This document shows, in pieces, positions 1 through 64,000 of a DNA stretch of 64,000 nucleotides; the first letter of the stretch is position 1, and every line of letters begins with the position of its first letter. Origin of the DNA: Chloroherpetonaceae bacterium (GTDB lineage: Bacteria; Bacteroidota; Chlorobiia; Chlorobiales; Chloroherpetonaceae); assembly GCA_028277445.1 (NCBI GenBank), contig JANQGG010000063.1:1-64000 (forward strand), written 5' to 3'. The notes under the pieces are model-generated. The model was not told where the DNA came from. It ran no database searches and was given only the letters and a program-made list of their open reading frames with translations. A program made the position numbers and the translations under genes.

Positions 1-142
1 GCATTTACGTTATTGGTCACCCTGAATTAATTTCAGGGTCTCAGAAAATGCCAATTTGGTTGAGATGCTGAAAACAAGTTCAGCATGACTAGAAAATGAA
101 TGTCATTTTCTGTTTGTTTATTGTCAAATATTTGAGCTCGAT
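1..142. repeat. interspersed repeat, copy 1, directly upstream of argR
   Basis: This stretch is nearly the same as 25399-25540. Both copies contain a hairpin unit (ACCCTGAA...TTCAGGGT, then TCTCAGA), a second hairpin unit (GAGATGCTGAAA, then GTTCAGCATGACTAG), a shared block TGTCATTTTCTGTTTGTTTATT and a TTTGAGCT end. The left end lies at the window edge. The right end stops within a few bases of the argR start codon, so the promoter of argR is probably inside or created by the repeat. No transposase is encoded, so it looks like a MITE-type or other non-autonomous repeat. Confidence 0.75.
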
Positions 143-589
143 ATGACAAAACAAGAACGGCAGTTTAAAATTAAAACCTTTATTTCAAGCAATGAGTTGA
201 GTAATCAAACCGATTTGCTGGAAAAGCTCAAAGCAGAAGGTATTGATATCACACAAGCCACTCTTTCGAGGGATTGCAATGAAATTGGCGTCGTTCGCGC
301 GCCATCCACAAACGGGTATAAGTTGATTTTGGATTTCCCGAAAGAAGTACAGGGGCTTAAAAACTTGATTGGATTGGAGATACTGAGCATCAAATCCAAC
401 GAATCCATGATTGTAATAAAAACTTTACCGGGGAGAGCTTCGGGGGTTGCTTCATTTTTAGATTCTTTCGAAAATTCTGATATTATCGGAACACTGGCCG
501 GTGATGATACCGTACTCGTTGTACCATCATCCGTTGCCAAAACAAACAATGTGTTAAATTTTATACAACATTCAATTTCTGAAAATTGA
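143..589 (+). CDS. argR: arginine repressor ArgR
   Basis: This 148-residue protein matches the usual ArgR length of about 150. The N-terminal winged-helix domain carries QATLSRD (residues about 38-44), the DNA-recognition helix signature of the family. The C-terminal oligomerisation and arginine-binding domain carries GRASGVASFLD and GTLAGDDTVLV, close to the GT(I/L)AGDDT motif that binds L-arginine. In known relatives, arginine-bound hexamers repress arginine biosynthesis genes. It begins at an ATG at the end of an interspersed repeat and is followed after 16 bases by argG, so the two are probably co-transcribed. No ARG box was identified with confidence. Confidence 0.95.
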   Translation: MTKQERQFKIKTFISSNELSNQTDLLEKLKAEGIDITQATLSRDCNEIGVVRAPSTNGYKLILDFPKEVQGLKNLIGLEILSIKSNESMIVIKTLPGRASGVASFLDSFENSDIIGTLAGDDTVLVVPSSVAKTNNVLNFIQHSISEN

Positions 590-605
590 TTAACCGTATC
601 ATCTC

Positions 606-1877
606 ATGAGTTCATCAAAACCTGAAAAAATCGCTGTGGCCTATTCCGGCGGTTTAGACACATCAGTCATGATTAAATGGCTTTCCGACAAGTACAACGC
701 CGAAATTATTGCGGTTACCGGAAATCTTGGGCAAAAAAAAGAGATTGAAAATCTTGAAGAAAAAGCCATTCAAACCGGCGCCAGCAAATTTCATTTTCTT
801 GACCTTAGAAAAGAATTTGTCAATAGCTACATTTGGCCGGCATTAAAAGCCGGCGCGCTTTATGAAGGCATCTATCCGATGGCAACAGCTCTGGGAAGAC
901 CGCTGCTGGCCAAAACGCTTGTTGAAGTTGCTCTTAAGGAAAATTGCACCGCGCTTTCTCATGGATGTACCGGAAAAGGAAACGACCAGGTTCGATTTGA
1001 AGTCGCTTTTGCAACGCTTGCTCCTGAATTGAAAGTTTATGCGCCGCTAAGAGATTGGGAATTTAAATCCCGAGAAGATGAAATAGCCTACGCCCATGCC
1101 AATAACATCCCAATTAAAGCAACAAAAGACAATCCGTATTCTATCGACGAAAACATCTGGGGCACCAGTATTGAATGCGGCGATCTGGAAGATCCCATGA
1201 ACCCGGCGCCCGAAGACGCCTACCAAAGCACCGTATCGCCAGAAAAAGCGCCTGATGAACCTCAAACCATCGATATTGAATTTATCCAGGGTGAACCTGT
1301 CGGCGTCAATCATGAAAATCTGGATGGGCTTGAACTCATTGAAAGACTCAATGCCATTGGTGGAAAACACGGCATCGGCCGAATTGATTTGGTAGAAAAT
1401 CGATTGGTTGGCATTAAATCCCGCGAAATCTACGAAGCCCCTGCGGCAAGCATTTTGCATTTTGCGCACAAAGAATTGGAACGCTTAACCCTTGAAAAAA
1501 ACGTGTTCCAATACAAGCAAAACATCGAGATTGATTACGCCAATCTGATCTATAACGGCCAGTGGTTCTCTCCAATGCGCTCTGCATTTGATGCGTTTAT
1601 CACAGAAACACAAAAGCCTGTTACGGGACTGGTTCAATTAAAGCTTTATAAAGGCAATATTATTTTACAGGGACGCAAATCACCGCATTCCTTGTATAAT
1701 GAAGAGCTGGCCACTTACACATCTTCGGATACCTTTAATCATAAAGCTTCGGAAGGATTTATTCATATTTACGGACTGGGACTTAAAACATTCAGCCAAT
1801 CGTTGGAAAGAAATGTACCAAAAAAGAAATCCATTTCTGTTAAAACAGTGGATGCAAAAAAAGTGGTCTTTAAATAA
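606..1877 (+). CDS. argG: argininosuccinate synthase
   Basis: This cytoplasmic enzyme joins citrulline and aspartate using ATP to make argininosuccinate, the penultimate step of arginine synthesis. The 423-residue protein starts with [15 protein letters not shown] (residues about 12-26), the SGGLDTS ATP-pyrophosphatase loop. Further on it has [15 protein letters not shown], the conserved citrulline/aspartate-binding stretch, and [15 protein letters not shown]. The length is slightly above the usual 400-410. It follows argR by 16 bases and is closed by a strong hairpin at 1997-2029. ArgH, the next enzyme, is about 3 kb downstream rather than adjacent. Confidence 0.97.
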
Positions 1878-1996
1878 TTTCTGAACCGGCCTAAGTTTCA
1901 TTCTGGTAAAGAGTTATGCTTCCGGATGCAGATTTTCTATGGCATAACGTTCTGATACCCTAAACCTTGTAGCGGGATAGTTCGTTTATAATTAGC

Positions 1997-2029
1997 TAAC
2001 AAGGGCAACGAGTGAGGTTGCCCTTGTTA
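1997..2029 (+). terminator. hairpin terminator after argG
   Basis: A 13-base perfect stem (TAACAAGGGCAAC, paired with GTTGCCCTTGTTA) with a 7-base loop is followed by ACTTTTATCT. It lies between the converging argG gene and the TPR gene on the other strand, so it may end both transcripts. Confidence 0.8.
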
Positions 2030-2072
2030 CTTTTATCTGATTGATTTGATAACTGCAGATTTAAGCCATTGT

Positions 2073-2612
2073 TTAGGCTGCTGTTTTTTGCTTATAACGC
2101 CTTTTAAGTTGTCTGGCCAGCATTTCAGAGAGAATAGGATCAAACCGCCTAAGAATTTTCGTTTGCCTCCACGCCTGAGTTTTTTGGCCAAGAACATCTA
2201 AAACCACCCCCAAATTGTAATGCGCTTGTATATGATTTTTATCGCATTCAATGGCTTTATGAAAATGGTCGCGTGCTTCATCAAACAATCCAATACTGCC
2301 ATAAGCAACACCAAGTTCATGATATGCGTCAGCAAATTTTTGTTGATGTTTAACAGCTTCATGCCATGCATCAATTGCCAGGTCCGTTTCGCCTTTTTCA
2401 AAATATAACACCCCTAATTTATACCAATTCGCTGAGTCGTGGGGATTTTTGAACGTTTCAAGTCGAAATATCTCCAACTGAAGATCATCATTATTGACGT
2501 GTTCGCACATAATGATCGGACGCAGCAAAAACATGCGGTAGTTTTTCTCAGATAATTTCATAAGCCAGATTGTTTCATTTAACGTAATCGTAATAGACAG
2601 CTTTGTTTCCAT
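2073..2612 (-). CDS. TPR-repeat protein
   Basis: This 179-residue protein has about three tetratricopeptide repeats at residues 65-160, with classic spacing: NWYKLGVLYFEKGETDLAID, then ADAYHELGVAYGSIGLFDEA, then IQAHYNLGVVLDVLGQKTQA. No signal peptide or membrane segment is seen, so it is probably a cytoplasmic scaffold. The C-terminus is basic (QLKRRYKQKTAA). The first 35 residues look unlike the rest, so the true start may be an internal ATG (for example the methionine of MCEHVNNDD). The partner and function are unknown. Confidence 0.7.
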   Translation of the reverse strand: METKLSITITLNETIWLMKLSEKNYRMFLLRPIIMCEHVNNDDLQLEIFRLETFKNPHDSANWYKLGVLYFEKGETDLAIDAWHEAVKHQQKFADAYHELGVAYGSIGLFDEARDHFHKAIECDKNHIQAHYNLGVVLDVLGQKTQAWRQTKILRRFDPILSEMLARQLKRRYKQKTAA

Positions 2613-2862
2613 AACCTGTCATTTAAATTGCAGTCCTAATCTAGCTCTGGCTTCTAATTCATTCATTAGGCTCAACTAAACTTTTAATAACTCTAATGAC
2701 AATTGGTTTGCTTTTAGACGAACGATACCTTTTTAGGAGAAATCAACGCTCAAAAACGGCTTAAAAAATCAGTTATATGATCTTTTTGAAACATTTAAAC
2801 GCATGATATGAGTTAGCACAATAACGATTTCTTGTTGATTTCTTTTAAAAACCAATTTGCAC

Positions 2863-3309
2863 ATGACAACCCTAGTATTGATTTTTGTTTTTTTAGTCTC
2901 GTTTTTTTCCATGGAGCTTATCACCTGGGCAGTTCATAAATATGTCATGCATGGTTTTCTTTGGGTACTCCACCAGGATCATCATGAAAACCGTCATGAT
3001 CGGTTTGAAAAAAACGATCTCTTTGCAGTCTTGTTTGCCCTGCCAACAGCTTGTATGATTATTTTTGGGCTGCATCTCCATTTGGAGATACTTTCCACGA
3101 TTGGTTTTGCAGTCTTTACTTATGGCATCGCTTACTTCTTGCTCCACGATGTCATTTTTCACAAACGCTTTTCTTTTCTTCGCATTAAACCCAAACATCC
3201 GTATTTGATCCGGCTGATTCGTGCCCATGTGGCTCATCATAGCATTAAAGAAAAAGAAAATGCTGTTTCGATGGGCTTTTTATATGCCGGTAAAAAATAT
3301 GCCCTCTAA
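2863..3309 (+). CDS. crtZ: CrtZ-type beta-carotene hydroxylase
   Basis: This small integral membrane protein of the fatty-acid-hydroxylase/carotene-hydroxylase superfamily shows all the expected histidine clusters that hold a di-iron centre: HKYVMHG (residues about 26-32), HQDHHENRHDRFEKND, HDVIFHKR and RAHVAHHS. CrtZ enzymes add hydroxyl groups to beta-ionone rings using O2. The length of 148 residues is normal for short CrtZ forms. The ATG at 2863 is preferred over an upstream in-frame TTG. Several hydrophobic segments alternate with the histidine loops. The gene lies just before a nucleotidyltransferase and among arginine genes, far from the carotenoid desaturase near 45 kb. The exact carotenoid substrate cannot be read from the sequence. 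Confidence 0.88.
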   Translation: MTTLVLIFVFLVSFFSMELITWAVHKYVMHGFLWVLHQDHHENRHDRFEKNDLFAVLFALPTACMIIFGLHLHLEILSTIGFAVFTYGIAYFLLHDVIFHKRFSFLRIKPKHPYLIRLIRAHVAHHSIKEKENAVSMGFLYAGKKYAL

Positions 3310-3370
3310 ATCCTTTTATTTTTAACGGTTTCGTTTAGATTTAGCTAAACATTTGCAAACAATAGTGTTC

Positions 3371-4105
3371 ATGAAAGTATTAATTTTCTGCGCCGGAGGT
3401 TCGGCCAAATGGGGCTATTACTTGGGCATTCCCAAACCACTGATCTTACTGAATAAAGAATCCATCCTTGGACGCACGCTTCGCCTGCTCAAAAAGCTAA
3501 AAGTCAGCGATATCACCATTGTTGCAACAGATCCCATTCTTAAGCAACCCAACTGCGATTATTTTGAACCGGCTTCTTCACGCTGGTTTGTCGAAACCCT
3601 GATATCCACGGAGGCGCTCTGGCAGGAAAAAACAGTGGTTTTAATGGGTGATGTGTTTTATACCCAGGAGGCCTTAAAAACCATTTTAAACACCGAAAGC
3701 AAAACCATGAAGTTTTATGGCCGATCCGGCAAAAGCTTGTTTTCGCATAAAGCGCATGGCGAACTGTTTGGCATTTCGTTTCCAAAAAGCGACTCGGCGC
3801 TTATTCATGATCATGCCCAAAAGGTTATAAAAGCCGCTAAATCGATGGGTCATGGTAAAGCCTGGCAATTCTACCGCAGCATTGCCGGATTTGAACTGGA
3901 TGAAAAGAAAACTGAGGAAAACTATTTTGTTGAGATTGACGACTTCACCGACGATTTTGATACGCCCGAAGAATACGATCTGGCTGTGTTCCGCTACAGC
4001 CTGGTCGCCTCTAAAAACCCGATCAAACAAGCCATCTTGTGGGTTTGGGTAAATGTGCTTGACCCCATATCCATCAAGTACTTTGGAAAACCGCTATATG
4101 CGTAA
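3371..4105 (+). CDS. nucleotidyltransferase of the sugar-nucleotide / MobA-like fold
   Basis: The N-terminus MKVLIFCAGGSAKWG resembles the glycine-rich nucleotide-binding loop of NTP-transferase enzymes, and PKPLILLNKESIL matches the lysine-containing PKxLxxxxGxPIL motif that follows. VVLMGDVFY is the metal-binding aspartate strand. This fold transfers NMP onto a sugar phosphate, alcohol phosphate or cofactor. The substrate here is not evident. The ATG at 3371 is preferred because an upstream TTG would put six residues ahead of the first beta strand. The C-terminus (WVWVNVLDPISIKYFGKPLY) is hydrophobic. The gene follows crtZ by 61 bases and is closed by a hairpin. Confidence 0.75.
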   Translation: MKVLIFCAGGSAKWGYYLGIPKPLILLNKESILGRTLRLLKKLKVSDITIVATDPILKQPNCDYFEPASSRWFVETLISTEALWQEKTVVLMGDVFYTQEALKTILNTESKTMKFYGRSGKSLFSHKAHGELFGISFPKSDSALIHDHAQKVIKAAKSMGHGKAWQFYRSIAGFELDEKKTEENYFVEIDDFTDDFDTPEEYDLAVFRYSLVASKNPIKQAILWVWVNVLDPISIKYFGKPLYA

Positions 4106-4127
4106 CATTTATTTCATAATCCATGAT

Positions 4128-4152
4128 AAAAGACCATGATTTAAGGTCTTTT
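4128..4152 (+). terminator. hairpin terminator after the nucleotidyltransferase gene
   Basis: The stem AAAAGACC / GGTCTTTT has a 9-base loop, and the T-run is part of the 3' arm. It lies 23 bases after the stop codon at 4105. Confidence 0.65.
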
Positions 4153-4262
4153 AAAATCATTCAAAAAATGCCCCACTCCTACAATAAAATCTGGATTCAT
4201 GCCATTTGGTCGACAAAAAAACGATTGCTTATTTATTACACACCAAGTACACATATTAAAAT

Positions 4263-4547
4263 TCACGCTGCAACTGGTTTAATATCTTTGTAGCTTGATT
4301 CTTTCACCTGGCTGAGTTCCCAATTGTTTTGCAAATTTAACCAGAATTGAGGCGAGCCACCCAAGGCTTTTGAAAGCTTCATGGCAAGTTCTGCATTAAA
4401 TCTTAATTGAGATTGGCATATTTTATTTATGGTATCAACAGTTTCCCCAATATGTGCTGCTAGTTGCTCAACCGAAAGATTTAATTCTTCCAACTCATCT
4501 AATAATACTTCACCGGGATGAACCGGCGTTACATAGGTCTTGTTCAT
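4263..4547 (-). CDS. higA: HigA-type antitoxin (Xre-family HTH)
   Basis: This 94-residue protein has the HigA/VapI signature PVHPGEVLLDELEELNLS at the N-terminus, an HTH from about residues 25-60 (VEQLAAHIGETVDTINKICQ) and KLSKALGGSPQFWLNLQNNWEL. These are typical of antitoxins in the HigA family, in which the protein binds its own operator and neutralises a RelE-fold toxin. It lies 11 bases downstream of the toxin gene, the toxin-first order of higBA. Its DNA is more AT-rich than argH beside it, consistent with acquisition. Confidence 0.9.
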   Translation of the reverse strand: MNKTYVTPVHPGEVLLDELEELNLSVEQLAAHIGETVDTINKICQSQLRFNAELAMKLSKALGGSPQFWLNLQNNWELSQVKESSYKDIKPVAA

Positions 4548-4558
4548 AAGCTTAAAAT

Positions 4559-4846
4559 TTAATGGTAATCAACAATTTCAACATCATACGCATTGTCGTC
4601 TTTCCAAACAAAGCAAATTCTATATTGATCATTTATCCTAATACTGCATTGCCTTTCTCTAGAACCTTTTAATTTCTCAAATCTATTTCCTTTAATTTCA
4701 ATCAAATCGTTAATAGAACTTACAGCGCCTAACCTGGCCAATTTAATTTGTGCTTTTTTATGCAATTCTTGTGGCAAAGTTTTAAGTGAAATCTTGGAGA
4801 TTTTTCCATAATTAATATCTTCAGTACCTTTTGTTTTAAAGTTTAT
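4559..4846 (-). CDS. higB: HigB-type RelE-fold toxin with an unusual start
   Basis: The C-terminal part (RFEKLKGSRERQCSIRIND, then QYRICFVWKDDNAYDVEIVDYH) matches HigB toxins, ribosome-dependent mRNA endonucleases. The first ordinary start codon in frame is a TTG at 4777, giving only 72 residues and losing the first strand and helix. The reading frame is open back to a stop at 4859-4861. The translation of that extension (INFKTKGTEDINYGKISK) aligns with the N-terminus of normal HigB proteins of about 92 residues. The start at 4846 given here is an ATA codon. Either a rare start codon is used, or the start has mutated and the toxin is shortened. The extension reaches within 40 bases of argH on the other strand. 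Confidence 0.7.
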   Translation of the reverse strand: MNFKTKGTEDINYGKISKISLKTLPQELHKKAQIKLARLGAVSSINDLIEIKGNRFEKLKGSRERQCSIRINDQYRICFVWKDDNAYDVEIVDYH

Positions 4847-4883
4847 TAAACTAAAATTTTAATTTATTCCCAATTTTCAATAT

Positions 4884-6290
4884 ATGTCCGAATCCAAAGC
4901 ATCGAAAAACAAAGAACTCCTCTGGCAAAGCCGTTTTTCCGAACCGTTTGATGAAGAGGCCTTAAAGTTCTCCTCGTCGGTTGAAGTCGACTGGCAACTC
5001 TATAAAGACGATATTCAAGGCTCCATTGCCCATGTGACGATGCTTGGCGAAGAAGGCATTATTTCGGAGGAAGAAGCCACACAAATTATTGCCGGACTTC
5101 AAGACATTGAACAAGAATTCGACAATGGCAAGATCGATCTGGATTGGCGATTGGAAGACATCCACACCGTGATTGAAAACCGCCTTAAAGAAAAAATTGG
5201 CGATGTGGCCGGCAAAGTCCACAGCGGCCGCAGCCGAAACGACCAAGTGGCTACCGACACACGGCTATACCTGCACCGAACCATTTCCGATCTTAAATCA
5301 GCTTTAAACGATTTAAATCAAACGCTTTATAACCGAGCAGAATCCCATCAGGATGTCATCATGTTTGGCTATACGCATTTGCAACGCGCGCAGCCCATTC
5401 TGATCTCGCATTACTATTTAGCGTACCTGGAGATGTTTTTGCGCGATATTGAGCGTTTGGATGATCTTTACAAACGCGTTAACCGCTCTGCGCTTGGCGC
5501 AGCTGCGTTTGCCGGATCAAGCCTGCCTTTAAATATCAACCGCACCGCTTCCCTGCTTGGGTTTGAATCACCGTTTCGCAACAGCACCGATGCCATCAGC
5601 GATCGGGATATTATCATTGAGTTTATATCGGCATGTTCAATTATCATGATGCATCTTTCGCGATTTGCCGAAGATGTCATTCTTTGGAGCTCCGAAGAGT
5701 TCAAGTATTTACAGCTCAGCGATTCATTTTCTACCGGCTCTTCTATAATGCCGCAAAAGAAAAACGCCGATATTGCTGAACTGGTTCGCGGCAAAACCGG
5801 GCGAGTGTATGGCGATCTTATGAACATCTTAACCATTATGAAAGGTTTGCCGCTTTCTTACAACCGCGATATGCAGGAAGATAAACCGCCGCTTTTCGAC
5901 GCGGCAAAATCAACTTTGGATAGCGTTCGCATTTTTAATCGTTTGATCCAAAACACCACCATCAATCGCGAACGACTTAAAGCTTTGACCGAAAAAGATA
6001 TGAGCCTGGCAACGGAAATTGCAGAATATTTGGTTGAAAAGAATATCCCGTTTCGCGATGCGCATCGAATTACCGGTAAAATCGTCACATATGCCCTTGA
6101 GCATCAAACATCGCTGCCGGATATGTCGCTTGATGTCTATAAAACGTTTTCATCAGTGATTGAATCCGACATTTACGCTGCACTAACACCGGAATCTAGC
6201 GTCAATCGAAAAAAATCTCAAGGAAGCACATCACCGGCATCCGTGAAACAGCAACTGGCCTGGCATAAAGCAAAATTAAGTCAAAGTTAA
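4884..6290 (+). CDS. argH: argininosuccinate lyase
   Basis: This enzyme splits argininosuccinate into arginine and fumarate, the last step of arginine synthesis. The 468-residue length is standard. The fumarase/aspartase superfamily signature [12 protein letters not shown] is at about residues 284-295. The active-site segments [14 protein letters not shown] and [10 protein letters not shown] are present, the latter holding the catalytic-region histidine. The start [20 protein letters not shown] is typical of the family. It runs divergently from higBA. Its TAA stop overlaps the stop of the convergent AT-rich lipoprotein gene by four bases. Confidence 0.97.
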
Positions 6291-6718
6291 TTCGGCTTTA
6301 AATATACAGTATCAGGACCAGATACTTTAAACACGTGACAACAGTCTGAACTTATGACAAATTCTTCTTCAAATGATAAGTCATTTCTGTTACCTTCAAC
6401 AATTATTTCAAGATTTTTATTAAATGCCACTTCTCTAAAACTATCATCAAAAATAGTATATACACCGCTATTGTTGGGAAAAAATTGATCATAATAATAA
6501 CTGAGCTCATAAATTATATTAGGATCGTTTTTGTTGATAGTTTTAATAATTACTGAATCAGCACTTCTATTATCTTCAAATAAGACTTTAATATAAATTT
6601 GGGCAAAAATGGTAGTACATACAACATCTCCACAAAAATCAGGAGAATTGTCACACGGTTGTGAACATGAATAAACTAAATTTGAAATAAGTGTAATTAT
6701 AATGAGGTTACGTATCAC
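6287..6718 (-). CDS. small predicted lipoprotein, unknown function
   Basis: A hydrophobic leader ([16 protein letters not shown]) ends at a cysteine in a plausible lipobox (LVYSC), followed by [16 protein letters not shown], so the mature protein is cysteine-rich with five or more cysteines. The remainder is predicted mainly beta. A GTG start at 6718 gives a compact signal peptide and removes the overlap with coaE. A TTG at 6748 is the only longer option. The gene is distinctly more AT-rich than argH and coaE. No family is recognised. Confidence 0.55.
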
Positions 6719-6729
6719 AGAGATGTCTA

Positions 6730-7395
6730 TTAAATGGATTTTGTACAAAAATACAATCTAAAGTTTAAAATTTTATTGAACACCTTTAGTGTTTCTTGTT
6801 TTAACTCCTCCAAATCTCTATTATTCCAAATTACAAAATCGGCTTTTTCAATGAGCTTTTCCTGGGGCCACTGATTGGCCATTCGTGCACGAACGGCAGC
6901 TTCTGAAAGACCCGAGCTTCGCTGAACGCGTGCGATGCGTTTGTCTATGTCGGCGGCAACGACAATCACCTTATCCAAACCTTTTACGCCACCCGCTTCA
7001 AACAAAATGGCCGCTTCTTTAACGAGGATTTGAACGCCGCGTTTTATGGCATCTGTTTTTGCATTGTCAAATGCTTTAAAGACTTTCGGATGAATCAAAC
7101 GGTTAATGGCGTCCAGTTTGGCTTTATCCTGAAAAACAATGCTGGCAATTCGCTTTCGATCTGGCACAAAGCGATCTGACGTTGTAGAGATGTTAATATC
7201 GGATCCAAAAAGTTGCTTTAAGCCTTCGATAACCTCATGATCCTCTTCCTGCAAGGTTTTAGCCACCTGGTCAGCATTGAAAACATCGCACCCAAGCTCT
7301 TTGAGAATTTGGCAAACCGATGATTTACCGCTCCCGATTCCCCCGGTTACGCCAACGGTATAAAATGGATGATCTGATTTGGTTTGATTCATCAT
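6730..7395 (-). CDS. coaE: dephospho-CoA kinase
   Basis: This enzyme phosphorylates dephospho-CoA in the last step of coenzyme A synthesis. The P-loop GGIGSGKSSV is at residues about 15-24. It is followed by GCDVFNADQVAKTL, with the conserved DAD-like acceptor region, and LIHPKVF. The protein is 221 residues, slightly longer than usual. The last 15 residues (NFRLYFCTKSI) look like extra tail. It starts at an ATG (7393-7395) and follows a lipoprotein gene with a 3-base gap, suggesting co-transcription. Confidence 0.95.
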   Translation of the reverse strand: MMNQTKSDHPFYTVGVTGGIGSGKSSVCQILKELGCDVFNADQVAKTLQEEDHEVIEGLKQLFGSDINISTTSDRFVPDRKRIASIVFQDKAKLDAINRLIHPKVFKAFDNAKTDAIKRGVQILVKEAAILFEAGGVKGLDKVIVVAADIDKRIARVQRSSGLSEAAVRARMANQWPQEKLIEKADFVIWNNRDLEELKQETLKVFNKILNFRLYFCTKSI

Positions 7396-7398
7396 GTA

Positions 7399-7806
7399 TT
7401 ACAAATTGCGACGTTTATTTTCCATGGTTTCAAGAGCTGCTTTGAGAATCTTTTGCCAGGTTTCTTCATTTTCTTTTAATGTCTTGAGATCGTTATAAAA
7501 TTTATCTTTTGTTGTTTGATGTTTTTGAAAAACGAGATTCAAACTATCAACTTTATTGAACGACTGTTTTTGCAGTGAATCGCTCAGCGTTTCGTAAGCT
7601 GCATGAACAATCATAATATCAACATAACAGCGAACAAAGGCTTCATTTTCCGGCAATAACGCAGATTCATTTTTTGAGCAAGCCGTTAAACTTACGCCCA
7701 TCAACATATGAAACGCCAGAAAAACAAACCCGAGGCGTTTTAAGATATGTTCGTTGCGTTTTAACCCTGAATTTTTTTTGAAAACCCCATCAAATACTGA
7801 AACCAT
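7399..7806 (-). CDS. DUF4296-like predicted lipoprotein
   Basis: After an ATG at 7806 comes a basic stretch (KRNEHILKR) and a hydrophobic leader ending in the lipobox SLTAC. The mature part has LLPENEAFVRCYVDIMIVH, then a helical region ending in KALETMENKRRNL. The pattern of a short helical domain with (V/L)L(P/I)E...F...VDI is like DUF4296 lipoproteins of Bacteroidota and relatives. The family is assigned by resemblance only and the function is unknown. The gene runs into coaE, so the pair may be one transcript. An upstream TTG at 7842 is possible but would give an overlong leader. Confidence 0.6.
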   Translation of the reverse strand: MVSVFDGVFKKNSGLKRNEHILKRLGFVFLAFHMLMGVSLTACSKNESALLPENEAFVRCYVDIMIVHAAYETLSDSLQKQSFNKVDSLNLVFQKHQTTKDKFYNDLKTLKENEETWQKILKAALETMENKRRNL

Positions 7807-7966
7807 AACGTTATAAAATGATAAATGGAAAACTTCAGACAAATTCGTTTTGGAAATATAATTAAAACGCTATTGTTTGAAACGATGATCTTAAGGGTTT
7901 CGTTTTAACATACATGCAATCTGACATTGCTGATAAAAAATCTTAACAAATCAATTCCTAAACATT

Positions 7967-8569
7967 ATGGCTTATCAACAACCGAATTTACCTTACGAAA
8001 AAAACGCGCTAGAACCCCACATTTCCGCGCAAACTTTAGATTTCCATTATGGAAAACATCACGCGGCCTATGTAACAAAATACAACGGCTTTGTTAAAGA
8101 CACCGAGTACGATGTCATGTCGTTGGAAGACGTGATTAAAGCATCTGCAGGTGATGCTTCAAAAGCTGCAATCTTCAACAATGGCGCCCAGGCATGGAAC
8201 CACACATTTTATTGGAATTGCATGTCCCCAAACGGTGGCGGCGCACCAGGCGGAAAACTTGCCGAACTGATTGATCGCGATTGTGGGAGTTTGGATAATT
8301 TCAAAACGGCGTTTAAAGATGCAGCAGCAACTCAATTTGGCAGCGGATGGGCTTGGCTGGTATTGTCTAACGGCAAATTAGATGTTGTGAAAACGCTTAA
8401 TGCCGCCAATCCGATGACTGAAGGTAAAACGCCGTTATTAACCATTGATGTCTGGGAACATGCCTATTATCTGGATTTTCAAAACCGAAGACCGGATTAT
8501 ATCGATACGTTTTTGGATAAACTGGTTAATTGGGCGTTTGTTGAAGAAAACTTAAATGCAGCCCTTTAA
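7967..8569 (+). CDS. sodB: iron-type superoxide dismutase
   Basis: This enzyme converts superoxide to O2 and H2O2. The 200-residue protein has the four metal ligands in family context: FHYGKHH (N-terminal His), QAWNHTFYW (second His), and DVWEHAYYLD, which supplies Asp and His. The NNGAQAWNHTFYW context is that of the Fe-type (SodB) branch rather than the Mn-type. No signal peptide is seen, so it is cytoplasmic. It is single-gene, with a strong hairpin terminator 12 bases after the stop. It fits with other oxygen-defence genes in the window (msrA, egtBD). Confidence 0.96.
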   Translation: MAYQQPNLPYEKNALEPHISAQTLDFHYGKHHAAYVTKYNGFVKDTEYDVMSLEDVIKASAGDASKAAIFNNGAQAWNHTFYWNCMSPNGGGAPGGKLAELIDRDCGSLDNFKTAFKDAAATQFGSGWAWLVLSNGKLDVVKTLNAANPMTEGKTPLLTIDVWEHAYYLDFQNRRPDYIDTFLDKLVNWAFVEENLNAAL

Positions 8570-8581
8570 AGGTTTTCTATT

Positions 8582-8615
8582 AAAAAAGCTGCTTCAAATG
8601 GGAAGCAGCTTTTTT
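8582..8615. terminator. bidirectional terminator between sodB and the DUF4292 gene
   Basis: A 14-base stem, AAAAAAGCTGCTTC paired with GAAGCAGCTTTTTT, has a 6-base loop and T-runs on both strands. It sits between two converging genes. Confidence 0.9.
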
Positions 8616-8620
8616 CAATA

Positions 8621-9490
8621 TTACGGGTTGCTAAAACCTAACCCCTTATTTTCTAATTTTACTACCCTAGCCCCTTTTGGAATTTCAAAATCAAATTTAA
8701 AGTCGGGACGATTTAACTCCCGATCGGAGTAAACAATGATGAGTTCTTTAGATCGATTTGATGTATTGGAAACAGGGTTAGATAAAGAAACAAATTCGAT
8801 CACATTTGGCAAAATCACGTCGCGCTCACCTACAGGCACTAACTCAAATTCCCGATAATTTGCCATGGCTCGTTTTCGGCCATTCCCATCATAAATTTGG
8901 ATAGATTCAACGGTTGTTTTAGTTGAATCCACCATAATAGCGCGTTGCCGAGTACCTTTGAGGTAATAACCAATTTTACTTTTTTCCGAAGTTATTCGTT
9001 CAATCTGCGTGGGATCAATGCTAAAACTGGGTAGTCCTAAAAACGCATCGGTTAACTGTGTAAAATCAAATGGAAGCCCCATCAAAAAGCGATTGAAATT
9101 ATGAGGATTGTTTTCACCCACCAAAACTTCACCGCCAAAAACATTGTAAATGAAAATACTATCAGCCCGAATCAGCGCATCCAATACCGTAATACCAAAC
9201 ATTACCGATCCCCTGATTTGAATAGCCTCGCCTCGTTTTACTTTAATATTGCAAAACATGCTTTTTTTCATCTTGGGGGTTTTTATCCAAATATCCGCCT
9301 GACCATCAATCGTTTGAATGTAATGTGCCGGGCTTGTTGCATCAGCCAGAAGATCAAGCAACTCTGGTTTAAATTCAACATTTGTTTGAGGAATATCAAG
9401 ATATAAGGCCTGACGAGACGATGAGCAAGCATTTAAAGCAAACGCTATAACAAGCAGAAAAAGTACTGATCGTGTGGTTTTTTTCATCAT
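8621..9490 (-). CDS. DUF4292-family outer-membrane-associated lipoprotein
   Basis: The 289-residue protein starts MMKKTTRSVLFLLVIAFALN and ends its leader at NACSSS, a lipobox. The mature part resembles DUF4292 proteins of Bacteroidota and Chlorobi, which share the LolA/LolB-like half-barrel fold: VKRGEAIQIRGSVMFGI, then GLPFDFTQLTDAFLGLP, then DVILPNVIEFV. Such proteins are thought to bind lipids or help envelope assembly, but the exact role is not established. It is transcribed alone and ends on the shared terminator with sodB. Confidence 0.75.
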   Translation of the reverse strand: MMKKTTRSVLFLLVIAFALNACSSSRQALYLDIPQTNVEFKPELLDLLADATSPAHYIQTIDGQADIWIKTPKMKKSMFCNIKVKRGEAIQIRGSVMFGITVLDALIRADSIFIYNVFGGEVLVGENNPHNFNRFLMGLPFDFTQLTDAFLGLPSFSIDPTQIERITSEKSKIGYYLKGTRQRAIMVDSTKTTVESIQIYDGNGRKRAMANYREFELVPVGERDVILPNVIEFVSLSNPVSNTSNRSKELIIVYSDRELNRPDFKFDFEIPKGARVVKLENKGLGFSNP

Positions 9491-9575
9491 AGAAATAAAA
9501 AATGCGGAATTAAAATATGTTCCGCATTATTAACAGCAATCCATGTCTAGAGGTTTAAATTAAACTGGGCTTAAT

Positions 9576-10124
9576 TTATGCCATTTCAATTCGTGGTTCA
9601 AAATTACCCATTTCTGAATATATGGCTTGAACCCCTTGTTGCAAAAAACTTTCTGTAATATGATTCATCTTTGTTTTCATTTGTGCCTGTATTATTGAAT
9701 CTCCTAAAATAGCAATAAGTGGGTAAAATTGATCGGCAACTTTTTTAATAACAAGTTTCAAATACATATTAACCTCGGTACTATCACTATCAATTTCTCT
9801 TATTTCCAAATGGCAAAGCATTTGATTTTCATCCGTATTATCTTTTGAAAAATATCGAATGGTTGTCGCTTTACCTTCTTTATCTTCTCTGATAAATTCT
9901 GTTGGAATCTTTAAATCAACCGGATCTAAAAGGGGGATATCAATTTTCAAATTCCAAATATAATGTTTGGTGCCCGTTTCATCCGTTTTCAAATACTTCA
10001 ATTCCCTGACTCCTGGCATGTAAGTTTCAAAGTTCCTGGGGTTGGATAAAAATGAATTGAGCTGCGCCTTACCGAGGGGAATTTCATAAATGGTATTAAC
10101 GATAGAGATTAGATTTAAATCCAT
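9576..10124 (-). CDS. SRPBCC-fold protein, unknown ligand
   Basis: The 182-residue protein has the START/SRPBCC layout: an N-terminal strand (VNTIYEIPLGKAQLNSFLS), NPRNFETYMPGVRELKYL, a central beta sheet and a long C-terminal helix (AILGDSIIQAQMKTKMNHIT). The region around PRNFETYMPGV matches the loop before the ligand cavity in polyketide-cyclase/coenzyme-Q-binding-like members. No catalytic residues can be named. It is a single gene between the DUF4292 lipoprotein and the RlmI-like methyltransferase. A lipid or pigment ligand is possible but not shown. Confidence 0.6.
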   Translation of the reverse strand: MDLNLISIVNTIYEIPLGKAQLNSFLSNPRNFETYMPGVRELKYLKTDETGTKHYIWNLKIDIPLLDPVDLKIPTEFIREDKEGKATTIRYFSKDNTDENQMLCHLEIREIDSDSTEVNMYLKLVIKKVADQFYPLIAILGDSIIQAQMKTKMNHITESFLQQGVQAIYSEMGNFEPRIEMA

Positions 10125-10274
10125 AGGTGGTGTTTTATTAGTAATTGGAATAATTATTAATTATTACAACCACTGCTTTTTAGGATTTGTTCCATAAAAA
10201 TCGCTATAACAGCTTTTTTTGTCATGATTTATAGATTTCTATGCGTATAATGAAGGTTTAAATGTTTGTACATA

Positions 10275-11453
10275 ATGGATCAAATTACGTTAAAGAAAAA
10301 AGAAGAACGCCGAATCCTCAATGGCCACCAATGGGTTTTTAGCAATGAGCTTAGTGAAGTTCCTCAGCATATTCATCCCGGAGAGCTCGTAAAGTTATAT
10401 TCTCACTCTAAACACTTTATAGGTATTGGTTTCTATCACCCCAAATCGTTAATCTCTTTTCGCTTACTTTCCAGAGAAGAAATTCCTATTAATGATGATT
10501 TCTTTAAAACCAGGATTCAACAAGCTTTGAATTTTAGAAAAAAAATATACCCGGAAAGCTTAACCAATGCATTTCGATTGGTGCATGCCGAATCGGATCA
10601 TTTACCCGGACTTATCATTGATAAATTCAACGATATTCTTTCAGTTCAAACATTTTCCGCAGGCATGGAATGCTGGCTAGAAACTTTAAAGGAGATATTA
10701 GTTGAACTTTTCCATCCCCGAATGATTGTCTTGAGAAACGAATCACAACTCAGAGCGCTTGAGGGTTTGGAGCTCTATAAAAAAATCCTTTTTGGTGAGT
10801 CAGAAAGCGCAAAAACTATAATTGAGTGTTACGATATTAAGTATGAAATAGATGTTTTAGAAGGGCAAAAAACCGGCTTTTTTCTTGATCAAAGAGAAAA
10901 CAGACGATTGATTGAACGATATGCCAAAAATGCTAATGTGTTGGATGTATTTTCAAATGACGGCGGTTTTTCATTGCATGCCTCTAAAGCTGGCGCCAAA
11001 ATGATATCAGCAATTGATAGTTCAGAAAAAACTTTGGAAAGATACCATAATAACTTTTTATTAAATAAGTTATCAAACGTTACTTCAATCAAGGATGATG
11101 CCTTTGAAGCTTTAAAAAAGCTAACCGGTGTGGATCAAAAATTTGATTTAATTATACTGGACCCGCCAAGCTTAACGAAATCCAAAAAAAACATTGAAAG
11201 TGCAATTCGTGCCTATAAATCCCTTAACAAATTATGTATAAAGTTGCTAACTAAAGATGGCTTTTTGGCATCTGCCTCTTGCTCCCATCATGTTACTGAA
11301 GATATATTTTTAAACACGATTATGAGAGCGGCTCTGGAAACCAAAACAGAACTTAGGCTACTGGAAAAAGGATTTCAAGCGCCCGATCATCCAGTATTAT
11401 TAACTATGCCTGAAACACGATATTTGAAATTTGCTATCTTTCAACGTTGTTAA
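10275..11453 (+). CDS. rlmI: 23S rRNA cytosine methyltransferase, RlmI family
   Basis: The protein has an N-terminal PUA domain (LKKKEERRILNGHQWVFSNE), a linker, then a SAM-dependent methyltransferase domain with motif I NVLDVFSNDGGFSLHASKAG and the catalytic DPPSLTKS motif. The late SASCSHHV segment, with a conserved cysteine, is typical of the RlmI group, which makes m5C1962 in 23S rRNA in Escherichia coli. The ATG at 10275 is preferred over an upstream TTG. The 392-residue length matches the family. Confidence 0.88.
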   Translation: MDQITLKKKEERRILNGHQWVFSNELSEVPQHIHPGELVKLYSHSKHFIGIGFYHPKSLISFRLLSREEIPINDDFFKTRIQQALNFRKKIYPESLTNAFRLVHAESDHLPGLIIDKFNDILSVQTFSAGMECWLETLKEILVELFHPRMIVLRNESQLRALEGLELYKKILFGESESAKTIIECYDIKYEIDVLEGQKTGFFLDQRENRRLIERYAKNANVLDVFSNDGGFSLHASKAGAKMISAIDSSEKTLERYHNNFLLNKLSNVTSIKDDAFEALKKLTGVDQKFDLIILDPPSLTKSKKNIESAIRAYKSLNKLCIKLLTKDGFLASASCSHHVTEDIFLNTIMRAALETKTELRLLEKGFQAPDHPVLLTMPETRYLKFAIFQRC

Positions 11454-11547
11454 GAATTGTATTAATTAAGGATAACTCACTGAGCTTTTTTTCGTAAAAC
11501 CGGATAATTTAAGCCAAGATTACCAAGCAAGCCAAACCACATGATGC

Positions 11548-13965
11548 ATGAAAATATCTGATACAACAATATCCTATAAAAAGATATCCAAATCTTTTAA
11601 TAGCTGTAAAAAACATCCATTTAAAGGCGTTTTGGATTTGAGCGTTCTTATTGATGCGTGGGAAAATTTTATCAACGATTCACCGATCATCAGCGACACG
11701 TTCAAAAAAGAAATTTTTGAAAATATTCAGTTTACGCAAGAACTCAACGGACCAATTGAAGACTTAAGCTTGCTTGAAAAACATCGTGATGTTGTTGATA
11801 TGCTTTTTTCAATAGTCTTCCCTGCCGGTTCAAAGGAATACGAGATATCAGCTGCCATAATACCCTTTTCAACAAATATGGTTTATGAAACCCCAAAATT
11901 TAAAACGCTGATCTCAAAAAACGGTAAAATTGATGCGTCAAATACAAAAGTTGATATTGATTTGGTGGCATTGGAATATGTGAAGATTTTAAGAGCATAT
12001 ACTTTTATTGGGAAGAAATTTTATAATTTGGATGTTAAATTTGATTACCCGTTAATCGTTTCATTCAAAGACCCCGAAACATCAATGGATCTGTATTATA
12101 AAATTGAGTTCAACACTCAGTTTATGAACATTGTATGTAACGGTGAAATCCCTAAACTTAAAGCAGCCGATAAAAAACGGTTGCTATCAAATTTGGCTGA
12201 TCTTAAAACCTGGACGGATATTCTACCCCCTCATTTATTTGAATTTCATGGGTTTGGCATTGTAAAACTCATCGATGTCACCGATCAGGAAGTGATTTCG
12301 GATTTGAAGCGAGATTTGATTGAAAATGAATCCATTTTATCAGAAACTCAGTTCGTGCACATTCAAAATAAACTTCGTGTACTTTTAAGATTGCCAAAAC
12401 TTTACCTTGGCTTAGTCGCATTTCAAAATGATGACGCCATACTCCTGAATTCCGGTTATAATCTTGAAAATAATGTAAATGACGATATAAAATTTCGTTA
12501 TAAACATTCTGATTTTGCCAATACCATCTACGACTGCACCAATATTGAACAGACCGAAATAAGGGTTATTGAAAACATTCGCAACCTTGATCATTTATCG
12601 TTTATTGAAGAAAAACTTCTTGATTTCGGATTACATAGCGCCGTTGTTGCCCCGTTATTTTATCAGGGAGAGTTAATCGGCGGTCTTGAGATTTCCTCAC
12701 CGGAACCCGGCGATCTAAACGAACTGAATTCAATGAAAATCAATGCTGTTTTACCATTGTTTTCAATTGCCGTTCAACAAACCTTAGAAGAGCTTAATCA
12801 TAAAGTACAAGGGATTATTAAAGAAAAATTTACGTTTATCCATCCAACAGTTGAATGGCGATTCCAGGAAGCCGCACTTGAATTGATGGAAAAACAACAA
12901 AAAGATCCAACGGCGGCTATTGATGATATTGTCTTTGAAAACGTTGTCCCGCTTTACAGTGTTTCTGATATCCGAAGCTCTACCCTGAACCGGAATCAAG
13001 CCATTAAAAGTGATCTTATCCATCAATTGAGCCTGGCGAGAAATTGTCTGGAGCATGCCAATACTTTCAAATCTTTGCCATTATTTGAGCAGCTTATTTT
13101 CAGAATTAAGAAAAAAATGGGGAGTCTTTCCAAAGAGCTCCGTTCTGAAGATGAAAACATGATTCTGGATTTCCTAGACCGAGATGTTGAACCGGTTTTT
13201 GATTATATCCAAAATCTGGATCCGTCATTGGCGCATTATGTTACGTCTTATCACAACGAACTTGACCCTAAGTTTGGCATCGTCTACCATCACCGAAAAG
13301 CTTACGACGACAGTGTTCATAAAATCTCCGATGCCATTAGTTGCTATTTGGAATCTCAGGAAATTGTTGCCCAGGAAATGTGCCCGCACTTTTTTGAAAA
13401 GCATAAAACCGATGGCGTTGACTTTAGCTTGTATATCGGGAAGTCCTTGGTATCAAACGGACTTTTCTCACCAATTTGTCTAAAAAATCTACGATTATGG
13501 CAGTTGATCGTCATGTGCGGTATTGTCCAAAAGGTTGAAGAAATTAAGTCTTCATTACCGCTTCCGCTTGAAACGGCTCATTTGATATTGATTCAAAACA
13601 CCCCACTTTCCATTCGATTTAGATCCGATGAGCGTCAATTTGATGTGGATGGCAGCTACAATGTCAGGTACGAAATCATGAAAAAGCGTATTGATAAATC
13701 CGTGGTTAAATCTACAAATGAACGCCTAACACAACCTGGAAAAATCGCATTGATTTACTCTAATCCGAAAGAAATATTAGAGTATAAAGACTTTATTGAG
13801 TACCTGCAATCGCGTGGCTTTTTAGATTCTCAATTGGAAGAATTAGAACTTGAAGATCTGCAAGGCATCCGTGGATTGAAAGCACTTAGAGTTACCGTGA
13901 AAACAACTAAAAAAGCCATAAAATCTCACGACGAACTTGTTCGGGAATTTCCGGTTTTGAATTGA
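11548..13965 (+). CDS. large GAF-domain protein, unknown function
   Basis: The 805-residue soluble protein has no signal or membrane segment. A GAF-like domain lies at about residues 265-415 (QNKLRVLLRLPKLYLGLVAF, then LHSAVVAPLFYQGELIGGLE, then NAVLPLFSIAVQQTL). The first 260 residues and the last 380 residues match no domain I recognise. The C-terminal half is rich in helices and includes CPHFFEKHKTDGVDFSLYIG. Related GAF proteins of about 800 residues occur in Bacteroidota. It is the first gene of a plus-strand series leading to kaiB and kaiC, so it could be an input sensor, but this rests only on position. Confidence 0.65.
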   Translation: MKISDTTISYKKISKSFNSCKKHPFKGVLDLSVLIDAWENFINDSPIISDTFKKEIFENIQFTQELNGPIEDLSLLEKHRDVVDMLFSIVFPAGSKEYEISAAIIPFSTNMVYETPKFKTLISKNGKIDASNTKVDIDLVALEYVKILRAYTFIGKKFYNLDVKFDYPLIVSFKDPETSMDLYYKIEFNTQFMNIVCNGEIPKLKAADKKRLLSNLADLKTWTDILPPHLFEFHGFGIVKLIDVTDQEVISDLKRDLIENESILSETQFVHIQNKLRVLLRLPKLYLGLVAFQNDDAILLNSGYNLENNVNDDIKFRYKHSDFANTIYDCTNIEQTEIRVIENIRNLDHLSFIEEKLLDFGLHSAVVAPLFYQGELIGGLEISSPEPGDLNELNSMKINAVLPLFSIAVQQTLEELNHKVQGIIKEKFTFIHPTVEWRFQEAALELMEKQQKDPTAAIDDIVFENVVPLYSVSDIRSSTLNRNQAIKSDLIHQLSLARNCLEHANTFKSLPLFEQLIFRIKKKMGSLSKELRSEDENMILDFLDRDVEPVFDYIQNLDPSLAHYVTSYHNELDPKFGIVYHHRKAYDDSVHKISDAISCYLESQEIVAQEMCPHFFEKHKTDGVDFSLYIGKSLVSNGLFSPICLKNLRLWQLIVMCGIVQKVEEIKSSLPLPLETAHLILIQNTPLSIRFRSDERQFDVDGSYNVRYEIMKKRIDKSVVKSTNERLTQPGKIALIYSNPKEILEYKDFIEYLQSRGFLDSQLEELELEDLQGIRGLKALRVTVKTTKKAIKSHDELVREFPVLN

Positions 13966-14089
13966 ATTTATTATTATAATACCATCTTAAGTTATTAGTT
14001 GGAAAATCCTTTCTAATAAAATAATTAGGTGCAATATTTAGATTATTGCTGTTCACATTTTGCTGGAACTACTTAAGCGCAATAATCAT

Positions 14090-14371
14090 ATGTATCTAAT
14101 TGATTATTATCTCAAAAGATTTTCCCCCAGGCTAAATATGGTGGAACTTCCTCAATTTACTTATAAAATGGTTGATAGGGTTTCACTTATTAAACTTATC
14201 AATGCTTATAATGCCAAATTACATCTCATGATGTCGTTAAGTTTGTTGGCAGGGTTTTTTGTATTTTTTCTGGTAACATGCGGTATCACACTATATGTGA
14301 TCAAATCCTCGTTAGGTGTTGATGTCATTTCCGGTTGGAGCAGCGGTTTTTGGCACTTCTTAACGTTATAG
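14090..14371 (+). CDS. small membrane protein, unknown function
   Basis: The 93-residue protein starts MYLIDYYLKRFSPRLNM and has a single strong hydrophobic stretch at about residues 48-72 (LMMSLSLLAGFFVFFLVTCG). The N-terminal half is basic and probably cytoplasmic. An in-frame TTG at 14060 would add ten residues. It matches no known family. It lies between the GAF gene and the PAS-KaiA-like gene on the same strand. Confidence 0.5.
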   Translation: MYLIDYYLKRFSPRLNMVELPQFTYKMVDRVSLIKLINAYNAKLHLMMSLSLLAGFFVFFLVTCGITLYVIKSSLGVDVISGWSSGFWHFLTL

Positions 14372-14534
14372 CATAATTATAGTCGGCTTTCCTCCTAACG
14401 ATTAATTCCGCAGCAATTTGGCTCTACGGTTTTTAACCCTTTAAAAATTATTGCACAATACTGTTAAAACTTCTTGGTGAATTCCTTTAGGGAAGTTTAG
14501 ATTCAATATTTATTTTTTATGCGTTATTAATGAA

Positions 14535-15461
14535 ATGATTGAACTGTTTGGCGGAATGGTTGAAGAGAACATAAAAAAAATACAAAGTTTGGAAGAAACA
14601 GTTTCTAACTTAAAAGATTACCAAACCATTTTTGACAGATTACCACTTCCTGCTATAATACTGAATTCGGATCTTGAATTTATTAATTCTAATGCTTCTT
14701 GGAATAGCTTAAGAAATTCACTTAAAAAAAAGACACCAAAAAAAACACCTTCCTTTATAGAGCTTTTTACAGCATATTTTGATCTTAATCCTGAAACCCA
14801 ATCTAAACTTCATAAAGGTTTATCTGGCTTAAGCAACACTAAGCATGCATCATTTTCGCTTGAAATCAAAAGCTCAATAAATAATGTTGAAAAATTCTGG
14901 TTGGTGAATTGTCATGATTTGAGAATTGAGAGCAAAGGTATTGTGGTGTTATTGGTAGATATAACCCCTCAAATATCAAACCATCTAAAAGACTCTAGCA
15001 AAAAACCTGTTAATAAACCTATTGAAGATACAAATCTCAATAACAGAGATGAAGCTAATGTTCAAAAAGCTCATGACCATTTTGAAACTCAAACCCATAT
15101 AACTGCCAAACATTTTGGTTTAGAATCTTTAAGTGAGGGTAATTCGGATTTTTTTCAAGAACTAGTCGCGCGATTTGATGAGCTTGTCAACGAGTCTTTA
15201 CAACTTCAAATGTATAAACAAAATACTAATTTTTCATTGTCCATATCGATGTTAGCAAACGATTTAGGTGGCATTAATGCAGAGCCCCGTGATGTAATTG
15301 ATATTTATTTAAGCGCAATTCGAACGAAAAGCCAAACTACTGGCCCTAAAAAATTCAGCTATTACAACTCTGAAGCTAGGCTGGTAGTATTAGAATTAAT
15401 GGGGCATTTGGTATCGTTCTACAGAAATTATTCGTTTGGACTAGGTCGGAAACTTCATTAA
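14535..15461 (+). CDS. PAS protein with a KaiA-like C-terminal domain
   Basis: The 308-residue soluble protein has three parts. Residues about 28-140 form a PAS domain (YQTIFDRLPLPAIILNSDLE, then WLVNCHDLRI, then VVLLVDITPQ). Residues 150-205 are a polar linker. Residues 206-300 are helical and resemble the C-terminal KaiC-stimulating domain of cyanobacterial KaiA. DVIDIYLSAI (253-262) lines up with the KaiA stretch (K/E)(V/I)(V/I)EIHMEL(M/I). EARLVVLELMGHLVSFYRNY (281-300) lines up with DYRLTLIDVIAHLCEMYRRS. His291 falls on the KaiA histidine (His270 in Thermosynechococcus) reported to be needed for KaiC binding. kaiB begins 22 bases after its stop. The KaiA likeness is my reading from memory of KaiA sequences. 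An unrelated helical bundle is possible. Confidence 0.65.
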   Translation: MIELFGGMVEENIKKIQSLEETVSNLKDYQTIFDRLPLPAIILNSDLEFINSNASWNSLRNSLKKKTPKKTPSFIELFTAYFDLNPETQSKLHKGLSGLSNTKHASFSLEIKSSINNVEKFWLVNCHDLRIESKGIVVLLVDITPQISNHLKDSSKKPVNKPIEDTNLNNRDEANVQKAHDHFETQTHITAKHFGLESLSEGNSDFFQELVARFDELVNESLQLQMYKQNTNFSLSISMLANDLGGINAEPRDVIDIYLSAIRTKSQTTGPKKFSYYNSEARLVVLELMGHLVSFYRNYSFGLGRKLH

Positions 15462-15483
15462 ACTATCATAAACGATCATTTGA

Positions 15484-15771
15484 ATGTCGGAATTCAGATT
15501 CAAACTCTATATTACCGGGCACACTCCCCGTTCGGATTTAGCGATATATAACCTTAGGCAACTGTGTGATACAAAACTCAAAGGGAACTACAAGTTAGAA
15601 ATTATTGATATACTTGAGAATCCTGAAATGGCCGAACATGAGCGAATTTTAGCAACACCTACGCTGATAAAGTTATCCCCAGCGCCCTATCAGCGAATCA
15701 CTGGGGATTTGTCTAATCCTGATCGCCTAATATCAGGTTTGGATTTGGATAATTACTTACATGAATTTTAA
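15484..15771 (+). CDS. kaiB: circadian-clock-type protein KaiB
   Basis: The 95-residue protein has the KaiB thioredoxin-like layout: FKLYITGHTPRSDLAIYNL, then KLEIIDILENPEMAEHERIL, then ATPTLIKLSPAPYQRITGDL. GDLSNPDRLISGLDL at the end keeps the G-L-D trio around the residues (Gly88 and Asp90 in Thermosynechococcus KaiB) studied in its fold switch. In cyanobacteria KaiB binds phosphorylated KaiC and sequesters KaiA. It follows the KaiA-like gene by 22 bases and precedes kaiC by 99 bases, suggesting one operon. Confidence 0.95.
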   Translation: MSEFRFKLYITGHTPRSDLAIYNLRQLCDTKLKGNYKLEIIDILENPEMAEHERILATPTLIKLSPAPYQRITGDLSNPDRLISGLDLDNYLHEF

Positions 15772-15870
15772 ACCATTTTAATATTAATCCTGGATTTACC
15801 AATGTTTTTTATCCACTAAACATGTGCGAAATATTTAATGCAACATTCTTTTTAACTTTAATAATTAGAT

Positions 15871-17385
15871 ATGTTAATTGAAAAATTACCTACCGGTATA
15901 GATGGATTTGAGCATATTTCAAACGGAGGTCTCCCAAAAGGTCGTACCACACTTTTATCAGGTACTGCAGGGAGCGCAAAAACTGTATTTGCATCACAGT
16001 TTTTAGCTAGTGGCATACAACAATACCAAGAACCTGGTTTGTTTGTAACGTTTGAAGAACTTCCTGATGATATCAGACGAAACATGAATGGCTTTGGTTG
16101 GGATATTAATGCCTGGGAAGCTGATAATCTTTGGTCTTTTGTAGATGCTGCGCCAAGGCCAATGGAAAATGAAGTTATTGCCGGAGATTATGATTTAGGC
16201 GGTCTTTTGGCACGAATTGAATATATCGTTCAGAAAAATAAGATTAAACGAGTATCCTTGGATTCTATTGGTGCAATATTAAATCGATTCCATGATACCC
16301 ATATTTTCCGTCGTGAACTGTTTCGTATTTCGATGGCTTTAAAAACTATGGGTGTTACCGCTTTAATGACTGCTGAACGATCAAATGAATATGGTGAAAT
16401 TGCTCGAAACGGTGTTGAAGAATTTGTGGCAGATAATGTGATCATACTTAGAAATGCTCTTGAGAATGAAAAACGACGCCGCACCATAGAAATACTAAAA
16501 TTCAGAGGGACTTTCCATCAAAAAGGTGAATTTCCTTTTACCATAGATCCAAAAATTGGCATTATTGTTATTCCAATATCTGCCATTGAGCTCGCCCAAC
16601 ACTCCTCAAATACTCGTATTTCTTCAGGCATAAACGAAGTGGATAAAATGTGTGGCGGTGGGTTTTTCCGCGACTCCGTTATACTAGTTTCCGGTCCAAC
16701 CGGCAATGGCAAAACCCTGCTTGCAACGCAGTTTATTTCGGGAGGCGTAAAAAACGATGAAAAATGCCTTCTTTTTGCCTATGAAGAAAGCCGTGAACAG
16801 CTTTTTAGAAATGCTATTGGATGGGGCATTGATTTTGAGAAATATGAATCGGAAGGTCGTTTGAAAGTTATTTGCGAATATCCTGAAGTTACCAGTCTTG
16901 AAGATCACTTAGTTCGTATTAAAAATTCTATTGCTGAATTCAGACCAAATCGGGTTGCCGTCGATAGCCTTTCTGCACTTGAACGTGTTTCAACGATTCG
17001 AGGATTTAGGGAATTTGTCATCAGCCTCACTTCGTTCATAAAACATTATGAAATCGCCGGTCTTTTTACAGCTACAACGCCTACATTGATGGGTGGAACG
17101 TCCGTAACAGAATCTCACATTTCAACCATTACCGACTCAATTATCCTGCTTCGTTATGTGGAAATGTTTGGTGAAATGCACCGTGGTCTAACAGTTTTGA
17201 AAATGCGCGGTTCAACCCATGATAAAGACATCCGTGAATTCACAATTGATAATAACGGCATTCATTTAGGAAAAACGTTTAACAATATTGTTGGTATTCT
17301 TTCAGGAAATCCCCAGCACATTGTTTCAGAAAATGAAGATAGATTAGGTGGAATGTTCAACGACCCCAAAATCCCACCTATTTAA
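15871..17385 (+). CDS. kaiC: clock-type ATPase and autokinase KaiC
   Basis: The 504-residue protein has two tandem RecA-like domains. CI has Walker A GTAGSAKT (residues 31-38) and the catalytic FEE pair. CII has Walker A GPTGNGKT and YEES. In CII, VTESHISTITDS keeps the three phosphorylation residues: Thr413, Ser418 and Thr419 correspond to Thr426, Ser431 and Thr432 of Synechococcus KaiC. The following A-loop region (MRGSTHDKDIREFTIDNNG) and a C-terminal tail are present, the parts KaiA acts on in cyanobacteria. All catalytic features of a cycling KaiC are therefore visible. Whether this host keeps a circadian rhythm cannot be told from sequence. Confidence 0.96.
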   Translation: MLIEKLPTGIDGFEHISNGGLPKGRTTLLSGTAGSAKTVFASQFLASGIQQYQEPGLFVTFEELPDDIRRNMNGFGWDINAWEADNLWSFVDAAPRPMENEVIAGDYDLGGLLARIEYIVQKNKIKRVSLDSIGAILNRFHDTHIFRRELFRISMALKTMGVTALMTAERSNEYGEIARNGVEEFVADNVIILRNALENEKRRRTIEILKFRGTFHQKGEFPFTIDPKIGIIVIPISAIELAQHSSNTRISSGINEVDKMCGGGFFRDSVILVSGPTGNGKTLLATQFISGGVKNDEKCLLFAYEESREQLFRNAIGWGIDFEKYESEGRLKVICEYPEVTSLEDHLVRIKNSIAEFRPNRVAVDSLSALERVSTIRGFREFVISLTSFIKHYEIAGLFTATTPTLMGGTSVTESHISTITDSIILLRYVEMFGEMHRGLTVLKMRGSTHDKDIREFTIDNNGIHLGKTFNNIVGILSGNPQHIVSENEDRLGGMFNDPKIPPI

Positions 17386-17437
17386 ATGCGGAGTTAAATA
17401 ATGAACGATCATTTAAATTTTGAGATCGGTTGCACAT

Positions 17438-20089
17438 ATGAGCACCAAAAAAACAAAATTACAACAACTTGAAAATGAGTTAGCTGAATTAAAGATTAAC
17501 TACAAAAACGTTGCATCTAATTTATCTTTTACCATCAACAATTCGTTGAATGGTATTCTTATCGTTAATACCTCAGGCCTTATTGTTTTAGCAAATCCTA
17601 CTGCGCATAAACTTTTTGAAAAAAATGAGAATCAATTAATCGGCCAGGATTTTGACTTTCCATTCCTTGCTTCAGAAAAAGTTGAGCTTGATATTGTTCA
17701 GAAAAATGGCGCTGTTATCATAGTTGAAATGACGGTAATGGACACGATTTGGAACAATGAGCCGTGTTTTTTAATCACATTGTATGATATTACCGATCGC
17801 ATTCAATCAAAAAAATCCCTAGAAAAACAAAAGTGTCAATATCAACGAATCGTTGAAACAGCTTCCGAAGCGCTATGTGAAATAAAGGAGGATGGCACCA
17901 TTGCTTTTGTTAATGAAAATTTTTGCAAACTGATCCAGACCCCCCAAAAAAAGACCATTGGCAACTCAATCTACAACTTTTTGCATAGGGAGTATCATGG
18001 GTATATCCAAAACCATTTGAGTAGTCCTAACTGCTCCTATCCGTTGCGATTTGATTGCAAAATTCAAACCAAAACCAATCATACCAAGTGGGTCATTGTA
18101 AGTTTATCTTTAATCCGTGATGATAACAAAACCATATCGGGCGCTTTAGTTATGATGACCGACATTACCGATCGAAAGAATTCAGAAGAAGCGTTAAGTT
18201 TGTTGGCTTCAAAATTCAATCATTTTACTGATCACACTTGCCTGGCTTTTGTTGAAATCACTTCTGATTATAAGATCATTTCCTGGAACAATGCAGCTGA
18301 AAAAATATTTGGTTATACTAAAAGCGAAGCCCTTAATCAATCAATTAATCTGATTATACCAGCCGAAGAGAGACCTAATACAAATTTGATCTTCCAGGAG
18401 TTGAAATCCAAATCTGGCGGCAACGAGATTAAGCTTTTCAATCAACGCAAAGATGAGAAGCTGATATATTGTTTATGGATGAATGAGCTGATCAGGAATT
18501 CTAAAGGTGATATCGAAAGCGTTGTTTTACTCATTCACGATATCACCAAGGAACATAAACGCCATGAAGCGATTGAAGAATCTCAAAAAAATCTTTCGGC
18601 AATACTTTCTTCAATCGATGCTGCTGTTTTTACTTTGGATGAAAACATTCAAATTAGTCTATCCAATAAAGCTGCCCAACGATTATTTCAATATTCTGAA
18701 CGAGAGTTCGTAAGGATGCCGTTTCAAAAGCTCCTCTCAAAAAATTACAGCGCTGATTTTATTCAGGGTATTTTAGGTTTTCTAACGTCAAGTGATAACT
18801 TGTTTCGGAACAAAAAAACGCAGGACATTAAAGCGGTACGAAAAAACGGCGAAGAATTTGATACCGAGGTATCCTTAACTAAAATTAAAATTTTTGGCCA
18901 GGAAAAATTAATTGCATTACTCCTCGATATTACCGAACGAAAACAGCATCAACAACAACTTATGCGTTCACAGCGCCTAGAAAGTATTGGGTTGCTGACA
19001 AGTGGTATCGTTCATGAAATGAACGATGTTTTAACCCCAATTATGTTAAGCATTGAATATTTAAAATTTGCCGCTAAGGATCTTGATTTAGCCGATTGCC
19101 TGAACTCACTTGAAACCAGCGCTAAACATGGCCAGGAATTAATTGAACAACTCTTGACCTTTGCACGAGGCAAAGACACAACACACACCCTACTAAACCC
19201 TTACCGATTGCTTTATGATGTTGAATCAATAATACATGAAACGTTTCCGCAATCCATTAAAACCTCTATTGAAATATCCGAAGAACTCTGGTTAATCATT
19301 ACGCATCCCACTGAGTTTCATCAAATACTGATGAACTTGTGCATAAACTCCAAGCATGCCATGGCAAAAGGCGGTATTTTATCGATTAAGGCTGAAAACA
19401 TGGTCATTGACGAAAATTATTGCAAGCAGCATATCGATGCCAAAGTTGGCCCTTATGTTGTTATTCATATCTCTGATACCGGTTCGGGAATACCTAAAGA
19501 TCATTTAAACAAAATATTTGATCCATTTTTTTCAACAAAACCTCAAGGTCAGGGTTCAGGGCTAGGGCTTTCAACGGTTTATTCGCTAATGCAAAACCAT
19601 GGTGGCTTTATGCAGGTTTCTTCAAAAATCAATGAGGGTACGGATGTTTCACTATTTTTTCCGGCTTCAAAACCAAAAGAAAAACCGTTAATAAAACCGA
19701 TTAAAAAAGATCAGTTATACGGTAATGGAGAACTAATTTTAGTTGTTGATGATGAACCATCAATCTTATCTATCACCGAAAACATCCTTAAACGAAATAA
19801 TTACAATGTTGTAACTGCTCAAGAAGGTAGTGAAGCAACTGCAATTTTCGCTCAAAAAAAACGATCCATCGCATGTTGTATCGTTGATATGATGATGCCT
19901 GTAATGGATGGTTATGCAACTGTTCAAGCTTTACAAGCGATGAGTCCGGAAATAAAAGTTTTATTGATTAGCGGATTAATAGATACGTATGATTTGAAAA
20001 GACATTTTGAAAAAAATGTATCGTATTTAAATAAACCCTTTACCGCTCAAATTTTACTCCATTCTCTTCAAAAGCTTTTAACAGCATAG
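17438..20089 (+). CDS. hybrid PAS histidine kinase with receiver domain
   Basis: The 883-residue cytoplasmic protein begins with a short coiled coil (LQQLENELAELKINYKN). Four PAS domains follow, starting near residues 22, 135, 265 and 385. The dimerisation/phosphoacceptor region has IVHEMNDVLTP with His526. The ATPase domain has NLCINSKHAM (N box), DTGSGIP (G1 box) and GQGSGLGLSTVYSLM (G2 box). The C-terminal receiver has VVDDEPSI and VDMMMPVMDGY with acceptor Asp817. No membrane segments are seen. It starts 52 bases after kaiC, so it may read the KaiC state. No KaiB-like SasA sensor domain is visible, so the link is by position only. Confidence 0.93.
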   Translation: MSTKKTKLQQLENELAELKINYKNVASNLSFTINNSLNGILIVNTSGLIVLANPTAHKLFEKNENQLIGQDFDFPFLASEKVELDIVQKNGAVIIVEMTVMDTIWNNEPCFLITLYDITDRIQSKKSLEKQKCQYQRIVETASEALCEIKEDGTIAFVNENFCKLIQTPQKKTIGNSIYNFLHREYHGYIQNHLSSPNCSYPLRFDCKIQTKTNHTKWVIVSLSLIRDDNKTISGALVMMTDITDRKNSEEALSLLASKFNHFTDHTCLAFVEITSDYKIISWNNAAEKIFGYTKSEALNQSINLIIPAEERPNTNLIFQELKSKSGGNEIKLFNQRKDEKLIYCLWMNELIRNSKGDIESVVLLIHDITKEHKRHEAIEESQKNLSAILSSIDAAVFTLDENIQISLSNKAAQRLFQYSEREFVRMPFQKLLSKNYSADFIQGILGFLTSSDNLFRNKKTQDIKAVRKNGEEFDTEVSLTKIKIFGQEKLIALLLDITERKQHQQQLMRSQRLESIGLLTSGIVHEMNDVLTPIMLSIEYLKFAAKDLDLADCLNSLETSAKHGQELIEQLLTFARGKDTTHTLLNPYRLLYDVESIIHETFPQSIKTSIEISEELWLIITHPTEFHQILMNLCINSKHAMAKGGILSIKAENMVIDENYCKQHIDAKVGPYVVIHISDTGSGIPKDHLNKIFDPFFSTKPQGQGSGLGLSTVYSLMQNHGGFMQVSSKINEGTDVSLFFPASKPKEKPLIKPIKKDQLYGNGELILVVDDEPSILSITENILKRNNYNVVTAQEGSEATAIFAQKKRSIACCIVDMMMPVMDGYATVQALQAMSPEIKVLLISGLIDTYDLKRHFEKNVSYLNKPFTAQILLHSLQKLLTA

Positions 20090-20350
20090 TTCATTAGTTA
20101 AAGATTTCTTTGATCCGCATAACATTTATCAATTTTTAAGCAAACCGTTTATCGAACCATTAGTCTGGAAAAATAACTTAAGGTCAACGAAAATACATTT
20201 GTAAGTTATCCAGGAAAATTATCAGAAACACTAATTTTTTATGCCGAAGGATTGAAAGCGATAACATAAAGCTTCAAATGTATTGAAGTATTCTTTTGAG
20301 TTTGAAATAGATTTTTGAAATTATGTTGTTAAAAAACCCATATCATTAAA

Positions 20351-23300
20351 ATGGCACAACGTATCGCCGATTTAAAAAAAGAAATTGCTGAATTACGTGC
20401 GCAACTGGAAGTAGAAAAAACAAATTATGAACACATTTGCCAAAATAGCGGGGATGGAATTTTAGTTACAAATTATGAAGGACAAATACTTTACGCCAAC
20501 CCTTCTGCTTGTGAGTTATTTGAAAAACCAAAAGAGGTTTTAATCGGTAGCGACTTTGGACAACCCATTATTGAAGAACAAAAAACAGAGCTTACCATTG
20601 TTTCATCGAGCTATAAAGTCGCTGAAATGAAAGTTGCCCAATCAACATGGGAATCAGATAAAGCCTTTATTATTACACTTCGAGATATCACACAATTAAA
20701 GTTGGAACAACAGTCTTTGATTGAAGAACGCAACTTCGCCAATCATCTGTTTCATTCTGCCCCCACAATGGTTGTGGTTTTGGATCAAAACGGGTTCCCG
20801 ATTCAAATGAACCGATATGCCAAACTCATCACCGGTTTCAAACCCGAAGATTTCACAGAAAAAAATTGGTTTTATACTGTTGTTTCCGATTCGGATCAAA
20901 ACAATGCCATTGAACATTTTAATGCATTACTAAACCACAAGAACAGCCACGAATGCATTCTTCCTTTAAGAACAAAAGATAACCATGAAGTTTTAGTTCA
21001 TTGGAGCTGTTCTCGCATTTTTAAAAACGATCAGCATCTTTTTGGCATATTAATTATCGGATACGACATAACCCAATCCATGAAAGAACATGATCAGCTT
21101 CGCTCTTCGGAAGAAAAGCTAAGAAATATTTTCGATCACTGTCCCCTTGGCATTTTCCATGTAGACTACAACGGAAGGTTTATGTATTTAAATGCAAAAT
21201 TTGCCGATCAATTGGGTTTTGATTCGACTGATGACGTGTTTGAATACATGAATAATAATGCGCTATCGGTGTTTGAATACCCTGAGTCCCCAAAGAAAAT
21301 ATTGGAGTTTACCCTTCAAAATAATTCAACCGCTACATTCAGACAGCGATTACTTAAGAAAAACGGTGATAGCTGGTTAAGTAAACTAACCATTCGGCCC
21401 ATTAAAACTCCCGAAGGTCAACTCAGCCACTTTGAAGGCTTTGTGGAAGATATCTCTCGCCGCACTAAAATAGAGAACGATTTAATCCGAAGCAATAAAC
21501 GTTACCAACGCATGGCTTCAAATATAAATGCAATGATCTATCAGGTTGAGCTATACCCAGATAAATCGTATCGTTTTTTATATGTTAGCCCAAAAATTAA
21601 AGAGATCTATGAAATTTCAGTTGAAACGCTTTATCAAAATCCTACAATTATAAAAAGCTTACATTCGGAAGCAGCTTGTATTGAGTTTACTGAAAAAATT
21701 TTTAAAGGTATAAATACAAACAAGCCTATAGAATGGGAGGGATGGTTAAAAACAAAATCCGGCAAAAAAAAGTGGCTATATGTCTCTAACACGTTTGAAA
21801 AAAAATCTGATAACATAACAATTATTGATGGGCTTGTCATAGACATGTCCGATCGCAAATTAGCTGAAGAGAACTTAAACAAGAATCAGTTGATTTTAGC
21901 AAAATCGCAATCGGTTGCTCAATTGGGAAGTTGGGAGTGGAATGTTAAGACTAATGAAGTGCTTTGGTCAGATCAAATGTATACTCTTTACGATGTATCC
22001 AAATCCATAAAACCCTCCAAGGAACTGTTTATTACACTCATTCATCCAGACGATGTGCCTAAAGTGATGGCACATCACAAAGAAATGTTTAAAAATAGCT
22101 CTAAAGACAACTCGATCATCTATAGAATTGTTAAAAAAAACGGGCAAACGCGTTATATCAAATCCATATATGATGTTAAAAAGAATGCCAATAATGATGT
22201 GTTATCCATTTTTGGCACTGATCAGGATGTCACTCATGTTATAATTGCACAAAATGCGCTTGAAGAATCAACAACAAAGTACAAACGCTTGGCTGAAAAT
22301 GTACCTGGAATGGTTTACCAGTACCAATATTATCATAGTTTTGAAGCCTTCGACTACATTAGCCCGAATTGTCAAAATATTTTAGAAATTGATGCTGAAA
22401 CGCTTACTGAGAATCCTCAAAAATTTCGATCCCTATTCCACAAAGATGATATCCCCTCTTTGCAACAGTCTCTAGATAAAAGTATTCGCAAATTATCTCG
22501 CTGGAACTGGGAAGGACGTATTGTTACACCTTCCGGTAAAGTCAAATGGGTACACTGCCTTTCCAAACCCATATTATTAGAAACCGGCGTCATTATATGG
22601 GAAGGTATCGTTTTGGATGTTACCGATAGAAAAACTCAGGAAGAAAAAATCACTCTGCTTTCTACGGCTGTTGAACAAAGCGCCAACTGTGTTGTTATTA
22701 CTGATGCTAACGGAAATATTCAATACACAAATCCAAAATTTAAAGTTATTACAGGATACGAATCCGAAGAAGTTTTGGGTCAAAATCCTCGTTTATTAAA
22801 ATCGGGATACCACCCGAATAGTTTTTATGACGAGCTTTGGGAAACCATTTCCAATGGAAACGTTTGGAAAGGTGAACTTAAAAACAAAAATAAGAAAGGT
22901 CATCATTACTGGGAAACAGCAACAATTACGCCTATAAAAGATTCTGAAGGAAAAATCATCAATTATATTGCTATCAAAGAAAATATTACCAAACAAAAAC
23001 AAGCTGAACTTGAACTTAAAGAAAATGAAAAACTATTAAACACAATATACAGTACACTCCACACCGGTATTAGTTTGATTACACCTGATGGTCAAATACT
23101 ACAAACAAATCGGGCTTTTTGCACCATTTTAGGATATGATGAATTTGAATTAGACCAAAAAAATGTGTTGGACCTGGTACCTAAAAAATATCATTTGTCC
23201 CTAAATCGATTGCTTAAAAAAGCAATCATTGGCAAAGTTACCCCATCGATTGAAATCAATATGTCCAAGAAAAACAGGCGACGAATTACCCTCCAAATTC

Positions 23301-25288
23301 GTTCAAGTCTGATTGTACAAGCCAATGGCAACAGAACCATTTTAGCCTCCATTAACGATATAACCGATCAAAAAAAAGCTGAACAAGCTTTAAAACAAAG
23401 CGTCAATAATTATAAACGAATTGTTGAAACTGCATCGGAAGGCTTATGGACAGAAGATGAAAACGGTTTGATCATTTTTGCTAACCACCGAATGTGTGAA
23501 CTTTTTGATTTAAGCCTGGATGATATTCTGGGTAAATCAATCGATGAATTTTTGGATCCAACCGAGAATCTTGATTTACAAGAGGTCCATAAAGGCACGA
23601 AAAAAGGCAAAAAATTGTCTCGTGATGTTAAGTTTTTAAAACACAATAACACCATTCTTTGGGGGATTATTAACCTAAGCCCAATTTATAATGAAAAAAA
23701 CAAATATATCGGCACGCTTGGTATGCTTACTGATATTACGGAGCGTAAATATGCTGAAACCGAATTAAGACACTCCGAAGAAAGTTTATCGGCTATTTTT
23801 GAATCGTTGGATGCCGGCGTTGTTATCATTAATTATTCAGGTATTATTACCAAGGCAAATACGACCATTAAAACGATCTATCAATATTCCCAGGATGAAC
23901 TGATCGGAAAACACTTTGAAATATTACTACCGGAATCTGCTCGCCAAGAGCATCTTGAATTCTTAAACGAGTTTGTTAAATCGCCAAATACCCATTATAA
24001 AGTATCAGATCAAGACGAGGTTCTTGGCCTGCGAAAAGATGGTAGTCTCTTCCCTGTTGATATATCCATTTCGAAAATTTATGTTGGCGGCGAAAAGAAT
24101 TTGGCGCTAATGGTTTCAGATATCACTGAACGGAAACAGATTCAATCCCAGCTTTTACGATCACAACGTATGGAAAGCATTGGATTACTTGCCAGTGGTA
24201 TTGCGCATGATATGAATAACATTATTACTCCGATTATGATGAGCACGGAGCTTATGACGGATTACGTTTCCAATAGTAAGGGTTTAAAGCGTCTTGAAGT
24301 TATTAAACATAGTTCAGATCGGGCCAAACAGCTCATTCAACAATTACTCTTGTTTGCAAAAGGTGGGTACGACAAAAAAATACCTGTTAATCTCCGTCGT
24401 GTTATTTTTGAAATCATCTCCTTTATATCGGAAACCTTTTCAAAATCGATTGAAATTGTTCATAACATTGATTCTCCCCTGCCTTATGTTTTGGCAGATC
24501 CCACACAATTGCATCAGATCATCTTAAATCTCTGTGTTAATGCCCAAGATGCCATGCCTCAGGGTGGTAAATTGACAATTATTGCCACAAAAACGGAAAT
24601 AGATCGGGAAATGGCTTCAAAAAATATCGATGCAAAGCCCGGAACTTATGCCTTGGTTCAGATCCAAGACACCGGTATTGGCATTTCTAAAAAGCATTTA
24701 AATTCAATTTTTGAGCCATTCTTTACAACCAAAGAACACGGAAAAGGAACTGGTCTTGGGCTTTCAATGGTCTATAACATTACTCAAAACCATAGCGGCT
24801 TTATTGATGTCAATAGCCGAGAAAATGAGGGCACAACCTTTAATCTTTTCCTACCGGTAATTCTTAGTGAAACGCAAGCTGAAGAGGTTGTAAATCCTAA
24901 CAAACTCATTAAAGGCAATGGCCGTGTAATTTTAGTGGTTGATGATGAAATTGATATTCGCGAAGTTACCTCTCAAATCTTAGCCGGCTACGACTATATC
25001 CCGATTTGTGCCAAAGATGGCGAGCAAGCCATCCAGCTTTATCGTGAGCATCAAAATATTATTGACGGCGTTATTATTGATTTGATGATGCCGGTTATGG
25101 ATGGTTTTACAGCGATTTCAGAATTAAAAAAATACAATGCGAATTTAAAAATTTTGGCGGTAAGCGGTTTGATAGATCACAAAACATTTTCTGAAAAATC
25201 AAATGCAAACATTCACGGTCTTATCAACAAACCTTACTCTACTGAAACACTTTTAACGAAATTGGGTGAAATGTTTTCGGAAAACTGA
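20351..25288 (+). CDS. giant hybrid histidine kinase with ten PAS domains
   Basis: The 1645-residue cytoplasmic protein has an N-terminal coiled coil (LKKEIAELRAQLEVEKTNYE) like its upstream neighbour. Ten PAS or PAS/PAC repeats follow, each marked by a (D/E)IT(E/D)RK- or DMSDRK-type PAC end. The acceptor helix has IAHDMNNIITP with His1286. The ATPase domain has NLCVNAQDAM and GKGTGLGLSMVYNIT. The receiver has VVDDEIDIREV and IIDLMMPVMDGF with Asp1577. The shared head, kinase core and receiver show that it and the preceding kinase are paralogues. The gap of 261 bases to that kinase gives it room for its own promoter. The ligand of no PAS domain can be named. Confidence 0.93.
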   Translation: MAQRIADLKKEIAELRAQLEVEKTNYEHICQNSGDGILVTNYEGQILYANPSACELFEKPKEVLIGSDFGQPIIEEQKTELTIVSSSYKVAEMKVAQSTWESDKAFIITLRDITQLKLEQQSLIEERNFANHLFHSAPTMVVVLDQNGFPIQMNRYAKLITGFKPEDFTEKNWFYTVVSDSDQNNAIEHFNALLNHKNSHECILPLRTKDNHEVLVHWSCSRIFKNDQHLFGILIIGYDITQSMKEHDQLRSSEEKLRNIFDHCPLGIFHVDYNGRFMYLNAKFADQLGFDSTDDVFEYMNNNALSVFEYPESPKKILEFTLQNNSTATFRQRLLKKNGDSWLSKLTIRPIKTPEGQLSHFEGFVEDISRRTKIENDLIRSNKRYQRMASNINAMIYQVELYPDKSYRFLYVSPKIKEIYEISVETLYQNPTIIKSLHSEAACIEFTEKIFKGINTNKPIEWEGWLKTKSGKKKWLYVSNTFEKKSDNITIIDGLVIDMSDRKLAEENLNKNQLILAKSQSVAQLGSWEWNVKTNEVLWSDQMYTLYDVSKSIKPSKELFITLIHPDDVPKVMAHHKEMFKNSSKDNSIIYRIVKKNGQTRYIKSIYDVKKNANNDVLSIFGTDQDVTHVIIAQNALEESTTKYKRLAENVPGMVYQYQYYHSFEAFDYISPNCQNILEIDAETLTENPQKFRSLFHKDDIPSLQQSLDKSIRKLSRWNWEGRIVTPSGKVKWVHCLSKPILLETGVIIWEGIVLDVTDRKTQEEKITLLSTAVEQSANCVVITDANGNIQYTNPKFKVITGYESEEVLGQNPRLLKSGYHPNSFYDELWETISNGNVWKGELKNKNKKGHHYWETATITPIKDSEGKIINYIAIKENITKQKQAELELKENEKLLNTIYSTLHTGISLITPDGQILQTNRAFCTILGYDEFELDQKNVLDLVPKKYHLSLNRLLKKAIIGKVTPSIEINMSKKNRRRITLQIRSSLIVQANGNRTILASINDITDQKKAEQALKQSVNNYKRIVETASEGLWTEDENGLIIFANHRMCELFDLSLDDILGKSIDEFLDPTENLDLQEVHKGTKKGKKLSRDVKFLKHNNTILWGIINLSPIYNEKNKYIGTLGMLTDITERKYAETELRHSEESLSAIFESLDAGVVIINYSGIITKANTTIKTIYQYSQDELIGKHFEILLPESARQEHLEFLNEFVKSPNTHYKVSDQDEVLGLRKDGSLFPVDISISKIYVGGEKNLALMVSDITERKQIQSQLLRSQRMESIGLLASGIAHDMNNIITPIMMSTELMTDYVSNSKGLKRLEVIKHSSDRAKQLIQQLLLFAKGGYDKKIPVNLRRVIFEIISFISETFSKSIEIVHNIDSPLPYVLADPTQLHQIILNLCVNAQDAMPQGGKLTIIATKTEIDREMASKNIDAKPGTYALVQIQDTGIGISKKHLNSIFEPFFTTKEHGKGTGLGLSMVYNITQNHSGFIDVNSRENEGTTFNLFLPVILSETQAEEVVNPNKLIKGNGRVILVVDDEIDIREVTSQILAGYDYIPICAKDGEQAIQLYREHQNIIDGVIIDLMMPVMDGFTAISELKKYNANLKILAVSGLIDHKTFSEKSNANIHGLINKPYSTETLLTKLGEMFSEN

Positions 25289-25886
25289 ATAGGGCTTTAT
25301 TTATGGACTTATGAATGTTACTATCGAAAGGATCAATATAATGCGTCGTTTGGTTCGGATTGTTAAATTGCACTTTCAAAATGCCAGACTGATAATGACG
25401 CATTTACGTTATCGGTCACCCTGAACTGGATTCAGGGTCTCAGACTTCGGCAAGAACGTGAGATGCTGAAACAAGTTCAGCATGACTAGAAAAAAGAGTG
25501 TCATTTTCTGTTTGTTTATTGGCATATATTTGAGCTTCCAATGACGCATGATTATAGCTATAACAAGGGGTTGCAACCCCTTGTTTTCGAAACTACCCTA
25601 TGCCAGCATGTCATTTCTTATTTGCCCGTTGTCAAATATGAAAACTGGCAATGGTGGTTTATAATTGAATTAACAGTTATTACAGTGACAGTTACGGATT
25701 CCCTGAAGATACCCCATCGTTGCAAAAGAAGTGAAAGAACAATTTTAGTCAACTATATTTTCCCTTGCAAAGTAATTTTGCATAGTGATACAAATAGTTC
25801 AGTTCATACGAAACATTATTCATAAACATGATGTCTAACTGATAAGATTTTATGCCTTCATTTTGCAAAACCTTTCAAAACTTTTA
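25289..25886. other. intergenic stretch with repeat copy 2
   Basis: Between the giant kinase and the TPR gene there is no convincing gene. 25399-25540 is the interspersed repeat. The rest is AT-rich and shows no terminator or RNA gene that I can support. Confidence 0.6.
25394..25549. repeat. interspersed repeat, copy 2, with ten-base direct repeats at both ends
   Basis: The element matches window positions 1-142, including both hairpin units and the block TGTCATTTTCTGTTTGTTTATT. It is bounded on the left (25394-25403) and right (25540-25549) by AATGACGCAT. This may be a duplicated target site or part of the element, because copy 1 also ends at ATGAC (143-147) and begins at GCATTTACG. A TATATTTG (25525-25532) near the right end resembles a Bacteroidota-type -7 promoter box. 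Confidence 0.8.
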
Positions 25887-27587
25887 ATGCGTATTTTTAT
25901 TTGTGATTTTTACCGACGAGTTTGTTCAAGGCTTTGCTTCGTTATCCTATTTACAGTATATAGCATTCCCTCACTAAATGCTTCACAAATTTCCAATGAC
26001 ACCACTGATGTTCTCAAAAAAGGCACGTTTCTTATTGAACAAAAACAGTTCGAAAGCGCCAAAATACTTTTTCTCAATGCCTTAAAAAACACGCCAAATA
26101 ACGCAAAGTTTCATCTGGGGCATGCGTTATCTGAAATGGGATTAGGTCATGATAATCGGGCCGTAACGTCCTTTAATACGGCTCTTAGCCTCGATTCCAG
26201 CTTATCGGAGGCTTATAGAGGCTTAGGATTGATTTTCCTTCGTTCGATGCAATTCGAAAATGCTGCACAACACTTTAAACAGACCTTACGCCTCAATCCC
26301 GATGATATTGAAACACACTTGTGGCTTTCCGAAGCCCAAATGCATACCCAGCGCTATCAAGCTTCGCGGCAACATTATGAAATTGCGTTAAGTTTAATGA
26401 AGGAAAAACTTCACGCTCACCCCGACTCATTACAGCTTTACCAAACCTTGATTGAAGCCTATTTGCTTAGCGGCAAATGGAATAACGCTATAAAACTGAC
26501 TGATGAATTAAAAAAATTTGATACACTTCGCGCTGAACAACTTTATCAACGTATTGTTTCATCTCGTCAGAAACACGACCAACAGATTGCATTTTTAAAA
26601 CACGCGTATCAAAACCAACGCAATAAACCATCAAAAGCAGCGCTTGCATTTAGGCTAGGTGTTGCCTACATGTCGGTTCAACATTATGAAAATGCACTTA
26701 CATGGCTTGAGCGCAGTCTTTCATTTGATCCATCCAATACAAAAGCCTTGAATGCTCTGGCTGTTGTTTACCTCCATTTCAAGCAACCGCAAAAAGCCAT
26801 TGATGTTCTAAAACCCATACTAAGCGGATTAAATGTTTCAGAGATTGTTTTTCTCAACCTCGGTCATGCCTATTTGAGAACTAAAGAATTCAATAAGGCG
26901 ATCTCAATGTTTCAGCAAGCCATAGAAAAAAACCCTTCGGTGGCAGATGCGTATTACGGTTTAGCTATGGCATATCTCAGTCTCGAAACAAATATGAAAA
27001 CGAAAGCCCTTGTTTATGCCTCTTTGCAGATCAATCTGAATGGTGAGCTCAAACAGATTTCATCAGAAAAAAATCAAACAGAAAATCGATATCAAAACAT
27101 CATCGAAACCCTAAAACACGCCGTTTCAATACGTCCTGATTTTACCGAAGCACAGTTTGCGTTAGGTATGGCTTATTTGGAGATAAGGTTATATGCAAAA
27201 GCTATAGAAGCATTTAGAATGAGCGCCAGGTTTAAACCAAAAGAAGCTGAGTATATTTTGGGTTTGGGGGTTGCTTACAAAAAAATGGGGCATATCGAAA
27301 CGGCAGAAATGCATTTACAAAAGGCTATCCATCTGAATCCGGGTCTTGCTGCTGCACATCAACACTTGGGAGGTATTTATTTATCTGAATACAATTATCC
27401 GGAAGCCATTAAATCGTTTATGAATGCTAAAACGATCCAGCCAAAGGATGTCGCAACAATTTTCTTGCTTGCTAAACTCTATCACATCACCGGGCAAAAA
27501 CTCCTCTTTCAACAAATGGTAGATGAATTAAACGAAATAAATCCCTCACTAGTCAACCGATTAAAAAAGCATCTGAAGTTAAAATGA
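25887..27587 (+). CDS. exported TPR-repeat protein
   Basis: From the ATG at 25887 the 566-residue protein has a signal-like segment (LCFVILFTVYSIPSLNAS) followed by about ten tetratricopeptide repeats to the C-terminus. Clear copies include AKFHLGHALSEMGLGHDNRA, SEAYRGLGLIFLRSMQFENA and AEYILGLGVAYKKMGHIETA. It is probably periplasmic and scaffolds a protein complex. An in-frame TTG at 25863 would lengthen the leader. A gap of about 600 bases separates it from the kinases, so it need not belong to the Kai region. Confidence 0.85.
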   Translation: MRIFICDFYRRVCSRLCFVILFTVYSIPSLNASQISNDTTDVLKKGTFLIEQKQFESAKILFLNALKNTPNNAKFHLGHALSEMGLGHDNRAVTSFNTALSLDSSLSEAYRGLGLIFLRSMQFENAAQHFKQTLRLNPDDIETHLWLSEAQMHTQRYQASRQHYEIALSLMKEKLHAHPDSLQLYQTLIEAYLLSGKWNNAIKLTDELKKFDTLRAEQLYQRIVSSRQKHDQQIAFLKHAYQNQRNKPSKAALAFRLGVAYMSVQHYENALTWLERSLSFDPSNTKALNALAVVYLHFKQPQKAIDVLKPILSGLNVSEIVFLNLGHAYLRTKEFNKAISMFQQAIEKNPSVADAYYGLAMAYLSLETNMKTKALVYASLQINLNGELKQISSEKNQTENRYQNIIETLKHAVSIRPDFTEAQFALGMAYLEIRLYAKAIEAFRMSARFKPKEAEYILGLGVAYKKMGHIETAEMHLQKAIHLNPGLAAAHQHLGGIYLSEYNYPEAIKSFMNAKTIQPKDVATIFLLAKLYHITGQKLLFQQMVDELNEINPSLVNRLKKHLKLK

Positions 27588-27667
27588 ACTACCCCGCAGC
27601 AAGCCACGGGTTATTAAGCCTTAAAACAGAATAACACCTTAGCTGCTTCGATTGTGTCTGCCACCAT

Positions 27668-28804
27668 TTACAGCATAAAGCTCATCAAGATACCTGCTGC
27701 AACTGCCGAGCCGATCACGCCTGCAACATTTGGGGCCATGGCGTGCATGAGTAAATGATTTGAAGGGTCTTCTTTTAAGCCTTCGTGTTGAACCACGCGC
27801 GCGCTATCCGGCACTGCCGAAACACCCGCCGCACCGACAAGGGGATTGATTTTATCATCATCAGGTAAAAACAAATTCATAATTTTAGCAAACATTATTC
27901 CCCCGGCAGTTGCTACCATAAACGACAATGCCCCCATCACAAATATCAACATAGACTGCGTCGTTAAAAACGTGGTTGCCTGCGTGGAAGCGCCTACCGT
28001 AACCCCTAACAAAATGGTAACAATATCAATCATGGCGTTTCTAGCGGTATCGGCCAGCCGCTTGGTTACCATCGATTCTTTCAAAAGATTTCCGAAAAAG
28101 AGCATTCCCAATAGCGGAAGCGCTCCCGGTGAAATCAAACATGTCAAAAGCATCCCGATGATCGGGAACAAGACTTTCTCTTTTTTTGTGACCGCGCGTG
28201 GCGGTTTCATGCGAATAACCCGCTCCTCTTTTGAGGTCAACAGTTTCATAATTGGGGGCTGGATCACCGGAACAAGCGCCATATACGAGTAAGCGGCAAT
28301 TGCAATTGAACCGATCAGGTTGGGCGCCAAACGCGAGGATAAGAAAATAGCCGTTGGGCCATCAGCGCCACCGATAATACCAATTGAAGCCGATTCATTA
28401 ATCGTGAAGCCAAGCAATAAAGCGCCAAGGAAGGTTGCAAAAATCCCAATTTGAGCCGCCGCACCCAGCAGCATTAAGCGTGGGCTTGAAATGAGCGTCG
28501 AAAAATCTGTCATAGCGCCAATGCCTAAAAAGATCAATGGTGGGTAAATTCCTCTCAACACACCCTGATATAAATAATTCATCACGCTTCCCTCTTCATA
28601 TATCCCTAACTGCAAACCGGCATTTTCCAAAAAAGGGGTGTTACCGATTAAAATGCCAAAGCCAATCGGGATCAATAACAAGGGTTCGTATTCAAATTTT
28701 ATCGCCAAATAAATAAAGAGCAGCCCAACCAAAATCATTAAAAAATGACCTGGCGTCATGTTATAGAAACCGGAAAACTCCAGAAATTTAAATACACCTT
28801 CCAT
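27668..28804 (-). CDS. mmdB: sodium-pumping decarboxylase beta subunit (MmdB/OadB/GcdB)
   Basis: The 378-residue polytopic membrane protein is the carboxybiotin decarboxylase that couples decarboxylation to Na+ export. Recognisable parts are YQGVLRGIYPPLIFLGIGAM near the start of the conserved core, GIIGGADGPTAIFLSSRLAP (the conserved GGADGPT ion-path motif) and GAAGVSAVPDSARVV near the C-terminus. It is the last gene of a four-gene operon with the carrier, small and carboxyltransferase subunits. Whether it pumps Na+ cannot be proved from sequence but is the rule in this family. Confidence 0.95.
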   Translation of the reverse strand: MEGVFKFLEFSGFYNMTPGHFLMILVGLLFIYLAIKFEYEPLLLIPIGFGILIGNTPFLENAGLQLGIYEEGSVMNYLYQGVLRGIYPPLIFLGIGAMTDFSTLISSPRLMLLGAAAQIGIFATFLGALLLGFTINESASIGIIGGADGPTAIFLSSRLAPNLIGSIAIAAYSYMALVPVIQPPIMKLLTSKEERVIRMKPPRAVTKKEKVLFPIIGMLLTCLISPGALPLLGMLFFGNLLKESMVTKRLADTARNAMIDIVTILLGVTVGASTQATTFLTTQSMLIFVMGALSFMVATAGGIMFAKIMNLFLPDDDKINPLVGAAGVSAVPDSARVVQHEGLKEDPSNHLLMHAMAPNVAGVIGSAVAAGILMSFML

Positions 28805-28814
28805 AATTCGTTTT

Positions 28815-29231
28815 TTATTCTATCTCTATTAAAACATCACCTTGAAGCACGGTATCATTAATAGAAACTTTTATAGTTTTTACAGTTCCATCCTTTTCAG
28901 CCAGTATATTGTTCTCCATTTTCATCGCTTCCATTACCATTAGCGTTTGTTCTTTCTTAACCTGATCGCCAACGGAAACTTTTACCTGGAGAACTGTGCC
29001 GGGTAAAGGGGCTTTAACAACACTAACCTTAGCGCTTGCTAGGGGTTTCATTTCTTTTGGCGGAGGCGCAGTGGCTCGGACAAGTTTTGGCGTTTTCGGG
29101 GTTTTTATTTCTTGCTCCAACTCAACAAAGTATTGAGTACCATTTACTTCTATCTCGGCAACATTATCTTCAAACGTCAAAATCTCAACGTTGTACTCGT
29201 TGCCGCCAATATTGAATTTGTATTTTCTCAT
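28815..29231 (-). CDS. mmdC: biotin carboxyl carrier subunit
   Basis: The 138-residue protein has a variable N-terminal half with a proline-rich linker (TAPPPKEM) and a C-terminal biotinyl domain. The motif VMEAMKMENNI carries the biotinyl lysine Lys104. It carries carboxybiotin between the carboxyltransferase and the membrane decarboxylase. It sits 10 bases before the beta-subunit gene. Confidence 0.95.
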   Translation of the reverse strand: MRKYKFNIGGNEYNVEILTFEDNVAEIEVNGTQYFVELEQEIKTPKTPKLVRATAPPPKEMKPLASAKVSVVKAPLPGTVLQVKVSVGDQVKKEQTLMVMEAMKMENNILAEKDGTVKTIKVSINDTVLQGDVLIEIE

Positions 29232-29236
29232 AATGA

Positions 29237-29617
29237 CTATGATCTGACGTTTAAGACATTATATATTTTAGAATTCCAGGGCGAATAACGTTTGGAGACT
29301 TTTTTCATGGTTAAAATGGTCTTTTCCGTATCGTGCAGTTCATTAAAGTACAAATACAAGGCCATCCCAATTGCCGCATTCACTTCACCTGAAATCTCTT
29401 TTTCCGATTCCTTTATGGCTTGCTCATTACCCTGTTTTTTGTGCCTGCGTCTTAATGTAAACTGAAAGAATCTTGGCAAATTTTTAAAAACCAAGTACAA
29501 TGTCAGCAGAGATAAAAACACCACAGAATAACCAACAACAGCTACGGAAAAAGCATCGGCGTTAATGGCGGAAAAATCCAAATTCACTTGTAGAATCAAA
29601 AAATGAAACGCCTGCAT
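29237..29617 (-). CDS. OadG-like small membrane subunit of the decarboxylase
   Basis: The 126-residue protein has one membrane helix (VAVVGYSVVFLSLLTLYLVF, residues about 23-42) followed by a basic, charged cytoplasmic part. This is the layout of the gamma (OadG) or delta (MmdD) subunit that anchors and assembles the complex. The C-terminal extension, with YLYFNELHD and YSPWNSKIYNVL, is longer than in the smallest OadG proteins. The gene is packed one base after the carboxyltransferase stop and five bases before the carrier gene, so its role is supported by context. Confidence 0.75.
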   Translation of the reverse strand: MQAFHFLILQVNLDFSAINADAFSVAVVGYSVVFLSLLTLYLVFKNLPRFFQFTLRRRHKKQGNEQAIKESEKEISGEVNAAIGMALYLYFNELHDTEKTILTMKKVSKRYSPWNSKIYNVLNVRS

Positions 29618-29618
29618 A

Positions 29619-31160
29619 TTATAAAGGCATGGTTGAATGTTTTTTCAAGGGATTCCGGTCTTTTTTGGTCGATAACGTTTGCAATGCACGGATAATCCTA
29701 AACCGGGTATTTCTAGGTTCAATTACATCATCAATATAGCCGTACTTAGCCGCTTCGTAAGGGTTAGCAAATTTCTCGCGGTATTCTTTTTCTTTCTCCG
29801 CTATAAATTTGGCTCGCTCCTCGGGGTCTTCAATTTTCTTGAGGTCTTTACTGTATAACACTTCAATTGCGCCGCGCGGCCCCATAACGGCAATTTCAGC
29901 CGCTGGCCAGGCGTAATTTACATCCCCACGTAAATGCTTTGAACTCATCACATCGTATGCGCCTCCGTACGCTTTTCTTAAAATCACAGTGATTTTGGGG
30001 ACGGTAGCTTCGCCATAGGCATAGAGCAATTTTGCGCCATGGATAATAATTCCGCCATACTCCTGGGCGCTTCCGGGTAAAAATCCGGGGACATCCACCA
30101 AGGTGACAATCGGAATATTATACGCATCGCAAAAACGCACAAATCTTGCCGCTTTCCTGGACGCATCAATATCCAAACATCCTGCCAGGTAATTGGGTTG
30201 ATTGGCAACCAGGCCAACCGGCATACCATTAAATTTGGCAAAACCAATCACGATATTTCGGGCATACTGGCGCTGGATTTCCATAAATTCCCCATAATCC
30301 ACCACGGCATGGATAATGTCTTTCACGTCGTATGGAATGTTTGGATTTTCAGGAATAATTGTGTTTAAAGCATCTTCCAAGCGATCGATGGGATCATCGC
30401 AGTCGGTAGTCTGAGGTTCTTCTAAATTATTTTGAGGTAAATAAGTCAGGATTTTTCGGATGAGTAAAATACCCTCTTTTTCATCTTGAGCCACAAAATG
30501 TGCAACCCCTGATTTGGTAGCGTGAACGGTTGCGCCACCCAAGTCTTCATCGGTAATGGTTTCACCGGTAACGGTTTTAGCAACTTTCGGCCCGGTTACA
30601 AACATGTAACTGGTTTTATCGGCCATAATCACAAAATCCGTAAGCGCCGGTGAATACACCGCGCCGCCGGCACAGGGCCCAAATATTGCTGAAATTTGCG
30701 GCACTACCCCTGAGGCTAAAATATTGCGTTGAAAAATATCGGCATACCCGGCAAGGCTTCTGACACCTTCCTGAATTCTTGCACCGCCGCTATCGTTTAT
30801 GCCAATAACCGGCGCGCCAACTTTCATGGCCTGATCCATGATTTTGCAGATCTTTTGGGCATATGTTTCTGAGAGAGATCCGCCGAAAACGGTAAAATCC
30901 TGGGAGAATATAAAAACCAAACGGCCGTCAATGGTTCCACGGCCAGTAACTACGCCATCAGAAAGAAACAGTTGTTGATCCAATCCAAAATCCGTAGTTC
31001 TATGGGTAACAAACATATCATACTCTTCAAAACTCCCTTCGTCCAATAACAATTCAATTCGCTCCCTTGCGGTGAGTTTACCTTTTGCGTGTTGAGCAGC
31101 AATTCGCTTTTCGCCCCCACCTAACCGGGCTTTTTCTCGTTCATCTAAAAGTCGTCTCAT
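29619..31160 (-). CDS. mmdA: carboxyltransferase subunit, methylmalonyl-CoA decarboxylase / propionyl-CoA carboxylase beta type
   Basis: The 513-residue protein has the crotonase-like acyl-CoA carboxyltransferase halves: [15 protein letters not shown] with [16 protein letters not shown] in the N-terminal half, and the C-terminal [20 protein letters not shown] with [15 protein letters not shown]. These oxyanion-hole glycine clusters are as in MmdA and PccB. The operon partners (OadG-like, carrier, MmdB) favour a Na+-pumping methylmalonyl-CoA decarboxylase, with propionyl-CoA as product, over a carboxylase, because no biotin carboxylase gene is nearby. Methylmalonyl-CoA is the most likely substrate, inferred from PccB-like sequence. 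Confidence 0.92.
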
Positions 31161-31340
31161 TATTGACGGGTCTTTGTGTTGAAAAAATGATTCGGTAAAT
31201 TTTTACCCAAACGTTACACATGTTTTCAAATAACTTTGGCACTACTTACTTCTGGGCTGCAATATCAGCAATCCATTCTTAATTATAAAACCTACTACAA
31301 TGGATTAATGTAAACTTAATTCCAATAATAACAACAACGC

Positions 31341-31736
31341 TCACACTTTTTTTAACGCGTCTTGAATTTTTGATTCCGGCTGCGGCCCAACTAAAAACTC
31401 TTTAATCATCCCGTTTTCAATAATCACAACTGAGGGTGTGCCCATAATGCTAAATTTTTGAGCCACACTCATTTCCTCTTGAACATTCACTTTAAAGACA
31501 AACGGTTGAGATTTTTTCAACCTTTCAATAATCGGCACCATTGGCTCGCAAGCGCGACATGATTTAGAATAAAAATACAACAGCATCGATGCGTTGCTTT
31601 TTAATCCCTTTTCATATTTTTTTGGAAGTTCAGGTGCGGGTTTTCCTTTTTTCATGGCGGATTTGATCTTCACAAAATACTGCATCCCAAATAGTAAGCA
31701 AAATGCGCCTAACAAAAGGTATAAAAGCGTTTCCAT
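31341..31736 (-). CDS. membrane-anchored thioredoxin-like protein
   Basis: The 131-residue protein has an N-terminal membrane helix (LLYLLLGAFCLLFGMQYF), a lysine-rich linker and a thioredoxin-fold domain. FYSKSCRACEPMVPIIERL carries the CxxC pair Cys60 and Cys63, followed by the cis-proline region MGTPSVVII. It is probably a disulfide or thiol transfer protein at the membrane. The topology (domain inside or outside) is unclear because the helix is followed by positive charges, which favours a cytoplasmic domain. Confidence 0.82.
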   Translation of the reverse strand: METLLYLLLGAFCLLFGMQYFVKIKSAMKKGKPAPELPKKYEKGLKSNASMLLYFYSKSCRACEPMVPIIERLKKSQPFVFKVNVQEEMSVAQKFSIMGTPSVVIIENGMIKEFLVGPQPESKIQDALKKV

Positions 31737-31882
31737 AATTAACGTTTAAAATCGTTTAAGATAACCATCCTCATTTAACATTTTTTTTAATAAAAACCAT
31801 AGAAAACCCAAAACATTGCCCCTTCTTTATCGTTTGTGGAGTTGGGAAACTTAATTGACAAAAAAACTCTAACGCAAATTAT

Positions 31883-32371
31883 ATGCTACATATGGATAAG
31901 AAAAAACGTATTGCGCTTGTTGCGCACGATAACAGAAAAAAAGACTTAATTGAATGGGTGGAATGGAACTATCACATCCTCCAAAAACATGAATTGATTT
32001 GTACGGGCACAACCGGAAGATTGGTCTCTTCAGCTATCGATAATAAAATTGCTGAAAATCCCGAACTCAGTCTTGAACAACCTAAAATTACGTTGTTAAA
32101 ATCGGGTCCGTTAGGTGGTGATCAACAATTGGGATCATTAATTACCGAGGGCAACGTGGATTTTCTCTTTTTTTTCTGGGATCCTATGAACCCGCATCCG
32201 CACGATGTAGATGTGAAGGCTCTTTTACGAATTACTGTGGTTTATAATATTCCGGTAGCATGTAACCGTTCTACTGCAGATTTTTTAATTTCATCACGAT
32301 TGATGGATGCCCCCTATACACCAATTCTTAAAGATTACAGCCAATATATTGAACGAGCTTTGGAGAAATAA
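31883..32371 (+). CDS. mgsA: methylglyoxal synthase
   Basis: This enzyme converts dihydroxyacetone phosphate to methylglyoxal and phosphate, a bypass of lower glycolysis. The 162-residue protein has IALVAHDNRKKDLIEWV at the N-terminus, including the phosphate-binding AHDxxK. CTGTTGRLV holds the phosphate loop. LKSGPLGGDQQLG is followed by FFWDPMNPHPHDVDVKALLR, which contains the catalytic aspartate region and the HxHDxDxKxLxR motif. The methionine at 31892 is an alternative start. It is cytoplasmic and transcribed alone. Confidence 0.95.
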   Translation: MLHMDKKKRIALVAHDNRKKDLIEWVEWNYHILQKHELICTGTTGRLVSSAIDNKIAENPELSLEQPKITLLKSGPLGGDQQLGSLITEGNVDFLFFFWDPMNPHPHDVDVKALLRITVVYNIPVACNRSTADFLISSRLMDAPYTPILKDYSQYIERALEK

Positions 32372-32510
32372 TTCTTCATGAAATCTGCTTTAAACCAAAA
32401 AATCCCCCAATCGCAAATTCACATTTTCTTATTTTTATTGCAATAACGGAAGTTTTTTGACAAAAAAAGATTTAAGATAAAAACGAATATGTTGCTTCAA
32501 CTGTTATGTA

Positions 32511-33173
32511 ATGAATTTAATAATGGATACTATGAGAGCACCATTCTTACTTATCGTAGCGTTATGTAGCGCTTTTGCTACATCATTATACTCTGAAAGT
32601 TTGTCAACTAAACCCGACCCTATGACCAATAACCAGACTAAAGTAGATACCGCAACATTTGGCGCCGGATGTTTTTGGTGTGTTGAAGCCGTTTTTCAAC
32701 GTGTCAGTGGCGTAACGTCCGTTGTTTCGGGCTATACAGGTGGCCATACGAAATATCCAACGTATCAGGATGTAACAACCGGGTCAACCGGCCACGCCGA
32801 AGTGGCACAAATTACATTTGATCCTTCAATTGTAACCTTTTCGGAACTTCTAGACATTTTTTGGATGACTCATGATCCCACAACATTAAATCGCCAAGGT
32901 AATGATGTTGGAACTCAGTACCGCTCGGCCATTTTTTACCATAACGATATGCAAAAAGCTGAAGCGGAACGATCAAAGAAACTGGCCGATGCATCAGGAG
33001 AATGGAAAGAGAGTATTGTTACGGAAATTTCACCATTAGATAAGTTTTATGTCGCTGAAGATTATCATCAAAACTACTATAATCTCAATAAGTATCAACC
33101 ATATTGCCAATTTGTCATCAACCCAAAATTAGAAAAATTCAAAAAGCAATTTAGCGATAAAATTAAGAATTAA
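32511..33173 (+). CDS. msrA: exported peptide methionine sulfoxide reductase A
   Basis: This enzyme reduces methionine-S-sulfoxide in proteins. The 220-residue protein has a hydrophobic leader (APFLLIVALCSAFATSLYS), followed by the catalytic motif GAGCFWCVEAVF with active Cys54. GYTGGHTKYPTYQDV, then GHAEVAQITFDP, and THDPTTLNRQGNDVGTQYRS complete the family pattern. The leader is not normal for cytoplasmic MsrA, so this copy probably acts in the periplasm. It lies alone between mgsA and the membrane protein at 33303. Confidence 0.95.
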   Translation: MNLIMDTMRAPFLLIVALCSAFATSLYSESLSTKPDPMTNNQTKVDTATFGAGCFWCVEAVFQRVSGVTSVVSGYTGGHTKYPTYQDVTTGSTGHAEVAQITFDPSIVTFSELLDIFWMTHDPTTLNRQGNDVGTQYRSAIFYHNDMQKAEAERSKKLADASGEWKESIVTEISPLDKFYVAEDYHQNYYNLNKYQPYCQFVINPKLEKFKKQFSDKIKN

Positions 33174-33245
33174 AGTTATATTTTGTGTGTTAGGAAGTTC
33201 ATTTAAACTTAACAGTTTCATAATGACATAAGTCATAAAAACCAC

Positions 33246-33253
33246 TATATTTG
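33246..33253 (+). promoter_or_regulatory. possible Bacteroidota-type -7 promoter box (TATATTTG)
   Basis: TAnnTTTG is the -7 consensus of Bacteroidota promoters. This copy lies 50 bases before the ATG at 33303. No clear -33 TTG is visible at the right distance, so the call is tentative. Confidence 0.3.
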
Positions 33254-33302
33254 CATCCAATTGGTTCATTAATTTGTGTTGTTATAACTAATTGTGTATA
33301 AC

Positions 33303-33908
33303 ATGACAATTATCCTAAACGCACTCTTTTATTTTGGTTTATTCCTTTTTTTATATCGGTTTATCAGATATATAACCACCCCTTTCCTAAAAAAAATTGG
33401 CTACTATAAGTACTATTCCCCGATGTTTTTTACACTGCCTCTTTCGTTTAGAGTTTTAGAGCTGCATATCGGCACAACATGGGATTTTTTTAAGTTGCAA
33501 AATGCTAATCCTACACTCATCTTAAGTCATCTTGCCGAGGGTCTTGTCAATTTGGCAAAAGCTGTGGAAAATGGCCAAGTTCACCCCGAGTCCAAGCTCC
33601 GAGGATATATGTATTACATGAATCCCAACACCGTACGAAAATTCGGGTTTAATACCCGTAAGCTCAATTTTTTTGAAATCGTGATGTTTAGTTTGAACTA
33701 CATTGAACTTTGCATATTGCAAAGTATTTCGTATAAAAAGCTCATGCTGGTAAGATTAGAAAACTTACATATTTTAACCATTCGAGCTAAAGATATGGTT
33801 AAGCTTATCCCGCTATACGAACGCACGTACGATAAATTCAACAAACGCTCCCGAATTAAGCCACTCATTACTCAAGACCAACAAACGCCATTAACCGAAG
33901 TTGCTTAA
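33303..33908 (+). CDS. membrane-associated protein, unknown function
   Basis: The 201-residue protein has a hydrophobic N-terminal stretch (IILNALFYFGLFLFLYRF) and a second weaker one (LPLSFRVLEL or FEIVMFSLNYIELCILQSI). The middle is helical, with RGYMYYMNPNTVRKFGFNTRK. The C-terminus (KFNKRSRIKPLITQD) is basic. I do not recognise a family. It ends eight bases before the P-type ATPase gene, so it is probably co-transcribed and may be an accessory subunit. The ATG at 33303 is preferred over a GTG nine bases earlier. Confidence 0.6.
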   Translation: MTIILNALFYFGLFLFLYRFIRYITTPFLKKIGYYKYYSPMFFTLPLSFRVLELHIGTTWDFFKLQNANPTLILSHLAEGLVNLAKAVENGQVHPESKLRGYMYYMNPNTVRKFGFNTRKLNFFEIVMFSLNYIELCILQSISYKKLMLVRLENLHILTIRAKDMVKLIPLYERTYDKFNKRSRIKPLITQDQQTPLTEVA

Positions 33909-33916
33909 GATCGCCT

Positions 33917-36430
33917 ATGGCTGATTTATTGAAGTCTTTCAAAGGTTTAACACAACAAGAAGTTGACTGGCGCATTAAGCAAGGATTAACCAATAAACCC
34001 AAGCATCAACATATAAAAAGCAATGTTGAAATTTTTATCAGCAATGCATTTAATGTATTTAATATCATCAATCTTACGGTGATTACTTTTCTTCTCTACT
34101 TCTATTTTGATTCTCAAGACATGCGGCTTCTTTTGGATTCGGTTGGCATTATTACGGTCACCATTGCGAACACTTTAATTGCCATCGTTCAGGAAACCAA
34201 AGCTTCGCGCACGCTGGAAAAGATGGATTTGCTTAAAAATCAGGAAGTTACCGTGCTTAGAGATGGGAAAAAATTGCAGATCAACAAGCATGCTATCGTT
34301 AAAAACGATGTGATTTTGCTTGGTAAAGGCGATCAGGTTGTGGTGGATGGCAAAGTATTGGATGCACGACTTTTGGAAATAGATGAATCGTTACTGACGG
34401 GCGAATCACATGCGATCACAAAAAAACCTGGCGATACATTGCTTTCAGGCAGTTTTTGTTTGTATGGCTCGGCCTATTATCAGGCTGAAAAGGTCGGCCA
34501 AGAGAGTTATGCCTCTAATATTCTGCATCATGCTAAAAAATATAAATTCACCATCTCGCCGCTTCAAAAAAAGATCAACTTCTTATTTGTGCTCTCGTTT
34601 GCGATCACAATCCTTTTGGTGACGTATGAATTTATCAGCAGCTTTTCTGCCAATAGTTTTGATCTTGAAGAAGCCCGGAAAATTTCAACCATTGCTACAT
34701 CACTTATTCCCGAAGGCCTTGTCTTTTTTTCATCCATCACGTTTACCATCGGCATAATTCGGATTGCAAAAATCGGCGCAATTATTCAAAAAATCAATGC
34801 TATCGATCTTTTTCCAACCATCAATGTGGTCTGCCTGGATAAAACCGGAACATTAACCCAAAACAAAATCTCGGTGTTTAAGGTCTTGCCTTTTCAGGGC
34901 GTGCAAAAAAACGATGTATTGGCCCATCTTGGCGCATTTAGCAAATTCAGCACTGAACAAAACCCAACCGTTCAAGCTTTAAGTGTTTTTGAAGCAAACA
35001 GAAATGCCGAGAAAGTTAATGAAATTCCATTCCGCTCCGAATTAAAAATGAGCGCGGTTCAGATTAAATCCGGCAAGACTAATGAAGTCTATGTGTTAGG
35101 CGGCTATGATGTGTTGTTGAACAGATACGAAGGCGCCTGGCATCAAGAAGCGCAATCAACATTTCAAACCGAGCATTTGACGGGCAATCGAAATCTGCTC
35201 TTTGCTAAAGTGCGATTAGAGAACGCTGATGGTTTGACCGCTGAAAACCTTGCATCATCTCAGATTGAACCCTTAGCCATTGTATCTCTAAGGGATGAAC
35301 CCCGCCATGATGCCAAAGAGGCCCTGGAATTGTTTAATCAAAATAATATTGCAACCAAGATCATTTCAGGTGATGCTACCGATTCTGTGCTGAGCACGCT
35401 CAAAGATATCGGGTGGCATGTCTCGGATGAAGAAGTCATAACCGGGGAAGCATTTTCGAAGCTTTCAATCCCGGAAAAAGAACATGCTGCACAAAACAAA
35501 TCGGTGTTTACGCGGCTAAGTCCTGAAAATAAGCTTGAGATCATCAAATGCTTGAAGCGTTTAGGCAATGAAACCGCCGTGATTGGGGATGGCGTGAATG
35601 ATCTTTTAGCGTTGAAAGAGTCCAATCTTGGAATAGCGATGGAAGAAGGCAGCATTATTTCGAAAGAAGTCTCGGATATTGTATTGCTTAAAAACCGTTT
35701 CAACATCTTACCTAACATATTTAATGAAGGTAATAAAATCATCAACACGGTTAGCTACGTTTCCAACCTGTTTCTTTCCAAAAATGTGCTGGTGATCGTT
35801 CTCAGCATGTTGCCCTGGTTTTTAAATGTGGTTTATCCATTAACCCCTCGCAAAGGTGCTTTGATCAGTATGCTTGGTATTGGATTGCCTGCTTATTTTA
35901 TTGCGCTCAAAAATGCCAACGATCGCATTCCTACGAGTTTTTTCCGTCAGTTGTTATGGTTTATTGTGGTTTCAACGCCGATCATTCTTGGTCTTGCTTA
36001 TTTAAGCTCATACCTGGCAACCGGCGTATTCGATCTAAGCCAAATCCAGGCGCTTAACATCATGATGGCTGTGTTGGTGATTTTAACCGCATCAAATTTC
36101 TTATGCACGGTTATCTACGACGATCCCGAAAACATTAAGCCCTATATTGGTTTTGCTGTTTTGATCGTCGGCATCTATGTCCTTGTTTCATCAGTGAAAA
36201 TTGACTTTTTTATATTAACTGCAATTACAGCCTTCTATGAAATGCCTTTCATTTCATTGACCGAATGGGCTGTTGTTGCATTATTATGTATCCCAGGCAT
36301 TGCATTCCTTTTAACCCTCCATTACGTGCGTCATCTTTTCAAGGAAAAACGAAGCAAACGACCACTGCACCCTCTGTTTGAAAAACTGATCCGCTTTTCT
36401 TTTTTAAGAACTGCAACAAATTCAGGGTAA
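33917..36430 (+). CDS. CtpE-like P-type cation-transporting ATPase
   Basis: The 837-residue protein is a P-type ATPase: LLTGESH in the actuator domain, CLDKTGTLTQNK with the phosphorylated Asp308, TRLSPENK and AVIGDGVNDLLALKESNLGI in the phosphorylation and hinge domains, and about ten membrane helices. The fourth-helix motif IATSLIPEGLVFFSS uses PEGL, which is the CtpE pattern, and the region after it (AIIQKINAIDLFPTIN) also resembles CtpE. CtpE imports Ca2+ in mycobacteria. The cation here is unproven. The N-terminal region is short with no metal-binding domain. It follows the membrane gene at 33303 by 8 bases. Confidence 0.9.
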   Translation: MADLLKSFKGLTQQEVDWRIKQGLTNKPKHQHIKSNVEIFISNAFNVFNIINLTVITFLLYFYFDSQDMRLLLDSVGIITVTIANTLIAIVQETKASRTLEKMDLLKNQEVTVLRDGKKLQINKHAIVKNDVILLGKGDQVVVDGKVLDARLLEIDESLLTGESHAITKKPGDTLLSGSFCLYGSAYYQAEKVGQESYASNILHHAKKYKFTISPLQKKINFLFVLSFAITILLVTYEFISSFSANSFDLEEARKISTIATSLIPEGLVFFSSITFTIGIIRIAKIGAIIQKINAIDLFPTINVVCLDKTGTLTQNKISVFKVLPFQGVQKNDVLAHLGAFSKFSTEQNPTVQALSVFEANRNAEKVNEIPFRSELKMSAVQIKSGKTNEVYVLGGYDVLLNRYEGAWHQEAQSTFQTEHLTGNRNLLFAKVRLENADGLTAENLASSQIEPLAIVSLRDEPRHDAKEALELFNQNNIATKIISGDATDSVLSTLKDIGWHVSDEEVITGEAFSKLSIPEKEHAAQNKSVFTRLSPENKLEIIKCLKRLGNETAVIGDGVNDLLALKESNLGIAMEEGSIISKEVSDIVLLKNRFNILPNIFNEGNKIINTVSYVSNLFLSKNVLVIVLSMLPWFLNVVYPLTPRKGALISMLGIGLPAYFIALKNANDRIPTSFFRQLLWFIVVSTPIILGLAYLSSYLATGVFDLSQIQALNIMMAVLVILTASNFLCTVIYDDPENIKPYIGFAVLIVGIYVLVSSVKIDFFILTAITAFYEMPFISLTEWAVVALLCIPGIAFLLTLHYVRHLFKEKRSKRPLHPLFEKLIRFSFLRTATNSG

Positions 36431-36749
36431 TGAACCTCCAAAATTTCTGCGATATGCTCTGCTGTGCCTTGTGCTTTTAAATCCTTCACAGGCATCTTCA
36501 CAAACCCCGAACGTCTATGCATTTCTACCCTCAAACTCAGCCTAAATAAATAAAGCCTAACCCCACATCATGATTTAGGAGTTAGGCTTATAAATTCCTT
36601 TGCACAGCATCTTTAATGCCTTTGTATTAATTGCTATTTGTGAAATGTAAAGAACGCAAAAAAACTTTATCATTTAACTATAATGGAAGTTAACACCAAA
36701 CCAGGAAGACTCTGGTTATTTTACGATTTAAATAGTCGTGTAAGTATTT
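36431..36749. other. intergenic stretch between the P-type ATPase and the small chlorosome-like genes
   Basis: This holds a hairpin at 36553-36589. A weak antisense frame (36331-36534) overlaps the ATPase gene end but lacks support. Nothing else is seen. Confidence 0.5.
36553..36589. terminator. hairpin after the P-type ATPase gene
   Basis: The stem AAGCCTAAC / GTTAGGCTT (9 base pairs) has a 19-base loop and weak flanking T/A runs. It lies about 120 bases after the ATPase stop and could serve either strand. Confidence 0.5.
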
Positions 36750-36977
36750 CTATTGATTTTCTTTTTTTATGGTGGATGAAACCGTATCCAAGGCGTCTGA
36801 TGCTGAAGCAGCAAGTTTTTTCATAACTTCATTTACGCCTGTGATTACTGTTCCTGCCAAAGAACTTTGAACTTCTAATGCTTTTCCGAACAACTGCGAT
36901 TGTTGTTCTGAGATTTCCTTAGCGGTGTGTAAAACCTTATCTAAAGATTCATTAAGTAGCGTTTGTTCTTCAGACAT
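36750..36977 (-). CDS. small chlorosome-envelope-like protein (CsmB/CsmF type), member 1
   Basis: The 75-residue protein is a single helical chain: SEEQTLLNESLDKVLHTAKE, then QQSQLFGKALEVQSSLAGTV, then KLAASASDALDTVSSTI. It shares layout with its three neighbours: an acidic start, a Gln-rich turn (EQQSQLFGKAL), a small-residue stretch and a Ser/Thr/Val amphipathic tail ending in DxVSS or similar. This resembles CsmB/CsmF of chlorosomes, small coat proteins of the bacteriochlorophyll organelle. The family call is by pattern. Another small amphipathic coat or phasin-like protein is possible. Confidence 0.55.
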   Translation of the reverse strand: MSEEQTLLNESLDKVLHTAKEISEQQSQLFGKALEVQSSLAGTVITGVNEVMKKLAASASDALDTVSSTIKKENQ

Positions 36978-37023
36978 AGTTATTAAAGTATTTTGTTGGG
37001 AAAAATTTTAGTTTGGATAGCAA

Positions 37024-37058
37024 AAAGCCATCAATAAAATAACATTATTGATGGCTTT
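37024..37058 (-). terminator. terminator after member 2 of the small-protein cluster
   Basis: A 14-base perfect stem (AAAGCCATCAATAA / TTATTGATGGCTTT) has a 7-base loop and a T-run on the minus strand. It lies 23 bases below the stop of the gene at 37081-37296. Confidence 0.9.
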
Positions 37059-37080
37059 ATAATTTTGTTTAATCGGTAAC

Positions 37081-37296
37081 TTACTTGCTGAATCCAGACA
37101 ATAAAGTACCTACAGTGTCATTAGCTCTTTTAGCAACGTTATCTAAAACGCTAACAGCATTTTTGCTTACAGAATCAATAACTGTACCAGCTGCGTCAAA
37201 AGCTTTACCAACTAATTTTCCGCCGTTATCAACAACAGTACCAACTGTGCCGAAAACTTTGTCGACTAAACCCAAAATTTGGTTTTGTTCTGCCAT
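37081..37296 (-). CDS. small chlorosome-envelope-like protein, member 2
   Basis: The 71-residue protein MAEQNQILGLVDKVFGTVGT continues with a Gly/Val-rich stretch (VVDNGGKLVGKAFDAAGTVI), then DSVSKNAVSVLDNVAKRAND and a final hydrophobic turn (TVGTLLSGF). It has the strongest resemblance of the four to CsmB-type coat proteins, with a short N-terminus, an (F/L)GTVG(K/T)(V/L)V core and a DSVSK...LDNV tail. It has no cysteine or tryptophan. Its own terminator just downstream suggests high expression as a single gene. Confidence 0.6.
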   Translation of the reverse strand: MAEQNQILGLVDKVFGTVGTVVDNGGKLVGKAFDAAGTVIDSVSKNAVSVLDNVAKRANDTVGTLLSGFSK

Positions 37297-37456
37297 GGTT
37301 AATTTAATTTTTGGTTGAAATTAAAGTGTAAAGTAAAAAATTCGCTTTAGCTTACGCAAGTTAATGGATAGAATTTAAAATTCAAAGAACTCAAATGTGA
37401 TTTTTTAGAATTCCTAACCAAAAACATGAGGTAATTCTTAACTTAGGGACTAATCA

Positions 37457-37705
37457 TTACTGATCACCCTGGCTTTGAGATTGAGTTAAGCTTGAACTAA
37501 CACTATCAACCGCCTGATTGGCCATATCGGTGATGTTTTTGATCAAATCGGTTGCACCGCTCAACACATTACCAGCAACAGGTGCAATTGGTCCTAAAGA
37601 ACCCATTACTTTATTTAAAATTTCAGTATGCTGCTTGCCAATTTCACTGGCTGTTTTCATTGCATTATCAAATGCTTCATTCAGTTGATTTTGTTCCTCT
37701 GACAT
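37457..37705 (-). CDS. small chlorosome-envelope-like protein, member 3
   Basis: The 82-residue protein MSEEQNQLNEAFDNAMKTAS continues with EIGKQHTEILNKVMGSLGPI, a Pro/Ala/Gly stretch (APVAGNVLSGATDLIKNI), then TDMANQAVDSVSSSLTQSQS. It is clearly homologous to members 1 and 4 by the repeated (E)xF(D/E)NA.K.A.EIG(K/Q)(Q/V)H block. This block resembles the helical repeat of CsmB/CsmF coat proteins. The Ser/Gln-rich tail is longer than in the others. Confidence 0.55.
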   Translation of the reverse strand: MSEEQNQLNEAFDNAMKTASEIGKQHTEILNKVMGSLGPIAPVAGNVLSGATDLIKNITDMANQAVDSVSSSLTQSQSQGDQ

Positions 37706-37778
37706 AGCTATTTAATGAATTTGGTTTTTAAAAGTCACCTTTAACGAGACTAATATAATAATCTTCCAATAAAAAAAA

Positions 37779-37807
37779 GGGCTAAAATGATTAAATCATT
37801 TTAGCCC
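37779..37807 (-). terminator. terminator after member 4 of the small-protein cluster
   Basis: A 12-base perfect stem (GGGCTAAAATGA / TCATTTTAGCCC) has a 5-base loop, and on the minus strand an eight-T run follows. It lies 26 bases below the stop of the gene at 37833-38042. Confidence 0.9.
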
Positions 37808-37832
37808 GTAATTTTCTTACTTAAACGTTTTC

Positions 37833-38042
37833 TTAGCTTTGCTGTGAGGTAACATTATCCAATGTTTTAGTAACCATGCCGGTAAAGGATTGAATAAATC
37901 CTGTAAAACCATTCAACAGGTTACCTGCCAAAGCGCCAAGAGCGTTCATAGCTTTACCAAGAATATCGCTATGAACCTGACCGATTTCAGTAGCTGCTTT
38001 CGTAGCGTTTTCAAACGCTTCTGAGAATTGATTTTCTGCCAT
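37833..38042 (-). CDS. small chlorosome-envelope-like protein, member 4
   Basis: The 69-residue protein MAENQFSEAFENATKAATEI continues with GQVHSDILGKAMNALGALAG, then NLLNGFTGFIQSFTGMVTKT and LDNVTSQQS. It shares the opening block with member 3, while its middle is more hydrophobic, with phenylalanines (GFTGFIQSFTG). An amphipathic helix that could lie on a lipid monolayer is evident, as expected for chlorosome coat proteins. It has its own strong terminator. Confidence 0.55.
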   Translation of the reverse strand: MAENQFSEAFENATKAATEIGQVHSDILGKAMNALGALAGNLLNGFTGFIQSFTGMVTKTLDNVTSQQS

Positions 38043-38237
38043 TTTTTTCTTTTGGTTGAATTATTGGTTGAAATCAAATGAAAATAACATCACTACACCA
38101 GCAAATATAACACGAAAGAAGAACGTTTTCAAACGTTATCAATTATGGATTGGGGATTTATCATTACCTTAATTTTTAGGATTAAGATCACTTTTCAACC
38201 TTTAACAGTCTAAATCGGTTATTTCGCCTGAAGCATG

Positions 38238-38310
38238 TCGGGGTGAGAGGACTTGAACCTCCGACCTCTGCGTCCCGAACGCAGCACTCTACCAACTGAG
38301 CCACACCCCG
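38238..38310 (-). tRNA. tRNA-Pro (anticodon CGG)
   Basis: On the minus strand the gene starts CGGGGTGTGGCTCAGTTGG. The seven-base acceptor stem CGGGGTG pairs with CACCCCG. The anticodon arm CTGCG TTCGGGA CGCAG gives anticodon CGG. The T arm is AGAGG TTCAAGT CCTCT-like. The discriminator is A, and CCA is not encoded. It reads CCG proline codons. Confidence 0.95.
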
Positions 38311-38362
38311 TTTGAGTATGATTCAAATCTAAACGATTTTTTCAAAAAATGAAACCCTAAGT

Positions 38363-38857
38363 TTACCAACCCCATGTTCCAGGACCACCTTTGAACGGCC
38401 CTTTCACCCAAGTTGTAATCCAACCGCCATAAAAATCACCTTTTTGAGGCTGAACTTTTTCATCATTTACATAACAAGCATCAGCTTTTGAGGCATAAAA
38501 GCACAAATAATCGCGAATTTCATGAAACTTAGGTGAGGGCGTAGGGTAGCTCCAAGCCACAAAATCTCTACGTTTACCGTCAACTTCCAAACTCCAATAA
38601 ATGGCCATTCCTTTAAATTCACAAACAGACGTTTTTTGCTGAACTTTTAATAAATCCATCCTTATATCACATGAAGGAATATAATAGGTCGGCGGATGGC
38701 TGGTTTCTAAAACTCGGTACGCTTCTGTACTATCCGCAATAATTTCATTATCAACGATAACTTTTATTCGATCAGAAACTTTTTCGCATCTCGGAGGCCT
38801 GGGATAATCCCAAACAGATTCAATCCCCTTTGTTTTCATTACTACAAAATTTTCCAT
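38363..38857 (-). CDS. DUF427-domain protein
   Basis: The 164-residue protein begins MENFVVMKTKGIESVWDYPR. It has the DUF427 pattern: KVIVDNEIIADSTEAYRVLE, then PPTYYIPSCDIRMDLL, then EFKGMAIYWSLEV, and near the end GDFYGGWITTWVKGPFKGGP with GTWGW. These proteins have a compact beta-tent fold and are of unknown biochemistry, although common in bacteria. The ATG at 38857 is chosen over an in-frame TTG at 38863. It sits alone after tRNA-Pro. Confidence 0.85.
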   Translation of the reverse strand: MENFVVMKTKGIESVWDYPRPPRCEKVSDRIKVIVDNEIIADSTEAYRVLETSHPPTYYIPSCDIRMDLLKVQQKTSVCEFKGMAIYWSLEVDGKRRDFVAWSYPTPSPKFHEIRDYLCFYASKADACYVNDEKVQPQKGDFYGGWITTWVKGPFKGGPGTWGW

Positions 38858-39069
38858 AATCAATGCATTTAGTCATTCTTTCGTTTCCTAACATCTGAAC
38901 AAGCATTTATCATTCGTTTTCATTTAAAAAAAATCTTGCGGCTTGTTATAGAATGATAATGAGCGATTTATTTCAATTTTGTGAAATTATTCGTTTTTTG
39001 AAAGGGTTATAAAACTAAGTCTATTAAAAAACATCCGTTAGGTTGATCACAAAAACCTTGCTTAAGCCC

Positions 39070-40344
39070 ATGAATCGCTCTGAGTTATTTGAACGTTATC
39101 AATCAACGCGGCGCATCACCGAACAACTTATCAGTCCATTGGAAGTTGAAGACACGGTCGTTCAACCCATTATGGATGTCAGTCCTCCAAAATGGCATTT
39201 GGGTCATACATCATGGTTTTTTGAAACGTTTCTACTTGCACCATATTTAACCAATTTTCGACCGTTTCACCCTAAGTACAGTTTTATCTTCAATTCTTAT
39301 TATGATCATGTCGGTCAGCGTGTAGAGCGTGCTAAGCGTGGTTTATTATCAAGACCAACACTTAAAGACATACTGGATTACAGAAAATCAACCGATCAAG
39401 GGATATGTCATTTGATATCAGGGGTATCAGAAGACGATTGGCAGGATGTCGCCAAATTAACTGAATTGGGCTTAAATCATGAGCAACAACACCAAGAGCT
39501 TTTATTAACGGACATCAAGTACATTTTAGGGCATAATCCCCTATTTCCGGCTTACATTGAATCAAACACTATCCCTTCGAACCACGATTCAAACGATGCC
39601 TTAACGCAACCCAAATTCATTGAAATTCCCGGAGGCATCTATACAATTGGTCATCAATCTGAAGGTTTTCATTACGATAATGAATCGCCCTCACATGAAG
39701 TCCTGATCAGTGATTTAAAGCTTCAAAATCGATTGGTTACAAACAAAGAGTATTTGGAATTTATACATGACGGCGGTTACCAGGACTTTCGACACTGGCT
39801 ATCTGATGGTTGGGATACCCTGAAGAAAAACAAATGGTCATCACCCCTTTACTGGCACAATTTTGATGGCAAGTGGTTTGAATATACCTTACATGGACTT
39901 CAACCATTAGCGCTAAATGCCCCTATTTGCCACATTAGTTTTTACGAAGCCGAAGCATTTGCCAGTTGGGCTGGTAAGCGTTTGCCAACAGAAGCTGAGT
40001 GGGAGATCAGCGCTAAAATTCTTCCTGATGCATTTTCAAATTCTGGTCGGTTTCTTGAAAATGGTCATTACCACCCGCAAATGATTTCTTCGGATTTAAC
40101 ACCTCAACTTCATCAAATGTTTGGCGATGTATGGGAATGGTCGGCAAGCAGTTATTTGCCTTACCCGGGTTACCGGCACAGCGCCGATGCTTTAGGAGAA
40201 TACAACGGAAAGTTTATGGTCAACCAAATGGTTTTAAAAGGCGGTTCATGTGTTACACCGAAAGATCATATTCGTGCCAGCTATCGCAATTTTTTTCACC
40301 CCGACAAACGTTGGCAATTTAGCGGCATGCGTCTGGCTGAGTAA
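39070..40344 (+). CDS. egtB: ergothioneine sulfoxide synthase EgtB
   Basis: This non-haem iron enzyme uses O2 to join a thiol (cysteine or gamma-glutamylcysteine) to trimethylhistidine. The 424-residue protein has the DinB-like half with HLGHTSWFFE and LGLNHEQQHQELL, the His ligand sites. The C-terminal formylglycine-generating-enzyme-like half contains GGIYTIGHQSEGFHYDNESP, ASWAGKRLPTEAEWE and FGDVWEWSASSY, and ends in KGGSCVTP with ASYRNFFHPDKRWQFSGMR. The ATG at 39070 is preferred over TTG 27 bases earlier. It is followed 15 bases later by egtD. Confidence 0.93.
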   Translation: MNRSELFERYQSTRRITEQLISPLEVEDTVVQPIMDVSPPKWHLGHTSWFFETFLLAPYLTNFRPFHPKYSFIFNSYYDHVGQRVERAKRGLLSRPTLKDILDYRKSTDQGICHLISGVSEDDWQDVAKLTELGLNHEQQHQELLLTDIKYILGHNPLFPAYIESNTIPSNHDSNDALTQPKFIEIPGGIYTIGHQSEGFHYDNESPSHEVLISDLKLQNRLVTNKEYLEFIHDGGYQDFRHWLSDGWDTLKKNKWSSPLYWHNFDGKWFEYTLHGLQPLALNAPICHISFYEAEAFASWAGKRLPTEAEWEISAKILPDAFSNSGRFLENGHYHPQMISSDLTPQLHQMFGDVWEWSASSYLPYPGYRHSADALGEYNGKFMVNQMVLKGGSCVTPKDHIRASYRNFFHPDKRWQFSGMRLAE

Positions 40345-40359
40345 TTTTAAACATTTTAT

Positions 40360-41361
40360 ATGATCACTATTCAAAAACTCACCGATACAGAATTTGAAAC
40401 CCCTGTCTTTGAAAAACAAGACTTTGCACTTGAGGCGCTTCACGGGCTATCTTCAACACCAAAATTTCTCCCAACAAAGTACCTTTACGATGATGAAGGC
40501 ACGAGGCTTTTCCAAATGATCACCAAATTACCGGAATACTATTTAACTCGTTCCGAAGCTGAAATTCTGGAAACCCATAAGGATAAACTTTCACTTTTAA
40601 TGGGTGATGAACCGTTTAACCTGGTAGAACTTGGCGCTGGCGACGGACACAAAACCCGGATTCTTGTTGAGCATTTTTTGGATCAAAAACTTAATTTCGA
40701 GTATGTTCCGATAGATATTTCACAATTGGCTGTGGATATCTTAATTAACTCGTTTCAAAAACGCTACAACGACCTTAACGCAATCGGATTGGTTGCAGAA
40801 TATACTCAGGGCATAAAATGGCTGCACAAAACCACTCACCTACGCAATTTGGTCTTGTTCCTTGGATCAAGTATCGGAAACTTCAATCCGAATGAATCGC
40901 GACGGTTCCTTCAAAGTTTATGGACAGTCTTAAACCCTGATGACATTGTGGTTATCGGGTTTGATCTAAAAAAAGACATTCAACTTCTTACAAAGGCCTA
41001 CAACGACTCCCAGGGTATTACTCGCGACTTTAATTTAAATTTGTTAAAACGCATGAATGAGGAATTAGGAGGATCTTTCAATTTATCAAAATTTTCACAT
41101 TATGAATTTTATAATGTGCACTCAGGAGCTATGGTGAGTTATTTAATTAGCCAAGAAAAACAATCCGTTTATATCAACGATTTAAAACAACTATTTCATT
41201 TTGAAACACTTGAATCGGTGCATACGGAGTCATCTTATAAATATTCTGATTCAGATATTAGGCATATGGCTTCGCAAACAGGATTTAAAGTTATTGATCA
41301 ATTAACAGATATAAATTCATATTTTATTGATTCAATATGGAAAACAAATAAACCGTATTAA
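40360..41361 (+). CDS. egtD: histidine N-alpha-methyltransferase EgtD
   Basis: This enzyme methylates the amino group of L-histidine three times with S-adenosylmethionine to give hercynine. The 333-residue protein has GLSSTPKFLPTKYLYDDEGT near the N-terminus, FNLVELGAGDGHKTRIL (SAM loop), YVPIDISQLAVDIL and LVLFLGSSIGNFNPNESRRF, all typical of the EgtD family. It follows egtB by 15 bases, so the two encode hercynine formation and sulfur addition. No EgtC/EgtE homologue is seen nearby, and a cysteine lyase elsewhere would be needed to finish the product. Confidence 0.93.
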   Translation: MITIQKLTDTEFETPVFEKQDFALEALHGLSSTPKFLPTKYLYDDEGTRLFQMITKLPEYYLTRSEAEILETHKDKLSLLMGDEPFNLVELGAGDGHKTRILVEHFLDQKLNFEYVPIDISQLAVDILINSFQKRYNDLNAIGLVAEYTQGIKWLHKTTHLRNLVLFLGSSIGNFNPNESRRFLQSLWTVLNPDDIVVIGFDLKKDIQLLTKAYNDSQGITRDFNLNLLKRMNEELGGSFNLSKFSHYEFYNVHSGAMVSYLISQEKQSVYINDLKQLFHFETLESVHTESSYKYSDSDIRHMASQTGFKVIDQLTDINSYFIDSIWKTNKPY

Positions 41362-41380
41362 ATACTTTAATTAAAATTAA

Positions 41381-42481
41381 TTATAATATTTCATTTAATT
41401 TTTTTATTAACCGATTAAATGTGTTTTTAACAATAAAATCAAACTCATAACTGTGATCAAATAGTGAAACATATAACAGATTATCATTGGATTTATTTAT
41501 AAATGCTAAATCTATTTTACCACCACTAATAACCAAACATCTTTTGTTAAAAGCCCTTGATTTACGAATAACTTCTCCAATAACTTTACCATGAAACGAT
41601 GTTTCAGTTACTTTTCCTTCACCTGTTATAATCAAATCAGATTCCTTTATTTTTTGATCTAATCTGACCAAATCACTAATAAAACCGAATCCCGAAACAA
41701 GCTTTCCGCCAATTGTTGCCAGTCCAAAACCCATCCCTCCGGCTGCTCCGGCACCGGTTTTATTCATCAAATCTTTTGTTTTTTCATTGCCAAAGCAATC
41801 GGCAAAATTCGATACGTTGGTTTCGTAACATTGTAAGTCGTTTTGCAAAACACCTTTTTGCGGGCCATATTTTCGTACAGCGCCGTTATCCCCAAGCAAA
41901 GGATTCGTGACATCCGATAGCAATGTAAAGTCAATCTCTTGAAGTCGTTTCCGAGCAGATGCAATATCAATGATGTGCAGATCGTTTAAACCTCGATTGC
42001 CTAAAGAAATTGGATTACCATTTTGATCAAGCAATTTTGCCCCTAAAGCCATTAAGGCGCCCGCACCGCCATCCACGGTAGCGCTTCCACCCAATCCCAA
42101 TAGCAATTTTTTAACATTGTGATTTAATGCAGCTAAGATCATTTGACCTGTTCCATACGTGGTAGCCAGAGCTGGTTTAAGCCTTTTGCCCGATACGCAC
42201 TCCAATCCTGAAGCTGAAGCCATATCCATGATGGCTGTATCACCAGAAATGTAATAACGAGCCGTATGGGGTTCATGGTATGGGCCAATCACCTCGACGT
42301 CATAGAATTTGGTTTTCAGATGATTTGCAATAAGCGCTGCCGTGCCTTCTCCCCCATCGGCTAAAGGCAGCATCATGGCTTGCTTTTGTAAATGGGCTGG
42401 CAATGCCGCTTTTATCATCTCAGCCATTTTTTGTGAGCGGAATGTACCTTTAAAGCTATCGGGTGCAATAAGTATGTTCAT
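41381..42481 (-). CDS. glycerate kinase, GlxK/GarK type
   Basis: This enzyme phosphorylates glycerate to 2-phosphoglycerate. The 366-residue protein begins with the conserved MNILIAPDSFKGTFRSQKMA and has MMLPLADGGEGTAALIAN, GLGGSATVDGGAGALMALGA and GAGAAGGMGFGLATIGGKLV, which are typical of class-I glycerate kinases, with the ATP-binding GLGGSATxDGGAG. The last 40 residues are markedly AT-rich and lysine/asparagine-rich (FNRLIKKLNEIL). It runs convergently to egtBD, with only about 20 bases between the two stops. Confidence 0.93.
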   Translation of the reverse strand: MNILIAPDSFKGTFRSQKMAEMIKAALPAHLQKQAMMLPLADGGEGTAALIANHLKTKFYDVEVIGPYHEPHTARYYISGDTAIMDMASASGLECVSGKRLKPALATTYGTGQMILAALNHNVKKLLLGLGGSATVDGGAGALMALGAKLLDQNGNPISLGNRGLNDLHIIDIASARKRLQEIDFTLLSDVTNPLLGDNGAVRKYGPQKGVLQNDLQCYETNVSNFADCFGNEKTKDLMNKTGAGAAGGMGFGLATIGGKLVSGFGFISDLVRLDQKIKESDLIITGEGKVTETSFHGKVIGEVIRKSRAFNKRCLVISGGKIDLAFINKSNDNLLYVSLFDHSYEFDFIVKNTFNRLIKKLNEIL

Positions 42482-42552
42482 GATTTAAAAAAGCTGTTCC
42501 GAAACATCATGTTTTGAAACTTTTCTACGAATTAGCGCTTAAAACCATTAAT

Positions 42553-42560
42553 TAAATTTG
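42553..42560 (+). promoter_or_regulatory. possible Bacteroidota-type -7 promoter box (TAAATTTG) before the sodium channel gene
   Basis: TAnnTTTG lies 35 bases before the channel ATG, within a normal distance. The -33 TTG is not clear. The call is tentative. Confidence 0.35.
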
Positions 42561-42595
42561 CAATCCATACAACATATCACAACAGTATTACTTCA

Positions 42596-43435
42596 ATGAG
42601 CAAAGAAGAACTTCAACGGTTTGTTCAACATCCTGATTTACCACAATGGCGAAAAAAACTGGCTGCCTGGGTTGAATCCGATTTTATCCAATATCTTGTT
42701 ATTGCCGTAATTCTCCTAAATGCGGTTATTTTAGGCTTAGAAACAAGTCCATCGGTCATGAACGACTATGGGTATATTCTTAAGATATTAGATAAACTAT
42801 GCCTGATCGTCTTTATCATTGAACTGTTGATTAAATTAGTCTCCTACCAAACTTGGTTTTGGAGAAGCGGTTGGAACATTTTTGATCTGCTGGTGGTAGG
42901 CGTGGCTTTGGTACCTGGCGCCGGGCCATGGGTGGTTTTGCGCTCTCTTAGGGTATTGCGCGTATTAAGATTGCTTACGGTTGTTCCATCTCTGCGAAAA
43001 GTGGTGGCGGCTTTTATTCATGCTATTCCCGGGCTTTTTGGAGTCATCGTGGTTTTGGGAATATTTTTTTATACCATGGGTGTTCTGGCTACATTGCTTT
43101 TTGGTTCAACATTTCCTCAATGGTTTGGAAGCATTGGTAAAAGCTTTTATACCTTGTTTCAGATTATGACTTTGGAGAGCTGGTCAATGGGAATTGTAAG
43201 ACCCTTGATGGAAGTTCATCCTTTTGCATGGGCGTTTTTCGTACCGTTTATCATTATCGCTACCTTTACCATTTTAAATTTATTTATCGGTATTATTGTC
43301 TCCACAATGCAGGAACTGGCCTTAACCCCGGAGCTGGGTGCGGCCGATCCTAAAGTGCTTGAATTGCTGAACCGGATTGATACGGATTTAAAAATCCTAA
43401 AAGAGAAAATCAGTCAATCGCAATCCATCGGTTAA
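42596..43435 (+). CDS. NaChBac-type voltage-gated sodium channel (BacNav)
   Basis: The 279-residue protein has six membrane helices. The S4 voltage sensor has RSLRVLRVLRLLTVVPSLRK with arginines every third residue. The pore loop is FYTLFQIMTLESWSMGIVRP. The selectivity filter TLESWSM (residues 192-198, Glu194) is the same as in NavAb and NavMs, and EVHPFAWAFFVPFIIIATFT (S6) also resembles them. A cytosolic helix follows (LLNRIDTDLKILKEKI). Homologues form Na+-selective homotetramers in the cell membrane. It is transcribed alone. Confidence 0.95.
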   Translation: MSKEELQRFVQHPDLPQWRKKLAAWVESDFIQYLVIAVILLNAVILGLETSPSVMNDYGYILKILDKLCLIVFIIELLIKLVSYQTWFWRSGWNIFDLLVVGVALVPGAGPWVVLRSLRVLRVLRLLTVVPSLRKVVAAFIHAIPGLFGVIVVLGIFFYTMGVLATLLFGSTFPQWFGSIGKSFYTLFQIMTLESWSMGIVRPLMEVHPFAWAFFVPFIIIATFTILNLFIGIIVSTMQELALTPELGAADPKVLELLNRIDTDLKILKEKISQSQSIG

Positions 43436-43603
43436 CTTTGAATAGAACAATGCCGCAGAGCTTCCTGATAAATCCGGTTGGTTTTTCGCTTTGGTTTTAT
43501 GTATTATGAATGACTTTAACCTTCTAAGTTGATAGAGTTAGCATCACATCAACGCCTTAATTCTCGCATAGATTTCTAAACAGCATCTTCCGGTTACAAA
43601 ATT

Positions 43604-44656
43604 ATGACTGCTCAGCATTTCATTTCGAAACACCCAATAATAGATCAACGTGCACTGATTAAAGAGCTGCTAAGATTTGCTGATGAACCCTACATTTATA
43701 TTGATGACATTGAGGCCCATCACATCATCACCAATCACACAAATGAATTTATGGATCTTCTCCATGAGTTCTATCAATCGTGGGTCAGCAATCAGATCAA
43801 GGTTGATCTTCCGGTTAAACAAGTCTTTTATACCAAGGGATTGAAAGGGGATTTTCGAGTCATGCCCTGCGTGATTGAAAGCGGTAAGCCCATAAAATCC
43901 GTTAAAGTTATCGGCACCAATGAAGAAAATCACGCCGTTAAAGATAAAATTTGCGTTGGGAAATCGCTTTTGATTGATCACTATGATAATCATATCTATG
44001 CTCTATTGGATGTGTGCGCGCTATCCTCATTTCGGACTGCAGCCATCAGCGTCCTGTGCTACAAGCTTTCAACCCCTAAAGTAAACACAATTGGTTTGAT
44101 CGGCTTAGGGCGAATCGGGTTCTACACCGCCTATATTCTCCATCAATGGCTTGGGTTATCATCGCTTTCAGGATTTGACTCTGATAGTAGAGCGGCTCAA
44201 AATTTTCAAAAACTGCTCAAAATTTACTGCCCAAATTTAACATTCGTTACACTCAACCACACCGACATATATGAGCAATCCAATGCTGTGTTTCTTTCTA
44301 CAGACTCCGAACAACCGCTGCTAAACGCTAAAAATGCACAATCCCTGGATTTTATTTCCAGCGTTGGCGCCGATGCAAACAATCTATCCGAACTCCATTA
44401 CAATCTACTCTCAGACAAACATCAGATCGTCACGGATTCTATGCATTCCATGCTGCTTGGGGATATGAAACAATGGAAACAGCAAGGGAAACTCTCCGAA
44501 AATGATGTGGTTGAACTCAAAGATGTGGCTTCCGGTAAAAAAGCATTACAGGGTAAAATTGTCTTCATTACAACCGGCATTGCCGTTCAGGATGCTTTGA
44601 TCAATGATTTTGTCGTAAAAAAGTTTAAGGCCGCTCACCCAATGGGCAATGACTAA
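43604..44656 (+). CDS. ornithine cyclodeaminase / mu-crystallin family protein
   Basis: The 350-residue protein has a Rossmann dinucleotide motif (TIGLIGLGRIGFYTAYILHQ) and, upstream, RVMPCVIESGKPIKSVKVIG and ALLDVCALSSFRTAAISVLC, which match the OCD/mu-crystallin fold where K and R bind substrate carboxylates. SVGADANNLSELHYNLL and VTDSMHSML follow. Members act as ornithine cyclodeaminases, alanine dehydrogenases or ketimine reductases. The reaction here is uncertain. It is NAD(P)(H)-dependent and cytoplasmic. No siderophore or proline gene is adjacent to suggest a substrate. Confidence 0.8.
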   Translation: MTAQHFISKHPIIDQRALIKELLRFADEPYIYIDDIEAHHIITNHTNEFMDLLHEFYQSWVSNQIKVDLPVKQVFYTKGLKGDFRVMPCVIESGKPIKSVKVIGTNEENHAVKDKICVGKSLLIDHYDNHIYALLDVCALSSFRTAAISVLCYKLSTPKVNTIGLIGLGRIGFYTAYILHQWLGLSSLSGFDSDSRAAQNFQKLLKIYCPNLTFVTLNHTDIYEQSNAVFLSTDSEQPLLNAKNAQSLDFISSVGADANNLSELHYNLLSDKHQIVTDSMHSMLLGDMKQWKQQGKLSENDVVELKDVASGKKALQGKIVFITTGIAVQDALINDFVVKKFKAAHPMGND

Positions 44657-44695
44657 AAAGCGACATGTTGAAAAGATGACGTCAAAAAAGTCGTT

Positions 44696-46102
44696 CTATT
44701 TTTCCTTGGCTGAATTTACCAGCGCTTCGGCTGCTAAGTTGGCGCTGAATACCGCGCCGCCCATGGAATCGTAATACGGCTGTTGGGTAAATCCTCCCGA
44801 TAAAAAGAAATTCGGAACGGCTGTTTTTTGGGCTGGCCGTTTGTCATCAAAGCCCGGCAAAGGCGCATAAACCGACTGTGGAATTCGCACAACGGTTGAC
44901 TTTAAAATCGTTGCCCCTTTTGAGCTCTCCGGGTAACACGAACAAATGTTCTCATGAATTTGATGGACAATCTCTTCATCTGAGCGCCCCATTAACTCTT
45001 TGGCCGGGCCCACACAAAACTCAAAGCGTGTTTTTCCTTCGAATGGCTCACCGCGCAACATTCGATATTCGGGCGTGGTATTGACTAAATCGGCGTAGAC
45101 CGGGATGATGCCATCAGGGTTAAAGAGCACATTATCAATCGGGGTGATTTGTTTATCGTACCAAATCTGAACCGATATGACCGGTACACCTTTAAAATGC
45201 TTCAATACCGAAAGCTCAGCATGTTGCTGCACCATGTCATTTGGCATCACCTGGTTGAGGTTATGAATGGGCAAGGCTGAAATGACATAATCGGCATTCA
45301 GCGCCTCGCCATTACGTAGCTCTACACCGGTTATTTTTTGGCCATCATACACCAGTTTTTTAACGGCTACCCCGGTTTCTAAAATGGCGCCTTTGTTTTG
45401 AATATCTTCAACAAGCGGCGCGATCAGATGCTCCTGGGGCGAGCCTTTTAAAAAGCCCATTCTGGAAGCATTCGGAATTCTGAAAAACACCTCAGTTACA
45501 TCCAATATGATCTTTGCCGTGATCTCATCAGGGGGAATAAATTTCAACGCCAGGGCCATGGGGCGGTACATTTTATTTAAGAATCGCTCTTTAATGCCAT
45601 GCGCTTTTGCCCACTCAGCAAAGGTTAAATGATCTTGTGTTGGCGGGTATTTGTCTTTATGAATCATAAGCGGCACCAATGCTTTGACAAACGCAAGCAT
45701 TTCCGAAAACTTAAAATAACCGTTTTTAATAATGGCCGGCGTTAGATGAAACGGGCTAAATGTATTCCAGGTTCCAAAAGTAAACCGCTCGCCTTTGGCC
45801 AAAGTGTAGGTTAGTTCATGCTTTTTCCATAAAATGGAATCGTATGCGCCGATCTCTTTCATGAGATCGTAAAGCACATCGTAAGCGCCAAAAAAACAGT
45901 GCGTACCGGATTCTATCCAGTCACCTTCATCATCTTGCCACGAAGAGACCTTTCCACCAAAAATCTCACGTTTTTCTAACACTTGAACTGAGAAACCTTT
46001 TTCTATAAGGCGCTTTGCTGCAGTGAGTCCGGCTAAACCACCGCCAAGAATAATAACTTTTCGACCTGAAGAATTCGGAGAAGCGTTTGATTTTAAAACC
46101 AT
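44696..46102 (-). CDS. carotenoid desaturase, CrtP/CrtQ (plant/cyanobacterial) type
   Basis: The 468-residue FAD-dependent amine-oxidase-fold protein has the dinucleotide-binding motif [17 protein letters not shown] at residues about 15-31, [20 protein letters not shown] after it, and [15 protein letters not shown]. The GGKVxxW...H.FFGxY pattern is shared by CrtP and CrtQ and by plant PDS/ZDS. The C-terminus ([20 protein letters not shown]) contains the FAD/carotenoid site. It desaturates phytoene or zeta-carotene. Which of the two is not clear from the sequence. It sits 17 bases after recR. Confidence 0.85.
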
Positions 46103-46119
46103 AATAATGTTAATACGAA

Positions 46120-46731
46120 TTAAAGTTCATCACGACCTTGAAGCGCGCGTGTGAGCGTAGCTTCGTCAATGTACTCGAGCTCACTGCCAACAGGAATGCC
46201 TCTGGCAATTCGTGAGAGTTTAAGTTCTAAAGGTTTGAGTAGTTTTGAGAGGTATAACACCGTGGTTTCACCTTCAACGGTGGGATTAATGGCCAGAATG
46301 ATCTCCTTGATCTCTGTGTCTTTTTCCTGGAGCCTGCCAAGAAGCTCACGAATTTTCAAATCATCAGGGCCAACGCCTTCCAATGGCGAAATCACACCAT
46401 GCAAAACATGATACAAGCCATTGTATTGATTGGTTCGTTCAAAAGCCAGTACATCGCTTGGCGATTCTACCACACAAATCGTTGTGTGATTGCGTTTGTT
46501 GCCCGTACAAATTGAACATGGATCGGTCCCACAATCCGTAACATTCTGACATTTTGTGCAAAATGTGACTTTATGTTTAACATCTAAAAGGGCTTGAGCC
46601 AAAGACTCGATGTGAGATTTGTCTTCCTGAAGGACAAACATAGCCAGGCGCTGAGCTGTTTTTCGTCCAATTCCAGGTAACTTAGAAAATTGCTCAATCA
46701 ACTGCTCAATCGACTGAGATGTATAACGCAT
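46120..46731 (-). CDS. recR: recombination mediator RecR
   Basis: The 203-residue protein helps load RecA in the RecFOR pathway. It has the N-terminal HhH segment ([19 protein letters not shown]), the four-cysteine zinc finger [18 protein letters not shown], and the Toprim domain ([16 protein letters not shown], then [20 protein letters not shown]). The C-terminus [20 protein letters not shown] is the conserved family tail. It lies 17 bases after ybaB and 17 bases before the carotenoid desaturase. Confidence 0.97.
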
Positions 46732-46748
46732 TGATCTTGAGAGCTGAT

Positions 46749-47084
46749 TTAACCTGGCAAATTCATATTTTTTAGAAAACTCATATCCCCAAGCATACCA
46801 CCGGTTGCTTTAGACATTTGTTCCTGGGCCATCTTCGTGGCATTTGCCAACGCCAGATTTGTAGCCGCAACCACCAAATCCTGAACCATATCCTGGTCAT
46901 CCATGATGTCTTTATCTATTGAAATAGAAACCAGTTCATGCTTCCCGTTAGCAACTGCTTTTACCATGCCGCCGCCGGCTTCACCGGTAACTGTCATCGA
47001 TTCCAATTCTTTCTGAACTTCTTGCATTTTGCTACCAATTTGTTGAACTTGTTTCAGCATAGATGACATATCATTTAATTGCAT
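46749..47084 (-). CDS. ybaB: YbaB/EbfC nucleoid-associated protein
   Basis: The 111-residue protein has the YbaB pattern [20 protein letters not shown], followed by [20 protein letters not shown] and [20 protein letters not shown]. These form the tweezers-like dimer that binds DNA. It is co-transcribed with recR, as in very many bacteria. The C-terminal [11 protein letters not shown] is glycine-rich. Confidence 0.95.
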
Positions 47085-47240
47085 AGCGCTTGTATTTATA
47101 AAAAGTTTGCAATGGAATAAAACTTTTGATTGATTATCAAAAGTTTTCTAAGTATTTAATGAAAACGCCTCCCATTATCAAATTAGGATACTGTATCTTT
47201 TGAATTTTCAGCAAATAGCGCTAAAAATTTCGCTCAATAG

Positions 47241-48683
47241 TTATAATAAGGATTTTCCAAAGCTAAGAATTTCATCAAGCCTGTTTTTTGAGCCTGCTTC
47301 AGCATAAAATCTTACCACCGGTTCGGTTCCACTGAAACGTACCAAAAACCAGCTATTATCTTCACAAATCATTTTCACGCCATCTCGTTTATCAACCTTT
47401 ACAACAGCTTTGCCGGATATCTCAGTTGGCGTTTTGTTTTGTAAGGATTCCAACAGGGCATTTTTCTTCTCTTCGGCCAAGCGATAATTCTGACGGTCGG
47501 TGTAAAAATACCCGTACTCTTTGTATAAATCCTCTAAATATTCAGAAAGCGTTTTACCGGTGCGCGCTGCAATTTCAACAAACAGTAAACACGCTAAAAC
47601 ACCGTCTTTTTCAGGGATATGGTTAAACACTGAAAGCCCGTTCGACTCCTCCCCGCCTATGATCATATCTTCACGCATCATCACTTCGCCGATGTATTTA
47701 AATCCAACTGGTACATCATGGCACACAATGCCTTCTTTTTTGGCAATGGCATCAATCAAATGCGTGGTAGCCAATGTTCGCACCACGCAACCTTTCCAGT
47801 CTTTTTTGTGCTTTAAAGCATAATGGAACAAAATCGCCAACAGTTGATTGGCTTGCAGGTATGTTCCGGTGCTATCGATAGCCGCATAGCGATCCGCATC
47901 GCCATCGTTGGCAATACCAATCACAAATTCACCGGTCTTTCCACGATCACCGACTCTTGCAATTAACTCCGGGATGTTTTCTTCCGAAGGTTCCGGCGGA
48001 CGCCCCCCGAAATACACATCGCGGTGATCGTTCATGACTTCTACATCACAGCCCAAATCGTTTAAAAATTTGTCGGTATACTCACGCGCCGTACCATACA
48101 TGGCATCATACACCACTTTAATGCCGGATGTTGAAATCACATCGGTATCAATAAATGTTTTTAATCGCTCAAGATAGGTTGGCTGTGGATTGATCATCTC
48201 AATCATGCCTTTTTCCAAAAGGCTTTCAAATGACTCATAAGTGTATTCTTTGGGATCGGTTTGCTGAGCCTGAAACAGCTCGCTAAACTTCGCTTCAAAT
48301 ATTTTGGTGATCTCGGGCAAAGCCGGCGCACCATCTGCGGTTGAAAACTTAATGCCCTGGTAATCCGGTGGATTGTGGGACGCCGTAAAATTCAAACCGC
48401 CACCGGCGCTTCGTCGGGTGATTTCGTATGAAATAACCGGCGTTGGAACATCACGATCGCATAAAAACGCTTTAATACCATGCGAGCCTAAAACCGTGGC
48501 CGCTAATTTTGAAAATTCCTCCCCCAAAAAACGTGTATCTCTGCCGATAACAACTCCTTTTTGGCCGAGACCCGATTCCTTTAAATACGAAACAATGGCC
48601 TCCAAAACTAAACTCAGGTTATCGTAGGTGAATTCATCGGCAATGATTGCACGCCAACCTGAAGTTCCAAACTTAATTTTCAT
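47241..48683 (-). CDS. phosphoglucomutase / phosphomannomutase family enzyme
   Basis: The 480-residue protein of the alpha-D-phosphohexomutase family starts MKIKFGTSGWRAIIADEFTY and has the active-site serine loop GLNFTASHNPPDYQGIKFST, the metal-binding GIANDGDADRYAAID and the sugar-binding GGEESNGLSVF. FSGTEPVVRFYAEA is the phosphate-binding loop. It interconverts hexose 1- and 6-phosphates. The in-frame ATG at 48683 is chosen because an earlier start at 48725 adds 14 non-conserved residues. It follows the transketolase half by about 50 bases. Confidence 0.92.
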   Translation of the reverse strand: MKIKFGTSGWRAIIADEFTYDNLSLVLEAIVSYLKESGLGQKGVVIGRDTRFLGEEFSKLAATVLGSHGIKAFLCDRDVPTPVISYEITRRSAGGGLNFTASHNPPDYQGIKFSTADGAPALPEITKIFEAKFSELFQAQQTDPKEYTYESFESLLEKGMIEMINPQPTYLERLKTFIDTDVISTSGIKVVYDAMYGTAREYTDKFLNDLGCDVEVMNDHRDVYFGGRPPEPSEENIPELIARVGDRGKTGEFVIGIANDGDADRYAAIDSTGTYLQANQLLAILFHYALKHKKDWKGCVVRTLATTHLIDAIAKKEGIVCHDVPVGFKYIGEVMMREDMIIGGEESNGLSVFNHIPEKDGVLACLLFVEIAARTGKTLSEYLEDLYKEYGYFYTDRQNYRLAEEKKNALLESLQNKTPTEISGKAVVKVDKRDGVKMICEDNSWFLVRFSGTEPVVRFYAEAGSKNRLDEILSFGKSLL

Positions 48684-48732
48684 GGATTGTGGTTTTTTAA
48701 TAATGTTCTGTTTTACAACGCTCAAGAAACGC

Positions 48733-49719
48733 TTACGCTCTTTTCTTACCCAAAACGGTTTTCACTTTTTCCTTGATTTTTTCTTCGGTCAGCCCGAATT
48801 TTTTTAATAACTCTTCGGGAGCGCCCGACTTACCAAATTTATCTTCAACGCCAACCATTCCCATGGGTACCGGAACCGTTCGAACAACCACACCAGCCAC
48901 AGCTTCGGAAAGCCCGGTAAAAATCTGATGCTCTTCAGCCGTTACAATAGCGCCGGTTTCCTGAGCTGCTGCTACAATGGCCTCTTCATCCAGTGGCTTA
49001 ATGGTATGCATGTTAATGACGCGTGCGCTAATGCCTTCTTCTTCCAACTGATAAGCCGCTTGAAGCGCTTTCCAAACCATAACCCCACAAGCAATAATCG
49101 TAACATCCGTGCCTTGTTTGAGCTGGATGGATTTGCCAATTTCAAACGGTTCGCTTTCCAATGAAAAATCTGCTAAAGCCGGGCGGCTGAAACGGAGGTA
49201 GGTTGGCCCGTCATACTCGGCAATGGCTTTCGTTGCACGAATGGTCTCCATATAATCACAGGGGACAACAACGGTCATGTTTGGCAGACCGCGCATTAAA
49301 CCGATATCTTCCAAAATTTGGTGAGTAGCGCCATCTTCACCCAATGTCAGGCCGGAGTGCGATGCACAGATTTTAACATTTAATTCCGAATAGCACACGG
49401 ATTGACGAATTTGGTCATACACACGACCGGTTGCAAAATTTGCAAACGTGGCGGTATAAGCAATTTTTCCGGCAGTAGCAAATCCTGCAGCCATACTTAT
49501 CATATTGGCTTCGGCAATCCCCACATTAAAAAACCGCTCGGGATATGCTTTTTGGAACAAATGCATATTAACCGATCCCGTAAGATCAGCCGATAACGAC
49601 ACAACGCGTTCATCTTTACCAATCTCCAATAACGCTTCACCAAACCCTTTTCGTGTAGCTTTGTTCCCTCTCGACTCAAGCCTAGCCTGAGCCATTGTAC
49701 CATTACTTGATTTTTCCAT
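48733..49719 (-). CDS. transketolase, C-terminal subunit of a split enzyme
   Basis: The 328-residue protein covers the pyrimidine-binding and C-terminal domains of transketolase: [20 protein letters not shown], then [20 protein letters not shown], then [20 protein letters not shown] and [20 protein letters not shown]. The N-terminal thiamine-pyrophosphate half is not in the window. In split transketolases the two subunits are usually encoded together, but here ksgA is divergently placed on the upstream side. The ATG at 49719 gives [15 protein letters not shown] and is a better start than 49806. It works in the pentose phosphate and carbon pathways. Confidence 0.93.
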
Positions 49720-49768
49720 TGAAAATATGATTAACTTAGCGGTTTTAGCGATCCACTGTGAATTAAAA

Positions 49769-50557
49769 ATGAAGATAAAATATAAGGATACCGACCTGTG
49801 TAGCAAAAAAAGTTTCGGACAAAATTTCCTGACTGATGGGAATATATCAAAAAAAATCGTTCGGTCAGCAGATTTATCTGAAAAGGATCATGTTCTTGAA
49901 ATCGGGCCGGGTTTCGGTGCGCTTACCCGGCATATTACAGAAATCACCGATCAATTTACCGCCGTTGAATTGGACTCGGATCTTGCAGCATTTATCCATG
50001 AGAATTTCCCAAAGTGCCATCTCATTCAAGATGACATTTTAAAGGTTGATCTTGGCCATATCACCAACGAACCTTTAAAAATCCTGGGCAATATTCCTTA
50101 CAACATCACCTCACCCATTCTCTTTCATTTGATCGATCATTATTCATCGTTGCATTCGGCCGTGTTGATGATGCAGGATGAAGTCGCCAGACGCATTACT
50201 GCACAGCCCGGCACAAAAGCCTATGGCATTCTTTCGGTGCAATTGCAAACCTTTGCCCGCGTTGAGTATTTGTTTAAAGTGAAAAAATCGGTGTTTATGC
50301 CCCGCCCTGATGTGGATAGCGCGGTCATTAAACTCACCTTTTCCGATACTTTGCCTATTACCAACACGTCACTTTTCCAAAAGCTTGTGCGAACAGCTTT
50401 TAGCAAACGCCGAAAAACGCTTGCTAACAACTTAAAAGGGGTGTTTGAGTGCAGTGGTTTAGATGAATCGCTCCTTAAAAAACGTGCCGAAGAACTCAGC
50501 CCGGAGGGTTTTCAAGAACTGGCTAATGGATTTGCTGAAAAAACAAACAGAGAATGA
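49769..50557 (+). CDS. ksgA: 16S rRNA dimethyladenosine transferase
   Basis: This enzyme dimethylates two adenines of the small-subunit rRNA. The 262-residue protein begins [20 protein letters not shown], then [15 protein letters not shown] (SAM motif I), [18 protein letters not shown] (the NxPY catalytic motif IV is NIPY), and [15 protein letters not shown], a family hallmark. [16 protein letters not shown] and a C-terminal [12 protein letters not shown] are also typical. The ATG at 49769 is preferred over the one at 49727 because homologues start about 14 residues before SFGQNF. It is divergent from the transketolase half. Confidence 0.96.
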
Positions 50558-50571
50558 CAATAAAATAGCTA

Positions 50572-50602
50572 GTCATGCTGAGTAACTTGTTTCAGCATCT
50601 AT
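50572..50602. repeat. partial copy of the repeat's second hairpin unit
   Basis: GTCATGCTGAGTAACTTGTTTCAGCATCTA here resembles the reverse complement of the second hairpin unit in the repeats at 1 and 25394. It is a solitary fragment in the gap after ksgA. Confidence 0.6.
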
Positions 50603-50709
50603 TCTTTCATAAAATACTGAAAACCTGTAACCTTAATAAAAAACCTGTTCAGCATATAGCTCAGGGAGAGAGTTTATGTAAAGTAAGTATTAACCAGTAA
50701 CACCAACTA

Positions 50710-51609
50710 TTACTCCCTTGCACCCGCTTTTTTAAGTAGCTCAACCACTTCTTGGTGACCAAATATTGACGCTACCTTCAAAGCTGTACTTCCATCCTTA
50801 AGCTTTACATTCACATCTGCTTTGGCGGCAAGCAATGCTTCTACCACATTTACGGATCCATTCATAGAGGCCCCCATCAAAGCCGTTGCACCGTTTTCAA
50901 CCTTTGCATTCACATCTGCTTTTGCAGCAATAAGGGTATGAACCACTTCGAGATGGTCGTTACTAGAAGCAAACATCAAAGCTGTTCCACCTTTCTTATC
51001 ATTTGCATTCACATCTGCTTTTGCAGCAATAAGGATTTGAGCCACTTCGAGATGGCCGTTACTAGAAGCGCACATCAAAGCCGTTATGCCTTTCTCATCC
51101 TTTGCATTCACATCTGCTTTCGCTGCAAGTAGTGCCTGAACCACTTCCAGGTTGCCCTTATAAGACACTGCCATCAAAGCTGTGCTTCCATCTTTAATTT
51201 TTGCATTCACATCTGCTTTCGCTGCAAGTAATGCCTGAACCACTTTCAGGTTGCCCTTATAAGAAGCTCCCATCAAAGCTGTACTACCATCTTTAACCTT
51301 TGCATTCACATCTGCTTTCGCTGCCAGCAACACCTCTACTACCTCTAAGTGACCTTTTACAGACGCCGCCATCAAAGCCGTTTCACCTTCTTCACCCTTT
51401 GCATTAACATCTGCTTTCGCAGCTATAAGTTTTTTAACTTCTGTTATGTTACCCTCTTTAGCTGCCTGAATAAGTTTGATGTCGGAGTTGGCGTCTGACA
51501 TACCGGCAGAAGCATATTGAGCAAAAAAAGCAGTGGTTAAGGCAAACAGACATGTCAGAAAAAAGAAACGGGATTTTTCCCAAAGATGTGTTTTTTTAGT
51601 GGTGGCCAT
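50710..51609 (-). CDS. exported ankyrin-repeat protein
   Basis: The 299-residue protein has a signal peptide (SRFFFLTCLFALTTAFFAQ, cleavage near ASA) and then about eight 33-residue ankyrin repeats with the consensus AAKADVNAKxxDGSTALMxAS and xxGxLEVVxxLL. Adjacent copies are nearly identical (compare KDGSTALMGASYKGNLKVVQ with KDGSTALMAVSYKGNLEVVQ), so the array has recently expanded by duplication. It is probably periplasmic or surface-exposed and binds proteins. The function is unknown. Confidence 0.9.
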   Translation of the reverse strand: MATTKKTHLWEKSRFFFLTCLFALTTAFFAQYASAGMSDANSDIKLIQAAKEGNITEVKKLIAAKADVNAKGEEGETALMAASVKGHLEVVEVLLAAKADVNAKVKDGSTALMGASYKGNLKVVQALLAAKADVNAKIKDGSTALMAVSYKGNLEVVQALLAAKADVNAKDEKGITALMCASSNGHLEVAQILIAAKADVNANDKKGGTALMFASSNDHLEVVHTLIAAKADVNAKVENGATALMGASMNGSVNVVEALLAAKADVNVKLKDGSTALKVASIFGHQEVVELLKKAGARE

Positions 51610-52145
51610 GATTAGATAGGGTTTAATAATTTTGGGTAAATTATCTGTCTTAAAGATTACTCAGGGAACAGGGTACAACCAAAACTTTAAAGCCTTAAGA
51701 AGTTAAGGGTACTATTGGCATATTTCCAACTGATTCGTTAGAAAGCCTTGTTGAGTTTTCATATTTGGCAATAATAAAATTGCGCAGCGGTACCAAAATG
51801 TATATGCTCAGCAACGCCGCAGCGCTCATTGCAATGAGAAACTAAAGAAATACAACATGCCACATTACATGAAAACGTTCACAGATTCCTGCTTTCGCAA
51901 GGAATGACAGATAAAAACAACCCCTTCTTTTTTGTCATGCCGAACTCCGATCCGGCATCCAGTGTCTTGTTCCCTTCGGCAAGTGTTTCGTTATTCCTTC
52001 GGCTGGCAATCAGCAAGCTACCTGGTAAACAACCCATGAAAGAAAATAATACGATTATAAAAACACCGGTTAATCACTGAAATAAAGAGCCAGTTGCAAA
52101 CTCAATTTCAGAAGAGCATGATTTACATATGTCATCATCATAGCT
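51610..52145. other. repeat-rich intergenic stretch
   Basis: No gene is supported here. 51893-51990 holds short hairpin repeat fragments such as TTCCTGCTTTCGCAAGGAAT and GTCATGCCGAACTCCGATCC with GGCATCCAG, similar in kind to fragments at 61900-61990. The rest shows no terminator or RNA gene. Confidence 0.6.
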
Positions 52146-52592
52146 TTATTCAATACCCAGAGTTGGTAATTGCTTCACCTTATGATACTTTAGAGCAGCA
52201 GCAATACATTTTTTTAATTCAATTTCCGGAACATTATCATTCATCTGAAAACAAATCGCTCTATTTCCTTCAAATTTAAATAGTTTATTATAAAGCAGTT
52301 TGAACGTTGGAACCAACTTGCTCGTACATTTAAAATACATCGCGTATTGTTCAGGATTTTTATGCTTCCAATCAAGTCTTATCGTGCTTCCATTTTTTAC
52401 CAAGTAGCTAGGCTCGCCCCATTTTAAGGTTTCTTCAATTTTCCGGATGTCTTCAATGTCATTTGCCGTCTCCAAAATTAACTGACGAAGATGCTTAATC
52501 TTGGGTTTAACCCAACTTGGATACTTATTGAAAACCTGTTCAACTTCAGGACTTGTTTCTATGTGTAAATTTCTCATTGCTGTGGATTGCAT
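52146..52592 (-). CDS. DUF1801-domain protein
   Basis: The 148-residue protein has the DUF1801 pattern: VFNKYPSWVKPKIKHLRQLI, then IRKIEETLKWGEPSYLVKNG and IRLDWKHKNPEQYAMYFKC. The EExLKWGxPxY block is the family hallmark. These small globular proteins are widespread and of unknown function. It starts at an ATG at 52592, with a second ATG at 52577 (MRNLHIETS) that is equally acceptable. There are no operon partners. Confidence 0.8.
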   Translation of the reverse strand: MQSTAMRNLHIETSPEVEQVFNKYPSWVKPKIKHLRQLILETANDIEDIRKIEETLKWGEPSYLVKNGSTIRLDWKHKNPEQYAMYFKCTSKLVPTFKLLYNKLFKFEGNRAICFQMNDNVPEIELKKCIAAALKYHKVKQLPTLGIE

Positions 52593-52688
52593 ATACCTCT
52601 TATATTAATACTTGGGATTTCACTTTGTTATGAACAAATTAGCACGATGCTAAGCCCAAAGGCAGTTCATTAATTCATATTTCAATCT

Positions 52689-53936
52689 TCAATCAGACGT
52701 CTCTTCTCCGGATTCATGCTCATTGATCAGCTGAGCGGCGATTGCCATCACTTTCTCTTTTTTGGATCGCATGGTTTTATCGGCTTCCAAAAACGTTTCC
52801 AGCGCTTCATTAATGGATAAGCTTTTTGTCAGAGCAGGCTCACGGCTTCGATTGGTTTTCTCGGCGACTTCCACATTAATTTGGCTGAGTAAAAACGCTT
52901 CCGATAGCGCTTCTTTGATCTCAGGCAACTGAATCTCTGATTTTTGAGCGTCGCTACATCGGACTCGAACACGAACCACCGCATCCCGAACAGACTGCCC
53001 CTGGCATTCTGCCAAAATGGCTTTCATGGGATCGTTTTTTTGGCTGACATCAATCTCCAGTGATAAAAATGGCCTGGCAGGCGTTTCAATATGGTGATAC
53101 CTAATCTGTTGCTCATCTATTTCAACCATGACAAACCCTTTAGACTGCCGCCATTCGGCAAAACTGATCCGCTCGGGACTTCCTGAATACACCACGGGTG
53201 GCAAGTTCGTATCATTTAGATTTTGATGTTTATGAATATGGCCAAGCGCCACGTATTGAAATTCAGGTTTAGCCATTGAACCCACCGAGAACAACGGGTC
53301 TTTGGTAAAGAGGGTTTGTCGTTCAGAATTTTCGGTAATTTCCGCCGTATCCAGATGCAAATGCGCCGCCACAATAACCGGATAATCAATGGGATTCTTG
53401 CGCTGTTCTTCCGATTTTAGTGAGAGAAAGTTCACATAAATATCATGAATTTTATCACGAAGATCTTCTGGTGAAAGGTCAGCAAATTCTTTTTTTGAAA
53501 AAATGTTGCTTTTAATGGGCCACGGCAACCCAATGATCCGCAACGGACCGGATTTGGTTTGAATATCCCTGGCTTCTGCTTTGGAAAATATGGTGACATT
53601 TGGCAGCAAATCTTCATAGATTTGCAATGCATGAGCTTTGCCGTAAGCAAACGGGTGATCGTGATTGCCCACCACCATCACAATTGGAATTTTGGCATCA
53701 ATCAAGGGTTTCAGGCATTCGGAAAAAATTTTTTGCTCAGTTGGGCTGGGCGAGGCATCCCGAAACGCATCACCGCAAAATAAAAACACATCCACACCCT
53801 CCTTAACAGCATGATCTGTCATAAACTGAAAGGCTCGCTTAAAATCCAGCAACCGTGTATTGAGCCCTGTTTCAGAGTCCAATTTCCCATGGGTGGTATA
53901 ACCAATATGAATATCAGCCGTGTGGAGTATTTTCAT
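52689..53936 (-). CDS. sbcD: SbcD/Mre11-like DNA repair nuclease
   Basis: The 415-residue protein has the metallophosphoesterase motifs in order: ILHTADIHIGYTTHGKLD (metal-binding D and H), VDVFLFCGDAFRD (GD), VMVVGNHDHPFA (GNHD), VIVAAHLHLDTAE and YVALGHIHKHQNL (GHxH). The C-terminal part carries the family cap domain. SbcD works with the SbcC ATPase to cleave DNA ends and hairpins. No sbcC is adjacent or elsewhere in this window, so this is either an orphan or paired at a distance. Confidence 0.9.
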   Translation of the reverse strand: MKILHTADIHIGYTTHGKLDSETGLNTRLLDFKRAFQFMTDHAVKEGVDVFLFCGDAFRDASPSPTEQKIFSECLKPLIDAKIPIVMVVGNHDHPFAYGKAHALQIYEDLLPNVTIFSKAEARDIQTKSGPLRIIGLPWPIKSNIFSKKEFADLSPEDLRDKIHDIYVNFLSLKSEEQRKNPIDYPVIVAAHLHLDTAEITENSERQTLFTKDPLFSVGSMAKPEFQYVALGHIHKHQNLNDTNLPPVVYSGSPERISFAEWRQSKGFVMVEIDEQQIRYHHIETPARPFLSLEIDVSQKNDPMKAILAECQGQSVRDAVVRVRVRCSDAQKSEIQLPEIKEALSEAFLLSQINVEVAEKTNRSREPALTKSLSINEALETFLEADKTMRSKKEKVMAIAAQLINEHESGEETSD

Positions 53937-54011
53937 ACGATAATAATGACCATTTTATACTTTCAACAATGACTTGAAATAAATAATCATTTCAAAAAAA
54001 ACATAAAAAAA

Positions 54012-54032
54012 ATGCCCGGAAAAACCGGGCAT
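54012..54032 (-). terminator. terminator after htpG
   Basis: The stem ATGCCCGG / CCGGGCAT has a 5-base loop and a T-run on the minus strand, 33 bases below the htpG stop. It is well formed. Confidence 0.85.
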
Positions 54033-54064
54033 CAATGATAAACTTTTCTCTCCGAATAAGAAGC

Positions 54065-55930
54065 TTACTTGGTCGCTTCAAGCATCAGTTCGTTCATACG
54101 GCTTACATAATCAGTGGGCGATTCCAACATACCATCCAAGAGCATCGCGCCTTCAAAAAGCTGCAAGATGCAACTACGCAGTTTCGGATCAGTAGAGCTT
54201 GCCATATTGAGAGTGGAAAGATTTTTAATCAACGGATGTGAAAGATTTACTTCCAGAATTTTTTTGGATTTGGCATGTTCTTTATTCATCATCTGCATGA
54301 TGCGCTCCATTTGAGGATCCATGGCATCCTTACCGGCAACCAGCGTAACCGGAGAGCTCACCAACCGTTTGGATTCCACCACATCTTCCACGTTGTCTTT
54401 CAGGGTATCTTTGAACACTTCCAGGAGCGACTTGGAGAGATTTTCACTGAGTTTTTCCTGGCCCCCTTCAACTTTTTCGTCTTTGATGTCCAGTTCAGCC
54501 TTATCAATGGATTTAAAGGCTTTTTTCTCATATTCGCCTAAACTTGGTACAATAAACACATCTACCGGCTCATGAAGCAATAACACTTCCAGATCATTCT
54601 TTTTAAAGTATTCAAGGTTAGGATTTCGCTCCAATTGCTTGCGGTCTTCGCCCGAAATATAGTAGATTTCTTTTTGATCGTCCTTCATGCGTTCTACATA
54701 TTCCTTGAGCGAAATAATCTCGCCGGTTTCGGTTTTGGTGGTTTCGAACCGAAGCAAGTTCATAAGTTTATCCCGGTTTGTGAAATCCATATTCACGCCC
54801 TGCTTAAAGAGCGGACCGTATTCTTTGTAGAACGTTTCGAACTTGCCTTTATCGGTTTTAGCCAGATCTTCCAACCAACCGAGCACTTTGCTGGTAAGCA
54901 CCTGGTTGATTTTAGTCATCACCGGGCTAGATTGCGCCACCTCGCGCGATACATTAAGTGGCAAGTCTTCGGTATCCACCACGCCTTTAACGAATCGCAG
55001 GTACTCCGGTAAAAGTTCTTTGCAGTCGTCCTGGATCATCACCTTATTAACGTACAAATGCAATGATTTTTCTTCCTGCATACGCATCAAACCCATCGGA
55101 GCAGACTTTGGAATAAACAAAAGCGCTTTAAAGGTAACGCGTCCTTCCAGAGAAATGGCCAGATGATCCAACGGTTCCTGATAGTCGTTGGAGACAAATT
55201 TATAAAATTCGTTAAGTTCGTCTTCTTTTTGTTCGTTTTTTGGTTTTTGCCAAAGCGCTTGCACACTGTTGATCTGCTCTTTGCCCAAGTAGATCGGGAA
55301 GTCGACAAAGTTGGAGTACTTTTTAATAATGCTTTGCACCTGCCACTCTTCGGCGAAATCTTTATGATCGTCTTTGAGTTTAAAGTAGATTTTCGTACCG
55401 CGTGTGGGTTTATCAATTTCTTCAATGGTAAAGCTTGATTCACCTTTGGATTTCCATCGGTAGCCTTTTGAATCCTTTGCTGCATGGCGAGTTTCGATGG
55501 TTACTTCATCGGTAACCATAAATACCGAGTAAAAACCAACCCCAAACTGCCCGATGAGATTGCCATCCAAGGATTGTTTTTGTGATTTTAAAGCGCTCAA
55601 AAACTCCAGAGTGCCTGATTTTGCAACGGTTCCGATGTTTTTGATAAGCTCATCTTTTGTCATCCCCAAACCGCTATCTTCAATAGAAAACATCTGCTTA
55701 TCTTTATCGATCTCGATCTGAATCTTCAACTCAGCATCAACATCCAATAGCTCTTTATCGGTGATCTGCTGAAAGCGGATTTTACTTAACGCATCGGCTG
55801 AGTTTGAAATGAGTTCCCTTAGAAAAACTTCGGGATGGGTATAGAGTGAATGGACAATCAAATGAAGCAACTGCTTCATTTCGGCCTGGTAATTAAATTC
55901 CTGCAAATTTTCTGTTTTGGATTCCGACAT
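54065..55930 (-). CDS. htpG: Hsp90-family chaperone HtpG
   Basis: The 621-residue protein is the bacterial Hsp90, an ATP-dependent chaperone. The N-terminal GHKL ATPase has [40 protein letters not shown] and [16 protein letters not shown]. The middle domain has [13 protein letters not shown] with the conserved catalytic arginine region and [18 protein letters not shown]. The C-terminal dimerisation domain follows. A strong ribosome binding site (AAAGGAGAGACAC) precedes the ATG. Confidence 0.97.
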
Positions 55931-55934
55931 GTGT

Positions 55935-55943
55935 CTCTCCTTT
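55935..55943 (-). promoter_or_regulatory. ribosome binding site of htpG
   Basis: AAAGGAGAG on the minus strand, 4 bases before the ATG, is a strong Shine-Dalgarno match. Most genes here have weak ones. Confidence 0.75.
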
Positions 55944-56180
55944 CTTCGTCTTAATGCTTAATGTTTGGATAAAATCGTACGGTGATTGAGTGTTTTAGCG
56001 GGGCAATTATACATTTTTTTTACAATTCCCGCAAGTTTAAGAGATGCTTTCGATATGGATTTTATCTTGTTTCAACTCGGTTTTTCTTTTTGTTCCTCTC
56101 AGGCGGGAACTCCCAAAGACCGAGAGAGGCAAAAGAATGATTGAAACACAAGGCAGCCATTAAGTCATTTTCTCAAAATT

Positions 56181-56486
56181 TCACCCTTTTCTGAACAAGA
56201 CTTTCCCCACCCGTTTAATATGTTCTTTCAAATCTTGATTTGTTATATCGTGGTATATGGAAAGATCAATTTTATAGGGTAATAATAAATCATCCAATTC
56301 CTGTTCAATAACCTGTTGCAACGTTAAATCTAATGCCGTTCCCAACAATGTGATATCAATATCCGAAGCCGGCATGAATGTACCTTTTGCACGTGAGCCA
56401 TACAAAATAGCTTCTTCAACTTGGGAATGCCGGGCTAGAACTTGCTTTATATCCGATAATTCTTTTTCATTTAAACCGATTTCCAT
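56181..56486 (-). CDS. MNT-type nucleotidyltransferase, unpaired
   Basis: The 101-residue protein carries the minimal nucleotidyltransferase motif EAILYGSRAKGTFMPASDID, in which GSRAKGT...SDID holds the catalytic aspartates, and KIDLSIYHDI with a third carboxylate. Such proteins usually pair with a HEPN toxin and AMPylate it, but no HEPN gene is found on either side here. It is either a solitary antitoxin-like relic or works with a distant partner. Confidence 0.85.
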   Translation of the reverse strand: MEIGLNEKELSDIKQVLARHSQVEEAILYGSRAKGTFMPASDIDITLLGTALDLTLQQVIEQELDDLLLPYKIDLSIYHDITNQDLKEHIKRVGKVLFRKG

Positions 56487-56575
56487 TGATTTCTAAAACC
56501 TGTGGTTATTGATCCATTAATTTTTCTTGCATCTTATTATTAAACGAAATGTTAATGTAACATCTAAAAACAAAA

Positions 56576-56602
56576 AGCCGCATGCCCAAATGGACTGCGG
56601 CT
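56576..56602 (-). terminator. hairpin after pspA
   Basis: The stem AGCCGCA / TGCGGCT has a 13-base loop, and TTTTTG follows on the minus strand. It is 12 bases below the pspA stop. Confidence 0.75.
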
Positions 56603-56614
56603 CATTGTAATGCT

Positions 56615-57328
56615 TTATGCCGATGGCAGCATACCCATTTTTTTCTTTAGTTCTAAGAGCGAGTCAGAAGCTTCGGCGCTGGCTGAGCCTTCAAGCGCTT
56701 TGTTGATCTTTTCATCAGTACTGGCTGTGGAATCACTGATCTCGCCATAAGCTTCTGCCAACGATTCTTCTTCCTGTACCTTATCCTTCATTTTTTCAAG
56801 CATGGCAATGGTTCCATTTGAATCCACATTAGAAAGTTGCTTGTTGATCTTTTTCATCGATTCAGCGGTTCTGGCACGTGCTCGCAAGGTAACCAGCTCA
56901 TTTTCATATTTGGAAATTGAGTTTTTCAGCTTTTGAACTTTGCTGTTGAGCTGATCTGACATTTGCTGCTGGTTTTCATGATCGGTTTGCAAGGACTTTG
57001 CGCGATTATCCGCTTCAGATTTTTTATTCAATGCCTCGGTTGCCAGCGATTCGGCTTCCGACATATCAATCCCTCCGGATTGAGCTTTTTGAAGCAACAT
57101 CATGGCTTTGCGCTCGTAATCCGCGGACATTTTGAGTTGATCGTCGGCGTCTTTCTTTAAACGAATGGCCGTGGCTTTCACCTGTGCAAGGCTTTGCATT
57201 GCTTGACTCAAATCGTTTTTAAGATCGCGTATACCTTGCTCAGTCAGTTTAATAGGGTCTTCTAATTTATCGGCGATAGAATGCGCTTCGGATTGCGCCA
57301 TTTTAAAAATGCGTTGGAATAATTTCAT
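56615..57328 (-). CDS. pspA: PspA/IM30 membrane-stress protein
   Basis: The 237-residue protein is almost wholly coiled-coil helix with the PspA start MKLFQRIFKMAQSEAHSIAD, then KLEDPIKLTEQGIRDLKNDL and ALAQVKAT-like LAQVKATAIRLKKDADDQLK. PspA binds membranes under stress and remodels them. The C-terminal LKKKMGMLPSA is typical. A strong ribosome site AAGGAG precedes it. It is followed by its own terminator. It may be co-transcribed with the upstream YbjN-like and J-domain genes. Confidence 0.93.
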   Translation of the reverse strand: MKLFQRIFKMAQSEAHSIADKLEDPIKLTEQGIRDLKNDLSQAMQSLAQVKATAIRLKKDADDQLKMSADYERKAMMLLQKAQSGGIDMSEAESLATEALNKKSEADNRAKSLQTDHENQQQMSDQLNSKVQKLKNSISKYENELVTLRARARTAESMKKINKQLSNVDSNGTIAMLEKMKDKVQEEESLAEAYGEISDSTASTDEKINKALEGSASAEASDSLLELKKKMGMLPSA

Positions 57329-57333
57329 GGAAT

Positions 57334-57339
57334 CTCCTT
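57334..57339 (-). promoter_or_regulatory. ribosome binding site of pspA
   Basis: AAGGAG on the minus strand lies five bases before the ATG, a strong Shine-Dalgarno match. Confidence 0.75.
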
Positions 57340-57354
57340 AGAATCGATTAAAAA

Positions 57355-57756
57355 TTAGTTGGTTGATGATACATACTTTAAGAGCTCGCCGCTATACTCG
57401 GCCATTGCCAAAGAGAGCGCTTCAATGGAAGCTTCAAGCTCATTATAGTCAAGGTTTTCCAGTTGAAGCGTATCGCGAAACATGATTACTTTTTCCTCTT
57501 CATCTACAGCAAATGCCCCATGCACCAATGTGCGATTCATCTTCAATAACGCTTTGTATAAGCCCTCGGTTTCTTTTGGAACCGGCATGATCACTTGCTC
57601 TAATATTAAGATCGGGTCTTCGCAATCAATCACAAGATTTTTGATGCCGTTTTCTTCATCTTCCACGATCACAAGCTCTTCAGGTTCATCTTCATGGGTG
57701 ATGTTTAAGTCCATATCCAGGACATAATTTTTAACCAATTCAAATTTATCTGACAT
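57355..57756 (-). CDS. YbjN-like (type III secretion chaperone fold) protein
   Basis: The 133-residue acidic protein has a YbjN-like alternating pattern: FELVKNYVLDMDLNITHEDE, then ELVIVEDEENGIKNLVIDCE, then LILEQVIMPVPKETEGLYKA and LLKMNRTLVHGAFAVDEEE. The fold is shared with secretion chaperones, but YbjN-domain proteins near pspA occur in many phyla and are thought to bind PspA or client proteins. It is 26 bases upstream of pspA and 31 bases downstream of the J-domain gene. Confidence 0.7.
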   Translation of the reverse strand: MSDKFELVKNYVLDMDLNITHEDEPEELVIVEDEENGIKNLVIDCEDPILILEQVIMPVPKETEGLYKALLKMNRTLVHGAFAVDEEEKVIMFRDTLQLENLDYNELEASIEALSLAMAEYSGELLKYVSSTN

Positions 57757-57787
57757 TGTTTTTTTATGTTAGGTTAGGTTAAAAAAA

Positions 57788-58198
57788 TTAAGGGTTTAAT
57801 CGTTGTTCTAACGCTCTATACGCCTTGTTTAAGCCTTTGGTTAATTCAGTTGCCAATTTTTGTTTTTCCGGGTCTGAACTGTGCAGATCAGGATGGTATT
57901 TGGCCAGCAAACGCTTCCACGATTTTCTGACCGTTTCCAGATCCGCGCCATAAGGCGCTTCTAAATTCGCATAATACCCCGCAAGTTCAGGATCGCGATA
58001 AGCTTCTGATGTTTCATTCTGTGTATTACTTCTATGTGTTTGCTTATGGTTACGCGAACCTTGTTTAGAATAGCGTTTGTTGAGGAAATCTTCAAATTCC
58101 TTGTCGTCATTTGATAATAATTTATCAACCCACTCCAACGCGGGATTTGAGGCAAGTTCGGCCTCTACCACCCGTTTTAAGCGATCAGCTAACTGCAT
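57788..58198 (-). CDS. protein with a C-terminal J domain
   Basis: The 136-residue protein has a C-terminal DnaJ domain at residues about 70-133: ELAGYYANLEAPYGADLETV, then KSWKRLLAKYHPDLHSSDPE with the HPD tripeptide, and LTKGLNKAYRALEQRLNP. The N-terminal half is charged and polar (KQGSRNHKQTHRSNTQNETS). It would stimulate an Hsp70, and its placement beside pspA suggests a membrane-stress or scaffold role. Confidence 0.88.
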   Translation of the reverse strand: MQLADRLKRVVEAELASNPALEWVDKLLSNDDKEFEDFLNKRYSKQGSRNHKQTHRSNTQNETSEAYRDPELAGYYANLEAPYGADLETVRKSWKRLLAKYHPDLHSSDPEKQKLATELTKGLNKAYRALEQRLNP

Positions 58199-58345
58199 AA
58201 CATGTTTGATTTGAGTTTAGATTCCTTTCGTCAGAGCCGCATCTTTTGTTTCATGAGTTAAAAACACATTATGGATAATGGAACCCTATTTAACAACTTA
58301 GAATTGCTTTTGAAAATCAATACAATGTAATTATTCCAACTTGAG

Positions 58346-58762
58346 TTATGGAAGAATTAAGGTTAGTTCTTTTATCTGCTTAAAATCTGACTCATTAAAA
58401 CTTGCTATACATTTGATGTTAAAGGCTAAAGCTATCACTGCAATTTCAAAATCATGAATTTTTAAACCTGAGGGATTGTATTTCCTTAAAAGCTCATAAA
58501 AAAGCATGCTGCTTTTTTGATTGGGATAAAGAATGGGTATGTCTTCTGTGAAATCTTGCAAGATATCTAATGCTTGATCAACCGAGATTTTTAAAGATTC
58601 AGCTCGGGTAAGTACCACTAAAAATTCCGAAATGTTTTTTGAGGTGGTTACAAACTCATAGGATTGATTCAGCAACAATTTTTGACTTTGATCATGAAAT
58701 TTTGAATCAGCATCTATTGCATAAATCAACACATTCGTATCCAAAAGCACTGAATTACTCAT
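58346..58762 (-). CDS. PIN-domain toxin, VapC type
   Basis: The 138-residue protein has the PIN-domain acidic residues: LLDTNVLIYAIDADSKFHD near the start, SKNISEFLVVLTR, and IHDFEIAVIALAFNIKCIAS with the later aspartate, plus SFNESDF. VapC-type toxins are RNases. Its gene overlaps that of the antitoxin by 8 bases. It lies within the pspA-to-DUF4178 region as a likely insertion. Confidence 0.9.
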   Translation of the reverse strand: MSNSVLLDTNVLIYAIDADSKFHDQSQKLLLNQSYEFVTTSKNISEFLVVLTRAESLKISVDQALDILQDFTEDIPILYPNQKSSMLFYELLRKYNPSGLKIHDFEIAVIALAFNIKCIASFNESDFKQIKELTLILP

Positions 58763-58940
58763 ATGCTTTTTGTCGAATATTTATGTTATCAAAAGCCCCT
58801 TTTAAATGCAACGACCGCCTGTTGCTTTTTTTGGTCATTTTTTTGGCTTTGATATTGCGGATAATCTGTTCAACTTCTACTAGAAGCTCTTCTGGAAGTT
58901 CATCAATTTCCTTCTTAAGTAATTCCTTTGTGGTCATCAT
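58755..58940 (-). CDS. antitoxin of the PIN pair
   Basis: The 61-residue protein MMTTKELLKKEIDELPEELL continues with VEVEQIIRNIKAKKMTKKSN and a basic tail. Short acidic helices followed by a basic tail match DUF2281-like or PHD-like antitoxins that bind PIN toxins by the C-terminus. It precedes and overlaps the toxin gene. Confidence 0.75.
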   Translation of the reverse strand: MMTTKELLKKEIDELPEELLVEVEQIIRNIKAKKMTKKSNRRSLHLKGAFDNINIRQKAYE

Positions 58941-59017
58941 TTATGTGGTTATGTTTAACTGTAATGATGCTTAAATGTACGAAGAAATGAGAAAAATGAT
59001 CAATATAGCCATCTATA

Positions 59018-59266
59018 TCAATGAGAAGGGAATTTTTCAGTTGTAATTGAGGATGTAACGACAGAAAAATTGGAGAGTTCAACAGGAAGAATATTATCTA
59101 GGCGTGTTTGCCAAGAAAGAATAGGATAACCATTATTTATAGTGCGTGCATAATCCAAATCCCAATAATCATTATTGGCTGCATCCCCATCAGGATTTGT
59201 TATAACATCCCAAACTATTGTTAATCCTATAATGATTTCATCAACATTTGAAATATCTAATACCCG
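59018..59266 (-). pseudogene. remnant of an exported Bacteroidota/Chlorobi-type protein gene
   Basis: A reading frame with no start codon but 82 sense codons before its stop encodes VLDISNVDEIIIGLTIVWDV, then ANNDYWDLDYARTINNGYPI, then LSWQTRLDNILPVELSNFSV. INNGYPxLxWQ and LPVELSNF are typical near the C-terminus of large secreted surface proteins in these phyla. The frame is closed upstream by TAA at 59267-59269, and another frame just above the break reads EFDYLTG, suggesting a frameshift. The sorting domain that normally follows PVELSxF is missing. Confidence 0.6.
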
Positions 59267-59292
59267 TTAAGTAATCAAATTCCAATCCATGA

Positions 59293-60861
59293 TTAATAAA
59301 TCTCCCATCCTTTATTTCTGTAATAGTTAAACACTGCCGGATCGGCTTGTGTTGTGGGTATAATCTCAGAGTAATCCCCAAAAATATCCTTGCCAAAATA
59401 GAGCATCCCTTTCATAGCTTCATGGTTTAAAAATTTTGTGGGAAGGCTATCAAATTCAAGCTTTGATAACTCATAACGAATCTTTTCCCGAGTAATTTCC
59501 TTCTGATTTATACCTAGCACCCAGCCCCACTCACCCATTGTGGGAACATGATTGTGGAATGCAACTGCGCTAAAACCGGACTCTTCAATGGTTTTATAGA
59601 TAGATAGAAAAGCATTTTTGGCAAAATGAGGGCTGGTAGCTTGCGTGACCACTACTCCACCTTTCGACACATGCGATTTACATAACAGGTAAAACTCTTT
59701 GCTGTAAAGCCTAGCTAAATCAATGGTCTTGGGATCAGGCAGATCAATGATAATCACATCGTAAAGTGCTTGGCTTTGCTCAAGAAAAATATAGGCATCC
59801 TGAAAAACAGACTGTACTTTTTCATGCGAGAGCGATCCTTGATTTAACCTCGAAAACACCGGATGGGTTTTGCAAAGCTCAACAACACGCTCATCAATAT
59901 CAACAATGGTGATGCGCTCAACTTCCGGGTATTTTAAGACTTCCCTAGCCGCTAAACCATCACCGCCGCCTAAAATCAGCACGTTTTTGCGCGCCACGCT
60001 TGCTTGCATTGCCGGATGCACCAACGGCTCATGATAGCGGTATTCATCGTAGCTGCTAAATTGCTCATTATTGTTGAGATATAGCCAGTGGTGACCTTTC
60101 CATTCCGTGACCACAATTTTTTGATAGGGGGTTTGCTCTTCATAAATGATCCGATCCTGGTATCGCTCTTGCTCGCCAAACAAAACGATGGGACGTGCTA
60201 AAAAAAACACCCCAATCAAGAATGCCATACTTATCACAAAGCCAATAATAATTTGGGGTTTATGCGAAATTTCCTGACGGAACGACCAAAAAAGCAGACC
60301 GGCAATCAGAAAATTCAAAGTGCCGAGCGCAATGGGTGTATAAGTAAGCCCCAGGCTTGGCAGTGCAAAAAATGAAAAGAGCAAGCCACCAAGCAACGCG
60401 CCAAAATAATCCTTCTCCATAATGGAGCTGATATTGAAACGCAATTCTTCAAACTCCTCGTTGATTCTAGTCGCCAGAGGAATTTCCAAGCCAATTAATC
60501 CACCAATGAGTATCGCAACCGGATAGATCACCAAAGAGACTTGTTGAACGTAAGCTGTGAGGAAATAGGCCAGTATTGCGCTCACCGCAATGCAAACAGA
60601 TAAAATTAGTTCGGTGAAAATGTACGCATCAAGCACATTGAGTTTGATGATTTTACTCAAACGGCTTCCCAAGCCCATGGCAAACAGCATAACCGAAATG
60701 ATGAGCGCCCATTGAATAACGGCATTACCAAGCAGGTATGTGGCAATGGTAGCCATGATATATTCGGCAACAGTTCCGGCAAGCCCAGTAGAAAAGACGC
60801 TCAGCTTTAAAGCAAAATGTTTTCGTGATTGGTTGTTACGGCTAACCATAAAATTGAACAT
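59293..60861 (-). CDS. membrane protein with a spermidine-synthase-like domain
   Basis: The 522-residue protein has about seven membrane helices in residues 15-220 (such as GTVAEYIMATIATYLLGNAV, LIISVMLFAMGLGSRLS and LVIYPVAILIGGLIGLEIPL), followed by a soluble polyamine-synthase-like domain: NEQFSSYDEYRYHEPLVHPA, VLILGGGDGLAAREVLKYPE, DIDERVVELC and DVIIIDLPDPKTIDLARLYS. The glycine-rich loop binds an adenosyl group. Fused membrane-SpeE proteins are known to neighbour DUF350 and PspA genes. The product is not known. Confidence 0.88.
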   Translation of the reverse strand: MFNFMVSRNNQSRKHFALKLSVFSTGLAGTVAEYIMATIATYLLGNAVIQWALIISVMLFAMGLGSRLSKIIKLNVLDAYIFTELILSVCIAVSAILAYFLTAYVQQVSLVIYPVAILIGGLIGLEIPLATRINEEFEELRFNISSIMEKDYFGALLGGLLFSFFALPSLGLTYTPIALGTLNFLIAGLLFWSFRQEISHKPQIIIGFVISMAFLIGVFFLARPIVLFGEQERYQDRIIYEEQTPYQKIVVTEWKGHHWLYLNNNEQFSSYDEYRYHEPLVHPAMQASVARKNVLILGGGDGLAAREVLKYPEVERITIVDIDERVVELCKTHPVFSRLNQGSLSHEKVQSVFQDAYIFLEQSQALYDVIIIDLPDPKTIDLARLYSKEFYLLCKSHVSKGGVVVTQATSPHFAKNAFLSIYKTIEESGFSAVAFHNHVPTMGEWGWVLGINQKEITREKIRYELSKLEFDSLPTKFLNHEAMKGMLYFGKDIFGDYSEIIPTTQADPAVFNYYRNKGWEIY

Positions 60862-60932
60862 AACTATCTGAATATAAACTTAGGCTAGTTGCCCTCTCCA
60901 TTAAAAAGAGGGCTTGGAAGAGGAATAAAAGA

Positions 60933-61778
60933 TTAAAGTATCCAACCGATAAGCAACGCCGCTGAGATGTAGGATATGGCTTCTATAAGCCCCAAACCAA
61001 CATTGGGATGCTCCTGGCCAACAAGCTCGTGCGTGATATCTGCGCCTGGAAGTAAAATTTTATCCGTGATAAGACGAATCACTGGTAATAAGAGCAAACC
61101 GATACCAACATCAATGCCAAATGTGAGTAAGTTTTCATTCCATGAGATAAAATCACCCTGTGAGCCCACGCGGGCAATATTTCCAAGCGCCACCAACACA
61201 CCGGCAAACGCAACGCCAACCGCCACATTGTCTTTTTCAATCTCATCATGAATATCAAACGGGGTAATTGCATTATAGACAACGCCGCCCACAATTAATG
61301 TGGTTTGACCCAAGGCCCAAAAGACCAAGGTAGTTATTAAATCCCCGCCCTGTCCGGAAATTGCTCCGGATACATTTAATCCAACAGCAATGTAACTTGC
61401 CGCTTCCACCACACCTGTTCCGGCATTTTGATCGTCAATAATTTCCTTGACATTACTGAATTTGTGTAAGATGAGCTTATCGTTGATAATGATGGAAATG
61501 TTTAGGAGAAAAATTCCTACCAATCCATAAAAGAAAATATCAATTAAATCATCAACCAATCCTTGGGAAGGCCCCCACATGACCCCGCCAATCATAAAGA
61601 TCAAGCCAATAAAATAACCCCCTAAAGCCAGCGAAAGCGCCAAATTATCTTTTTCCAAAAGCTCATGGCGCAAACTAAACGACCGATGATTGACATCGTA
61701 GGCCAGCTTTCCAATGAAAAAAATCACAAATGCCGCTAGAAGATAGATAATGGTTGAAAGAATATCGTTGAGGATCAT
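60933..61778 (-). CDS. DUF350 membrane protein, two tandem repeats
   Basis: The 281-residue protein contains two copies of the DUF350 pattern with two to four membrane helices each: HELLEKDNLALSLALGGYFI with GLIFMIGGVMWGPSQGLVDD for the first, and HDEIEKDNVAVGVAFAGVLV with ALGNIARVGSQGDFISWNEN for the second. The E(K)DN(L/V)A marker is conserved in both. DUF350 proteins (YjfL in Escherichia coli) accompany PspA and polyamine-synthase-like genes. The function is unknown. The stop of this gene lies 71 bases before the start of the downstream spermidine-synthase-like gene. Confidence 0.9.
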   Translation of the reverse strand: MILNDILSTIIYLLAAFVIFFIGKLAYDVNHRSFSLRHELLEKDNLALSLALGGYFIGLIFMIGGVMWGPSQGLVDDLIDIFFYGLVGIFLLNISIIINDKLILHKFSNVKEIIDDQNAGTGVVEAASYIAVGLNVSGAISGQGGDLITTLVFWALGQTTLIVGGVVYNAITPFDIHDEIEKDNVAVGVAFAGVLVALGNIARVGSQGDFISWNENLLTFGIDVGIGLLLLPVIRLITDKILLPGADITHELVGQEHPNVGLGLIEAISYISAALLIGWIL

Positions 61779-62161
61779 AGTTGATAAATGGTTTTAAATG
61801 TATTCAGTATAAATAACAATTATTTCATTTTGATGCCATGCCGAATTAAGAATTTGGACTTGCCAAAAACAAATGGGTAATGACAACAATAAAATCGTGC
61901 ATTGAGCTTGCCGAAATGCTTGTGCTGAATGTAACGAAGTGCCGATTTTGAAGATCATGTTCCCTTCGGCACGCTCAGGGAACAATAATTTTGTCATTAG
62001 TAACTTATTTCAGAATTGTTTTAGATACTTCATTGCATCTTTCTCATCTTAAGATCACCCTAGTGGCAATTCATGAATTTCGATTACAATGAGATTGCGT
62101 TTCTGCATTTAATTATGCTTCACTGAGCCTTCACCAAAAGGGAAATAGTATTTAAAAACAC
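61779..62161. other. intergenic stretch with a repeat fragment
   Basis: No gene is supported. 61955-61981 reads GTTCCCTTCGGCACGCTCAG then GGAACA, an inverted-repeat fragment seen in many interspersed repeats. A fragment near 61901 carries TTGAGCTTGCCGAAATGCTT. The rest is featureless. Confidence 0.6.
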
Positions 62162-62899
62162 CTACTTTCCAAATCCGCCAAAACTTCGGCTACGGTACGT
62201 GCTCTGAGTGCCGCGATTGACACGTGATTTAAACTTATTCAAAAAATTGCTGCGTTGGGTTTGCTGACGAACTTGTTTGCGTTGAAAGAAATTCGGATTT
62301 GTTTTCTTGGTTGCCGTACCAAAAGTCCCGTACCTGTTATTTTTACCATAATAGGGCCGGTTACTGGCACGGTAATCGCGATAGGTATTCCAATCGTTAC
62401 GATAAATTGGGCCGCCGCCAAGCAAACCAAAAACCTGGCTCATCAATGCATATTTACCGTAAAACTCCCAAAATGATGTCCCGTCAGAATTTTGACGCCA
62501 TTGACCATACTGCGGATTGCCGACATACTGGTAACCCGGCGGAAATTTATCGTTGGATGTTTTACCGTCGCGGGATTTTGAAGCCAGTACCATCCCCAGG
62601 TAATTCTGATTATCCTTGTAATATTGCTCTGAAACTTCCATCCAATTGGTCATATTTGAAAGAAACACCAAGCTATCGGGTTTGTTAGGGTCTGGCGTTG
62701 CATAAACCAATTTGTAGCGATGTAAATACTTTGGGAATACACTGCCATCCTGACGCATATCCTGCAACAAAATGGAATATTCCGGAAATTGATCTAGCTC
62801 TTTTTGCAATCGATCCAGAGGCGACTGTAAACCACAGGCCGTAAAAATGATCATTAGACCCAGACATGCAATAAGATGTTTAACCATTGAAATCCTCAT
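62162..62899 (-). CDS. predicted lipoprotein of unknown function
   Basis: From the ATG at 62899 the protein has a leader (HLIACLGLMIIFTAC) ending in the lipobox FTAC. The mature part includes LQKELDQFPEYSILLQDMRQ, then KYLHRYKLVYATPDPNKPDS, and an aromatic, Arg/Tyr/Gly/Asn-rich tail (YYGKNNRYGTFGTATKKTNP, then STYRSRSFGGFGK) of low complexity. ATGs at 62911 and 62887 are alternatives. It lies between the DUF4178 and DUF350 genes on the same strand and may be the outer-membrane partner of this group. Confidence 0.75.
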   Translation of the reverse strand: MRISMVKHLIACLGLMIIFTACGLQSPLDRLQKELDQFPEYSILLQDMRQDGSVFPKYLHRYKLVYATPDPNKPDSLVFLSNMTNWMEVSEQYYKDNQNYLGMVLASKSRDGKTSNDKFPPGYQYVGNPQYGQWRQNSDGTSFWEFYGKYALMSQVFGLLGGGPIYRNDWNTYRDYRASNRPYYGKNNRYGTFGTATKKTNPNFFQRKQVRQQTQRSNFLNKFKSRVNRGTQSTYRSRSFGGFGK

Positions 62900-62968
62900 G
62901 AAGAACCTCATTAACGTTTTATTTTTAATTAATCACAACATGATTTGCTCATAGCGCTTAAGAGCAAA

Positions 62969-63526
62969 TTATTCGTTTGGATTTTGCTCCCCCGGGAGAA
63001 TATTTGAGAATTGATACTCTTCCACTTCTTTTCCAACCGAGGCCTCAAATTCTGTTTCGCCCCATTGCTCAATCGTTACTGAATTTTTTTCATCATCATC
63101 AACAAAGCTCCAATAAATAAATTCTATACCACGGCCCAAACCATTTTTATAAAAAAATCCCGCACCTGATTCATCAAGGTAATAAGACTTTCCTTCTAAA
63201 GTGATCTGTTCGGGTGGATCTTCGTTATCTATGATGTATTTGCGAATTCCCCCTTCAATCTTTCCAATAGGAATTTTTTTGGAGATCGACCAGTATACTT
63301 CATCATCTTCTTCTCGCTCCAGATAAACCACTTCTTTGCTAGATGTTAATTCCCACTCAAAAATTTCATGCCCTTCTATATCATATTTATTGAACTCAGT
63401 AACGGTCCATGATTTCATATCATAATCCAACAAGTAGCCAACCTTAAGCTTGGAAAGCGTCAAATCGCGCAGAGGATCAAATTCAGGTTCTTGCTCTTTC
63501 TTTTTAAAAAACGATTTAAACGGCAT
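62969..63526 (-). CDS. DUF4178-family protein
   Basis: The 185-residue acidic protein has the DUF4178 pattern: LSKLKVGYLLDYDMKSWTVT, EIFEWELTSSKEVVYLEREE, then YYLDESGAGFFYKNGLGRGI and EFIYWSFVDDDEKNSVTIEQ. The fold is mainly beta. DUF4178 genes sit next to DUF350 and polyamine-synthase-like genes in many bacteria. It is the first gene of the group on the minus strand, ahead of the lipoprotein gene. Confidence 0.82.
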   Translation of the reverse strand: MPFKSFFKKKEQEPEFDPLRDLTLSKLKVGYLLDYDMKSWTVTEFNKYDIEGHEIFEWELTSSKEVVYLEREEDDEVYWSISKKIPIGKIEGGIRKYIIDNEDPPEQITLEGKSYYLDESGAGFFYKNGLGRGIEFIYWSFVDDDEKNSVTIEQWGETEFEASVGKEVEEYQFSNILPGEQNPNE

Positions 63527-63685
63527 AGATTATGAATAAATTAGGATTTATATAAACTTACTTTAAAAACCATTTGGCATTTTGAACTTTTTGTTCTCAT
63601 GGGGAGATAATATATTCAGCTATGAGAAATTTACAATATCCTCTTAGAAAACTTAATAAATCCTTGAATTAATCTCAATTTAGTT

Positions 63686-64000
63686 ATGGCAAATCAGGCT
63701 CCTTCTGAAAAATCACTTAAAAAAATCGAACGTTTTGTTCAGCATTTTTGTGAAAAATCCGGGATGAACACTCATTCCGATAAAAGTATTACCGATAGTA
63801 TCGTTAAAGGCCTTGCGGCTAATCTTGAAGAACTTGGCAAACCGCTTTGTCCATGCCGGTTCTACCCTGATAAAAAAGAAGAAGCTAAACATCGCACATG
63901 GATATGCGCATGCGATGACATGCAGGTTTATAAATACTGCCACTGCCTGCTGTTTGTTACACCTGAGGGATTTCCGGTTACCGAGTATTTACCTGAAGAT
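63686..64000 (+). CDS. ferredoxin-thioredoxin reductase catalytic subunit, cut by the window end
   Basis: The 105 visible residues include CPC (residues 55-57), CAC (74-76) and CHC (85-87). The spacing of CPC-X16-CxC-X8-CHC is exactly that of the [4Fe-4S] and disulfide centre in the catalytic (beta) chain of ferredoxin-thioredoxin reductase. This enzyme passes electrons from photosynthetic or other ferredoxin to thioredoxin. There is no stop before the window end, so a few C-terminal residues are missing. The alanine in the middle CAC (usually proline) is the only difference from the classic motif. Confidence 0.93.
   Translation, partial: MANQAPSEKSLKKIERFVQHFCEKSGMNTHSDKSITDSIVKGLAANLEELGKPLCPCRFYPDKKEEAKHRTWICACDDMQVYKYCHCLLFVTPEGFPVTEYLPED

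Follow-up and report, generated by a model that had tools for sequence, protein, structure and literature searches.

Koebler et al. (2024, PMC11372060) describe a KaiA3-KaiB3-KaiC3 system in Synechocystis sp. PCC 6803, in which KaiA3 stimulates its cognate KaiC3 and the two proteins, combined with KaiB3, give a damped rhythm of ~24 h in vitro; the rhythm has a low amplitude and is temperature compensated to an extent similar to that of KaiABC. Systems of this type are already described from cyanobacteria and from a small number of further bacteria, and the same paper lists Chloroherpeton among the KaiA3-bearing genera. The KaiC3 autokinase had been reported to be unresponsive to Synechococcus KaiA (PMC5520375). 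The Rhodobacter KaiBC hourglass (PDB 8dba, 8fwi) shares the KaiB-KaiC core but is built on a KaiC2, which has a long C-terminal extension and works without KaiA. The KaiA of the Synechococcus elongatus KaiABC system carries an N-terminal pseudoreceiver. KaiA was for long regarded as restricted to cyanobacteria.

The locus described here lies within a 64,000-nucleotide stretch of a Chloroherpetonaceae bacterium contig (JANQGG010000063.1, positions 1 to 64,000), hereafter the window, and has three genes on the plus strand in the same order as in S. elongatus: a 308-aa open reading frame (14535-15461), kaiB (15484-15771; 95 aa) and kaiC (15871-17385; 504 aa). The first two are separated by 22 bases, and kaiB and kaiC by 99. 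The kaiB and kaiC genes are genuine, as the earlier note had stated: KaiB matches PF07689 (E 5.5e-27, Pfam) and aligns with other KaiB proteins, and KaiC has two stretches that match PF06745 (E 8.5e-117, Pfam) and passes the NCBIfam cut-offs for both TIGR02655 and PRK09302. They are the single strong KaiB and the single double-domain KaiC of the 3.4 Mb genome, and at the KaiB cut-off this genome yields no further protein with a KaiB domain, such as SasA. As in Synechocystis sp. PCC 6803 the KaiA-type gene lies directly before kaiB; unlike in that strain kaiC is inside the operon rather than apart from it, and no canonical KaiA (PF07688) is detected over the cut-off anywhere in the window's genome. 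An FMO protein is encoded in this genome and in all ten of the relatives tested (four families, one order), which places it among the green sulfur bacteria. The only genome of the same family among the relatives compared is G001, presumably Chloroherpeton thalassium.

The product of the first gene had been described as KaiA-like. Single-sequence searches with the 308-aa protein (Pfam, NCBIfam and PDB) do not reach KaiA, and a weak match to PAS is all that they return. A full-length family profile returns receivers from the PDB, since most family members carry one, a full-length fold model matches PAS proteins, and the full-length profile, when iterated, strayed to PAS kinases and was dropped. 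Because the full-length searches led to receivers and PAS domains, the C-terminal domain (approximately residues 188-303; 15096-15443) was tested apart, with a profile built only from the window protein and its relatives. The best eight PDB matches to this profile are all KaiA (best E 2e-4), and hhalign against 30 canonical KaiA C-terminal domains gives E 2e-5, a probability of 76% and a score of 34, with scores of at most 18 for 30 column shuffles and a reversed alignment; the window domain falls short of KaiA when compared singly and not as part of its family (hhalign probability 2%). In an AlphaFold2 model of the domain the bundle has pLDDT values mostly of 85-98, and the best seven PDB matches are again all KaiA, with Foldseek probabilities of 0.99-1.00 and weak E-values (0.05-0.13). 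In six cyanobacteria with a KaiC3 the C-domain profile also detects a single gene per genome (E 1e-41 to 1e-47), and two cyanobacteria that have canonical KaiA but lack KaiC3 give no match; the six genes code for a receiver-like N-terminus and each lies directly before a kaiB, the arrangement described for kaiA3. The KaiA-first results of the profile, fold and hhalign comparisons, taken with the cyanobacterial KaiA3 matches, therefore identify the window protein as a genuine KaiA relative of the KaiA3 type. Its C-terminal domain and its synteny link it to KaiA3, and it is a PAS-type variant that does not have the cyanobacterial architecture.

The N-terminal part of the protein has a PAS fold (approximately residues 33-144; 14631-14966), joined by a helical linker to the KaiA-type (KaiC-binding) four-helix domain, and it replaces the NarL-type receiver described for cyanobacterial KaiA3, as it does the pseudoreceiver of S. 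elongatus KaiA. The Pfam match to PAS_4 (E 0.041) is below the cut-off, and the AlphaFold2 model matches PAS structures in the PDB with probabilities up to 1.00. The N-terminus of the G001 ortholog is likewise PAS-like, as assigned by eye and alignment only. Among 33 members of the KaiA3 family, 19 carry a Response_reg match and 12 a PAS_9 match, and PAS-bearing members occur in Caldilineaceae, Desulfovibrionaceae, Accumulibacter and others; with a receiver in some members and PAS in others, the sensor end of KaiA3 appears to be interchangeable. The main text of PMC11372060 nowhere uses the word 'PAS'. We would regard this apparent exchange of the sensor end as the new part, with the reservation that Chloroherpeton itself is already listed there as KaiA3-bearing.

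By alignment and phylogeny the window KaiC falls in the KaiC3 group. It is 64-66% identical (mean 65%) to six cyanobacterial KaiC3 proteins, 51-54% (mean 52%) to KaiC1, and 32-36% (mean 35%) to KaiC2, where KaiC1 and KaiC3 are labels given by context (beside canonical KaiA, and occurrence in genomes with KaiA3, respectively) and KaiC2 is recognized by its long tail. The window and G001 proteins are on the KaiC3 side of branches with SH-aLRT support of 99 in a quick tree and 98/96 in a careful one, and the AU test does not reject a single clade of the window protein with KaiC1 at 0.05 (p 0.10). The canonical KaiC1 traits missing from the window protein are the CI Walker A sequence GxxxxGKT and the latch residues E487 and T495. 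The KaiC tail has 20 residues after the A-loop, compared with a median of 22 in KaiC1 and 70-89 in the KaiC2 proteins sampled, which also have two serines. The earlier note had taken grouping with a KaiC family that lacks a KaiA response as evidence against its reading; KaiC3 is such a family in the old sense of the term (PMC5520375), and the objection is lifted by the stimulation of KaiC3 by KaiA3 (PMC11372060).

Residues were compared with S. elongatus and with a KaiC3-group set of 47 non-cyanobacterial sequences and the six cyanobacterial KaiC3. The earlier note had proposed that KaiB and KaiC keep every residue known to matter for a cycling oscillator, and much of its inventory is borne out. 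The CII domain is intact, with Walker A GPTGNGKT (residues 275-282; 16693-16716), the catalytic pair Glu305-Glu306 (16783-16788), D365 and R438, and alignment together with the codons confirms the phosphosites Thr413, Ser418 and Thr419 (17107-17127) as the equivalents of T426, S431 and T432. The CI domain keeps K37, T38, the catalytic pair Glu62-Glu63 (16054-16059) and D131, and KaiB keeps the fold-switch GLD as G85-L86-D87 (15736-15744; the equivalents of G88 and D90) but has Arg54 at the position of K57. The inventory does not hold in full, as only one of the two Walker A loops is of the usual form: that of CI reads GTAGSAKT (residues 31-38; 15961-15984), with Ala36 in place of the Gly before the lysine. 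The A-loop equivalent (residues 475-484, GILSGNPQHI; 17293-17322) and the KaiC3-type C-terminal tail (residues 485-504; 17323-17382) are present and close to normal in length, but the positions of E487, R488 and T495 are taken by V474, G475 and Q482. In Synechococcus KaiC, E487 and T495 keep the A-loop buried and make the protein dependent on KaiA; E487A or T495A causes hyperphosphorylation without KaiA (PMC8538168), and these two positions thus count among the residues known to matter; with the change in CI they contradict the claim that all are kept.

The Gly before the CI Walker A lysine is invariant in 23 KaiC1 and seven KaiC2 proteins, and its replacement by Ala or Ser is a widespread KaiC3 trait, seen in 34 of the 47 other non-cyanobacterial sequences and in all six cyanobacterial KaiC3. 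Ala36 could weaken ATP hydrolysis by CI, though the change is common to most of the KaiC3 group; changes in the A-loop latch are also common within it. The contrast that the earlier note drew with other non-cyanobacterial KaiC proteins, many of which it held to have lost the tail or the sites, fails within the protein's own group, where all 47 sequences keep T426, S431, T432 and both CII glutamates. Retention of these residues therefore does not single out the window KaiC, and judged from the alignment that of the phosphosites is a family trait and no evidence for a special oscillator.

At the level of sequence and fold, the operon thus encodes a KaiC3 with intact CII autokinase sites, a KaiB with its fold-switch residues, and a KaiA3 in which a PAS domain precedes the KaiA-type four-helix domain. 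We consider it likely that this kaiA3-kaiB3-kaiC3 operon runs a KaiC3 cycle tuned by KaiA3, most probably as a damped oscillation or a timer driven by light and dark, with PAS as its input. By analogy with the Synechocystis proteins, a dimer of the KaiA3 C-terminal domain would bind the KaiC3 tail and raise phosphorylation at Ser418 and Thr419, and fold-switched KaiB would bind the CI ring and favor dephosphorylation, possibly by sequestering KaiA3. With the A-loop latch lost, KaiC3 is probably an appreciably active kinase even in the absence of KaiA, such that KaiA3 would tune it rather than switch it on, and the PAS domain may act as the input sensor of the timer. The suggestion in the earlier note of a working three-part timer rather than an hourglass is upheld in its three-part composition; the step from conserved residues to a working timer is not supported, as the conservation of the sites is common to the whole KaiC3 group and says nothing specific about sustained cycling here.

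An hourglass is the strongest competing explanation, and we give it somewhat less than an even chance. In such a system KaiB and KaiC3 would follow the change in ATP/ADP or redox state at light-dark transitions with a daily reset, and KaiA3 would be mainly a PAS input switch, with no cycling of its own. The loss of latch residues E487 and T495 predicts phosphorylation independent of KaiA, as has been argued for KaiC3 (PMC5520375), and the damping and low amplitude of the Synechocystis oscillation (PMC11372060) are also in keeping with an hourglass. Retention of a KaiA-type protein in the operon across many phyla argues against an hourglass, as does the stimulation of Synechocystis KaiC3 by its KaiA3; moreover, the KaiC2 of the Rhodobacter model system has its long C-terminal extension (70-89 residues in the KaiC2 proteins sampled, against 20 here), which the window KaiC lacks.

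For some kai operons of other bacteria, roles in stress or energy-state signaling have been suggested. A module of this kind, keeping no time and feeding the multi-PAS histidine kinase encoded downstream (17441-20089), seems unlikely here: the kinase gene is co-oriented with kaiC and begins ~55 bases beyond its end, and in a rough motif scan several related loci have kinases or GGDEF proteins behind kaiC, but the downstream kinase does not adjoin kaiC in G001, the relative from the same family. A self-sustained, high-amplitude circadian clock equivalent to that of Synechococcus, as the earlier note suggested, is highly improbable, for although the three components and all of the phosphosites are present, KaiC is KaiC3-like (only ~52% identical to the KaiC1 group) and keeps neither the A-loop latch nor the canonical KaiA-binding tail sequence, no SasA-like second KaiB-domain protein over the KaiB cut-off is encoded in the genome, and the characterized relative is damped.

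Beyond the KaiA3-tuned cycle that we prefer, we regard as doubtful the idea that an anoxygenic phototroph here possesses a three-protein Kai oscillator in which a fusion of PAS to the KaiA C-terminal domain feeds redox, oxygen or light into the KaiC cycle, and which free-runs without the cyanobacterial input and output parts. If this were true, KaiA3 in general would be a module, spread over many phyla, whose sensor (receiver or PAS) can be exchanged. The swap of PAS for receiver would illustrate how one oscillator core is connected to different inputs. With a KaiA3-type gene beside kaiBC in loci from many phyla, many 'KaiBC-only' bacteria may in fact be equipped with the full set of three, and whether circadian clocks exist outside the cyanobacteria becomes a question that purified proteins can address directly.

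In most of the 47 related kaiC loci, which come from many phyla, a KaiA3-like homologue lies directly before kaiB and the order A-B-C is repeated; loci L056 and L145 have the gene in this position too. Gemmatimonadota are the main exception, with kaiB-kaiC3 and no recognizable KaiA3 upstream (L024, L025, L036, L039-L044 and L052), possibly through natural loss. Two further loci have other arrangements. On contig JAHPZH010000004.1 (L023, 4598-9360), which is attributed to the Asgard archaea (a Candidatus Helarchaeota MAG), a KaiA3-like gene is followed by two kaiB-kaiC pairs, which possibly reflects transfer or a binning error, and a Quisquiliibacterium contig (L034, 3739-8870) has two KaiA3-like genes, each with a kaiB after it.

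Within the 61 Chlorobiales genomes searched, this KaiC3 together with KaiA3 is present only in the window's genome and in G001, where the operon is kept with 81% identity in KaiC, 64% in KaiB and only 31% in KaiA3 over its full length; between the two, synonymous sites are saturated and non-synonymous change in KaiC is low. Six further Chlorobiales genomes encode a KaiC that is ~35% identical and presumably a KaiC2. G001 carries one too (L064, G001:C1:88437-89867; ~34% identical), which ends in a long C-terminal extension and is paired with a kaiB of its own; no such KaiB-KaiC2-like pair is present in the window's genome. Behind kaiC the window encodes two multi-PAS hybrid histidine kinases in succession (889 and 1645 aa; 17420-25288), which do not adjoin kaiC in G001; the downstream kinase was considered as a conserved partner and rejected for want of synteny in G001. 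Upstream of the operon is a gene for an 805-aa GAF-domain protein (11548-13965), which G001 also has upstream and which is 45-50% identical in three other Chlorobiales genomes; it was set aside as a Kai component because it also occurs in two Chlorobiales genomes where no KaiC was found.
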